In this document: positions 1-64,000 of the stretch, in pieces
How positions within the stretch are numbered: the first letter of the stretch is position 1
Layout of the letters: the number at the start of each line of letters is the position of its first letter
NCBI GenBank assembly: GCA_020205615.1
Contig: CM035163.1
Coordinates: 56,641,899-56,705,898 of the forward strand
Source of the DNA: Panax quinquefolius
Lineage: Eukaryota > Streptophyta > Magnoliopsida > Apiales > Araliaceae
Direction: 5' to 3'
DNA: 64,000 nt
Made by a program: the position numbers and the translations under genes
Notes under the pieces: model-generated
Databases searched by the model: none
Told to the model about the DNA's origin: nothing
Seen by the model: the letters and a program-made list of their open reading frames with translations, nothing else

Positions 1-658
1 CTTGAAAAATAAAAACAATTTATGTAATGAGGTAAAAAAAAGCGGAGTTAAGCATATAATATTTATATATACTTTACCCAAGAGTATTAGAATAAATTCT
101 TATATAAAATTAATTTAATAAAGAAAAGATATTATATTTATCATAATATCTTAAAAAATAAATAAATTCTTAATTGAATTTATGATAATGAGGTAAGAGA
201 TATTATATTATAATATCTTTGGGTATGTAAATAATTGTATTTACATAAGAAATTATGTATAGCATATTTATTTTACAATTATAAAATAAATACGTAATTT
301 GAGTATGTTATGTTATATTTTATATAATTTATATATCAAAGATGAGTTATGTAAATTATATGATTCCAAGAGGGTAAAATAAATTAAGAAGATTTATGTA
401 GTAACTTATTTGATTATATTAAGTTACTAAGGTTGGGTAATTAAATTAATTAACAAGAGCATTAAAAGAATAATTCATTTAATTAGTTAATTAAGCTAAA
501 TTGATTAATTTCTTAAGTGCCCTTGCCTTTATTTGCAAGCTTGGTGACCAAGTTGGGCGTTATTTATCTTTCTCCTCCCTTCTTGTTGCCGTGAGTGGGA
601 GGAAGAGAGAGGAGAGCAAGGAAGTTTAACTATAAAATACAAGTCTCAGCCTTCTCAG
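1..658 (+). repeat. Degenerate LTR-like repeat, 5' part (interrupted)
   Basis: Very AT-rich sequence with no supportable coding frame. Near its right end there is a polypurine-rich stretch followed by a TATA-like motif (TATAAAATAC, 631-640). The sequence resumes after the retrotransposon at 5972. The rejoined piece (TATA, leader, then AAGGAG followed by GTAAT) resembles the piece around 6660-6890, which has GAGCAAGGA, TATAAAG and AAGGAAG followed by GTAAT. I infer that both are promoter and leader parts of an old LTR family. No gene is supported here. Confidence 0.4.
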
Positions 659-1020
659 TGTAAGGTTTCTACTTAATAACATGGGGGTTAGCTTTGTCTT
701 TTCTTTTTCTTAGTTAGGGTCATTTTAGTATTTTGCTCCAGCATTCCTTCACTAGTTTGTTACACTCAATTGCTGAGCTGTAGGAGTCCACGTGCTTTCG
801 TTCCTTCTAGATTTGGAGCTGAGCATGCTATAGGTATGGAGACAATTGCTCACTTGAGGAGATGAATAAAATTAAATTGTTTTCTTGCTCCCTACTCTCT
901 CTGAAATCTCTCTCCCTCTTTCTCTGCTATCTGCATTTCTGTGTTACTTTCTCTTAAATTCCATTCTGACACTCACTTACTCACAATCACATCACCGGAG
1001 AAGCCCACTGATTCCTTACA
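659..1020 (+). repeat. 5' LTR of Reina-type element
   Basis: Starts TGTAAGGTTTCTAC and ends GATTCCTTACA. It matches 5611-5971 almost end to end and is followed directly by the primer-binding site. Confidence 0.93.
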
Positions 1021-1023
1021 AAT

Positions 1024-1035
1024 TGGTATCAAAGC
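1024..1035 (+). other. Primer-binding site (initiator tRNA-Met type)
   Basis: TGGTATCAAAGC three bases after the LTR end. It differs by one base from the usual plant PBS TGGTATCAGAGC, complementary to the 3' end of initiator tRNA-Met. Confidence 0.85.
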
Positions 1036-1052
1036 CCACTTTCCTGAAATTC

Positions 1053-2100
1053 ATGGCCACCAACAACCAAAGGTTGAGCAATCTGGAGAATCAGGCTCAA
1101 GAGCAACACGGTACTATGCATCGATGCAAACCCAGCTGGGTGTATTAACTTCAATGCAACAAGGACTAGATGAAAAGATGGAGATGATGATGCAGAACTT
1201 TGAAGCACTTATGGGAATACAGAGACAATAGAAGGATGCGACTCAAACAGGTCATACGGAGCCTTCTACGAACTCTGTACTAGGTCCATTTGATCAACAT
1301 GCTAAGTTGGATAAATTTGATAGTATTTTTTGAACTATTAAATTTGAATTCCCAAAATTCATGGGGGAAAATCCCAGATCCTGGATAAGGAAATGCAACA
1401 AGTTGTTCTCCCACCACTTGGTACCTGATTCCCAGAAGGTTTACTTAGCAACAATGAGTTTTGAAGGGGAGGCTGAGGCATGGTACTCAAGTTATGTTCA
1501 GGAGGGACAAGAGTTATCTTGGGAATGCTTAAAAGAGGAGATAGTGGCTCGGTTCAATCCTGAGTCCAGTGATAATCCTATTGGGGAGCTAAAGAAGTTG
1601 CAACAGTTGGGGACAGTAGATGAATAAAGGAAAAAATTTGAAGAACTGAGGGGTTGGGCATTAAGTAGGAATCCTACTCTTAATGAAGAGTTCTTCATGG
1701 ATTGTTTTATGGGAGGTTTGAGGCTGGAAATACAATTAGGGGTGCAGGAGCTGAAGCCTAAAAGTCTAAAGGAATTCATAAGACTATCAAGGGTAGAGGA
1801 AGCTAAACTGGACGCCTAGCTTAAGAGAAGTAAGATGGTCAATAAACATGTAGCTAGTCCAGGTATGCATTCACATGGATATACACCACAGAGCAGACCA
1901 GTAGTTCATAACACCACTGACTCTGTGAGATCCATACCAGTAAGAGGATTAACCAGAGATCAAATCAATGAAAAGAGAAGGAAGGGATTATGTTTTTCCT
2001 GTGATGAACCTTATAGCAGGGAACACATTTGCAAGAGACCCCACTTGTTTATGATAATACCTTCGGCCCCCGCAGAAGTAATTGAAGAAGAGTGTTGTAT
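1053..2100 (+). pseudogene. gag: gag pseudogene of Reina-type element
   Basis: The likely start is ATG at 1053 (MATNNQRL), soon after the PBS. The frame shifts near 1100-1140 into one reading LTSMQQGLDEKMEMMMQNFE and stops at 1229. The retrotransposon capsid domain is clear at 1361-1627 (WIRKCNKLF, then EGEAEAWY, then WECLKEEIVARF), and ends at a TAA where the family continues. The frame reads on from there to about 1818 (MGGLRLEIQLGVQEL) before another stop. A CCHC-like zinc-knuckle region follows in the frame starting at 1835 (GLCFSCDEPYSREHICK). In the family this protein forms the virus-like particle and packages RNA. The many breaks mean no functional Gag. Confidence 0.85.
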
Positions 2101-2600
2101 AGAAGAAGAACTAGAAGGTAATCTACTCACAACTGGTGAAGAAGAACCACAAATCACTCTCTATGCCTTATCATGGCACAACACTAACAATACCATCAGA
2201 TTGCTGGGAATGGCCAATGGGAAATTTATAAGAATTTTGGTGGATAGTGGTAGCACCAACAACTTTTTGGATCCTCAAGCAGCAAAAAGGATCAAAACTA
2301 ATTTGCTAAATACAAATTTTGTATCAGTCACAGTCGCGGATGGTTTTAAGGTGGAAAGCCATTAACATTGCCCCAACTTATAATGGACTATTCAAGGGGA
2401 GGAGTTCCACACTGAGTTTAGGATACTGTCTTTGAGGGGGTATTGATGTAGTGCTTGGTGTGCAGTGGTTGAAGTTGTTTGATGCAGTAACTTTTGACTT
2501 GCACAACTTACACTTAACTCTATCTAAGGCTGGAAAAACTATATTAGTACAAGGGGAATCTAACAAAGTGTCTCCATCCATCCAACTAATGAATTCAGGA
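2101..2600 (+). pseudogene. Aspartic protease segment of Reina-type pol, broken
   Basis: The frame that contains the zinc knuckle continues into a retropepsin-like segment with the catalytic signature LVDSGSTNNFL at about residues 133-143 of the frame starting at 1835, preceded by a hydrophobic strand (GKFIRI). It stops at 2364 just after SVTVADGFKV. Beyond this, frames are disrupted (GGVPH, then a stop), although the remainder of the domain is recognisable at low quality up to about 2600. In the family the protease matures Gag-Pol. Here it is split from RT by several stops. Confidence 0.75.
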
Positions 2601-4080
2601 TAATTTCAAAGAGTGGTGAATTGGGCTACCCATGGCTATTTTGGTTACTTATTTGGAATGTGTCAGTCAAATGAAGATACTACCAATCACAAGAACTTGA
2701 ACTCTGACCTGAATCCAGAGGAGAGTAGGATGCTAGAAGAACTTCTGCAAAAATTCTCAGAAATCTTCCAGGAGCCAAAAGGGGTCCCCTAACCAGATGT
2801 AAAGACCACCACATCAAATTAAAGGAGGGCAGCCAACCCATGAATCTCAGGTCGTATAGATACCCTCATGTGTAGAAAGAAGAAATAGAAAAAATAGTTC
2901 AAGAAATGTTGCAAAATGGTATTATCCAACCTAGTAATAGCCCTTATGCCTTTCCAGTATTGCTAGTGAAGAAGCAAGATGGAACATGGAGGCTTTGTGT
3001 AGATTATAGGGCATTGAACAACCAGACTGTTAAAGATAAGTTCCCAATTCCAGCTATTGATGAGTTGTTGGATGAGTTACATGGTTCACAATGGTTCTCT
3101 AAACTGAATCTGAGGTCAGGATATCATCAAATCATGGTGAGGAATGAAGACATACAAAAGAATGCTTTTAGGACCCACTGTGGCCACTTTAAATTCTTGG
3201 TCATGCCATTTGGACTCACCAATGCACCTGCTACATTCCAATCCTTGATGAATGAGGTATTCCAACCTTATTTGAGGAAATTCGTATTGGTTTTCTTTGA
3301 TGATATTTTGGTCTACAGCAAGACATTCTCCGAACATTTAGCACACCTGCAATTAGTGCTACAGTCCCTAAAGGATCATTGCTTATTTGCCAAAAGAAGC
3401 AAGTGCATGTTTGGAACTAGACAGGTCTAGTACTTGGGTCATATCATTAACTTGGAGGGAGTTTCAACTGACAAAGAGAAAATAGAATGCATGCTACAAT
3501 GGCCCATTCCTACAAACCTAAAAGGGTTAAGAGGATTCTTGGGGTTGACTAGGTATTATAGGAAGTTTGTAAGATATTATGGGGTCATCAGTAGACCATT
3601 AACAGATTTGCTCAAGAAAGATAACTTTACCTGCAATGACAAGGCCACAGAAGCCTTCCATGATCTCAAAAGGGCAATGACTCAGGCACCAGTATTAGCC
3701 ATGCCAAACTTTAAGGAACCTTTTGTGTTAGAGACTGATGCCTCCCATTATGGTATTGGTACAGTACTGTTGTAACAAAATAGACCAATTGCCTACCTTA
3801 GCAAGGCAATTCCTAACCAACATTTGGGTCTGTCCACCTACAAAAAAGAATTGATGGCAGTGTTGTTTGCTGTTAACAAGTGGAGACACTATCTTCTATG
3901 GAATAAGGTGTATATCAGAACTGACCATCAAAGCCTCAAGTACCTGCTGGATCAGAGGGTAACCACCACCAATCAACAGAAATGGGTCACTAAGCTAATG
4001 GGACTGGACTATGAAATATCATACAAAAAGGGTAAGGAGAATGTGGTGGCTGACAGCCTCTCAAGAGTAGTAGAAAGCTT
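2601..4080 (+). pseudogene. Reverse transcriptase and RNase H of Reina-type pol
   Basis: RT is open at 2906-3430: [20 protein letters not shown], then [13 protein letters not shown], then the catalytic box [10 protein letters not shown] (the YxDD motif with F in first position, both aspartates kept). A TAG at 3428 interrupts it before YLGHII. The thumb and connection continue at 3434-3775 ([15 protein letters not shown]), reaching the RNase H start [15 protein letters not shown] at 3773 breaks the domain, which continues through ELMAVLFAVNKWRHYL, RTDHQSLKYLLDQR and ENVVADSLSR to about 4068. The order and motifs are standard Ty3/gypsy. The stops at 3428 and 3773 make the polyprotein non-functional. 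Confidence 0.92.
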
Positions 4081-5581
4081 TGAACCCCATATACCTATAG
4101 AAATCCCAACTGAAGAGCTTAATCAGTGCCAAATGATAACTGAGGTGGTGCCAACATGGATTCAAGAGGTGGCTCATTCCTGGGAAGAGGATGCTGGGTT
4201 AAGAGACATCATTGCTCAACTGCAGGTCAAACCAGATTCCTTGCCAGGTTATACCTTCCGAAATGGTAAACTCAAATTCCAAGACAAACTAATAGTTGGT
4301 CCTGACATGCAACTAAGGAAGAAGTTTCTCAATGAATTTCATAATTCTCCCATAAGTGGACACTCAGGTATCAGGGGTACTTATGAGAGAATAAGTAAAT
4401 TCTTTTGGTGGTCCACTATGAGACAAGATGTGATCACATTTGTTAGAGAATGTGACACATGTCAGCAACAGAAACATGAGACCCTAGCTAGCCCAGGATT
4501 GTTACAACCCCTTCCTGTCCCACACAAGCCATGGACTGATCTATCTATGGATTTCATAGAAGGACTACCCACATCCACAGGTCTGACTGTGATTTGGGTC
4601 ATCGTGGATAGGTTCACCAAATATGCTCATTTCATTGCTTTGAAACACCCTTTTTTAGCAGCACAACTGGCTCATACCTATGTCTCGCAAGTGTACAAGC
4701 TTCATGGAATGCTGACCACTATAGTTTCTGATAGAGACAAGGTATTCTTGAGTTTGTTCTGGCAATCCTTATTCAAAATAATGGGTACTAAGTTGCAGAT
4801 GAGTACAACCTATCACCCCCAGTCAGATGGACAAACTGAAAGGGTGAATCAGGTACTTGAATGCTTCCTTCGGTGCATGACTACTCAAGAACCACACAAC
4901 TGGGTGTCATGGCTACCTGTTGCTGAATGGTTGTACAATACTCACTTCCATGTGGGCCTAAAAACATCACCATTTGAGGCTTTATATGGGTACCAACCAC
5001 CTCATCTCAACTTCCACCAGTTTGGGCAAGTCTTAGATTTAACAGTGAAGCAATTCTGCAAGGAGAGGGCAAAATTTATGCAGATGCTGAGACACCAGTT
5101 ACTGGCAGCACAATCCAGAATTAAAACTTATGCCGATAAGAATAGAACTGAGAGAACTTTTGAACCTGGTGATCAGATATATCTAAAGGTGAGACCATAT
5201 AAGTAGCTGACCATAAGGCACTTCAACTATGGAAAATTAGCTCCCAAGTACTGTGGTCCTTTTATAGTAGAACAGAAGGTGGGAGCAGTGGCATACAAAC
5301 TTAAGCTACCAGAACAAGTTAAGATGCATCCAACCTTTCACGTGTCCTTGCTTAAAAAGAAATTGGGTGCCCAATGCACTGCTTCTCCTATATTACCTCC
5401 AATGAACTCAGAAGGGTATTTTTTAGTGGAACCAGTCGCCATACTTAATAGACGATTGATTAAGCTAAACAATGCTCCCGTGGTAGAAGTGCTTGTTCAG
5501 TGGGCTGATACCTTACCAGCCGAAGCCACATGGGAAAACTGGGAGCAGCTTCACCAGAAGTTTCCTCACTTTCACCCTTGA
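4081..5581 (+). pseudogene. Integrase and chromodomain of Reina-type pol
   Basis: Open from before 4081 to 5206 in the frame beginning at 3824. The HHCC zinc finger is seen as FHNSPISGHSG then CDTCQQQKH. The catalytic core follows: first aspartate in LSMDFIEGLP, second in IVSDRDKVFL, and glutamate in DGQTERVNQ, so the D,D35E triad is intact. After a TAG at 5204 the frame continues into the C-terminal region (GPFIVEQKVGAVAYKLKLP, HPTFHVSLLKKKLG) and a chromodomain at roughly 5420-5578 (EPVAILNRRLI, VLVQWADTLPAEATWENW). In chromoviruses this domain is thought to direct integration to particular chromatin. The chromodomain makes this a chromovirus, and its short linker suits Reina. Confidence 0.92.
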
Positions 5582-5597
5582 CGACAAGGGCCATTTT

Positions 5598-5609
5598 AAG
5601 GGGAAGGGA
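5598..5609 (+). other. Polypurine tract of Reina-type element
   Basis: AAGGGGAAGGGA, one base before the 3' LTR, where the plus-strand primer of reverse transcription is expected. Confidence 0.85.
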
Positions 5610-5610
5610 T

Positions 5611-5971
5611 TGTAAGGTTTCTACTTAATAGCACGGGGGTTAGCTTTGTCTTTTTTTTACTTAGTTAGGGTCATTTTAGTATTTTGCTCCAGCATTCCTT
5701 CACTAGTTTGTTACGCATAATTGCTGAGCTGTAGGAGTCCATGTGCTTTCGTTCCTTCTAGATTTGGAGCTGAGCATGCTATAGGTATGGAGACAATTGC
5801 TCACTTGAGGAGAGGAATAAAATTAAATTGCTTTCTTGCTCCCTACTCTCTCTAAAATCTCTCTCCCTCTTTCTCTGCTATCTGCATTTCTGTGTTAGTT
5901 TCTCTTAAATTCTATTCTGACACTCACTTACTCACAATCACATCACTAAAGAAGCCCACTGATTCCTTACA
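5611..5971 (+). repeat. 3' LTR of Reina-type element
   Basis: TGTAAGGTTTCTAC to GATTCCTTACA. Near-identical to 659-1020 with scattered substitutions and one length difference. Confidence 0.93.
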
Positions 5972-8145
5972 TCAGATTCTTCATTCTTGCAAGAGTAAAC
6001 CAATTTCTCTTCTTCTCAAAATCATATAAGTTCCATTAAAATCGCAAAGAAGCTGAGATAACAATTGGAGAATAAGAAGAATAGCGATGGCGAGAAAGTT
6101 TAACTCGAGGAGGTAATTTTTGTTCTCTTACTATGTTCTTTTAATTAGAAATAAATATTGAATAGTAATTAGCTAGACTTGGTCTATGAATTGTATAATG
6201 GATTTCACTGAGATATCCGGATCTAGGGATTCTTAAAGAACTTTGAAACTGAGCTCTTAAGATAATGTTCACAAACTAAATGATATATTGTATAGTTTAT
6301 GAGAAAATCAAAAGAATGCAAATTTTGAAGAATGGATAAACTAGTTAGATTACTAATTACTTGATTTTGCTTAATTTTGACTATGTATTGGACTGTTATG
6401 GGGCTGAATTAGAGCAAAGGAGCTAGTTGTTGTTGTGTGGAGGAATAAGGGAGGAAATTTATGTGTTTAACAATCCCTTGAAACCTATGAACCCTTATCT
6501 TAAAATCTAATGAACACATGATGTTTGTTAAAAGTCTTCTTAGGGGCTGTTTTAATTAAAAGACTGAAATTAAGCAAAGTAAGGCCAAAAAATAAAAAAA
6601 CTGGAGCTGGCTTAATTAGATTAGCAACTGTGGAGACCAAAAACATTATGTAAAGAGCAAGGACTTTATTTGCTTATCAAGTTTTAGATCTCTATAAAGC
6701 CTTGGCTCTTCTCTTCTCTCTAAAAACTTTCCTAGGCCCCGATCACTTCCCTCTTCCACCCCTGTTGTGCCATCCAAGTCCACCCAAGCTCTTTCTTCCC
6801 AATTTGAAATTCCATTCTAAGATCAGATACTCAAGAAAGTGTAGCCAAGAATCAAACACTAAAACCAAGCAAGGAAGGTAATCAAATTATCTTTATTATA
6901 GTACTATAAAGTTAGTTAGTTGATAAAGCAAAAACAGTTAATAACTCATGTGGCTAAATTAATTTAACTGTAAGATGGGCTATGATCATTTGGATTATCA
7001 ATGGAAATTGAAATAGATATATTGCATATTGATATATTACAAAAGAAAACTTTGAACTAGTTTATGTAATAGCTATATACATGTACGGTTTCTTTGTGTA
7101 TTGGTTATTGTGGACTGAAGTTAGAGCCAACGAGTATAGTATTGGTTGTGCGGAGTAATAAGGGGAACAAATTGGGTTAGAACATAATCGAATAGCTATG
7201 AAATCTGCATTTTGAAATAACGTTCACCACGTGTTCGTTAAAAGTCTTCTAAGGACTGTTTTTGTTAAAAATGAAGAATTAAGCAAAGTCGAGGCTAAGG
7301 CTACGTAGGTATACACTATTTTAATTAATTAAATAGATTTGACAAGTTAAACTAAGTTTAAAAACTGTCTTGTGATAGATGAAACAAATGAAGTTTGGGT
7401 GAAGATTAGTGTGTCAAGCTGCTTTGGGTTAACTGTTTCGGCTAGTTAGACTTGCTGGAAAACTATAATTTTCTGGGGACTTGTAGTGTGCAATCTCAGC
7501 TATCCATAGCCTCTGGAAAGGACTCGTTCTGAGTTCGGACGGTTGAGTTATGACATGCCAAAATGGGTGCGTCGAATTTGTCCAAAATTTGGAAGTCAAA
7601 TTCGAACCTGTCCCTTGCACGAATTTTCTAGAATTCTGTGTTTCAAATTTTGAAATGGTTAATGAATGAAAGTTGTAGCCTCAAAAGTTAGCTTCACGTG
7701 GCCTCAAGAATCGCTTTAAAATGTTAAGAAACGAAGGAGTTATGACCATTTTAGGAAAGGAGGGTCGTGCAGTCTAAAAACAGAACATTCTGTCCACTTA
7801 GAGCAGATTTTTGTTTTGTTCGGTTTGGAATTTGGATTTGTGATCTGATGAGAAGTTGTAGTCCTGGAATTTAGCTTCGCGTGGGCTCAAGAATCGTTAA
7901 AAATGTTTTAAAACGAAAATGTTATGACTGTTTTAGCGAGAGAGGGTAAAGCTGAAACGAAATTAAATTTTTTTTTGAACATCTACTTTTGGCGCAATGT
8001 TTGGGCTGTCTATCGAACCCAGAATGGGTATTTAATATTTTTCAAAATAGTCTCATACAATACGGAAAACGTATTAAAATTTGAGAACGATCTGATAAGC
8101 AAGCAAAGCATAAGAAGATTGCAAAGTGGCTAGGTCGTTAAGATT
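5972..8145 (+). repeat. Two related degenerate LTR-like remnants, no gene
   Basis: No coding frame is supported. 5972-6590 continues the repeat broken at 658. A second piece from about 6590 has a TATA box in CTCTATAAAGCC (about 6691-6702), a pyrimidine-rich leader, and then AAGGAAG followed by GTAATC near 6870. Parts of 6360-6585 and 7095-7310 are diverged copies of one another: both have a GGAGGAATAAGG-like or GGAGTAATAAGG-like segment, and both later have GTTAAAAGTCTTCT followed by GGACTGTTTT-like sequence. The TATA, short leader, splice-donor-like arrangement suggests LTR promoter and leader regions. 7400-8145 has no recognised content and joins a Tekay LTR at 8146. Confidence 0.4.
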
Positions 8146-10533
8146 GCAATCCATTAGAAGAGTCAAGTAGATCATAATATCTACTATCTTCTATGATTTA
8201 AAATATTTTCATCAATTTTTTATCGCTGAGACTCAGCTTAATAAATAAACCACATCATCGAGTCATCCCTGCACTACGGGCCAAGGATATTCATTAAATC
8301 ATCAATGGCCATGACTATACCGAATAATTCCTGGTCATAATCATACCAAAAGCATTCATCAATGCACTTTCACAGAGCATCGAGGACTTTTACCACATCA
8401 TTTATAACATTACAGGTCATGATTATACCGAATAATCCCTGGTCATAATCATACCAAGTTCATCTATGCACGTAAGCCAAAGATGACTTTCATCACAATA
8501 TAAGCATGAGGATGATGGCAATGACATAATAATTCAATAAAACAAGTTCAAAAATAAATTTTAAAGATTTATAAGTTAATTTATCGTCCAAATTGTCAAC
8601 ATGATACTGCTTTGTGGAATAAAATTCAAGAATGCTCAAAAGAATATTTCCATGAAAAGATACCGGATGAAGCACAAATATCCAGGATATTCTACTAATT
8701 TCATGGAGTATAGAAGCCAAAACTTTAACCAAATGAGTATCATAGAATATATGAAGCTGTAAATGAATTTTCACCCGCCATACGGTAATCCATGTAGATA
8801 GATCATTTCCACAATTTAATAAGGAATGAATACGAAGGATCATTCACCATGCATGTGATAATCCACATAGACAGGTTATTCCAACAGAATAATAAAGAAT
8901 GGAACCAGTCGTGCGTGTAATCGGCATGTACGACGGATATTCCAACAAAATAATAAAGAATGGAATAATGAAGAATTCACCATTCATGCGATAAAATCTT
9001 GCATGCATAAAAGTTATTCAACAGTAATAATAAAGAATGGAACCGGTCTAGCGTAATCACTGTATGTAGGATATTCCAACGAGAATAATAAAGAATGGAA
9101 TAATGAAGAATTTCACCATGTATACGGCAGCCCATTATAATAAAGTTATTCCAACATAATAATAAAGAATGGAATAACAGAAGCTCTCTTCATGAATACG
9201 AAAGAAATAATACCCCTTACCTTAAAAAGAAACTGGATACTGGAGTTGAGAGGTAGCAGACTTCTCTTCTTCTTTCTTTCTATAATTTCTCACTATAATA
9301 ATTGCTCTATAGCTTTAGTGAATTGGTGAGAAATGAAGGAAGAATGAGCTTCTATTTATAGGAAAATATAGTTTCAATAATTGCACATTTTGGGGCTCAA
9401 AATATTACAATACAATACCTTCAACTTTTTTTTCATTTTTAATTTAGTCCTGCAAGTATTATCAAACTTGCATCACCTCCCCTAATAGTAAATAATGTGA
9501 ATCAATAGTTTAATCATGTTAATCAATAGCTATAATCATGTGAAAATACGAATTACAGTATAATACCTCCATCTTTACCTCCATTTTTAACTTAGTCATG
9601 CAAGTATTATTAATCTTGCACTAACTCCCCTAATAGTACAAGAATGTGAATCAATAGTACACACATGTGAACACATAGTTATAATCATGTGAATTAATAG
9701 CAATTAATTGCTCATTTATCCGATTAATTACCCGACTGGTTAGTATAACTTCCAGACATCAATTAATATCGAAATAAATGTCAATTTCCACTAACACTAA
9801 TAATTCCAACACAATGGAACTATCAATTTCATCTTTAATCAACACAAACTTATTCATCATTAATATTATAACTCACGATATTTAACAACCGTGTCGCTCC
9901 CGGAAAGAGGGGCTTTTCGATAAGGATTTCTCCTTATTGGCGCCGCAATTAGATGACCAAACCTCTCATTGTGAGAACTTCTGAATAATCGTAAATATTG
10001 CAATTTAATAATATGAATAACTTTGTCGTCTCAATTATTGATTTAATAATATATCATATAAATGCGGATGATCTTTGTGATAATAATTGAATCAATAATA
10101 GAGAGATATGATGCAACAATTCACCATGTAATAATAAGCGAGTATAAGCGAGTGACTTCTCACGTAAACATCAATAATCAATACCGTGTGCTACTATGCA
10201 ACCACGCCAGACATCTTTGTACTTTACTACTAGGGTAGTTCAACGGTTTAACGGTAAAACTTCCTGTAGTTATTTTTAAAAAGATAATTATGTCATTTTC
10301 TAACTACGATAATACTTTCGTTGTGGGGTCCACCAATGATTGTGTCGTCGTACGAATATTCCCTATTAAAATAAATATTCCCCGACCAATCGAATATTAT
10401 ATAACCACTTGCTTACTTTACAAAATTTGTAAATATTACCCACAACTATAACATTATATCAAATCCACACCATAATATTCAAAAATATATTTTGAAAAAA
10501 TTATTTTTTATTCATAAAAGTTGGGGTCTTACA
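8146..10533 (-). repeat. Truncated Tekay-family LTR (solo fragment)
   Basis: From GCAATCCATTAGAAGAG to the terminus GGGGTCTTACA this matches the LTRs at 13831-16736 and 20197-23170. It lacks about the first 430 bp of the plus-strand left end, so it is truncated rather than a clean solo LTR. Orientation is minus, since the TGTAAGACCCC end is at the right. It carries about five copies of the hairpin-containing tandem unit (8880-9180), and a promoter-like TTCTATTTATAGG sequence near 9350. A frame at 8493-8843 (minus) is the LTR-internal ORF shared with other copies. Confidence 0.88.
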
Positions 10534-12120
10534 TTTTGTTTTTAATTTGTCTCATCTTGTTTAGCGCGCATGCACACATATATATAAAATACGCGTCATA
10601 TTAATTAACATGTGAGGCATGTTTTCATAAAATAATATATATATATATATATATAGTATAAGCATGCACATATAGAATACTATATTCTACCCAGATTGAT
10701 TATTGACTTTTATTCTAGTTTAGTTTACTGAGCCACCAAGTGAATCAAAAGGTCAAAGCCTAGGGGTGCAAGAATTAATATTTAAATATAACTATTACAT
10801 TTAAACCCGGGCTCCATTACAAATGAGTCTTCAAGCGCTCCTTGCTCCTTGATCTCTAATTCTTCAAAATTAATTTTAACTATACCTATTACAAAACTAT
10901 TTAAAATAAATAGAAACCTTGATCAGCAGTCAAGGGGAAGTACATTGGAGGGAGTTAGAATTTATATTAAGAAAAATTAGAGAAGACGAGGTACGCAAAT
11001 CCCATTTAATAAAACCCATACATTCATGCATCCAACTAAAATAAAATTCAATCACATTGGTCAATAGTCCATAATCAATCCCATTTATTATCATACACAT
11101 CACCATATGCATCAATAAATAAATTCATTTCATGAATAATAAACATTTAATATATATATTGATATCATTTAATGGAAAAAATTAGTTAGCATAAAATCTA
11201 ATTTTGAATCAAAATAAACTCCTTTATTTTATTCCAAATTTAAATTAAAATAAACCTCTTTTATTTTAATTTATCCAATTTTGAATAAAATAAACTATTT
11301 TATTTTAATCAAAATCTTTAATCAAAATAAACTCATTTATTTTAATTAATTATGAAATCCAATTCCAAGTTAAAAAAAACTCCTTTATTAAAGGAAACAT
11401 GATTCTCTTTTCTATTCACAAATAAACTCCTTTATTTTAAATAATATGAAATCTTATTCCATATATAAATAAACTCCTTTATTTAAGGAAACACATATTC
11501 TCTTTCCTATTCACAAATAAACTCCTTTATTGGAATAATATGAAATCTTATTTCTTATCTAAATAAACTCATTTATTTAAGGAAACATGAAATCCAATTT
11601 CAACTCCAATTAGTTATCATGGAATCCAATTCCAACTCTAATTAGTTAGCATGAAATCTAATTTTAAAATTAAAATAAACTTTTTAATTTAAGATTAAAA
11701 TAAACTTTTATTTTAGGATTAAAATAAAATTTTATTTTAATTATAAAATAATTAAGAATAATATATATAAATCGAAATCACTTAATATATATAATATATA
11801 ATCATATAATGGTTATGATTACTTTTGTTATACCTGATAACTTCGTTAATCATATCACGCGAAATAGGCCATGCCATGTTACTTAATATATATATCCTGC
11901 ATTCCTGTATAATATCTTAGTGATTCACATGTCCTTTTAACATCTAAGTGAAGCACGTGAATCCTGATAAGGCCAGCAAATACGCAGCTCATACACGCAA
12001 AGTACGTTTTGTGATTTTTTTAAATAAATTTTATACAATAAATTATGCCTAAAAAATTTGTTCTAAACACATATCAATATACATATCAAATTAAAATAAT
12101 TAATAATTCGCATAAAGGTT
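10534..12120. other. AT-rich non-coding stretch, probably internal part of a decayed element
   Basis: No coding frame is supported. It contains an (AT)n tract near 10628-10656 and a long run of degenerate repeats at 11200-11760. It lies on the internal side of the minus-strand PBS and LTR at 12121-13114, so it may be the non-coding body of that element. No second LTR of that family was found. Confidence 0.35.
11200..11760. repeat. Degenerate tandem repeat of AAATAAACTCCTTTATT units
   Basis: The motif AATAAACTCCTTTATTTTA and close variants recur about a dozen times at irregular spacing, mixed with AAACATGAAATC(C/T)AATT segments that also repeat. It is nearly free of G and C and has no coding frame. 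Confidence 0.7.
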
Positions 12121-12134
12121 TGGCTCTGATACCA
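12121..12134 (-). other. Primer-binding site of a minus-strand LTR element
   Basis: TGGCTCTGATACCA on the plus strand, so TGGTATCAGAGCCA on the minus strand. This is an exact initiator tRNA-Met-type PBS, one base from the LTR terminus TGTTAGG at 12136. Confidence 0.8.
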
Positions 12135-12135
12135 C

Positions 12136-13114
12136 TGTTAGGCTTGTAATATTCATGAATGCAATCAAATTGCACAAAATAAGCGAAAGCATGAAAAATC
12201 AGAGTTTTAAAATTTTACAAATCATATACCCGGATCATCCTTTATACGCAATTATTAATTAAACGAAAAATATGAAGAACAAGAATCATACCCTTGAAGA
12301 TTCGAGCTTCCTTAGGTACAAGTTCACCTCCAATCTTCTTCGCGTTCAACTTGAATCCACCGGGTTTGGTTCCTTCCTTTGATCAATGTTAGCCACCCAA
12401 GTGTTTGGCCTCTAAATGTGATCCATCGAGGAAGAAGAAATATTCAAAAAGACGGGTGTTTGGCAAAACCCTAGTTTTTCTACCTCTCATAAAAAAAGAG
12501 CGTACTCTTCAACAAAGATATCAGTTAACCCTTCCAATCTAATTAGAAAATAGGGTATTATTTAATTAATTAAATTTCTTTAATTAATTAAGCTCTTTAA
12601 TCTTATTAGGGATAATTAATTAAACTCTTTTAATTAATTTGCCTCTAATCTTATTAGAATAAATGAGAGTAATTTTATTAATTAATTCCCAAACTCCTTT
12701 AGGAATTAAATAATAATAATAGTAATAATAATAATAATAAGACTCCTCTTATTAATTTATATTTAATATTTCAAAAATATTTAATAATAAATATTAAGGT
12801 ATTTAATTTATTCTATCACCATAGATTAAATTAAATATACTTAACTTATTATTACGATTATGCCATTAACTTCTTAAATAATTATTCTTCCTTTTACGGT
12901 GTGACCCTTTAGGTTCTCCATATTAAACCGATTTTGAATAAATAAATTAGAATAATTCTAATCTTATTTAAATAAATAAATTAAACTATTAATTTATTTA
13001 AATAAATAATATTTATTCTACAATAGGGATAAGTCTCCCTAGCGATTAACGAATATAGATTTCAACATTAATCATAAAAGAACCGGGTTAACGGATTGAC
13101 AGATAGAATTTGCA
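12136..13114 (-). repeat. LTR of an unclassified minus-strand retrotransposon
   Basis: Starts TGTTAGGCTTG directly beside the PBS and probably ends at TTTGCA near 13114, giving TG...CA termini on either strand. The right boundary is inferred from the terminal dinucleotide only. It includes an (AAT)n-like tract near 12707-12740. No partner LTR or coding domain remains, so the lineage is not determined. Confidence 0.5.
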
Positions 13115-13365
13115 CATGTTATATATATATGTCCACGTGGCATGTCATGGTAAAAAAAATAAATAAAATACCCAAAAGCCAGCAATTAAAACATGTTAAC
13201 AAAATAAAACAATAAAAAAAACAAAATAAAAACTTCTAACTTCACAATTATAAAATAGAAAAAAAATAATAACTTAAATGTGATATTATATATATATATA
13301 TATATTTCTAAAAAATTAAATTATTTTAAAAAATTAAATTAAAAAGTTAAAATAATATAATAATA

Positions 13366-13634
13366 CCTCCATTTCAAAATACTAGATAATTTTATATATT
13401 TTAAAGTGAACCTAAAATATTTAAAACTTATAAAAAATATAAATTCATTAATTTTATATAATGTCATTTATAAAAATTATACATTAATATATTTTATTAT
13501 TAATTAATAATTTGTATACATTAATTTTCCATAAAATCACCATTTTCATTAATTAAAAAAAATTAAAAGGTAAAATTATAATTTTTGTAGTATTAAGTTT
13601 CCTAAAATTATCTCTAATTTTGTGAAACCAATGT
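13366..13634. mobile_element. MITE-like element (Stowaway-like termini)
   Basis: A segment of about 270 bp of AT-rich DNA with imperfect terminal inverted repeats. The left end is CCTCCATTTCAAAATAC then AGATAATTTTA. The right end, read on the other strand, is TTGGTTTCACAAAATTAGAG then ATAATTTTA. Both ends are flanked by TA. The left half resembles 23731-23900. The small size, lack of coding capacity and TA flanks fit a Tc1/mariner-derived Stowaway-like MITE, but the inverted repeats are diverged. Confidence 0.45.
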
Positions 13635-13830
13635 TATATATACCCGTCCGAAAATTGATATTGTAATATTTTAATTATTAAAATACAGTAGCAAGAGAGG
13701 AGAGAGAAAATTTTCCAGCAATTAATCGATGGACAATTCAAAAGTAGGTATCTAAGAAATTTCTTCATCTCTCTAAATCCATATCTACACGAATTATATA
13801 TTCATACATATTTGTAATGTATGTGATTTT

Positions 13831-16736
13831 TGTGACGCCCCCAAAACAGGTATACATCACCCATCTTGAGACGTCAGATACATGGTACAAAATTCAAATA
13901 CAACTTAATTATACAACAGTCGTGTAAAATACGACAAAACATAATCTAAGAGTTTTAATAAGAATATTGTTATCTAGACAATATCCACACTCAATGGAGT
14001 CCTCATTATATTTATTATCACACTATTTAAAAGAATAGTGAGGACTACTAATGCTACAATCTGGACCGTCACTCTGTTCCCCGGGTAGTCCCGGCTACGT
14101 TCTCATTTCCTAAAGAGAACAGTGAAAGAAAGGGTGAGCTCAACTAGCCCAATAAGAAATATTATGACTAAGATAATGCAAAATAAATTATCATTAGCCA
14201 TCAACAATGTTAAACTGATAAAATATAATAGACAACAAGTTTAACTGCAGCGGAATAAGCAATCCATTAGAAGAGTCAAGTAGAGCATGATATCTACTAT
14301 CTTCTATGATTTAAAATGTTTTCATCAATTTGTATCGCTGAGACTCAGCTTAATAAATAAACCACATCATCGAATCATCCCTACACTACGGGCCAAGGAT
14401 ATTCATTAAATCATCAATGGTCATGACTATACCGAATAATCCCTGGTCATAATCATACCAAAAATTGTCCATCAATGCACTATAGGCCACTGATGACTTT
14501 TACAACATCATTTATAACATTATAGGTCATGATTATACCGAATGATCCCTGGTCATAATGATACGAAGTCTATCTATGCATGTAAGTCAAAGATGACTTT
14601 CATCACCATATAAGCATGAGGATGATGACAATGACATAATAATTCAATAAAACAAGTTCAAGAATAAATTTTAAAGATTTATAAGTTAATTTATCGTGAG
14701 ATCAATTACGTCCAAATTATCAACATGATACTGCTTTGTGGAGTAAAATTCAAGAATGCTCAGAAGAATATTTCCATGAAAAGATAATGGATGAAGCACA
14801 AATATCAAGGATATTCTACTAATTTCATGGAGTATAGATGCCAAAACTTTAACCAACTGAGTATAATAGAATATATGAAACTGCAAATGGATTTTCGCCC
14901 GCCATGCGGTAATCCACGTAGACAGATCATTTCCATAATTTAATAAGGAATGAATACGAAGGATTATTCACCATACATGTGGTAATCCACATAGACAGGT
15001 TATTCCAACAGAATAATAAAGAATGGAATAATAGAAGAATTCACCAGGCATGCAATAGACCGCACGACAGGTTATTCCCAATAGAATAATAAAGAATGGA
15101 ACCAGGTCATGCGTAATCCGCACAGACAGGATGTTCCAACAGAATAATAAAGAATGGAACTAGGTCATGTGTAATCTGCACAGACAGGATGTTCCAACAG
15201 AATAATAAAGAATGGAATAACAAAAGAATTCACTAGGCATGCGATAGACTGCACAGACAGGTTATTCCAACAAAATAATAAAGAGTAGAATAACAGAAGA
15301 ATTTCACCATGTATGCGGTACTTCGCATAGACAGGTTATTCCAACATAATAATAAAGAATTGAATAACAACTCTTTCGAGTATTGAAAGAAAATAACTCC
15401 ATGAATACGAAAGAATAATACCCCTTACCTTAGAAGAAACTGGATATTGGAATAGTGAGGTAGCAGACTTCTCTTCTTCTTTGTCTCTATAATTTCTCTC
15501 TATAATAATTGCTCTAAAGCTTTAGTGAATTGGTGAAAAATGAAGGAAGAATGAGCTTCTATTTATTGGAAAATATAGTTTCGATAATTGCACGTTTTGG
15601 GGCACAAAATATTACAGTATAATACCTTCCTCTTTTTCTTCATTTTTAATTTAGTCTTGCAAGTATTATCAAACTTTCACCACCTCCTCTAATAGTAAAT
15701 AATGTGAATCAATAGTTTAATCATGTGAATCAATAGTTATAATCATGTGAAAATATGAATTACAATATAGTACCTCCATCTATACCTCTATTTTTAACTT
15801 AGTCATGCAAGTATTATCAATCTTGCACCAACTCCCCTAATAGTACAAAAATGTTAATCCATAGTACACACATGTGAACAAATAGTTATAATCATGTGAA
15901 TTAATAGCAATTAATTGCTCATTTATTCGATTAATTACCCGACTGGTCAGTATAACTTCCAGACATCAATTAATATCGAAATAAATGTCGATTTCCACTA
16001 ACACTAATAATTCCAACACAATGGAACTATCAATTTAATCTTTAATCAACACGAACTTATTCATCATTAATATTATAACTCACAATATTTAACAACCGTG
16101 TCGTTCCTGAAAGGAAGAGGGGCTTTCCGATAAGGATTTCTCCTTATTGGCGCGCAATTAGATGACCAAACCTCTCATTGATAGAACTTCTAGACATTGT
16201 AAATATTGTAATTTAATAATATGAATAACTTTGTCATCTCAATTATTGATTTCATAATATATTATATTATGCAGATGATACTGTGACAACAATCGAATCA
16301 ATAATATGAGAGATATGATTCAGCAATTACTGTTGCAATAATTGAGTATAACTCAGTAACTTCTCACGTAAGCATCAATAATCAATACTGTGTGCTACTA
16401 TGCAACCACGCGTATTACTGTACTTTTACTATCGGGTAGTTCAACAGTTTAATGGTAAAACATCCGCCGTTATTTTTATAAAAAGATAAATATGTTGTTT
16501 TCTAACTACGACAATACTTTCGTTGTGGGGTCCACCAATGCTTGTGCCGTCGTACGAATATTCCCTGTTAAAACGAATATTCCCCGACCAATCGAATATT
16601 ATATAACCACTTGCTTACTTTACAAAATTTGTAAATATTACCCACAACTATAATATTATATTATATCCACACCATAATATTCAAAAAAATATTTCAAGAG
16701 AAATTAATCTTTATTCATAAAAGTTGGGGTCGTACA
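13831..16736 (-). repeat. 3' LTR of Tekay-type element
   Basis: TGTGACGCCCCC to GGGGTCGTACA. It matches 20197-23170 along its length and contains about six tandem hairpin units at 14990-15370. A minus-strand frame at 14686-14886 is a shortened version of the LTR-internal ORF. Confidence 0.93.
14990..15370. repeat. Tandem hairpin-containing units inside Tekay LTR
   Basis: About six units of roughly 55-85 bp. Each has the core TTATTCCAACA, then AATAATAAAGAA, then TGGAATAA, an inverted repeat around an AT-rich loop, followed by a spacer with GCATGCG or CATGCG and CGCACAGACAGG-like sequence. Equivalent arrays are at 8880-9180, 21360-21790, 40700-41100 and 44590-45080. Confidence 0.8.
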
Positions 16737-16750
16737 ACCTCCCCTTCTTA
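16737..16750 (-). other. Polypurine tract of Tekay-type element
   Basis: Plus strand ACCTCCCCTTCTTA, so AAGAAGGGGAGGT on the minus strand, directly before its 3' LTR. Confidence 0.85.
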
Positions 16751-16756
16751 TGAAAT

Positions 16757-17140
16757 TTCGTTCTCAAAATTAGAGTGCGTACCTGTTATGTCGAAGAGGT
16801 GAGGATACCTTGATTTCAATTCAGATTCTAACTCCCAGGTTATTTCCTCGACATCGTGGTTTCTCCACGAAACTTTAACTTAAGGTATAACTTTAGAGCG
16901 TAGAATATGATCCTTCTTATCCAAGATTTTAACAGGTACCTCTTCATACGTTAAATCTTCCGCTATCTCATCCGGTTCTAATTCAATAATGTGGTTCGGG
17001 TCTTTCACATATTTACGTAACATAGATATGAGAAAAATGTTATGAACACGAGACATACTTGGCGGTAAGGCAAGTCTATAGGCCACAGTTCCTACTCGAT
17101 CGAGGATTAAAAATGGGCCTTTGCGTTGACAATATCGCAC
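16757..17140 (-). pseudogene. Chromodomain and C-terminal tail of Tekay pol
   Basis: The minus-strand frame 16880-17140 reads GTVAYRLALPPSMSRVHNIF, then MLRKYVKDPNHII, then EEVPVKILDKKDHILRSKV. This is the tail that follows integrase in Tekay/Del chromoviruses. A TAA near 16880 interrupts it, and the same frame continues as VKVSWRNHDVEEITWELES, the second half of the chromodomain. The piece is joined almost directly to RNase H remnants, so the catalytic integrase between them has been lost. The chromodomain is thought to guide integration to heterochromatin, but here it is only a relic. Confidence 0.88.
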
Positions 17141-17411
17141 TCGTACCCGCGTATGATCTTCTACTCAATGCGTCGGCTACCACATTCGCTTTTCCAGGAT
17201 GGTATTGGATGGTATGAGTAGGATAATTCCTCTCATATTCTTTGAGTTGTTGTGAGGCATAGGCTATGACTTTCCCATGTTGCATGAGAACACATCCTGA
17301 CCCTTTGCCTGAAGCATCATCAGAGATGACAAATCCTCCGAAAGCGAGAATGGTATTATCGAGCAGTCTTTGAAATGATTCTCCTCTTGAGTTCTTGAAA
17401 ACTCTTCTCAC
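17141..17411 (-). pseudogene. RNase H remnant of Tekay pol, internally deleted
   Basis: Reads FVISDDASGKGSGCVLMQHG, then VIAYASQQLKEYERNYPTH, and then jumps to IQYHPGKANVVADALSRRS. The middle of the domain, where family members have the ELAAVVFALK and TDHKSLKY segments, is missing. The protein then shifts into the chromodomain tail region. The in-frame join NYPTH to IQYHPGKANVV suggests a single internal deletion. A second deletion removed integrase. Confidence 0.85.
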
Positions 17412-18260
17412 ATTCCTCGCTCCAACCGAACTTTGTATCTTTTCGAGTCAGCTGCGTTAATGTAGTAGCGATTCGAGAAAACCCTTCTATGAATCTCCGA
17501 TAATAACCAACTAAGCCGAGAAAGCTACGTACTTCGGTCACTGACTTAGGTTGCTCCCAGCTTTGAATTGATTCAATCTTTGTCGGGTCAACAGATATTC
17601 CATGATTTGATATCACGAGCCCAAGGAATGCAACTTCCTCAAGCCAGAACTCACATTTCTTTAACTTGGCATACAACTTGTTTTCATGAAGCTTTTGGAG
17701 TATCAACCTCAAGTGTTGCTCATGGTCTTCATGGGTTTTGGAGTATATGAGGATGTCATCAATAAAGGCGACAACAAAGTGATCCAAATATTCCTTGAAT
17801 ACTCGGTTCATCATGTCCATGAAGGCAGCAGGAGCATTGGTCAATCCAAAAGACATGACTAGAAATTCATAATACCCGTACCGAGTTCTGAAAGTAGTAT
17901 TTGGAATGTCATCAATTTTAATCTTCAACTGATGATATCCATAATGAAGATCAATCTTTGAAAAGAATTTGGCTCCTTGCAACTGGTCAAACAGGTCATC
18001 AATGCGAGGCAACAGGTACCTATTTTTTATGGTGACATGATTCAACTCTCGATAATCAATACAAAGTCATATACTTCCATCTTTCTTCTTCACGAATAGA
18101 ACAAGAGCACCCCAAGGAGACGTACTAGGACGAATGAAACTGATGTCTAACAATTCTTGTAGTTGGGTTTTTAACTCCTGAAGTTTAATAGGAGCCATTC
18201 GATATGGGGCTTTGGAAATGGGTTTTGTATCGATTTCAAGGTCGATACAAAATTTAATTT
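17356..18260 (-). pseudogene. Reverse transcriptase of Tekay pol
   Basis: The longest frame of this element (17356-18045) covers most of [42 protein letters not shown], and the catalytic box [11 protein letters not shown] with both aspartates present. The thumb and connection follow ([19 protein letters not shown]). The N-terminal part lies upstream on the minus strand to about 18260 ([36 protein letters not shown]) but has a stop where the family has arginine before [10 protein letters not shown] frameshift near 17400 separates RT from RNase H. The FIDD box is the normal Tekay variant of YxDD. Confidence 0.93.
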
Positions 18261-18850
18261 CACGCTATGGGGGTAGGCCAGGAAGTTCTTCAGGGAATAC
18301 GTCAGGAAATTTATTAACAATAGAAATATCATTCAAATCTGACGTATTTTTATTTAAATCCGTGACATGGGCTAAGAAAGCTTGACATCCATTTTTCAAT
18401 AAACGAATAACTTTATAACTTGATATGACAGTGATTGACTTTAGTGGTTTGGTTGCTTGAATTCGTATAATAGGTTGGTTAGGAATATGAAAGCTAACAA
18501 CCTTACGAAATCGATTTTAGCATGATGAGTAGTTAACTAATCAATCCCTAAAATCACATCAAATGCAAGTATTTTCAAAGAAATAAGATCGAAAGGTAAC
18601 GTGCGGTTACCGATTTGAATCAAACAAGACTTATAAACCGTGGATATAATGAAGGTTTCTCCCAACGGAGTTTCAACAGATAAGTCAAAGTCTAATTTCT
18701 CCGCAGTCAAATTTAAACGTTGAGCGCAAGTAGGAGAAATGAAAGAATGGGTAGAACCAGTATCAAATAATGTATAAACTTCGCTAGAGTTTATGATTAG
18801 CTTACCCGTGATCACTTCGTTCGGATTCCTCACTTTTTGGGAGGTTACGA
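18261..18850 (-). pseudogene. Aspartic protease and spacer of Tekay pol
   Basis: In the minus frame 18537-18998 the retropepsin signature TLFDTGSTHSFIS is clear, followed by SVETPLGETF and FDVILGID near the end. After the stop at 18537 the reading continues with breaks toward RT (FPDVFPEELPGLPP, where a stop then precedes REIKF). The order protease then RT is normal for Ty3/gypsy. The stop in the protease-RT linker and others make it a pseudogene. Confidence 0.88.
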
Positions 18851-20021
18851 TAAACGCTCTCCCTTGAACTACCGGTTTTGTCTTGTCTGAAACACCCATT
18901 GATGCCTCCATCCCAGTTGGACTTGACTTTGGTGCATGACAAAATCGGGCTAGGTGGCCTTCTTTTCCATAATTGTAATACGCTTTGGACTGCATCACGC
19001 AGTTTGGACTGATATGTCCCTCCCTCTACATTTGTAACATACGATCGATGGTCGTTCTCCTTCCTTAACAACAGGTGTTGGTGCTGACGTCTTTCCATCA
19101 TTGTTGAATCTCCTCTTTTTGAAATGTCCACTCTTATTGTCATGGCCATGATTACCACCAAAGTAATTAGCATTTCTGGCATGTTGATTCCCTCAACGTT
19201 TGTTGTCACTGCTTTGATGACTGCTACCACTGGTATTATCGACTTGCCAGCTGCTCTCTCTTGGTTGGGTTGACTCATTATCGCGCTCCAATAACTGAGC
19301 CCTATTCACAACATCTGAATACAAACACAGTTTATGAAAGATAAGGTATTGACGTATCTCGGGTTTCAAACCTCTTAGAAACATCCGCGTCATTCTCTCC
19401 TCATTATCAACTAAGTGGGATGCAAACCGAACAACTCAGCAAACTTAGCTTCGTACTGCGCCACGGTCATATTGTTTTGCTCAAACTTGATGAACTCTAC
19501 CTCCTTCATGTGACGAATACTTTCAGGAAAGTACTTGTCGTTGAACAGTTCTTGGAACTTCTCCTAAGACATCTTCCGTGTGGCAGGTTGAGTACGCTTT
19601 ACAGATTCCCACCAGTAATCTGCCTCTGCTCGCAACATGAAGGTGGCAAAGAGAACCTTTTGCTCCTCGAAGCATCCCAAGACATCAAATATCTTGTTGA
19701 TCTGCTTTATCCATGTCTCTGCTATAAGTGGTTTTGGCTCTCCAAAAAACTCCGGTGGTCCCAGCTCCTTGAACTGCTTAGCGGTGACCGTCGAGAGTTG
19801 TCAGTGTTTCCACCTTCATTTTGGATAGGAGCCGCCTTCGCCTGATGTTGCATGAATTTCATAAAACCTCTGAATATCCCATCATTCATCATTTGATCGT
19901 CGTTGTTTACCTGATGATTATTGTCTTCCTGTTGCACATTATCAAACCTCTTAATCTGTGCTGACTCAACGGTCTCATGTGCTTCATTGCTTATCTCAAC
20001 ATTTTCGGATGCCATTTTCAA
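18851..20021 (-). pseudogene. gag: gag pseudogene of Tekay-type element
   Basis: Starts at ATG near 20015-20021 (MASENVEISNEAHE), about 155 bp inside the PBS. The capsid region is split over frames: FFGEPKPLIAETWIKQINKI and EADYWWESVKRTQPATRK around 19580-19760, ending at a stop where WEKFQELF would follow. Next comes FIKFEQNNMTVAQYEAKFAE, then RMFLRGLKPEIRQYL in the frame at 19193-19393. A basic, serine-rich tail leads to a zinc-knuckle relic near 18960-19050. One knuckle reads YNYGKEGHLARFCHA, where the first cysteine of CxxC has become tyrosine. At least four frameshifts or stops are visible. Confidence 0.85.
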
Positions 20022-20177
20022 ATCGCCACAAAATAAGGGTTAATTATTATATCACATATTATCCCTATACTCGATGAGCCAATTAAATACCAAATAAACT
20101 TAGGTAGGTCATACTAGCGAAGGAATTCCCGTCTCTCCTCCTAGTTCTTGTCTCACATCTCATCCAGGATCATATCC

Positions 20178-20194
20178 CTAAGCTTTGATACCAA
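20178..20194 (-). other. Primer-binding site of Tekay-type element
   Basis: The minus strand reads TTGGTATCAAAGCTTAGG two bases from the 5' LTR end, complementary to initiator tRNA-Met. Confidence 0.85.
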
Positions 20195-20196
20195 CC

Positions 20197-23170
20197 TGTG
20201 ATGCCCCCAAAGCAGTATACATCACCCATCTTGAGTCGCCCGGATACATGGTACAAAATTCAAATACAACTTAATTATACAACAGTCGTGTAAAATACGA
20301 CAAAACATAATCTAAGAGTTTTAATAACAATATTGTCATCTAGACAATATCCACACTCAATGGAGTCCTCATTATATTTATTATCACACTATTTAACAGA
20401 ATAGTGAGGACTACTAATGCTATCATCTGGACCATTACTCCGTTCCCCGACTAGTCCCGGTTACGTTCTCATTTCCTGAATAGAACAGTGAAAGAAAGGG
20501 TGAGCTCAACTAGCCCAGTAAGAAATATTATGACTAAGATAATGCCGAATAAATTATCATTAGCCATCAACAATGTTAAACTGATAGAATATAATAGACA
20601 ACAAGTTTAACTGCAGCGGAATAAGCAATCCATTAGAAGAGTCAAGTAGAGCATGATATCTACTATCTTCTATGATTTAAAATGTTTTCATCAATTTTGT
20701 CATTTGAGACTCGACTTAATAAATAAACCACATCATCGAATCATCCCTGCACTACGCGCCAAGGATATTCATTAAATCATCAATGGTCATGACTATACCG
20801 AATAACCCTTGGTCAAAATCATACCAAAAACTGTCCATCAATGTACTACAGGCCACTGAGGACTTTTACCACATCATTTATAACATTACAGGTCATGATT
20901 ATACCGAATGATCCCTGGTCATAATCATACCAAGTCCATCTATGCACGTAAGCCAAAGATGACTTTCATCACCATAGAAGCACGGGGATGATGACAATGA
21001 CATAATAATTCAATAAAACAAGTTCAAGAATAAATTTTAAATATTTATAAGTTAATTTATCTTGAGATCAATTACGTCCAAATTGTCAACATGATACTGC
21101 TTTGTGGAGTAAAATTCAAGAATGCTCAGAAGAATATTTCCATGAAAAGATACTGGATGAAGCGCAAATATCCAGGATATTCTACTAATTTCATGGAGTA
21201 TAGAAGCCAAAACTTTAACCAACTGAGTATAATAGAATATATGAAACTGCAAATGGATTTTTACCCGCCACGCGGTAATCCACATAGACAGATCATTTCC
21301 ACAATATAATAAGTAATGAATACGAAGGATCATTCACCATGCATGCGGTAATCCACATAGACAGGTCATTCCAACAAAATAATAAAGAATGGAATAACAG
21401 AAGAATTCACCAGGCATGTGATAGACCGCGTAGACAGGTTATTCCCAACAGAATAATAAAGAATGTAACCAGGTCATGCGTAATCCGCACAAACAAGATA
21501 TTCCAACAGAATAATAAAGAATGGAACCAGGTCATGTGTAATCCGCACAGACAGGATGTTCCAATAGAATAATAAAGAATGGAACCAGGTCATGCGTAAA
21601 CCGCACAAACAGGATGTTCCAACATAATAATAAAGAATGGAATAACAACAGAATTCCCTAGGCATGCGATAGACCACACAGACGGGTTATTCCAACAGAA
21701 TAATAAAGAATGGAATAACAGAAGAATTTCACCAAGTATGCGGTACTTCGCATAGACAGTTTATTCCAACATAATAATAAAGAATAGAATAACAACTCTT
21801 TCGAGTATTGAAAGAAAATAACTCTCTTCATGAATACGAAAGAATAATACCCCTTACCTTAGAAGAAACTGGATATTGGAATAGTGAGGTAGCAGACTTC
21901 TCTTTTTTCTCTCTCTATAATTTTTCTCTATAATAATTGCTCTAAAGCTTTAGTGAATTAGTGAGAAATGAAGGAATAATGAGCTTCTATTTTTAGGAAA
22001 ATATAGTTTCGATAATTGTACGTTTTGGGGTTCGAAATATTACAGTTTAATACCTTCCTCTTTTTCTTCATTTTTAATTTAGTCCTGCAAGTATTATCAA
22101 ACTTGCACCACCTCCCCTAATAGTAAATAATGTGAATCAATAGTTCAATCATGTGAATCAATAGCTATAATCATGTGAAAATACGAATTACAGTATAGTA
22201 CCTCCATCTATACCTCCATTTTTAACTTAGTCATGCAAGTATTATCAGTCTTGCACCAACTCCCCTAATAGTACAAGAATGTGAATCAATAGTACACACA
22301 TGTGAACAAATAGTTATAATCAAGTGAATTAATAGCAATTAATTGCTCATTTATCCGATTAATTACCCAACTGGTCAGTATAACTTCCAGACATCAATTA
22401 ATATTGAAATAAATGGCGATTTCCACTAACACTAATAATTCCAATGCAATGGAACTATCAATTTCATCTTTAATCAACACAAACTTATTCATCATTAATA
22501 TTATAACTCATAATATTTAACAACCGTGTCGCTCTCAGAAAGAGGGGCTTTTCGATAAGGATTTCTCTCATCTTGGCGCCATGCAATTATATGACATTCA
22601 AACCTCTCCTCGATGTAACTTCTAGACATTGTAAATATTGCAATTTAATAATATGAATAACTTTGTCTTCTCAATTATTGATTTAATAATATATCATATT
22701 ATGCGAGATGATATTGTGACAATAATCGAATCAATAATATGAGAGATATGATGCAAAGAATCATCGTAGCAATAATTGAGTATAACTGAGTGACTTCTCA
22801 CGTAAGCATTAATAATCAATACCGTGTGCTACTATGCAACCACGAGTATTACTGTACTTTTACTACAGGGTAGTTAAACAGTTTAACGGTAAAACTTCCG
22901 TCGTTATTTTTATAAAAAGATAATTATGCCGTTTTCTAACTACGACAATACTTCCGTTGTGGGGTCCACCAATGATTGTGTCATCGTACGAATATTCCTT
23001 GTTAAAACGAATATTCCCCAACCAATCGAATATTATATAACCACTTGTTTACTTTACAAAATTTGTAAATATTACCCACAATTATAACATTATATTATAT
23101 CCACACCATAATATTCAAAAATATATTTTGAGAGAAATTAATCTTTATTCATAAAAGTTGGGGTCTTACA
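20197..23170 (-). repeat. 5' LTR of Tekay-type element
   Basis: TGTGATGCCCCC to GGGGTCTTACA. It contains about seven tandem hairpin units (21360-21790) and a 93-codon minus-strand ORF (21052-21333) shared with other copies. A TATTTTTAGG-like promoter region lies near 21985, close to TTAGTGAATTAGTGAGAAATG. Confidence 0.93.
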
Positions 23171-23180
23171 AATTTTGCAG

Positions 23181-23650
23181 ATCCTGGAGAAACAAGTCCT
23201 GACGGTGTTCAAAGAAGAGGAAGATAATTTGTGGATATAGATCTGATATAGATATGATATATATACTAGATAATTTGTGGATATAGATCGGATATAGATC
23301 CTGACGGTGGTCAAAGAAGAGGAAGATAATTCCTGGAGATACTAGATAATTTTTTGAATCAAAGAAGAGGAAGAGAGAGAAAAGGGACTTGGGAGGAAGA
23401 GAGAGAAAAGGCAGCAAGCAGCATATCCATTGAAGGGAGGAGGAAAAAATAGATCCGGAATTTGTGGATATAGATCTGATATATAGTTGATTTTTAGCAA
23501 TGGATATATATGCTCATTCCTCCCTCGTCATCTTCACTTTCTCTCTCATCACCGTCTCCACCGTCGATGAGTTGTTGGAATTCTTTGTTTAGAGAGATGG
23601 ATGGTGATGGTGGTGGTGTTAGTAGTAGTGGGGGAGAAGTTTGGGTTCAG

Positions 23651-23653
<3 letters not shown>
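23181..23653. other. Purine-rich unique-looking DNA, no supported gene
   Basis: Short repeated segments occur here: AAAGAAGAGGAAGATAAT twice, GGATATAGAT(C/A) several times, and GGAAGAGAGAGAAAAGG twice. An acceptor-like TTTTGCAG precedes 23181, and a 20-codon frame follows to a TAG at 23238-23240. I do not call a gene. Confidence 0.4.

Positions 23654-23731
<78 letters not shown>
23654..23731. repeat. (AAT)n microsatellite
   Basis: About 26 uninterrupted AAT/ATA triplets. It creates a spurious poly-tyrosine frame on the minus strand. Confidence 0.97.
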
Positions 23732-23733
<2 letters not shown>

Positions 23734-24060
23734 CCCTCAATTTTAAAATATTAGATAATTTTATATTTTTAAAGTGAAATTAAAATATTTTAAATTTAAA
23801 AAAAATATGAATTAATTAATTTATATAAATACATTTGTAAAAATTATTCATTAATTTATTTTATTATTAATTAATTAATTTAATTTAATTATTTGTTATA
23901 TATATTAATTTGATTTATATTTTGTTAATTTATATAAATATATTTGTAAAAATTATTCATTAATTTATTTTTTATTATTAATTAATTAATTTAATTTAAT
24001 TATTTGTTATGTATATTAATTTGATTTATATTTTGTTTAACTATTTGTTATAGAATTTAG
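23732..24060. repeat. AT-rich MITE-like segment with internal tandem duplication
   Basis: Begins CCCTCAATTTTAAAATATT then AGATAATTTTAT, which resembles the left half of the MITE at 13366. An internal unit of about 110 bp (TTAATTTATATAAATA...TTTATATTTTGTT) is present twice in tandem, at about 23816-23920 and 23925-24035, with few differences. Confidence 0.6.
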
Positions 24061-25749
24061 TATAATTTAATTTAATTAGTTATCCAACTCAGCTTCTCTC
24101 TCCTGCCACGTATTGCCACATCATTTTTCTGTTAAATGGTTAACAGACATAGACGACAAAATCACTTTTTATAAATAATATATAGTTCAATGAGTTGACC
24201 GTAAAAAAAATCAGTTCGATGATGCATTTGTAAACCGACCCCTAGTAGAGTGGGAAAAATGTATTTAACCCTAAAAGAACCTTTGAATAAATAGTTACCG
24301 TACAATTCAATCCTTCCACCATACAATGTCCCAATTAAATATAAGACATGGAATTATTGTCAAGTCTTATTTTATTTAATTATATGTATTTCGACTCTTA
24401 ATTGCACAACTCCAAATAATGCAAATTAAAAACTTCTTTCTAATTTCATTCTACCTTGGCCAAGGACTATTGGGTTATCATTTATCAAATCACATAGGAC
24501 ATTTCTCTTCTTTTACTAGAAGTGGTAGATTCTTTATTGATCATACATTATCTCTATATACAACTTATTATACCTAAACATACCCTTTGATATACCCTAA
24601 GGGTCTTAAGGAATAAGTCAAAGTATAACTCATCATACACAAGATATCACTTGTACTACTATCACTATAGGAATTTCTATTGATAGGCGAGTAAAACTCC
24701 ATTAGGTATTCCTTAGCGAGCCACGTTCAGTGAACTTATTCTCTAATAAGCACCTACATACTTGCTTTAGTGTCTCCACACAAATGATCATGAGATCAAT
24801 CATCCTTATCCAATGAGCAAGCAACATATGTACCAATCTATCCGGATTCATTAATCCTCAATTTAGTAATCCAACGATTGGGAACTATTTTAGTTTTAAG
24901 CTTTCTAAGAATTTAGATCTCATTAGAATGATCATCATCATTATTCTAAAAGCATTGCTTAAAACTATGGGTTTATCACATATTATAAAGTAGCATAATG
25001 AAGATAATTAAAAGCCTTTAATAAATTAATAATTTTTTTATTAATAAATGAATAAGATTGTTATAAAGTATATGCTTTATCATCAAGCATGATTGGCTTG
25101 TGTGCATACTATTTTTAGTTATTAAGATAACATGTAAGCTTTTCATCTTATGGTACTTAGAAGCATTGTTGTTATCATCTTCTTGGTGCTTGCTAAACTT
25201 TGTCGTTGAAGCTCGATCTCTTCTTGCAGTCAACAACAACTCATGATTATAGTTGATGTGCTGCTAAGCTATTCAATTAAGCTCCACATCTCCTTGTTCT
25301 TAGCAACTTTGAACACTTATTGAGTCATAGACTTCTGCTCTACGTCTTCATCTGTTTAGCTTTGAGTTTTATTGGTGAAACGTAGAGTGGTACTTGAGTT
25401 TGGCCTTTCGATCTTCCACTCTTTCGTCCCCAACATCAACTGCATGGCTTTTTTATGATTTGAATTTTAGCTCTGCCATGACCTCCATCATCTTGTCACT
25501 TCGACTCTGGCTCTTTAGCTCTCTGACTTTTTCCTTTCGGCTCTTGGCTCTGCAGCTTTGCCTTTTTGTTCTTGGCTCTTCGACTCTAGATTCTTGGCTC
25601 TTTAGCTAGTCGACTAAAAGAAAAGTTTCTATTTTTCGACAGAAATAATTCCCTCGGAGATAGATTAGTTCTGACAGATAATTCAGTCGAGCATAATTTC
25701 ATCGCAAACACAATAATCTCTACGGATAACCTTATAATCGATGGAATGT
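24061..25749. other. Unclassified repeat-like DNA, no gene seen
   Basis: 24100-24270 resembles the end of a non-autonomous transposon (AAAAATGTATTTAACCCT). 24300-25000 looks like a non-coding retroelement LTR, with no domain to classify it. 25480-25610 repeats TTGGCTCT and TTCGACTCT-type words. Frames here are short and show no recognisable domain. Confidence 0.3.
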
Positions 25750-26167
25750 TGTAAGACCCCAAATTTTATGAATAAAAGTATTCAATTTTTCTTATAATTA
25801 TATTTAAGTAATCGGTTAAATTGATAAAATGTTAAAGTTAAGGGTGATTTGTGAAAATTTTATAAAATAAGCAAGTTGTCATAAAATATTCGTTTGGTCG
25901 GGGAATATTCTTTTTGTCAGAGAATATCCGTACGATGGCACAATCATTGGTGGACCACATAACGGAATAACTTTTGGATATAGAAAGCGACAAAAATAAC
26001 CCTTTTATAAAAATAACGATAAGACTTTTACCAATAAACTGTTGAAATATTCGGTGATAAAAGAATAGTATTATGCGTTGTTGCACAGTAACACACGGCA
26101 TTGCAAAGTATCTCTGATTATTGATGCTTACGTAAGAAGCCACTCAGTTTTGTTCAATTATTATTTT
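25750..26167 (+). repeat. Tekay-family LTR, left end only (interrupted)
   Basis: Starts TGTAAGACCCCAAATTTT and follows the plus-strand LTR at 39989 (the reverse complement of 13831-16736). It includes the GGTCGGGGAATATTC region and GATTATTGATGCTTACGT, then stops abruptly where the Athila-like terminus TGATAAGTAGG begins. The remainder of this LTR is not found in the window. Confidence 0.85.
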
Positions 26168-27131
26168 CTGATAAGTAGGTTTTATACTTACTTATCTGGT
26201 ATCTATTACTTGAATTAGTTGCTTAAACCTAATGTTTCGTAGTTACATTGCATGCAATGTGTGTTCATTTCATAAATTTTATGTTATTTTGTAGGTTATG
26301 ACACAACATTGGCATGAAGAAGCAAGGAAAAGTAATTTGGACATCTTTTGGACTAAAATATACAAGTAAATACAAAAAGGGAAGATTGTAGGGATTTTAA
26401 CAAGAAGTTGGATGCAAGTTCTTGGTTTGGAACTTGGATTTTATTTTAGATCTAATTCTTTGCTTTCCAGAACATCTTGAATCATCCCAATCAGAGTTCG
26501 GATGCTAGAGTTATGGCCTTTTTATCAACAAAGATTAAAGCTCAAAGTGGTCATGCTTGCAATTTACACAGAATCTACTTCAAGCCAAATTTCAGCCTTG
26601 ATCCAATCCATATCTCTCAATTCTCAAAGAATGAAAGTTGTAGATCTCGTCAATATATTTGATTTGATAGGTGGCAGGCCTTGTAACTCCTAGCGGATCA
26701 AAAGTTATGTTTGTTTTACCAAAGGACGTCGCAACAGAAAATTGACTGGCGTGGGGCGCACCATAAATGAACTAAGAGCGGCGTGGGGCATGCCGGGCCA
26801 TAAAATTCTCTGCTACAGTAGCGCGGGACGGTCCAAAATTGACCTAGGAGCAATGCTAGGTGCGCCGATCACCGGGGGGGGGGGGAGAGTTAATTTGGGT
26901 GTTATGTTGTCCAATTTGAGCTAGAATAGGATTATTAGTTGCCTAACTTGTTAGTGTTTCCATTAGAACTATAAATACTTGATTATAACTTGGATTGGGA
27001 GGATTCCATTAGATTAGATTAGAGTAAATTAGGACCAAAATCCTATTTCTTATGAGATTTGGATATTGAAGCAACTTGGAGGCCATTGAAGATTCAAAGT
27101 AGGAGCAAGGAGGGAGCATCAAATCTGCAGA
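26168..27131 (+). repeat. 5' LTR (partial) of Athila-like element
   Basis: Matches 28157-29070. Contains a run of 12 G at 26874-26885 where the other copy has six, and a TATAAATA promoter-like sequence near 26971. Confidence 0.75.
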
Positions 27132-28156
27132 TAGGTTACATTACATGAACCCAAGTTTTCAGTTGGTTTAAAATTCTTTTGGCCTATGATGAGATTGGAA
27201 TTAAATAATTTTTAAACAGTTTTGATGACTTAGGTCTTGTTGTATTGTCATAGCATGATGTAAATATTTATCTGTTTAAATTTGATGTAACCGGATTGCA
27301 CTTTAGAGTAACCATTATGATTTGCACAGTGTGAATGGTCACATAATTGTCTTGTAGTGGGAAATATGTGTTTTAATGAAAGGGATTTAGTAAATAGTTA
27401 GTAATGACTAGGATTACGCAAAAGCTTAAGTTTGGGGGAATTCATTGGGTATGCATGCTAAAAAAAAGAACAGAAAAAAGAGAGAAAAAAATAGAAAATC
27501 CAGAAAAAGGAAAAAAATATTATATGAATAAACACTTTGGCTAGTTTAGTTCCGTGGCCTTTGATACTTGAGTAAGTACGCCCGAGGGGATGTCTCTACA
27601 CCTAGTGCCCTAAAGCCTAACGGTTTGAGAGTCATTGGTTGAAAGCTCGCTAAGGGGTATCACTTAAAAGCCTAAGTGGACTAGCCATTGCACAGTCGGG
27701 TGTAACCACGGGAATGTGCAAAAATCACCCTCGTGAGTGAATAAAAGAAGAATAAACCCCTTATTGACTCTTAGCTTAGTTGTTGCGTAGTTTTGTTAGA
27801 ACTTGATTTGTTTGATGTTTTTCTTGAGTTGAAATTGTATTTTCCTTCTAAGAAGCATATTATGTGAAGTATTTGTTCTGTAGCGAGTTTAATGGTTGCT
27901 AAGCACACATACACTACATCAGTGATGACAAGTTTTGATTTGCAAAATAATATGCATTATGGCGTTGTTCTTGGTTGGATTTTATATTTGAAAATTCTGT
28001 AGTTTCTCTGAGGCAATTCTTGTGAATTTCAATCTGGCTGATATTTGGATTTTTTAGAATGTTAGATTAGATTAGATGGCATTTTGTTTAGTTTATTTCA
28101 TTGCATTATGTTAAGTTTCTTAGGGACAAGTAACTATTTAAGTTTGGGGGTATTTG
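27132..28156 (+). other. Non-coding 3' internal region of Athila-like element
   Basis: No open frame of note. It contains TAAGTTTGGGGGAATTCATT at about 27428 followed by an A-rich stretch, and ends in the PPT-like AAGTTTGGGGGTAT at 28140-28153. Confidence 0.6.
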
Positions 28157-29903
28157 ATAAGTAGGTTTTATACCTACTTATCCGACATCTATTACTTGAA
28201 TTAATTGCTTAAACCTAATTTTTCGTAGTTACTTTGCATGCAATTTGAGTTCATTTCATAAATTTTATGTTATTTTATCGGCTATGACACAACATTGGCA
28301 TGAAAAAGCAAGAAAAAGCAATTCAGACATTTTTTGGACTAAAATATGAAAGCAACTGCAAGAAGGGAGGATTGCAAAGATTTTAACAACAAGTTGGATG
28401 CATGTTCTTGGTTTGGAACTTGGATTTTATTGTAGATCTACTTCTTAGCTTTCCAGAACATCTTGAATTGTCCCAATCGGAGTTCGGATGCGAGAGTTAT
28501 GGCCTTTTTATCAACAAAGATCAAAGCTCAAAGTGGTCATGCTTGCAATTTACATAGAATCTACTTCAAGCAAAATTTTGGCCTTGATCCAATCCGTATC
28601 TCTCAATTCTCAAATAATAAAAGTTGTAGATCTCGTCGATATCTTCGATTTGATAAGTGGCAGGCCCCGTAACTCCTAGTGGATCAAAAGTTATGCTTGT
28701 TTTACCAAAGGACGTCGCATCAAAAAAGTGACCGTCGCGCCGAGCCATCAGATTCTCTGCTACAGTAGCGCGGGGTGGGCCCAAATTGGTCTAGGAGCAA
28801 TGCTAGGCGCGCCGATCGGCGGGGGGATAGTTAATTTGGGTGTTATGTTGTCCAATTTGAGCTAGAATATGATTATTAGTTGCCTAACTTGTTAGTGTTT
28901 CCATTAGAACTATAAATACTTGATTATAACTTGGATTGGGAGGATTCCATTAGATTAGATTAAAGTAGATTAGGACCAAAACCCTAGTTCTTATGAGATT
29001 TGGATATTGAAGCAACTTGGAGACCATTGAAGATTCAAAGTAGGAGCAAGGAGGGAGCATCAAATCTGCAAACAATAGATTCTATCTTTTTCTCTTCTTC
29101 TATCTTTGTCATTTAATGGTTATTCAAGTGTGGATTCTTAGTTTTAATTCATTAATCATGAACTAAATCTTTTGTTTAAGATTACAATGGAGCTTATTGC
29201 ATAGTTTATTTTAGTATGCTTCTCTATCAATTATTGTGATTATTCTTGGATTGTCTATTATGATTTGTGATGAATTGCTTAATTGCCTAGTTAACAATTA
29301 CCGTGATAATCTAGATGAACTCGAGAGATGGATTATAGATTTAGATTTGATCATAATAGTATGCGATTTTGTTTTCTGCATAGCATTGGAATCATAATTT
29401 ATGTCTAGGATAGAGATATACCTATACATCACATGTAATTAGATAAAGAACTTGTGCTTAAAATCCTTTTTAATTGTAATTCACATAGAGATATAATGAA
29501 TTAGTTAATTAGGGTGTTCAATTTGATTCTATTATATGTGGATTTGATTTGATATGAGTATGGTGCATTGAGAGATGGTCATATTTACTTATGTGTTCTT
29601 GATTAACAATTTTTCAATAGTGAACATAATTGATAAGAAGTGTATTAATTTACGTGAAGCAATAAGTAAAGTTGTGATCTTAAATCTCCATAATCTGATT
29701 TTGAATTAGTGGAAATTAGAATTAGTGTAATTAAATAATTTAATTTATAACATTAAATTGATTGTTTTAATAAAATTAGTTTGGTTAAGAGTTAGTATTT
29801 GGTAAATTATATTAATCTCGTGGGAATGATACTCTACTTTTACTTTATTACTTGTTGACCACGTATACTTGCATGTTGTGCGTAATTAGATTTTACCCAA
29901 CAT
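28157..29903 (+). repeat. 3' LTR of Athila-like element, cut at its end
   Basis: From TGATAAGTAGG to TTTTACCCAACAT, where the Tat LTR terminus begins. The stretch 29575-29900 reappears inverted at 54204-54548. Confidence 0.75.
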
Positions 29904-30817
29904 TGTCGACGTCGGGATTTTTATTTGTCCCTTTGTGTTCTTGTCTTTTGGTGTTCTCATGTTAGGTGAAATTTGTTTGAAAAAAAAGTTTGAAAAGGTC
30001 CAACATGTATATGTCGACGATTTAACTGTAAGAGTCACCAATTGGTTATTTTTAAATGGTTGCACCAACTCATCCGAGAAAATGTTTGCACAAAGACCTA
30101 GTGATGTGACACTGTTTAACTGGTCTGTAAAACCAAAATTCGTTAGGGTCCGGGGGATTGATTAAGCGGAGGGAAGGTGTTAGGAACCCCCCGACTTCTA
30201 TGATAACACGATTACCGCCACTTTCCAATTTAAACTTTTATCTGAAGGTGTGTGTGTGTGTTAGGTCTATGTGTAGTTTATTTGGAAGTAGTGCTATGAC
30301 ACGTTTGCACCTATATACAAAGGATTTGTCTTTTGTATAAAAGTTTAATTTTAACGAGATATGACAGTGATGTTTTGTAAAACAGGTTTTTCACACCCTT
30401 GTGCTCAATAGTAATTGAGGCCTTTGATACTTACATTTTATTAAGTGTTCAACTTTGATTGCTTTTATTAATTTCGAGATGCGAAGATTTTCGAGAAAAT
30501 AAGATACATAGCAGTGCCGAACTCCTTGTGGGCATGAGAGCCATCGAAGGAAATTTAGACATCGTGAATAATTTACAAGCTGGCTGCAGCTGAAAATGTC
30601 CATCACGGGAACCGAATCTAGATTCAGGAACTGAATCTGTGATCACATGATTCCTAGGCTCACATGATAAAGCAATATGTACAAAATCCAAAACAAGAAC
30701 TAGATTTGAATAAATCTAAACTATTTCAGCTTCATCAGTTCCAGTTTAGTCACCATGAATCGGTTAAAGTGAGAAATAGCCAGATTTAGGCAAATCTAAC
30801 TCACAAGCTGACAAACA

Positions 30818-30948
30818 ATTATATATATATATATATATGAATGATCAACTGTCACGAAGTGAACTCCAGGCAGGACTTGAAATGTAAGTATATATATATA
30901 AAAAAGTAAAAGGCCACGAAGTGAACTCAAGAGTGCACAAAAATGTAA

Positions 30949-30987
<39 letters not shown>

Positions 30988-31035
30988 TTATAAATACAGA
31001 ATATTATACCTAGGCACAATTGAGCGTAGTTTGAT

Positions 31036-31087
<52 letters not shown>

Positions 31088-31257
31088 TATTTATATATAT
31101 AAAAGTAGTAAATGCACTTAGGATGTATATCACGCTCAATCAAACGAGTTTGATGAATATATATATATATATATATATAAGTATTTATATATATAAAAGC
31201 AATAAAAGCCACGGATCGACGATCCGGGCATACCCACATGTGCGACTCTCAATGTGA

Positions 31258-31303
<46 letters not shown>
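30818..31303. repeat. Series of (TA)n blocks separated by similar spacers
   Basis: TA runs lie near 30818-30838, 30889-30900, 30955-30985, 31039-31084, 31157-31180 and 31257-31304. The spacers share words such as CCACGAAGTGAACTC and AAGTATTTATATATATAAAAG, so the block looks like an amplified unit whose TA core expanded. Short tyrosine- and isoleucine-rich frames here are artefacts. Confidence 0.85.
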
Positions 31304-31307
<4 letters not shown>

Positions 31308-31542
31308 GAAGTGAGAAAAAGCTTAAAAATTTAAAATATCTTACAATGGGTTGCCAAGAAGACTTCAAATAGCTTTTGACGAATGAAGAATTGATTTCCA
31401 CCGGTTAAATTTCAGTATGTTGTAAAACACGAGCTCACAAGTGTTTAGAAAAAGGAAGCACTCAATTTGGAGCACTATAGAAGTGTGTACAGAGTGAAAT
31501 GGGCAGAGTTTTCTCGCTTTTTCTCTTCTAAAATGGCCAACT

Positions 31543-31565
31543 CAAGTCCTCTATTTATAGAGTTG
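31543..31565 (-). promoter_or_regulatory. TATA box of Tat LTR
   Basis: The minus strand reads CTATAAATAGAGGACTTGAG, a canonical plant TATA box in element-sense orientation, followed by AGAAGAGAAAAAG leader sequence. It sets the U3/R border near 31520-31530. Confidence 0.6.
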
Positions 31566-31994
31566 ATGGTCATGAAGTCTCTACTCATGATAGCCATGCA
31601 GTATACCTACTACACGCCCGAAAGTTACCCCGGACTATGTGGGTCCAACCGTCTCAAAGTACGTGCACTCGTGTAACGCGTTGTCCACTCGAACCTTCAT
31701 AACTTTCAAACCGGGCATTCGATTGAGGTGTGCTATACCTTTCTGATATGCTACTATTGAGATCTACAAAATGACATGAGATAAGAGGTTGTACGAAGCC
31801 GGGAAGATGGATCCATGGCCAGATCTTCATGTCTTCAAATTCTATCCGGTGTGCTGTCTTGTGTAGTAGTCACTTGGGATTTGAGCTATGGTTTATGTGG
31901 GACACTTCTCTATGAAATGTTGGTTGAAATTATATTGAGACGATGTGAATGTAGTATCAAGGTAGCAAAATGATGATTTTGCCCCTTATCAGGG

Positions 31995-32345
31995 TTATCT
32001 CTGGCTTTGTACAGATGTAGCAGTCGTTGTTCAAGGTTATCTCTGAGATTGGGCTGCTGTGAATGCTGAATGTTCTCGGGGTTATCTTTGAGGTTTGCCT
32101 GATCTCATGGGATTATCTCTAGGGTTGGAATTGAGTGCCTCGGGGTTGTCTCTGAGGTTAAAACTGACTTTTCTAGGGTTATCTCCTGAATTAGAACTGC
32201 ATCCCTCGGGGTTATCTCCAAGGTTGGAACTGAATCTCCCAGGGTTGTCTCTCGGATTTCAATTGAGTATTTTGGGATTGTCTCTGAGATTTAAAATTGA
32301 GTATCTCGAGGTTATCTCCGGGCTTGAGCTGATTTGACTTCCAGG
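31995..32345. repeat. Minisatellite of about 30-40 bp units in Tat LTR
   Basis: Around ten units of (C/T)(G/A)GGGTTATCTC(T/C)GAGGTT followed by a variable (T/G)GAACTGA(G/A)T-like part. Near-regular spacing gives an apparent frame at 32095-32337 with repeated GLSLxLEL peptides, which I regard as a by-product of the repeat. Confidence 0.8.
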
Positions 32346-32416
32346 GTTATCCCTGGAAGATAATTTTGCCCTCCTGCAAGGTTAGTAACAGGAACACAAA
32401 ATTTTGAGTGTCTACA

Positions 32417-32430
32417 GATGCCCCTCTTTA
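32417..32430 (-). other. Polypurine tract of Tat element
   Basis: The minus strand reads TAAAGAGGGGCATC directly before the LTR start TGTAGACAC. Confidence 0.8.
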
Positions 32431-33890
32431 TTATATTCATGCAATGTAATGACATGGATAAGATAAAGAACACTATACACTTGAAATGTGACAAGATAAT
32501 CATGATGCAAATGTAATGCAACATAATGCAAATGTTATTCTGAATGCATAATGGGATGGAGGCTGCTCCATGAATGAGACCAGAGGAATTTGTCATTAGG
32601 GTTAGCACCAAAGTCCTTGACCCTAACTGTAGACTTTCCACCGTAGATGTTCTTCTCACATGCGAGACTCTTGGGGAATTGCGCTTTGTCTAATGAAGAC
32701 TTGTATAACAGATTCCATCATCGGTCCTCTCCGATGAGGATGGTTTTCCCTGGTTTGTATCGCCAGGTCTTTCCAGTGCTTTGTTGGAGTTACTTCCAAT
32801 AGTTAGTATTATTAAGGCTACCTGACCTTCATTGAAATGTCCTTCAACGGATGAAATCATCGGACCATCCCCGATACTTCGCTGGATTTACTTGCCAGCT
32901 ACTAATAACATCAAGGCTGCTTTACCTTCACTGAAATGTGATTCAATGGATGAAATCATCGGACCATCCCCGATGCTTTGCTGGATTAACTTGCCAGCAG
33001 CTAATAACGTCAAGGTTTCTTTTCTGATTTGACCTTTCAGCTTGTGGGACCTCCTGTACAACTTAAATTGGATCGAGCTAAAGGGGGTGGGGACCATCTG
33101 GGATAGCCACAGGTGGACCTACGGCAGCCACAGGTAGACCCGCGGTCATCCGTGGGTCTATCTGAGGCTCCTTTCCCTTTCAGAAGTCATTTTTAAGTAA
33201 AGCCATACAGAGAATCCGAGAGTTCTTCTTCCGATCTGCTGAGTTCTGGCTATTTTTTGCTAGATCCGTCACCGTACAAGTTTTCTGCACTCTCCTGGTA
33301 ACGTATGCATGTCTTCTTTTCCAGTTTTGACCGTTGGAAAATGAGTTATCACATGAAATGCTTCTAAACACGTAGTAGTGAATATGCATGCTCATATGAC
33401 TTGATAAAAAATATTTAACATAGTAAATGTTAGTATTTAACCATGATGAACATATTGATTTGAAAAAAAATATCTTTTGAAGCAGTCAAATTGGCACCTT
33501 TTTTCTGCTATTTCTTATCCAATTTGAGGACAAATGAGCAAAGGTTATAAAACAAAGTATTCCTAGTAATTAGGCTACCTTTACAGATTGTGACTTTGAT
33601 ATTTTTATGCATATAGGAAGTTTATGACTGTGAGTTGGTGTGCTATTGAATGGCCACCTAGTCATGCCTATGCGCATGTGGATAGTCCTTTTTACAAAGG
33701 AGACTCTGGCGAAATTTTTCCATGAGTCTAAGCATTGAATAGACATGCATTTTTAACTCTACTATAGGCGTATGTTAAAGTAATGCATGCATGCATATTG
33801 ACATAAAATGCATTTAAAAAGCTTCAGGTTAGAATTTACCACACCCTTTCTGAAGTGATTTGGAGACTTGTGTCCAGATATATGGATCCA
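32431..33890. other. Tat 3' non-coding region with tandem duplications
   Basis: No coding frame is supported. A unit of about 100 bp (GAAATGT, then ATGAAATCATCGGACCATCC, then GCTGGATT(T/A)ACTTGCCAGC) is present at 32834-32933 and 32934-33033, with a weaker third version upstream (32700-32830). Confidence 0.6.
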
Positions 33891-35809
33891 GACTAGCCGA
33901 GCAGCTCCCACAGGACCTCTTCAGGTGTGAGGAGGAGATCTTCTAATGTGCCTCGGCCTCGCCCTGCCCGACAACCTCGTCGATTGATGTAGTCAGTGAT
34001 TCATCCTATCCAGGTTGAGGTACCGGATGTTGAGGACGAGGAGGAGGATGTACCGGTTGCAGCTCTCGCTCCTGCTGCTTCTATTCTCCACAAGGAGTTA
34101 CCAGCCATAAATGTGATGAATCCAAAGCTTCTAGAAAATTTGAGTCGTCACCCCTCGATCTAATTGCATGCGAAGGAGGTAAAGCTGCGTTTGATATTCC
34201 TTTTTCCTATTTATGAGGAGCAAGGGTTCTGATGTTGGTTTGCATTTGTGATGCAAGTTCCTGGCTTTACGCAGCCTCGAGGGAACTGATTCAGTATACA
34301 CTCTCTGTATCAGACTCTTCACCTAGAGTACCGAGAGATTATGCATGCTTGGGGTATCTAGGCATTCTTTTTCATCCTCCCCTGCCGTTGTCCCTTGGGT
34401 TACCTCAGGGCATTGTCTGAGCGCTAGTTTTACCAGACTCAATCTCTCTATTTGCTGGATTATGAGGTGATGATGACGTCGATGAATTGGCGGTTTATCA
34501 CCGGTATGAAGTTTTCAGGGGCACCAGTGACTTGCTAGGAGTCCAGGCTGAGGCGCTCAAAGGCAAGACAATCCGCACTGGTCCTGTCCTTTGAGTGTAC
34601 ACGCCATGAGTGAGGTGTTGAGTTAGCCATTACCCGATAACAGAAGAGTCAGGGATCGCATTCTTTGGCGATTGTTCCTGGTCATCCTTCGGGGTTTTTT
34701 CATGGCGGATAACTTTTCCACAGTTTCGTTCACTTTAGTCACTTCCACATATGAGGTGGACCATATTGGAGAATATGATTTAGGCTCCTAAACCTTTGCC
34801 TATTTCCTCAAGGGAATGCGTATGCGCTCGTAGGGCTTGATAGAGGCATGGCTAGGATTTTACCCATTCTTGCTGGTGAGTATTTCTCTTTTGCTTTCCC
34901 TTGTACTAGTTAAGAGTGTTGACTAACCACAAATGTTTGATCTTGTGTTGGCAGTTTTGGGCCTATAAGAGGCTTCCATGTCTGCGTCCCATTAGCCTGT
35001 TAGGTTTAGACACCTATCCATAGGGACGACGATTGCATCACTCCACACTGGTGGAGGTTCCTGTAGCTAAGGGTTTCACCCATTCTCGCCTACAGTTGGA
35101 GTTATTGATAGCCGATGTCATTACATGGGTTCCCTATTCTAAGGATAATTTGACAGTTGGCTTTGAGGGTGGTTTCCTGAATGGTGTCAAGCATGTGATG
35201 TCCACCCGTTGGTTTCGTCTCTTCACAAATGGAGGATGGGAGCTCTATTTAGGAGAGCGTGCTATCAAGAGCACCACAAGAGAGATCCGTATCCCGATCT
35301 TTCCTCCTGCCAGGCATTATTAGCCTATGTCGCAGCCATCGATCAGTGATATCCTGTTGCTGAGAGTTGATGGCTTTGCTTTGTTAGAGGGACCATTCAC
35401 TCAGGAGGCATTCTACCGCTGATGGTCTCCTCGTACCATCAAAGCTAAGACCCGCGCCACACAATTCATGGGGGATATGGTTCCTGGCTCCGTTATGATG
35501 GCAGATTAGATTGCCTGCGTCCGAGAGCCCACTCTTTTGACGTAAATTGATAGTTTGACCCAACAGTTGGACCGAGCACATTTTTTCATCCGGCATTTAG
35601 ACAAAGATCCTTTCGAGGTGGATTCTTTTGATCCTTCCAGCTCAGGGGCTGGCCCTTCAAGTGGACCATATTCAGATGGTTTTTTTGGTGTAGATCCTCC
35701 ATTGTATCGGCCTGATATCCCTCTTCATGGAGATTCAGTGACTCAAGAGGAGTTACATCAGATGGATAGGTTGGATGATGTAGATATCAACACTATTGAC
35801 TTCTTTTGA
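33891..35809 (+). pseudogene. Tat additional ORF region, first part (antisense to pol)
   Basis: A string of plus-strand frames broken by stops: an acidic, proline-rich stretch near 33990-34110 (PDVEDEEEDVP), then 35033-35323 (ITWVPYSKDN, then GGWELYLGERAIKS), then 35555-35809 (FEVDSFDPSSSGAGPSSG). It lies between pol and the 3' LTR and opposite in sense, where Tat elements often have an additional antisense ORF. Its sequence only weakly suggests the plant-mobile-domain-like proteins found at that place, so the function is unknown. No intact frame is left. Confidence 0.5.
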
Positions 35810-36119
35810 TGTATTTTCTCGCTATATCTTTTGATAGGCCTCTGTTAAATATTGGGTGGATGTGCCCCATTCTTGTTATATCTTTTGATATGCCTCTGTT
35901 AGTTGTTAGGCGGTTGTGCCCCATTTCCCTGTATTTTCCAGCTGTATACAGAGATGATATATTAGATGATGATATACTTAAGAATGTATGTATACTATTT
36001 TCTATTCCCTACATTATATTGCCATCTATTGTTTATCATGCATGTATTATGTTATACATATGTATGTCTAGAGATATTCAGCATTGACCCCTGGATGGTC
36101 TTATGACACGACCCTATAG

Positions 36120-37958
36120 ATGTCTTCATCGACAGTTAGCCGCATTGATTATACCCCACCAGTATTGGTGGCCTCCTGTTTGAGATCGTGGTATGATGGT
36201 TTGTCATCCCCAGATCGGGTGATTGTAGACCAGCTATTGCGACACTCTATAACCCTCTTGATGTTCTAGGTTCCATTGGGTTTTGTAGAGGGTATGCTGG
36301 AGCACTGGGTACCAGATAGGCAGGTGTTTCGATTTAAGACTCAGGAGTTAACTCCTACCTTAGAGGAGTATGAAGCGATCGATGATGATCCGTAGATTGG
36401 GAGAGGCCTTATGCTTTCGAGATGGGTGTAGGAGATATGGAAATGACGGTTTATGACCCTCATAGGTTTGAGGTGCAGGGTTGCCTTAGATGATATCTCC
36501 TCAGGGCATGTAGTGTCCATGCGTTTTCTGATAGACATATTTGGCTCTTTGGACAATTATGTACAGCACTCCGGGGATTTCACCATATCAGAGGATGATT
36601 GGCGTATTACCAGAGTAGATGTACTCTTGATGTGTGTAGTGGCTTATTTGTACATGCCACTATACATGGATTATTTAAACATCAACGTGGTTATGGCAAT
36701 GCGGGCTCTCCGGGAGGGACATACCATTTTATCGATGATTATGACAGAGACCTCGAGGTCGGCCACGTATTGCCACACCCATCCTGCAGGGGTATTTTAG
36801 GCAGTTTGGTCTTACTGTATGTGTGGTTTATGACACACTTGAGACTGATTAGCACATTCCGATGCCATGAGTATTGCTTTTCCCATGAGATAACCATGTC
36901 TTACTCCTTTTAGCCGGCGAATTGTACAGATGCAACTTCTTGGTCGGTTTTTTTATCAGGGATCGAGGATCCATTTGATATTTTTCCGTGCTCAGGGATT
37001 AGTTCTCCCTACGGCTTCATCACTCATGCATCTAGAATTGATTATCTTCCTCTGGCTGGTTTGAGGGGTGTGACCACTTATCATCCACTGGCTGTGATGT
37101 CACAGTTTGACCAGTTCCAAGATGTTCATCCCTTCGACGGGGCATTAGGTCAGCGTATGTCTTCTCGGCTTTTATCAGTAGAGGATTTTTCCAGGGTTTA
37201 TGCCTGTTGGGCCCAGCGTGAGAGGGCTGATTTTACTACTAGCCATCCAAGTCGTTCTACAGATTATTCTGTTTGGTTGGAGGCAGAGATTACATCGGCT
37301 GGGGTTGTATCCACAGAGCCGGGGATTTGTTCTGACAGTGGGGAGCCCATGGAGGACATTGATTCTCCCACTAAGGATCACTCCACATTCTGCAGAGTAT
37401 TTAGAGCAGAGTCTGCATCTGATGACATTTGAGAGGGATCAGGCTAGAGCCTTGAAGCTGTTTGCTTGGTTGATAGTAGCCCTGGTTGACTCTCTCAGTA
37501 TTTCTATTATTGTCACTCCACATTTTGCAGAGTATTTAGAGTAGGGTCTGCATCTGATGACATTTGAGAGGGATCAGGCTAGAGCCTTGAAGTTGACAAC
37601 TCTTTCTGGTAGAGATGCCGCTCTATTTGAGAGAGATGATGCTTTAGCTCATAGAGACACAACTGTTGTTAAACGGGATGAGGCTAGATTATCTAGAGAT
37701 ATAGTTGTTATTGAGTGGGATGGTTCTATATTTGCTTGAGATGCCGCTATTACAGATAGTACTGCATTGGGGTCCCATACTGCTGATATCATTGTAGAGA
37801 TGAACACATTCATTGATGAGCATAGTGTCACCATGCAGATGGTTGTGGATCTCTTGGCTTGTGTAGATACCCTTAGGAAAGAGCTCACAGAGTTACACCA
37901 TTCTTTTGAGAGGGATGCCATGTTGGATTTGATAGCACGCTTATCCACGGGTTTGTAG
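36120..37958 (+). pseudogene. Tat additional ORF, plant-mobile-domain-like protein
   Basis: Plus-strand frames, broken by stops, with the layout of the uncharacterised plant proteins carried by Tat/Ogre-type elements (plant-mobile-domain or DUF7745-like; name from memory). Seen in order: ELTPTLEEYEAI near 36340, VDVLLMCVVAYLYMPLYMDY then ALREGHTILSMIMTETSRSA around 36615-36760, and DYLPLAGLRGVTTYHPLAVM then SQFDQFQDVHPF near 37040-37140. The C-terminal part is a charged, coiled-coil-like stretch with repeated ERDxA and KRDEA words (37420-37940). A direct duplication of about 80 bp (37376-37466 and 37510-37592) lies in this part. The role is unknown. It is not intact. Confidence 0.65.
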
Positions 37959-38706
37959 ATTATCTTGGATTTTCCTGCATAGACTAGCTTAGCCATTTTT
38001 GTCATATACAGTACACATTGTATATATCAAACAGTATTATATGACAAGGAAATATATTTTGATTCAATGCCCTTTTAGTTATGCCTTGTTACTTGCTTGA
38101 TAGTTTCCTGTTTCTCCAGGGCTTGTGATCTTGATGTATTCTGAACTCCCCCTTGATGGATGGACATTGAGATGTCTCAGTATCTTTTAGAATGGATCAT
38201 TGATCAATGTATTCCCCTACCCTTTGGTGTCTTGGGACTAGTTTTTATATATAGTTATGGAGAGGATGGTGACTTTCCTCTTGCCGGTATTGGGGAGCCC
38301 AGGTAGTTCCATCTCTTATGGATTGGTGTTTCTCTTTGAGGACACAACCGCAGCTCAGATGGTCGCCGATTCTTCCATTGGTATGGGGAGACCAGATAGT
38401 TCCATCCCTTTGGTCTAAGTCGATGATGTGTGGTTTGAAGGTTTGAAGGATGATCCCAGTACCATTTGACAAGTTTTTATGTTTTGGTAGGGGTGAGACC
38501 GCACTGTGAATGGCTGCCTACGTACTCCCATTGAGAAGGGGGAGATCAGGTCTGCGTAGTTCGAACCTAGCGTGAAAAGGTTCAAAGTTGTAAGTGGTGA
38601 AAAAGGTGTAGAGATGTTTTTTTTTTGTTTTTTCTGTAGTTAGATCAGACCATAAAAATGGCTGCCTCCCGTGTATTGGGGAGATCAGGTCTACGTAGTT
38701 TGCCCC
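37959..38706. other. Non-coding DNA between additional ORF and pol end
   Basis: No coding frame is supported. GGGGAGACCAGATAGTTCCA, GGGGAGCCCAGGTAGTTCCA and GGGGAGATCAGGTCTGCGTA-like segments recur, forming a loose repeat. Confidence 0.5.
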
Positions 38707-38887
38707 TGATGGGATAAACTGCAGATGTGAAAAGTTTTATCCCTAGTGGGATAAACTGAAGTTGTGAAATGTTTGCTCCCAAGTGGGACAAACTGAAGGT
38801 GTGAAATGTTTGATCCCTGGTGGGACAAACTAAAGGTGTGAAATGTTTGATCCTTGGTGGGATAAACTGAAGGTTTGAAATGTTTTG
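38707..38887. repeat. Tandem repeat, 37-bp unit, about five copies
   Basis: Unit GTGGGA(T/C)AAACTGAAGG then TGTGAAATGTTTGATCCCTG. Five successive copies differ by only a few substitutions. It lies just past the stop of the Tat polyprotein. Confidence 0.9.
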
Positions 38888-38948
38888 AAAACTTGAATTG
38901 ACGGGGGATCTGGTGATCCAAAACCAAGATGCTGGTTTGCAGGTAACT

Positions 38949-39915
38949 TTAGACATAGTACCATTTCACGGTGTCTGAGTTAATGAGCTGTGGAAATTTA
39001 TCGCCATCCATCTCTTGTAATCTGAGGGCTCCTCCTATCAATACCTCCTTGACAACAAACGGGCCTTCCCAATTTGGGGTGAATTTTCCTTTAGATTGAT
39101 CTTGGTTGTCAAGAACCTTCTTCAAGACCAAGTCATGTTCTTTGAACTACCGTAGCTAGACTTTTCTGTTGTAGGATCTAGCAATCCTTTGTTGGTATTA
39201 CTGACCATGGAAGATGGCTAAGGCCTACCTTTCATCTATTAGAGACAATTGGTGGTACCGATCTTGTAACCATTGATCTTCATCCAGCTGAGCGTCTATT
39301 AACACTCTAAGAGATCCCATTTCCACTTCTATAGGGAGAACTGTTTCCATGCCATAGGTTAATGAGTAGGGGGTTGCCCTAGTGAAAGTGCACATTGACG
39401 TTCTGTAGGCTAATAGAGTCAGAGGCAACAAGTCAGGCCATCCTTTGTGATTGGCGAACATCTTTTGCATGATCTTTTTGATATTCTTATTAGCCGCTTC
39501 AACAGAACCATTCATCTTTGGACGATAGATGACGGAGTTGAGATGTTTGATGTGGAATTTATTGCATAACTCCTCCATCATTTGGTTATTGAGGTTTTTA
39601 GCATTGTCTGACACAATCACCTCTGGTTGTCCATATCGACAGATGACAATATTTCTGATGAAACCAATGATAACCTCTTTAGTAACCCTGGGGGAAGAGG
39701 CTGCTTCTACCCACTTGGAGAAGTATTCGATCATGGTGAAGATAAACCGATGATCATTATTGGCTTTGGGCTCGATGGGCCCGATCACATCCATTCCCCA
39801 TATTGAGAAGGCTCAGGGCGAACTCATATTATGGAGCTCCCTTAGAGGGGGCGTAGATAACATTCCCATGAATTTGGCATTGGTAACATCTCTTGATATG
39901 ATCATCACAGTCAGC

Positions 39916-39949
<34 letters not shown>

Positions 39950-39988
39950 AGAAATGCCTTATTCTTAGGATTTTCTTGGCAAGTAGAG
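38949..39988 (-). pseudogene. Tat integrase, catalytic core and C-terminus
   Basis: The minus-strand frame 39225-39794 holds the core: first aspartate in MDVIGPIEPKAN, second in VIVSDNAKNLNN, and glutamate in NGSVEAANKNIKKI, so the DDE triad is intact. It ends ...YHQLSLIDER before a stop. A C-terminal segment continues at 38949-39131 (GKFTPNWEGPFVVKEV). Upstream (39813-39988) is the rest of the zinc-finger region: LLAKKILRIRHFWLS, then a leucine-serine run made by a GA microsatellite, then HNMSS. The N-terminal half of the zinc finger is at 47083-47232, moved away by a nested element. Confidence 0.9.
39919..39948. repeat. (GA)n microsatellite inside integrase
   Basis: About 14 GAG repeats on the plus strand. 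It encodes alternating leucine and serine on the minus strand within the zinc-finger to core region. Confidence 0.9.
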
Positions 39989-42900
39989 TGTAAGACCCCA
40001 AATTTTACAAAATGAAAGTATTCAATTTTTATAATTATTATTCTATTTAGTAAATGGTTAAATTGATAAAAGTTTAAAGTTAAGGATCATTTTTCAAAGT
40101 AAGCAAGTTGTCATAAAATAAATAGGTAGTAAAAAAATGCGATGTCTGGCATGGTTGCATAGTAGCACACAGTATTGATTATTGATGCTTACGTGAGAAG
40201 TCACTCAGTTATACTCAATTATTGCTATAGTAATTGCTGCATCATATCTCTCATATTATTGATTTACATTATTATCATAGTATCATCTGCATTATATGAT
40301 ATATTATTAAATTAATAATTGAGACGACAAAGTTATTTATATTATTAAATTGCAATATTTACAATGTCTAGAAGTTCTGTCAAGAAGAGGTTTGGTCATC
40401 TAATTGCGCGCCAATAAGGAGAAATCCTTATCGGAAAGCCCCCTCTTTCCTGGGAACGACATTGTTGTTAAATATTGTGAGTTATAATATTAATGATGAA
40501 TAAGTTCGTGTTGATTAAAGATGAAATTGATAGTTTCATTGTGTTGGAATTATTAGTGTTAGTGGAAATCGACATTTATTTCGATATTAATTGATGTTTG
40601 GAAGTTATAATTGACCGATTCAGATAATGCTTAGAATAAATGAGCAATTAATTGCTATTAATTCACATGCTTATAACTATGTGTTCACATGCTTATAACT
40701 TTTGTTATTCCATTCTGTTAATATTCTGTTGGAATATCCTGTCTGTACGGATTATGCTAGACCTGGTTCCATTCTTTATTATTCTGTTGTAATATCCTGT
40801 CTGTGTGGATTATGCTAGAATTCGGTTCCATTCTTTATTATTACATTGGAATATCCCCAAAATGCATGCGGATTACGCTAGACTGGTTCCATTCATTATT
40901 ATTACATTGGAATATCACATGCATGCGGATTACATTTAGACACGGTTCCATTCTTTATTATTACATTGGAATAACACATGCATGCTTGGATCTATCGCAT
41001 GCATGGTGAATTCTTTGTTATTACATTGGAATATCCCGTGCATGCGGATTCACGCATAACTTGGTTCCATTCTTTATTATTACATTGGAATAACACATAC
41101 ATGTGGATTATCACATGCATGGTGAATGATCCTTCGTATTCATTCCTTATTAAATTATGGAAATGATCTGCCTACATGGATTACCGCATGGCGGGTGAAA
41201 ATCTATTTGCAGTTTCATATATTCTATAATACTCATTTGGTTAAAGTTTTGGCTTCTATACTCCATGAAATTAGTAGAATATCCTGGATATTTGCGCTTC
41301 ATCTGGTATCTTTTCGTGGAAATATTCTTCTAAGCATTCTTGAATTTTACTCCACAAAGCAGTATCATGTTGACAATTTGGACGTAATTGATTTCAAGAT
41401 AAATTAACTTATAAATCTTTAAAATTTATTTTTGAACTTGTTTTATTGAATTATTATGTCATTGTCATCATTCTCATGCTTATATTGTGATGAAAGTCAT
41501 CTTTGGCTTACGTGCATAGATGGACTTGGTATGATTACGACCAGGGATTATTCGGTATAATCATGACTTGTAATGTTATAAATGATGTGGTAAAAGTCCT
41601 CAATAGCCCATAGTGCATTGATGGACAGTTATTGGTATGATTATAACTAGGGATTATTCGGTATAATCATGACCATTGATTATTACATGAATATCCTTGG
41701 CTGAAGTGCAGGGATGATTTGATGATGTGGATTATTTATTAAGCTGAGTCTCAGCAATAAAATATTGATTATACACTTTTAATTCGTAAAAGATAGTAGA
41801 TATCATGCTCTACTTGACTCTTCTAAAATCTGATTTGTATGTCTTTGGCTGTGTAGTGCAAAGATGAATTGTTAATGAATATCTTTGGCCGTAGTGCAAA
41901 GATGAATTTATTAGTATGATTATGAGCAAGAATTTTGATTTGGTATAACCATAATTTTTGATGTTTCAGGTGAAGATAAGTGATGAAAATTATCTTCGTC
42001 CTAGGTGCAAAGAGGAAGTTAGAATCACAATTATGATTATGAGTTATTCATATGATTGTGGACAGGAATTATTGATTGATGCTATAGGGATAAAACATTA
42101 TTGGTGGACTTTTAACATGGAGTAGATAATAGATCTGATGGTCTATTTGACTCTTCTAATGGATTGCTCGTTCCGCTGCAACTATGGTTGAAAAGTTTTA
42201 TCATCTACCATATGTTCTAAATCTCTGATTTATTACTGATGAAGGCTATTGATGATGTAAATTATCTTTAGTTATGATATTCTTTACTGGGCTAGTTGTG
42301 CTCACCCTTTTGCTTCACAATTCCTTTTAGGTAATAAGAGTGTAGCTGGGTCGAGCGGGGGTAATAGGAGAATAGAACGGTGGTCTATAGCTGTTGAGGT
42401 TCTCCCTAAATAGTATGGAAATAATTTTATTGAGAATTTTAGATAAGTTTGTCGTATTGTATACATCATTTCATATTTAATTTTGGTGAACCGAATTGGG
42501 TGAGGTGAACCTAACTTTGGAAGGGTGTTTTGCCATTATCATACAAGATGTCTAATGACATACTGACCTCGTATATTATCATCTGACGTGGTTGTGCACA
42601 TCCACTTCTTTGAGTATATGTACGAGCACTACTATATAATCTTGGAGTTTGTTTGAAATATGATTCTCAATTGGAGACAATGGAGATAATTATAAGTCAA
42701 GAGAAGACTCACCATTGGAAAGAAGATGATAGTAATCTTCTTATTTTTCTTTGGGGACTATTAGATTACGCTTGAGGATAATTTTGTGGACATATAATAT
42801 CTATCATAACCTAGATTTAATGACCTCCCATGCACGAAGGTTTCTTGAGTATTTTCCAAAGATTTTAATTTCTAAAATAGTTATTATTTGTACTTTTATG

Positions 42901-43097
42901 TAAAGTACCATTGTAAGGTTGTGGTCGAGACACACATGAGAGTTATATACATTTGTATTAAAACTCACAGGTTTAAGCGTGGTCGTAATACATACGATAG
43001 TTCAACAGTTGTATAAATGAAGTTTGTAAATGATTTTTATAGTGTGATATCTGGCGACTCAGAAGGGGTCGTGTGGACCTATTTTGGGGGTGTCACA
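39989..43097 (+). repeat. 5' LTR of Tekay-family derivative
   Basis: TGTAAGACCCC to GGGGGTGTCACA, 3.1 kb. Compared with the 3' LTR it lacks about 500 bp, corresponding to 44110-44600 (including the promoter region). It has six hairpin units (40700-41100) and a plus-strand 93-codon ORF (41126-41407). Confidence 0.92.
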
Positions 43098-43431
43098 AAT
43101 GGTATCAAAGCTTAGGGATATGGTCGCTGGCGGAGATAAGAGTCTAGAACTAGGAGGGGAGAGAAAAGTTAGATACTTCGCTAGTTTGTGACTTACCTAA
43201 GCTGAAATTGTTTACTCGATAAGTTGACAAATTGTGATATGTCAATTAACCTTTGTTTTGAAGATATATTCTAGAATGATATCTAAAATACAGGAGATGA
43301 GCAATGGAAAAATTATGATAAAGAGGAAATATCTAAGCTGAAATTGTTTACTTGATAAGCAATGTATTCTCATCTCTTCGAATTACCAGGTACGTAAATT
43401 TCGAGGGCAAAATTTCATAAGGAGGGGAGAT
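43098..43431 (+). other. Residual internal region: PBS, leader, PPT
   Basis: Begins AATGGTATCAAAGCTTAGGG (PBS from 43100), keeps about 200 bp of leader resembling 20020-20195 on the other strand, then jumps to AAATTTCGAGGGCAAAATTT and the PPT AAGGAGGGGAGA (43419-43430). The words AAGCTGAAATTGTTTACT and GATAAG occur twice. Gag-pol is deleted. Confidence 0.88.
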
Positions 43432-46400
43432 TGTAAGGCCCCGAATTTTACAAAATGAAAGTATTCAATTTTTATAATTATTGTTATATTTAATAAATGG
43501 TTAAATTGATAAAAGTTTAAAGTTAAGGGTCATTTTTCAAAGTAAGCAAGTTGTCATAAATTAACCAGTAGTAAAAGTACAGTAATACACGTGGTTGCAT
43601 AGTAGCACACGGTATTGATTGTTGATGCTTATGTGAGAAGTCACTCAGTTATACTCAATTATTGCTACAGTAATTGTTGCATCATATCTCCCATACTATT
43701 GATTCGATTATTGTCACAGTATCATCTGCATAATATGTTATATTATTAAATCCATAATTGAGACGACAAAGTTATTTATTTTATTAAATTGAAATATTTA
43801 ATATGTCAGAAGTTACATCGAGGAGAGGTTTGGTTATCTAATTGCGGCATGATAAGGAGAAATCCTTATCGGAAAGCCCTCTTTCTTGGGAGCGACACGG
43901 TTGTTAAATATTGTGAGTTATAATATTAATGATGAATAAGTTCGTGTTGATTAAAGATGAAATTGATAGTTCCATTGTGTTAGAATTATTAGTGTTAGTG
44001 GAAATTGACATTTATTTCGATATTAATTGATGTCTGGAAGTTATCTTGACGGTTGGGTAATTAACTTAGGATAAATGAGCAATTAATTGCTATTAATTCA
44101 CATGATTATAACTATTTGTTTACATGTGTGTACTATTGATTCACATTCTTGTACTATTAGGGAGTTGGTGCAAGATTGATAATATTTGCATGACTAAGTT
44201 AAAAATGGAGGTATAAATGGAGAGTACTTATCGTAATCAGTATTTTCACATGATTATAACTATTGATTCACATGATTGAAATATTGATTCACATTATTTA
44301 CTATTGGGGAGGTGGTGCAAGTTTGATAATACTTGCAGGACTAAATTAAAATGAAAGAAAAGTTGAAGGTATTGTCTTGTAATATTTTGAGCCCCAAAGC
44401 GTGCAATTATCGAAACTATATTTTTCTATAAATAGAAGCTCATTCTTCCTTCATTTCTCACCAATTCACTAAAGCTATAGAGCAATTATTATAGAGAGAA
44501 AGAAGAAGAAGTCTGCGCTACCTCTACTCAAGTATCCTGTTTCTTTTTAAGGTAAAGGTGTTATTTCTTTCGCATTCATGAAGAGAGCTTACATTATTCC
44601 ATTCTTTATTATTATGTTGGAATAACTTTAATCATGCAATACGCATACATAGTGAAATTCTTCATTATTCCATTCTTTATTATTATGTTAGAATAACTTT
44701 GTCTAGCGAAATCTGACATACGTGGTGAAATTCTTACGTTATTCCATTCTTTATTATTACATTTGGAATATCATATACATGCGGATTATGCTAGAACTGG
44801 TTCCATTCTTTATTATTACATTGGAATATCACATGCATGCGGATTACACTAGACACTGGTTCCATTCATTGTTATTACATTGGAATATCACATGCGTGTA
44901 GATTACGCTGTTGACTGGTTCCATTCTTTATTATTACATTGGAATAACACTTTGCATGCGATTCTATCGCATGCATGGTGAATTCTTTATTATTCCATTC
45001 TTTATTATTACATTTGGAATATCACATGCGTGCGGATTACTGGCGACTGATTCCATTCTTTATTATTCTATTGGAATAACTTTGCCATACATGTGAATTA
45101 TCACATGCATGGTGAATGATCCTTCATATTCATTCCTTATTAAATTATGGAAATGATGCATCTACATGGATTACTGCATGGTGAGGAAAATCCATTTACA
45201 GTTTTCATATATTCTATGATATTCATTTGGTTAAAGTTTTGGCTTCTATACTCCATGAAATTAGTAGAATATCCTGGATATTTGCGCTTCATCCGGTATC
45301 TTTTCATGGAAATATTCTTCTGAGCATTCTTGAATTTTACTCCACAAAGCCGTATCATGTCGATAATTTGGACGTAATTGATTTCAAGATAAATTAACTT
45401 ATAAATCTTTAAAATTTATTTTTGAACTTGTTTTATTGAATTATTATGTCATTGTCATCATTCTCATGCTTATATTGTGATGAAAGTTATCTTTGGCTTA
45501 CGTGCATAGATGGACTTGGTATGATTATGACCAGGGATTATTTGGTATAATCATGACCTGTAATGTTATAAATGATGTGGTAAAAGTCCTCATTGGCCCG
45601 TAGTGCATTCATGGACAGTTATTGGTACGATTATAACCAGGGATTATTCTGTATAATCATGACCATTGATTATTACATGAATATCCTTGGCTGAAGTGCA
45701 GGGATGATTCGATGATGTGGATTATTTATTAAGCTGAGTCTCAGCAATAAAATATTGATTATACACTTTTAATTCGTAAAAGATAGCTGATATCATGCTC
45801 TACTTGACTCTTCTAAAATACAGTTGTATGTCTTTGGCCTGTAGTGCAAAGATGAATTGTTAATGAATATCTTTTGCCGTAGTGCAAAGATGATTTTATT
45901 AGTATGATTATGAGCAGAAATTTTGATTTGGTATAACTATGATTTTTGATGTTTCAGGTGAAGATAGGTGATGAAAATTATCTTTGTCCTGGGTGCGAAG
46001 AGGAAGTTAGAATCACAATTATGATTATGAGTTATTCATATGATTGTGGACAGGAATTGTTGATTGATGTTACAGGGATAAAACATTATTGGTGGACTTT
46101 TAACATGGAAAAGATAATAGATCTGATGGTCTATTTGGCTCTTCTAATGGATTTCTCGTTCCTCTGCAACTATGGTTGAAAAGTTTTATCATCTACCATA
46201 TGTTCTAAATCTCTGATTTATTACTGATGAAGGCTATTGATGATGTAAATTATCTTTAGTCATGATATTCTTTATTGGGCTAGTTGTGCTTTCCCTTTTG
46301 CTTCACAATTCCTTTCAGGTAATAAAAGTGTAAATTTGATTTGCGGCGAGGTAACGAGGAGAATAGAGCGGTGGTCTATAGGCATTGAGGTTCTCCTAAA

Positions 46401-47082
46401 TAGTATAGAAATAATTTTATTGAGAACTTAAGATAAGTGTGTCGTATTGTATACGTCATTTGATATTTAATTTTGGTGAACCGAATAGGGTGAGGTGAAC
46501 CCAACTTTGGAAGGGTGTTTTGCCACTATCATACAAGATGTCTAATGACATACAACCTCATGTTATCATAAGACGAGGGGTTGTGCATGTTCACTTGCTG
46601 AGTATATTTACGAGCACTACCTATATAATCTTGGAGTTTGTTTGAAATATGATTCTGAATTGGAGACAATGGAGATAATTATAAGTCAAGAGAAGACTCA
46701 CCATTGGAAAGAAGATGATAGCAATCTTCTTATTTTTCTTTGGGGACTATTGGGTCAACCAAGGATAATTCTGTGGACATATGATATCTATCATAACCTA
46801 GACGCATGGCCTCCCATGTACGAAGGTTTCCTTGAGTATTTTCTAAAGATTTTAATTTCTAAAATAGTTATTGACTGTACTTTTATGTAAAGTACCATTG
46901 TAAGGTTGTGGTTGAGGCACCATGAGAGTTACATACATTTGTATTAAAACTCACAGTTTAACTGTGGTCGTATTCTGCACGATAGTTCAACAGTTGTATA
47001 AATGAAGTTTGTAAATGATTTTTATAGTATGATATCTGACGACTCAGAATGGGTTGTGTGGACCTATTTTGGGGGCGTCACA
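43432..47082 (+). repeat. 3' LTR of Tekay-family derivative
   Basis: TGTAAGGCCCC to GGGGGCGTCACA, 3.65 kb. It has about eight hairpin units (44590-45080). A TTCTATAAATAGAAGC promoter sequence lies near 44424-44440. The LTR-internal ORF is frameshifted here. Confidence 0.92.
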
Positions 47083-47232
47083 TAGATGGTCGCTCATGTG
47101 TGGGCCACATACTCCACCATGGATTTCATCCATGAGCCTCTGAGCTTGGTCTTTGTCTAGATATCTGAGCAGGCAGAATCCAATATCTCTTTTGTAGAGT
47201 GCGTCTCCGTTTAGGTAGAATTTTATTGCCAA
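47083..47232 (-). pseudogene. Tat integrase, N-terminal zinc-finger half
   Basis: The minus frame reads FYLNGDALYKRDIGFCLLRY, then LMDEIHGGVCGPHMSDHL, the start of the HHCC domain. It is cut at 47083 by the nested Tekay derivative and continues at 39988. Confidence 0.88.
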
Positions 47233-47286
47233 TCTGTAGATCCGCTTTCTTTTAGCTTGACTCGCCTCAATGGGTGTATATCCATC

Positions 47287-47988
47287 TCACAGATACTCCT
47301 TGATATCCTGATACCAAGGGTGTTGGATGGGAGGCAGCTCATCCGATACTTCTCCAATGTAGTTCCCATAGGCTGGAGCCTTTTGTGGGAAAAATGTGAT
47401 ATTTGACATGTCTTCCTTATCAAGTATGTTGATCAAGGAGGCCAAAGTTGCTAGTGCATCCACAAAGTCATTTTTATTCTGAGGAATGTGGAGGACTGAT
47501 ATTTCTTCAAACTCCAAAGCCATCTGGATAACTTGTCGATGGTAAGGCAACAAATGTAATTCTTTGGTGTGATAGATCCCAGTGGTTTGTCTGATTACCA
47601 ATTCAGAATCTCCAAAGATAGTTAACCGTCTAATGCCCATGGATTGGGCTAGTTTCAACCCCATGATACATCCTTTATACTCAGCTGTGTTATTGGTGCT
47701 GGAAAACTGTAATTTAACGACAACGAGATACTGCTTCCCCGAAATGGACACTAAAACTGCTCCAGCTCTAGAACCTTTCATGTTTATAGCTCCATCAAAA
47801 TACATCTTCCATGGTTGGTGTGTATTATCCTGATGGTGTAGCTGAACTGTCATTACCCCTTCATCTGGGAAATAAGTTTCCAAGAGTTTGAAATCCCCTA
47901 CAGGTGCGGAGTCTAGTTGATCCGCAATTCCTTGACCTTTGGTAGACTTTTGAGTCACGTAAATGATGTCAAATTGCTGTAGGATCAA
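47287..47988 (-). pseudogene. Tat second RNase H (dual RNase H)
   Basis: A 233-codon minus-strand frame, the longest undamaged piece of this element. It begins in the end of the first RNase H (QQFDIIYVTQKSTKGQGIAD) and a linker (FPDEGVMTV). A complete second RNase H follows: WKMYFDGAINMKGSRAGAV with the first aspartate, NNTAEYKGCIMGL with the glutamate, IFGDSELVIRQ with an aspartate, and NDFVDALATLASL with the last aspartate. All four metal-binding positions are kept. A second RNase H of this type is characteristic of Tat elements. It is followed by a linker toward integrase ending HPWYQDIKEYL. Confidence 0.9.
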
Positions 47989-48899
47989 CTGCCATTTGGA
48001 CAGTCAATAATTTAACATGGACTTACTGAACACATACTTGAGAGGATCCATGCGGGATATGAGATGGGTTGTGTGACCGTGGAGGTAATGTTGTAACCTC
48101 ATGGAAGCCCACGCTAATGCACAACAAGTTTTCTCAATCAGAGTGTACTTGTGTTCACTGCTGCTTAATCTTTTGCTGGGTAATAGATAGATCTTTCTTG
48201 GCCTCTATCATTTTTTTGCCCCAGCAGGCAGCCCATGGCATTGTCATTGATTGATAAGTACATAAACATGGGAACACCATCTCTGGGAGGTACCAAGACA
48301 GGAGCTTTGATTAGTTGCTCTTTAATAAGAAGGAAGGCTTTCTAGCACTCATCATTCCATTTCATTGAGGAGTTCTTCCTTAGTAACTTGAAGATTGGTT
48401 CACAAGTTGCTGTGAGTTGGGAGATGAATCGACTGATGAAGTTGATTCTTCCCAAAAATCCCCGTAGTTCTCTCTCTGTCTAGGGTATGGGCATTTTCGT
48501 GATGGCCTGAATTTTTGTAGGATCCAGCTCAATGCCTTTGTGGCTTACTAGAAATCCTAGAAATTTTCCTGATTTAACGCTAAAGGCGCATTTGGCTGGG
48601 TTCAGCTTCAAGTTGTACTTACACAACTGATTGAAAAGCTTTTTGAGATGATCTAGGTGGTCTTCCTCCCTTCAGGACTTGACAATGATTTCATCCACAT
48701 AGATCTCTATCTCTTTGTGCATTAGATCATAGAAAAGAGCCATCATGGCTCGCTGATAGGTAGCTCTGGCATTGATGAGGCCGAACGACAACCGTCTGTA
48801 GCAAAAGGTTCCCCAAGGAGTGATGAATGCAGTTTTCTCACGATCCTCTTCAGCAACCATGATTTGATGGTACCCCGCAAAGCAGTCAGGAAAGGAGTA
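47989..48899 (-). pseudogene. Tat reverse transcriptase, C-terminal part, and first RNase H
   Basis: From FPDCFAGYHQIMVAEEDREK (right edge) through FITPWGTFCYRRLSFGLINA to the catalytic box IEIYVDEIIVKS. The usual YVDD here reads YVDE, so the second catalytic aspartate is glutamate. A stop follows. The thumb and connection (FLGFLVSHKGIELDPTKIQ, LRGFLGRINFISRFI) and fragments of RNase H (VPMFMYLSINDNAMGCLLGQ) continue to about 48000 with more stops. The N-terminal half is at 53150-53771, separated by an insertion. Confidence 0.9.
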
Positions 48900-51800
48900 T
48901 GTGATAACCCGGGATTTCAAATAATCAAAATTTTACGAATAATTTTTTTTTATTTAATATTGACTGTTAATATTGTACTGAGAATTTGTGAGACAAGTCT
49001 CGAGATTTAGTCAATATGTGTTTTGACTGAGAAATTAGAGTAGAGTTGTGCTTAACAGCTCTAGAAACCCTAACCCTTATTTCTGGATAGGGATTCGATA
49101 GAAAATATGATTAAAATAATTGTACTAATGAATACGTGTTTGTACTGTATAGGAATGTTGACCAATGATTGACTGGATAAGGATTAAAATTAATAAACCC
49201 TATTAAGAGATTAAAAACCCTAATCTCAGGATTAGAAACCCTAACGCAGCAGATTAGAAACCCTAATCGAAGAAGGCGGAAAACCTAATTTAAAATTGAG
49301 GATTCCTAAACCCTAATTAGGAAGCCCTAATCTCAATTGGCAAGCATATTGTGTTAATTAAACACTAATATGATTAGGAAAACCTAATTAAATTAGGAAA
49401 CCCTAATTTTAGTTTTAAACATTTTAATTTTCTAATTTGTAAACCCTAATTTGAAAATTGTGGAAGCTATTATTTTAAAACCTAAGTGCTAAAACCTTAA
49501 GGTTAAACCCAAGGGTTTTGGAGAATGTCTTGTATGCCTTAAAATATTTAGATAATGACCAAAATGCCCTTTTATTATATTTTATTATGTAAATTGTAAA
49601 ATTTTCTAGCAACTTTAGTTGGTGAACTACTTATTTGACTTGGTGACTCAAAAACTTCAACAACTCGACCTACATTATCGGTATATGCAAGTAAAATTCA
49701 ATGTACCGTGTGATTATATATTAGATTTAGAGAGAGAAAGTTAATAATTTAGCCATTTTACTTGAAAGCTCTCACCTGACTCTCATTCTCTCTCAAACCT
49801 ACGAAAATTAGAAGTAGACGGTCATATTTTTGCCCCTAGATCAACTTGATAACAACTTGGAGAGTATAGATCAAGATTTGGGCTAGAAAGGTATAAATCA
49901 AAATTTAATTTTGATCTTCGTTGTTTAGAAACTTTTTGTGTTTAAGTGTTTATATTAATGTTATAAGATGTTTTAGTTGATCTATGTTGATCCATGATGG
50001 ATCCATAGCATCAAATGGCTTTAAATTAGTGTTTTCAAAATCATCCAAGAACAAAATTTGTGGTGCGACAAGCTAATGTCGAGCCATGATTCTTGATTCG
50101 ATTTGTTGCTTTGGATTTTTAAAGCTTTAATATGTAGCCTGGTATGTTGTCTTTCATCTGGAAGTGGTAGCACAGTAGTTGAATAACTAGATTTCATTTT
50201 ATTTAAGGTCAAACATCGTTGGCCGACGTTGACGCTTCAAAATTTGGGCGACCAGGAAGCGTATGAATCGACCGACAAGATTTTGTAGTGTAGAATACAT
50301 CGGTGTTTCTGAGCTTTGATGTTGTTATTTCATACATCTTGTAGCACATTAGTTGTATTTATGGATCCATTCTTCTTGTTGTCATAAAAGTTAATGATTG
50401 ATTAGAGAAAGTGGTCAAAGTGACCCATTTGATCACGATAGCGGTTTTGGGTAAACCGAACGGTATGAACATTATTCGACGGGGTTTTTGAGGAAGCTTA
50501 TCTTATGAATCATTGTTGTTGGACTCGGATCTTGTTATGTTGTTATTATCATCAAGTATACTACGTTGTTGAACAAGAAACAACCAAAATAATTAACCAA
50601 ACACTTAGATAAATGAGCTTGAATCGATGGTAGTCGAGAGTTTACGGGTTCTGGAGAAACCGGATGTGGTCTGACGACTTCTTTGACAAGCCCGGATCGT
50701 TATTTAATGTAGTGTTATGACCAAATGGTTGATTGATATGTGTAGTATTACATGTGTACTACGATTTGGAACTTTAAGTTAGCCAAGAAACGACTTTAAG
50801 CTGTGATTAAAATCCCATTCAAAGTAAGGGCCTTGAACAACGACTTTGTCGGTGTTCTTGAGCCAAGAACACCAAAACAGCAGATTTGTGTCGCTAAAGG
50901 CTTTAATGACGGTTCCTATTTATTTTATTTTACATTTTTAGGAAAATGATTAAAAATAGAAATGAATTCTAAAATTACCAAAATGATTTTAAAATTATTT
51001 TAAATTATGAAAAATAATTTTGACCAATTGAAATATTTTTATTAATATTTATAATTATTTGAATAAAATGATATTTATTTTATTTAATTAGTGTATTAAA
51101 TAAATTAGAGAAAAATGATTTAATATTATGAAAATCATTTTAAATAAGAATAAAGTGTTAGAAAATATTTTAAATTATAAAATATAATTTTCAATATTTT
51201 GGAGAATTCTCATTAATAAATTAATATTAATGATGATAGATTTATTTAATTGTTATATTAAATAAATAAATTAAAAATGATTTTATTGATTTAAAAATCA
51301 TTTAAAATGAGAAAAATAATTTAAAAATATTTTAAGTTATAATTAATGACTTTTAATATTTGGATAATAATTTCATTAATATTTAAATATTAATGGTGAT
51401 AATTTACAAATGATTTTTAATTACTTTAAAAATCATTTAAGTAGAATATTGATGATTTAAAAATATTTTAAGTTATTAAAATAACTTTAATATTTTGACA
51501 GATATATTATTAATATTTTGATATTATTAAATATTAATAATGATAAGATTATTTAATAATTAAATCATTTAAAAATGATTACGATGTTTGAAAAATTATT
51601 ATAAATTATAATAATTGTTTGATAATTATTTAAAAGCTTACGAAAAATATTATAATTGATATTCGACTTATCTAAAATAATATTGAAGCTTAGAAAGCTG
51701 ATTTTGCTTGACAATGACTATGTTAATTCATTGGATAGGGTGACGAACAGAGAATAGACGAAGTCCAACGGAATAGAAATAGTTAGACTTGATAAGTGTT

Positions 51801-53146
51801 TATCTAGGTTATAAACTTGATGTGGCTTTAATGGTAATGTGTTTAGGATAAGTTTATTTGTAAACTACGATCTTTGTGGGTTATAAATGGTATGTGCTTA
51901 ATTGTGAAACCGAGCATTGTTGATTATAGGTCTTACGAACGCAGTAAATTATATTGTGTAGCTGTAATCAGCGGAAGAGACAAGTTCCCTAACTCAATCT
52001 TGAGTTATTTTCCATTTAATTATTATTGGTGGAAAATTATTGCTAATTATACCACGTCCAGGGATTTATTGTTGAAATTGAATTATTGATTTTGAAAATA
52101 TATATTTGTAGAATTACTGTTGTTGGATATTCATATCTGTAGAAGCTAATATTAACAGTACAGATAATATCTGTTTATTATCGAATTATGTTGAGAAATG
52201 TCTTAGCTAATTATTCTGACTAGACGATCATTTGTTTGAACTTGATAGGTTCAAAAAGAGAATTCAATTATTATTGACAGATCGATGCCAATTATTTTGG
52301 CTAGATCGAGAAGTAAATAGAATTTGAAATCACAGTATTTTGTTGTTAAATCAAAATCTTGATTCTGAGACTGAGAAGAACAACCTTTTATACAAAGGGA
52401 ACATTTATGATCGTATATTCGATCCTTGCCTTGTGACTTAAGTATTATGCATAATATAGGGTATACTAAAATTTGGTCACTTTATATACTTGCGGAGGGT
52501 ATGATTTAATCTTTATGGTTATCGATACACTGGGTATATCAAAGTTTAACTTTGATAGTTACTTGAGAAAGAAGTTCAAGATCCGATGGATCACTCAGCA
52601 TAAATTTGGAAAACATTTCACTTTGCTATATCGTAGAAATAATTCTTGATTATTCACTTGAATATGGTAGAAACCTTTGAAAGCGTTGTACTCTTTCATT
52701 ATCGAATTATTGTTGCGTAGAATGTGAGAAGGTTTGATTTTGATTTTTATATCTTTATCGTATGTCTTAACTTGTAGAGCAAACTTGTTGCTCACCCTTG
52801 CTATAAATAAAACTTTTCAGCTAGGGACAAAGTTACAGACGGTGCTGCGAAGAAGAATAAAGGCAAAGGCATCGTAATAAATTAGTTTTATGAACAGTAT
52901 TAATTATATGGTTGTAATGTAAACCCTTTTTGTATATATAAGGGTGTATGTTTGTAATGTTAAGGTTAGTAGATTTGGAATTAATGTATTAACAACATAT
53001 GTTAATGTGGTATGTATTACTATTCACATATGGAATGGGTAGTTAGATGCTATTATATTGTGGATCGTGAACACCAAACTCGGTCGGGTAACCGGATTTG
53101 AAGCGCCTGAAAATACATGTCAAACCCGAAATTTGTATTGTCGATA
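48900..53146 (+). mobile_element. 4.2 kb non-coding insertion in Tat RT, probable solo LTR
   Basis: Starts near TGTGATAACCCGGGATTTC and ends near AACCCGAAATTTGTATTG. RT reading stops after codons for IHIL-DN at the right and resumes at SF-DCFAGYHQI at the left, so the borders are known to about 20 bp. About seven RT codons are missing. There is no coding domain. It has runs of (A)AACCCTAAT near 49060-49450, AT-rich repeats with TTTAAAAAT at 50940-51660, TATATATAAGGG at 52933 and a right end CGGGTAACCGGATTTGAAGC. This resembles a long chromovirus LTR in plus orientation. GTAT lies at both edges, so a target duplication is possible but not firm. Confidence 0.55.
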
Positions 53147-53771
53147 GTATGTGGATGAATGGTACGGGAAAGCTATCTTTGAGACAAACTTTGTTTAGAT
53201 CCTTGTAATCCAAGTAAACTCACACCTTCCCTCCGGGTTTAGGCATGGGGACTATGTTGGATAGCCACTCAGGGTATGTTGATACCATGATAATGCCGGC
53301 TTGAAATTGTTTTACAATTTCTTCTTTAACTTTCAAACTCCACTCCGGTTTTAATCGCCTGAGTTTCTATCTGACTGGCTTGAATCCTTCTTTGATGGGA
53401 AGGCGATGAATGATGATGTCAGTTGACAAACTGACCATGTCTTCATGAGACCATGCAAACACATCCTGAAATTGGGTCAATAGAGTAGCCATGTCATTCC
53501 TTTGATTTGGAGTAAGGTCCGTACCAATCTGGATTTGTTTGGGATTTTCTGAGGTTCCAAGGTTAAAAGAGGTGGTTTTATCAAGATTTGGCTTGGGTTT
53601 ATCTTCGACCCATTCTTTGATCTTCTGAGGTATCTCATAGTCCTCTTGTTCAATCTCCATCAAGTCAGAGTCCAACTTTATATCAAAGTTGCAGTCCTTG
53701 TGAAGAATAGGCACCTCATCAGCAAGTTTAGGCACATCTAACTTTAGAGTCCTGAAATAAAATGCTTTCAC
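53147..53771 (-). pseudogene. Tat reverse transcriptase, N-terminal part, and upstream linker
   Basis: The minus frame 53367-53771 has an acidic linker, then NQRNDMATLLTQFQDVFAWS and IIIHRLPIKEGFKPVR, the region just before RT. After a stop it continues KLRRLKPEWSLKVKEEIVKQ, then AGIIMVSTYPEWLSNIVPMP, a stop, and VYLDYKDLNKV with LKDSFPVPFIHIL. These match the conserved N-terminal RT blocks. It is truncated by the insertion at 53146. Confidence 0.9.
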
Positions 53772-54203
53772 TTAATATATGAAACTGTTTAATCATACAA
53801 ATTGTTAGCTTGAAATGACAAAAACAACTGGTAATATTGTACATCAAAAGTAAGCAGTTATTGCTATCTACAAGGCGGAGGAGTTTACGCCTTTTTACCC
53901 TTGGTAATGAAATCGCAAGGAGTGTTGCTCCAATTGCCAAGGGTCAAGTCCTGGTGGACAACTGTGATGAAGGGGTAGTTATCGTCCTCTTTCTCTTGAA
54001 TGATGACCATGATATCTGGACAATCATCATCTGGGATGTCTCTGTTCATACCCTCCGTATGGACCAGGACGCGCATGTTTGACAAATGTCTCTTTATCTC
54101 TTATTTGTGCCTTTGATTCCTTTCCTTTGCCTCTAGGTCTAGAATCATGACTTCCTTTCCTTTAACCGGTATCGGCTTAGGAAACAGCATAGCTACCACA
54201 GGG
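53772..54203 (-). pseudogene. Upstream Tat coding remnant
   Basis: Reads MLFPKPIPVKGKEVMILDLE, then a stop, then MSNMRVLVHTEGMNRDIPDD, then FITVVHQDLTLGNWSNTPCD. These resemble the segment before the protease-RT linker in Tat polyproteins. Reading then breaks down around 53780-53880. Similarity to the element stops near 54203, where the antisense Athila-like LTR starts. The protease core and gag are absent. Confidence 0.6.
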
Positions 54204-54548
54204 GTAAAACTTGTTGGTCGTAATTCCGATCAATATATGAGTGCAAGTATACACGGTCAACAAGTAATAAAGAGTAAGTAGAGTATCGTTCCCATGAGTA
54301 ATTACTAATAAAGCTTACCAAGCATTAACCCGTAACCAACTCAATCTTATTTAAACGATTGATTTGATATTTTATATTAAAACTATGTAATTAACTAATA
54401 CTAACTACCCCTAGAATGAGACTAGATAATGAAGACTTGAGATTATAATTTCACCTATTGAATCATTTAAATCGACACACTTCTTGTTAAGCCAAATTAA
54501 TTATACCAAATTGTTAGTCGAGAACACGAAAGTAAAATATAGCCATCT
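54204..54548 (-). repeat. Antisense piece of Athila-like LTR
   Basis: The reverse complement matches 29575-29900: TATACTTGCA, TTACTTGTTGACC, GATACTCTACTT and, at the cut edge, ATGGTCATATTTACTT versus ATGGCTATATTTTACTT. The LTR breaks exactly where CACTACACC begins. Confidence 0.8.
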
Positions 54549-54700
54549 CACTACACCAAAAATGGCCTATAGCGAAGGAAATTTTGTGAAGGAACTTAAT
54601 CCTTCACATGAGGAGTTGTTTAGTGAAGGAACAATGAAGGAAAAAAGTATAGTGACAATATAGTTATTAGCGAAAGAAATATCCTTCACAATTTATATTT
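54549..54700 (+). repeat. CACTA terminal and subterminal repeats
   Basis: Terminal CACTACACC followed by AAAAATGGCCTATAGCG, then GTGAAGGA-type words in both orientations. In CACTA elements such short subterminal repeats bind the transposase complex. Confidence 0.75.
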
Positions 54701-55129
54701 TTTTCCTAGCAAAATTGGGGCGATAGAAAGATTTTTGGAGCCAATTTATGATGAAAATTTGCGAGGACAAAATCAATTTAGTGATAGAATTATTACTCAC
54801 TATATATCATTATTCAGAAGTTTTTTGTGAGGGATAAAAATTGGTACATTTATCTTTGTTCTAAATAATTTTTTGAATTAATTATGGTGAATATAAATAC
54901 CTTAAATTTTTTATAATAGTAAATTTAATTTTAATAACACTTTTTAAGTAACTTACAATATCAACTATTTATTTTAATAAACTATAAAGTAAATAATTTT
55001 ATACTATGTTAAACTTTAAAATTTCTCCATAAAAATTTATTTTTATGATCATAATTAAATAAAGTTAAAGTTAACTGAAAATTAAATTAAATACTTTAAA
55101 TTTTATTTTTAAATATATAATATTAATCC

Positions 55130-55470
55130 AAAAAGCTGCGGCTAGTTCCATTGCGGAGCTCCCTTCCCTCAATACCCCATTTCCGGACACCCCTAAGCAA
55201 CTCAGTGTCTAAAAGAGGTCAAGTGGAGGTACTACTGAAATTGGGTTTGATTCTACTAATCATTTGGAATTGGATATTGATCCAAATTTCTGTCCGCAAC
55301 AACAGAATGTTTCTTTGTCAAATACTAATACGTAATACGCTACGGTCTGCGAATTGGGCAAATTGGCTAGTACCCTAGAAGCGAAATACAGTAAATCAGC
55401 AATTTGGGTAATTGGCTAGAACCCTAGAAGTAAAATACAACAAATCGACAACAAGTTTGGCATATTTAAT
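55130..55470 (+). other. Exon-like segment, unrecognised, with small duplication
   Basis: A locally GC-richer stretch reads SSIAELPSLNTPFPDTPKQL then a stop, then GTTEIGFDSTNHLELDIDP. A unit of about 50 bp, AATTGGCTAG(T/A)ACCCTAGAAG with A(A/G)AATACA(G/A)(T/C)AAAT, is present twice (55366-55400 and 55410-55450). It may be a fifth captured exon. I do not recognise the gene. 55470-56866 around it has no recognised content. Confidence 0.25.
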
Positions 55471-56866
55471 CGGTAAGTTTATTTCCTTCAGAGGTATGTT
55501 AATGAAATTTATGTAAACCCATATGATTACAGTGTTGCTGGGTTCCAGAACTTAATTAATTTTGTGTTTATTTGAGTTGTTTACCAACCCTGTCTAATTT
55601 GAGCTTCATTAGAGAATTTCCCATTTTCGGGCGATAATTTGCTAGAATCCTGCTTTCTCTTTCTGTCTCTACTGTCTGAGGAGTAAATCCTCCCTCTAAT
55701 TACTAATCAAATATAATTAGTTGGGGGTTCAAATAGTGGGAATTCTAGAGCTTCTTTCTTAAAGCTCTTTTAGCTCCTGCATGAATTTTTATTTCTTACA
55801 ATCATTACCAAGATGTTAAGTATCCTAATCCTAACAACCTTGATTTTCACCATACATATATGAATTTGACTGTTGTATCCCCCTGCAATTTTCTTCACAT
55901 AAAAGCCAGAATCTGATTGATCGTTGTATCCACTTTGACAATTAATTCAAAATTGCAATTACAGATTTTTTTAATCCACTTTGACTATTTTATTAGCTAG
56001 ATGGGTTTGTTCTTGCGTTGGAAATTGTTTTTTGTAGTTTTACTATTATACACTAGTAATTGGGGATTGAATAGAGAGCTTTGAAGCTCTAGACTTAATA
56101 TATAATGAGGAATCCAATTCTTTTATTTGTAGAAGTGATTTTTCTTCTGTTTAATGGTACAGTAAGTTTGCATTAACATTTGATGGTTTAAATTTTTCTT
56201 AGTTTGGCTTGTTTGATTTGATTTTCTGTTTGGTTGAACTCTTAGTAGCTAAGACTGTACTTGGGTGTTTTTGGTAATCCTGCTAATTTTAGTTGTTCTG
56301 TATCGTGATTTATGAATGCAAGTGAACAAAGGTAAAATTATCTGATTTTCTACTTAGAACACCCATTATTGGATTTGCAGATGGTCTACTTTCAGTTGAA
56401 TCTGCTCTACTTCCAATTGCATTGTGTATGCATGCACAGTAAAGAAATTAATTTTCATTGTAATCATGGTACAATTCCATTGCAGACAAAACATTTATCA
56501 TTTGTTAAAACCATTTATTTCTGTTTACAAGATTGTGATTCCTAAAGAGTGTAGAGTTCAATCTTATTTATGATGTTTTTGTACCATAAACCAATTTTTT
56601 TCCAGAATACTCGACTTCGAGTAAAAAAAAAGAACATTTGGGAGTTTACTGTAGCTATGTTTTATAACACTGGGAGGCTTTTACCACTGATTGAATAGTA
56701 AAAATGTCTTGTGGAGAAACTGCAGGGAGTGTTACTAAAGTTAATGGGTTTGATATTAACGTGTTTGGATTCTTTCCTGTACAAACTGCATTCTTTTGGC
56801 TCCAAGGCATCATTGTTGTTCAATGCCTTGAAATATGTTCTTATTTTGGCATTTTATTATTACCAG

Positions 56867-56947
56867 GGTCGTTTCAAGTATCAACCAGGACAAGTGAGTG
56901 CCTTCGGAATGCTTGTTGGGGGTTCTGTCATTACTCCAATGTTCCAG
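56867..56947 (+). pseudogene. CBR1: Captured exon of NADH-cytochrome b5 reductase
   Basis: A single 27-codon exon reading GRFKYQPGQVSAFGMLVGGS, then VITPMFQ. It is bounded by an AG acceptor (TTACCAG) and a GC donor (CAG then GCATGA). This is the conserved segment of NADH-cytochrome b5 reductase between the FAD-binding and NADH-binding parts, where GGxGITPMxQ is usual; the glycine before ITPM is a valine here. The enzyme passes electrons from NADH to cytochrome b5 for lipid desaturation. I see no other exon of this gene nearby. Confidence 0.82.
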
Positions 56948-57449
56948 GCATGAATTTTCATATCCATTATATATGGTTTCAGATAATTTCGGAGATTTCT
57001 TCTTGTACGATGAACTGTTATCTTTCAGGGTTTAGTATTTGATTTGGAATTAAGATGTATTAAGATGTATTTGATTTGGAATTGGATTTATTTTTATTTG
57101 AATGTTTGATTTAGAATTAATATGTATTTGATTTGGAATTGAATTTATTTGATTTGGAATGTTTGATTTTGTGTTTGCATGTTACTATGTTGGATTTGGA
57201 ATTGGATTTGGAAAGATTTGGAATTGGATTTGATTTGGCTGTGCACAATGTTGCTATGATTTGATTTATATTTGGCCGTGCACAGTGTTGCTGTGATTTT
57301 ATTTGGTTGTGTTCGTGAACACTGTGTTGCTCATTATATTGCTGTGATTTTAGTTGGTTGTGTTCGTGAACACTGTGTGTATTTATTTCTTGATCCATTT
57401 ATATATATTTGTGCTTGTGGGACTTATGTAATGTTGATTTATGTATTAG

Positions 57450-59212
57450 ATTGTTGCGCTGTTGCTTGAGACTGGAGCCGATGTGAATTGCAAAAATTAT
57501 TGTGGTCAGGTACACGATTTGATTTTTTATTTGATTTTACTGATTCGCAAGTTGATTTGTTCTATATTTCTTAGATCAGCTCAATTATGTGTATTTGATT
57601 ATATACTAGAGAGCAAATTGATGGATCTATTTTAAATATTTTTACTTATTGTGAAATAGATAGCATTGATGCAAGCTTGTCAATATGGGCACTGGGAGAT
57701 TGTTCAAACACTTTCGTTGTATAAATGCAATGTGAGTTTTCCTTTCCTTTCAGGATTTCTATTTCTTTCACCTTAGGACATGAGTTTGTTTAATAGTATT
57801 TATTTTCTTGTTATATGTACAGTAGAAAATTATCCCATTGTAATGTATAAATATATCATTTTCCAGGTTACAAGAGCAGACTATCTTAGTGGGAGGACAA
57901 CTCTCCATTTTGCGGCAGTTAATGGACACGTTAGATGCATAAGACTTGTAGTCTCTGATTTTGTTCCAAGTTCCCCATTTGAGTTTGTAATTACTCAAAT
58001 GAATGGCGATAAGGGTGATGCTTCTAATATTAGACACAAACATGACCAAATGTTTGCAACTCGCTTATTTTCTCTTTCTTTTTGGCCTTTACAATTCAGT
58101 TCAGACTATAAATTTTGGCAATAGCATGAAGTTTATGAATATGCTTGCAGTAAATAAGGATTGCCAGCCATGTTCAACTTGTAACAATAATTGCCCCACT
58201 GGAATAGGAATTATATGACCAAAGTTGAATGATAATGAGGATGAGAGGAAAGCATAGTCGGTGTGTATTGAGGTGTTAAATGTTGGGGTATGTTTAACAT
58301 GAAGTATGACGCCAGATAGAATGTAACCAAGAATAGGATTGCGCAAGTGCTATGATAGTTTTCAGTTGATTTTCTTGTTTGAACAATTGATATCCAATTC
58401 TATGCTGCTGTGGCAGAGCCCATTATGGTTAAGGGGCCAAGCTGTAGGTGTATATATCCATCAAATGAGAACTGGGAATATTACTTTCCCAATAGGACTG
58501 ATTCTATATCCTATTGCAGTGCACTGACAAAGTTTGTAAATAAGGCTGCTGATGGTGGTATCACTGCTCTTCATATGGCAGCATTGAATGGCAATTTTGA
58601 TTGTGTACAGCTACTTCTAAATCTTCACGCCAATGTTTCAGTTGTCACATTTCACTATGGAACTTCAATGGATTTGATAGGTACATTTTTTTTACCTGAA
58701 ACTTAGTAATATGATTTTTGTGGTAGCCATTTCATGCTTTTGAGTTGTGAAGATTAAGTACACCATTTTGTAGGAGCGGAGAACACTCCTTTGCACTATG
58801 CTGCTTATGGAGGAAACTTGAAATGCTGTCAGGCAAGAATTAGTTATATTTTTTTGATTTCCTTTAGATTGACAAATTCTATTTAGTTTGACATGGTTTC
58901 TTATTTCTGCAGATCCTCCTTGCAAATGGTGCCAGTCGGTTGACGTTAAACTGCAATGGCTGATTTATTTTAACTTGGTTCTTCTGTGTTCAACCATTGT
59001 TTAGTGCACTTGTTGTTTTTTCGTCTCTGCATATCACATTCTTTACAGAATTTTGTACACCTTTTCAGGTGGCTTCCTCTTGATGTTGCAAGGATGTGGG
59101 GGCGACATTGACTTGAGCCGTTGTTAGCACCCAATCCTGAGTTGATAATTCTAGTATTCCCCCCTTCTAATTATTTATCATTACCTCTCATGAGTGTTCT
59201 TAATATAGCAAG
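57450..59212 (+). pseudogene. XBAT33: Captured XBAT32/33-like ankyrin E3 ligase fragment, seven exons
   Basis: Exons: 57450-57509 (IVALLLETGADVNCKNYCGQ), 57660-57731 ([16 protein letters not shown]), 57867-about 58050 ([20 protein letters not shown]), 58520-58680 ([20 protein letters not shown], then [13 protein letters not shown]), 58774-58832 (ENTPLHYAAYGGNLKCCQ), 58913-about 58960 (ILLANGASRL, then LNCNG) and 59069-59212 (WLPLDVARMWGRH, stop, [12 protein letters not shown], then [11 protein letters not shown]). These are the ankyrin repeats of plant XBAT32/33-type RING ubiquitin ligases. Defects: TGA at 59109-59111 in place of the usual tryptophan, doubtful donors after exons 3 and 6, a GC donor at 58833, and no first exon or RING exons. 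Whether XBAT32 or XBAT33 is the source is not settled. Confidence 0.93.
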
Positions 59213-59429
59213 GTAATTTGCTATTAACCTTATCTTAATAGATTGATTAGATTCTCTGGATTTTTCCACCGGAATTGCATTGTTTTTAATAAAGAGTGTT
59301 TGTGCAATATTTTTTTGTCAAAATACTTCATTTAGCTATAATGATAACTTATTGCTGGGGTGCTTCACCCTGTCGAATGTGGGCAAGTGACCCTCTTGGA
59401 TTTGGCTATACCAGGCATAATTTTTATTT

Positions 59430-59663
59430 TTGTTTTCAAACAAAAAAACTCAAAATCTCGCCATTTTTGAAGCTTCAGAATCGTTGAGGAGCTTTAAATC
59501 GGGTTGTTTCATGGGTTTCAAGCATGGAATTCAAGGTTTTGGTTTGAGAAATTTGGATAAATCTAGGGCTTTTATGAGCGTCTCTGTTGGATCTCAAACT
59601 GCTGCTAATGATGCCTTTTTCTCGGATTACAAGCCCGCCTCTGCTTTCCTATTTCCTGGCCAG
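59430..59663 (+). pseudogene. MCAT: Captured first exon of malonyl-CoA:ACP transacylase
   Basis: The frame from ATG at 59430 (or an internal ATG at 59511) reads a serine- and basic-rich leader (ESLRSFKSGCF, then HGIQGFGLRNLDK), then FMSVSVGSQTAANDAFFSDY, then KPASAFLFPGQ, and reaches a GT donor at 59664. The block SVSVGSQ...DYKPxxAFLFPGQ is the start of mature plant FabD-type malonyl-CoA:acyl-carrier-protein transacylase after its transit peptide. The enzyme loads malonyl groups onto ACP for fatty-acid synthesis. The catalytic GxSxG exon and the rest are absent downstream, so this is a first-exon fragment. Confidence 0.82.
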
Positions 59664-62319
59664 GTCTATTTTAATTTCATTTTATTAAAAATGTGATTTT
59701 TTTAGTGAGTCTGATGTGGCCTCTGTTGATATTGCACTTCCAATGATCGAGTATATATTACTACAAAACACTGCTTTTAGTAGAAGAATAATGACTGGAT
59801 GAAAGTATTTGTTTGGTAAGCTACTTTTGTGCTGTAACAAAGCCTAAAACTAAAAGTCAAATCTTGTCCCATATTATTTATGGCTTGAGATGAAGGAACT
59901 CTCATATTATACTACTATTCCCTTCATTTATTTGCTAATTTTTAATGCCACTGACATAATCTTCAACTCCAATCCAAATCTATTTGAGAAGGAGTTAAAA
60001 AGTGGGGATAAGCTCCATGCCTTCATATTAACTTTATTTTTTCGTCTCCATATTTGAATTGGGATTGTTGTGCCATGGCCATGAATAAAGGAAACCATTG
60101 CATTTTTTTGAAGTAAATTTGCAGTTAAGATGTTTGTACAAATGTCTGATTGAGTAATTTGTGGTTAACATGTTGGTAGAAATATCTCAGTGAGTATGTA
60201 TTGCTGAAAATGTCAAGATTTTGACAAATGAGATGTTCATTGTCTAATAACTTTGTTGTTACTGAAGCTAGTTAAATATTCTTCATTAGTAACAGTTTCT
60301 ATTATTGTTTCAATTTTCAACTTTATAGTGTTGTTAACAATTTACTCTTAATAGTAAATTGTGGTTTATAGTTGGTGAGAACTATTAAGCTTAATCATTA
60401 GCAGCAAGGGTTTATCCCTTTTTTGTTTATCATTATTTCTTTTGTGGGTATTGGATGGCATTGAAGCAAGTATTTTCAGTTCGACTGTAAGAATTTAGTT
60501 TGAGCTCCAAATTTTAACATGCTTTGGTAAGGAATTTGTCTTGCATTAACTAAATGAAGTTATTTCTCTGCAGCTTGATGTTAGTATCTCCTTAACTCTA
60601 TTGTTGGTTTATTTCTCAAATGACAAATTGTGTGCTAATGTGCAAAGGTTGAGGTTGAGCTACTCTATATTGGATATTATTATAGGAGGATAGCCATTTT
60701 GTATTGGATATGATCCTATAAATTATTTATTCGTTTGTAGAAAGTTAGAATATATAGGATTATCTTGTTACATATTAGCTTATTAGGAGTAATATAATTG
60801 AATGTTCTCTTGGTAATTTTTAATATCTCTTACTATGGTGGCTATCCCTGAATCCCATTTTGTAAATCAACTCAATCTCTTGAGCATTAACTAACCTTAA
60901 CAAAATTTATTTAATTTGTCCTGTTATCAGTTAGGATTCTTTGTATTAGAATGTTTTATTCTATGAGTATCATCCTTATGTTGTTGACTCCCTTCTGAAG
61001 TTTAGTTGAGAATGTTTTGTTCTATCATTGTCATCCTGATGTTGTTGGTTCTATCATTGTCATCCTAATGTTGTTGACTCCCTTCTGATGTTGTTTGTTC
61101 ATATCATGTCAATTAGCAGTGGGCATGTATTTTTTCTTGTTTTAGCATCTGCATTATTTGGATTTCCTGTTTGGCTAGTTATTTTTTATGGGTATATATA
61201 TTGTATCTACTTTACTTTTTCATTCCTCCACTATACTAAGGAACTGACCTGGTTCAGGGCCTTTGGCCTGAGCTATTTTTTTTGTTTATTTGTTTGTTAT
61301 TTAGGGAAGGAAGGAAGTAGTCTAGTAGCTTAGGGTTTAGCTATAAGTCTGTAAATCATGAGAATGGCTCAAATTTTAAATTTGTTCATTAACCTTCTTT
61401 CTTATCTCTAACAAATTTGGGCTTTACTTTATCACTTGGAAAGAGCGACTTTAGTTAGTGAACCATTTGATTACTGTTTTGATAGATCATGTCAATCCAA
61501 AAACAAGAACTAGAGGTTTTTTTTGGTTATGGTCTTTATGGACTTGTACATTATTAATAGAGATGTTAGTGTTTAGGACCTTTAGGTGAGTCCGCTTCTT
61601 GATTTTTTTTTCTGAATGGGTAGAGGCAACACCTAAATCTTGGATAAGGGTGATGGGCATTCATGGACTCACAATGTACCACTTAAAGAGCCATTTACAG
61701 GCATTTCTCTTTTTGTATACATTTAAGGTCATCATTTCATGCTGATTATACTATTTAAGATGAATCACAAGTCTATTTCTATTCTTTGCTGCTGAAATAT
61801 AGGCTGGGTAAAAGTCAACAATCATAAAACTTGCATTGAAAATGACCAAGAAGGTTAGTCTCGCCTGTTTTGACCAATTATTTTTATTTCTAAAATTTCA
61901 TATGTATTCAATGGTAAGACAAAATAATTATAGCAATGATGGTATTGTTAAGGAATTTGAGCCCCTCAACAAAGAGCAAATTTCGATCCTTGTACTCTGA
62001 CCGAGTATCCCTTTCTCATATAACGTCTAATCCATCATTGGGTGAGGAGAAGGTATTACAGCAAATAAAATTCTTGAGAATTTAGAAGCCCCCGACTTTT
62101 TAATCTGCAGTAGAATTGAGTTCTTTATTATTCAGTTCAGTTCTTAACATGAAAAAAAGGAAAATTCTTAGCTAACTTGATGAAAAAATGAATATTAGGA
62201 GATAAAAATAGATCATCATAATGGAGAGAATTTTGATGTTTGAAAATTTGAAATCTGTTTATTGCAACTTTGTGTTTTCAAGCACAAAAGCTTATGTAAG
62301 CTTAATCAAACCAGATCAG
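59664..62319. other. Intron-like or filler DNA inside the CACTA element
   Basis: About 2.6 kb with no recognised exon. It is T-rich like a plant intron, with short direct repeats around 60950-61090 (TTCTATCATTGTCATCCT, ATGTTGTTG). It may include captured intron of the transacylase gene. Confidence 0.4.
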
Positions 62320-62646
62320 ATCAATGTGGTATCGTGCTTGTAAGACATGCAACAAAAAAAGTTATCGAAGCTTATCGGATCGGGTTTTGGTGTGAAGGAT
62401 GTCGGAAGAATGATGAGGAATGCGGTTTGAGGTATGAAAAACACTCACACTTTTAGCTTTAGCAGTACTTTGTGAAACCTGTTTTTTGAGAATGCCATAA
62501 TCTAATTTTTTTGTCAATTTTCCAGATATATAATGGTTGCAAAAGTTTCTGATGCAAGTGGTGAAGCTTGGCTTTCTTCTTTTAATGATCAACTAGAAAA
62601 AATACCGGGGTGCTCTGCCGACGAGCTTGACGAGTTGAAATCACAA
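62320..62646 (+). pseudogene. RPA1: Captured RPA70 zinc-finger region, two exons
   Basis: Exon 62320-62431 reads WYRACKTCNKKVIEAYRIGF, then WCEGCRKNDEECGLR. It ends at a GT donor and is joined in phase across an intron of about 94 bp to 62526-62646, which reads YIMVAKVSDASGEAWLSSFN, then PGCSADELDELKSQ. The four-cysteine zinc motif (CxxC, then CxxC) and surrounding sequence are those of the C-terminal DNA-binding domain of plant replication protein A 70 kDa subunit, which holds single-stranded DNA during replication and repair. The splice junction is intact. Beyond GTAAAA at 62647 the rest of the domain is missing. A unit of about 22 bp (GCTATGAAACTTAGCG) is duplicated at 62683 and 62725. Confidence 0.9.
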
Positions 62647-63930
62647 GTAAAACTCAACATGCAAACAAAATTGATGATGTTCATGCTATGAAACTTAGCG
62701 CAGGTAAAACCACAGGTATGTTCGTGCTATGAAACTTAGCGTGTTGTTGATTTTGTATAATTTTGTTATTTAAAGTAACCTAATCATGCTTGTGGGACAG
62801 TTCAAAAGGCCTTCAGCTGCAGACTTTTCTGATTTTGGTTATTTTTTTGCACTTGTTTGTGGGGTTATTCTTTTTCAGCAGACATGTTTTGTAAGAATTT
62901 ATGCTCTTTACTATTGTTTTTCTTTTTTATTTTGTTGCTAAAATTGATTTTCTTTCTACTGGTTGCTATGGCTGTTAAGTAGAAAACAAATATGATGTGC
63001 CACATTTGAATCAGGTTTTGTTGTATGCTAACTTCCTTCTTTTGATTTTCATTTTGTTAAACTTAGAGGAGCCTAATATATCACATAATTCGTAGTTAAG
63101 GGACAATCAAACTTTATGTGGTGTACAATGCGTTGGAGGTAAGAAAATAATTTTACGACTTTAGAATGGAGGATCAGCCCAAAGATTTTCATATTGAGTG
63201 GGATGAACTTTCTTTAAACAACTACAAAATATATACTTTAAAATTATTAATTTGAGATGCAGACTGCCTTTGTTCTCATCATTTGGGTGCTTTGGTCTTG
63301 AAGTTTGTTAGGCGAAGGAATGTTGTTACTTACAAATTGGCTATAAAATTGGGCTCCTTCACGCAATGGTCCGATTTCGGTGTTTGAGTGCCTCGCTCAT
63401 CGGATCGCTTAGTGGGTTTGGGCTGCTTTGGAGCTTAGTTAATGCAATTGATCTTCGCTACGTTGCTACTATTTAATCGCATCGCTTTCGCTGTCGCCAT
63501 CTTGTGTCCGCTTTGCTATGTATGGGCTTTGCTTTGAGTGGCTAATTGGGTTGTTGATGTTTGACTATTGTTGTGCTGCTTTCGCCGCCAAATGGGAAAA
63601 CCTAATTGGGTGGTTGTTTTTGGTCCGCCGTGTTTTTAAATTTGGTTAGGTCATCTTTTTATGGGTCTGACTAGGTTTTTAAATTTGGTTAACATTGTAT
63701 TAGCCTGGTGATATATCTTTTAGGCTTCTTTGCATTTGGTTTACTGTTGACATCATAGGGCATGTCCTTTAATAGTCTCTATATGGGGTATACGCCATGA
63801 ATTCTGTACAATTTCTTTTATTTAATTTCAGTTTGATTTTAGCAAAAAAATATAAAATCACTGATTTTAAAATTAATTATAATTTACAATGAATTTTGAT
63901 TATTTATCAATTAATTTTTTATTTACAAAT
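62647..63930. other. Non-coding CACTA interior with a GC-richer patch
   Basis: Nothing recognised. 63350-63620 is distinctly richer in G and C than its surroundings (CATCGGATCGCTTAGTGGG, TCGCTTTCGCTGTCGCC) and could be a captured 5' region, but no frame supports a gene. Confidence 0.3.
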
Positions 63931-64000
63931 TTATAATTTGTGAAGGATTTTATTTGAGAAAAGGACATTAGTGAAGGATTATTTTCCTCACTAAAATGTT
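63931..64000 (+). repeat. Right subterminal repeats of the CACTA element
   Basis: GTGAAGGA at 63940 and 63971, and CCTCACT at 63986, echoing the left subterminal words. The terminal repeat itself is not reached. Confidence 0.55.

Follow-up and report, generated by a model that had tools for sequence, protein, structure and literature searches.

A probable non-autonomous CACTA transposon carrying fragments of several unrelated host genes in Panax quinquefolius

CACTA transposons that carry pieces of host genes have been described in several plants. The soybean element Tgm-Express1 (wp allele) is a 5.7-kb CACTA transposon which contains intronic and exonic pieces of five genes that are spliced into composite transcripts of its resident gene (PMC1947982). 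In wheat, a study of chromosome 3B gives 140 CACTA-mediated capture events with 26% of the captured genes transcribed (PMC4290129). Gene fragments are also carried by Chenopodium CACTAs, one criterion for recognising these elements being subterminal units, 10-20 bp long, that lie in both direct and inverted orientation (PMC8978399). For the elements referred to as Pack-TYPE, two papers present a model in which neighbouring insertions fuse and their inner ends are lost (PMC8903248; PMC13317346).

We analysed a stretch of 64,000 nucleotides of Panax quinquefolius (contig CM035163.1), here called the window, in which positions are counted from its first letter and in which several retrotransposon open reading frames and other transposable elements are present. 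The region from 54549 to a predicted end at about 64029 (approximately 9.5 kb) is very probably a non-autonomous CACTA transposon (Pack-CACTA) loaded with gene fragments (Table 1). The criteria for placing it in the CACTA superfamily belong in part to general knowledge of these transposons. An initial annotation made from the letters alone had proposed a CACTA element that captured host genes, and this proposal is supported by a CACTA-type end, matching subterminal repeats on both sides, a transposase domain that was searched for and not found, intron-containing pieces of unrelated genes and tests of the alternatives that gave nothing.

Table 1. Positions, strands and supporting evidence of the features assigned to the putative CACTA element
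Feature	Position	Strand	Evidence
Left copy (TCT) of a candidate 3-bp target site duplication	54546..54548		sequence directly
CACTA element 5' terminus, CACTACACCAAAAAT	54549..54563	+	sequence directly; starts with CACTA
5' subterminal repeat region, nine NGYGA[AGT][AG]GA copies in both orientations	54571..54834		word counts
Fragment 1: part of the coding sequence of a TCP transcription factor, interrupted by an in-frame stop	55135..55332	+	protein comparison; fragment end approximate
Fragment 2 (tentative): one NADH-cytochrome b5 reductase exon; acceptor AG, donor GC	56867..56947	+	PDB 2eix
Fragment 3: ankyrin region of the E3 ligase XBAT33, in seven exons separated by introns	57450..59212	+	protein comparison, Pfam, splice sites
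Fragment 4: malonyl-CoA:ACP transacylase (MCAT) N-terminal exon, apparently the first	59472..59663	+	protein comparison
Fragment 5: MYB-CC (PHR-like) DNA-binding exon, donor GC	61624..61700	+	PDB PHR1 6j4r
Fragment 6: C-terminal part of RPA70, with two clear exons (62320-62431, 62526-62646) preceded by a tentative one	61951..62646	+	Pfam, structures
3' subterminal region with GYGAAGGA words	63311..64000		word counts and alignment to the inverted 5' end

Termini and subterminal repeats

The terminus CACTACACC at 54549 is followed by a dense array of subterminal GYGAAGGA words. The 5' end was recognised by the sequence that follows it and not by the word alone: counting both strands, the window has 11 copies of CACTACA, and CACTACACCAAAAAT with up to 3 mismatches gives 3 matches against 4.19 expected, the pattern itself being derived from the window. 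The CACTA terminus that had been seen directly was located again (CACTACACCAAAAAT, + strand), and the recurrence of the subterminal words at the far end of the window was likewise confirmed by GTGAAGGA, which is present three times at 63355-63978. This word has 10 occurrences in the 64 kb where 1.42 are expected, and none of 100 shuffles reached 10. The remaining copies comprise four at 54586-54689, one at 62392 inside an RPA exon, which is probably there by chance, and two at 745 and 5696. For the degenerate word NGYGA[AGT][AG]GA, 9 of the 33 matches in the window lie within 351 bases of the element's start, and the densest 300-base interval of the entire 64 kb is the 5' end of the element (8 matches). 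The subterminal words occur on both sides, direct and inverted: nine stand near the 5' terminus, and towards the 3' end there are two within the final 70 bases and two more at 63311-63362.

The last bases of the window were aligned to the inverted 5' end, and 24 of 28 aligned columns matched with a score of 18, where the best score among 25,492 control placements of the same anchored alignment elsewhere was 14. In a less strict test, 250 bases were aligned against 150; the best match was subterminal, and its score of 33 was reached by none of 1000 shuffles. In the control of this test, two of 1694 window pieces, overlapping each other near 18.3 kb and in direct orientation, scored 34, and the argument therefore rests on the anchored test. 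Carrying the anchored alignment outward places the predicted 3' terminus at about 64029, 29 bases beyond the end of the window, and the right TCT copy would also lie outside it.

Words of the GAAGGA type also occur in pairs elsewhere in the window, at 745-752 and 5696-5703 and again at 802 and 5753, with the same spacing of 4,951 bases, and flank Gypsy-type open reading frames at 1820-5206. These pairs probably belong to the long terminal repeats at either end of a single retrotransposon. One retrotransposon open reading frame of the window was 50% identical to its top match, with 51% as the highest identity among the matches listed (scoring was confined to the 7,981 candidates with the most words in common).

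Fragments of host genes

The element probably draws on six unrelated host genes and not the four named in the initial annotation, which were cytochrome b5 reductase, an XBAT32/33-like ligase, MCAT and RPA70; the last three are firm, cytochrome b5 reductase is tentative, and the TCP and MYB-CC fragments had both been missed. Each host-gene piece within the 9.45 kb represents part of a protein only, and the recognised exons, tentative ones included, sum to 1,609 of 9,452 bases. Exon boundaries that lacked the support of a protein alignment were chosen by eye with splice sites in mind.

The XBAT33 fragment was 84% identical to a Cornus florida XBAT33-like protein over all 242 amino acids (E 8e-132) and matched 185 proteins at E <= 0.001 (631 candidates); among the matches listed, the named relatives belong to land plants and the best to flowering plants. 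It has one Trp-to-stop change, two lost donors and one GC donor. A composite query returned 12 matches at E <= 1, assigned by local comparison to MCAT and, for the matched protein P0127, to TCP. The MCAT piece retains an open frame and its GT donor, and reached a best E of 2e-14 in the large database (71% identity over 52 amino acids, 65% over 63), with no match among solved structures (PDB) and none in Pfam. The RPA70 fragment matched PF08646 (Rep_fac-A_C) at E 1.2e-10, and its exons matched five distinct solved-structure sequences, four of them named as RPA subunits (best E 8e-11). By its resemblance to plant RPA1, the stretch 61951-62052 is tentatively taken as the earliest RPA70 exon.

The TCP fragment, which we take to be of the CIN type, gave a single weak match in the large database (P0127, with domain PF03634; E 0.0035), 83% identity over 24 amino acids with a sesame TCP-domain protein in a set of 12 proteins (E 1e-10) and 63% over 43 amino acids in a further comparison with few proteins. 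Beside its end lies a 49-base tandem duplication (55352-55449, 80% alike) that resembles a 5' untranslated region and is perhaps a further captured piece. The exon of 61624-61700, here labelled MYB-CC, matched the PHR1 structure at E 4.8e-6, and at E 4.5e-4 within a longer stretch; no match was obtained by Pfam or composite search, and the identity rests on one short exon. The cytochrome b5 reductase identity is tentative and the least sure of the six, being based on one short exon of 27 residues (E 0.0016) for which Pfam, the composite search and a whole-frame structure scan gave no match. Between this exon and the XBAT33 fragment, a series of short imperfect repeats at 57048-57389, formed by GATTTGGAATTGGATTT and by a unit of 51 bases, possibly expanded within the element. 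Two exon-like stretches near 59360 and 63160 were considered as further pieces and had no match in the composite search.

The claim that introns and most splice sites are retained was borne out, as all 11 listed acceptors read AG and 8 of 13 donors read GT, with 3 of 13 reading GC and 2 of 13 neither. As the pieces keep their introns, they were captured at the DNA level and not via processed RNA, in agreement with the earlier reading. Donors were more damaged than acceptors (Fisher 0.04), from which no conclusion is drawn as boundaries were partly chosen on splice sites. The three GC donors at 56947, 58832 and 61700, all of them after CAG, are either a product of decay or genuine GC-AG introns of the parent genes. 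Decay is otherwise evident from one stop each in the TCP and XBAT33 pieces, a frameshift in the middle RPA exon and the lost splice donors.

All six recognised pieces lie on one strand, as the annotation had it for its own fragments, namely the + strand, with a two-sided chance of 0.03 (0.125 for the four firmest only). This count partly reflects the fact that only + strand exons were put forward as candidates for the sensitive searches. On the - strand nothing was found by Pfam, by solved structures or by comparison with the 132 proteins from the XBAT33 and composite searches; the last comparison gave 404 stretches on the + strand and 0 on the - strand, and the structure scan is of limited sensitivity, since the + strand exon of cytochrome b5 reductase escaped it too. 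If the sense pattern were general, capture or retention in multi-gene Pack-CACTAs would be strand-biased, which we consider unlikely, the more so because the sensitive searches used + candidates only. Such a bias, if true, would imply for instance that pieces come from transcribed open DNA or that antisense pieces are selected against. In a limited search of the literature on CACTA gene fragments, the passage found on orientation concerned neighbouring insertions and not captured pieces.

Assembly of the element and alternative explanations

No transposase, Rep or helicase family was detected by Pfam in six frames with X at stops up to E 1, and the scan returned ankyrin families and Rep_fac-A_C only; it misses four of the six pieces, so that a small transposase remnant could escape it too. 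The element would therefore be expected to move only by CACTA transposase supplied in trans, the ends that such an enzyme would bind being kept. The pieces, which were copied with their introns and have since decayed, were probably added stepwise. Template switching while excision gaps are repaired, or the fusion of neighbouring insertions, may account for this. Internal remnants of either CACTA end did not rise above background (10 to 34 of 60 shuffles reached the observed score in four comparisons). This absence mildly favours template switching in gap repair over fusion of neighbours, and it is also expected under fusion if the inner ends were deleted. A search for a nested element with terminal inverted repeats (14-base repeats, at most 1 mismatch, 8-11 bp target site duplication) gave no candidate, and neither did 10 shuffled controls, the result being clean under strict settings.

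As Helitrons can carry several gene fragments and the recognised fragments all lie on one strand, a gene-capturing Helitron nested in, or beside, an ordinary CACTA element might have carried them, with the RPA piece deriving from the RPA-like gene of the Helitron. Helitron-like 3' ends were defined as a hairpin (perfectly paired stem of 7-10, half or more of it G+C) with CTRR followed by T, in part from general knowledge of Helitrons. On either strand of 54001-64000 this definition, which is strict and had no positive control, gave 0 candidates, the rest of the window yielding 1. RPA1 DNA-binding domains do occur in a putative autonomous Helitron of maize, according to PMC3288121. Against this, the RPA exons matched solved structures of RPA1/RPA70 (Helitron RPA proteins lying outside that comparison), and the six-frame scan gave neither Rep nor helicase, so that we regard a Helitron origin as very unlikely.

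The window ends before the predicted second terminus, several pieces are decayed and other transposable elements lie in the window, all of which would suit a patchwork of unrelated events, that is, a CACTA end at 54549 that is solo or truncated, with pseudogene debris brought together by repeated double-strand-break repair into something immobile as a unit. The specific subterminal words at the far side, and the agreement of that side with the inverted 5' end, speak against such a patchwork, which we hold to be highly improbable. Retained introns and a common strand would also be seen after segmental duplication of a gene-rich block without capture; the finding that partial copies of several different genes are packed into 9.45 kb between matching CACTA-type ends, with about 1.6 kb of recognised exon in total, leaves this explanation with almost no probability. 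Capture by a CACTA element is thus the reading retained here.

Comparison with known gene-capturing elements

The locus clearly exemplifies exon shuffling by a DNA transposon, its source genes being about equal in number to, or one above, the five of Tgm-Express1. Among its cargo are pieces of two transcription factor genes (TCP and PHR-like) and of the replication gene RPA70, such that hypothetical small RNAs or composite transcripts could be related to known functions. Such products are plausible by analogy: upon insertion in or near a transcribed gene, splicing could join the exons into composite transcripts, in the manner of Tgm-Express1.

Like Tgm-Express1, the Panax element is CACTA-type, has several host gene fragments and is likewise built, and it differs in being larger (a predicted 9.5 kb or so against 5.7 kb) and in carrying other genes, probably six. 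With the Pack-CACTA and Pack-TYPE elements of Arabidopsis, maize and rice it shares, as these are characterised in PMC8903248, a non-autonomous nature and coding DNA from several loci, whereas it is without the internal end remnants that would mark fusion of neighbours. Maize gene-capturing Helitrons similarly hold several captured fragments per element, as stated in PMC3288121, and in contrast to them neither Helitron-like ends nor Rep/helicase were found here. The subterminal words resemble those of the Chenopodium CACTAs. The capture of gene pieces by CACTA elements is common to wheat chromosome 3B, where chromosome-wide element annotation and expression data were used (PMC4290129). With these soybean, maize and wheat precedents, the Panax element is a further, richly loaded case of a documented kind.
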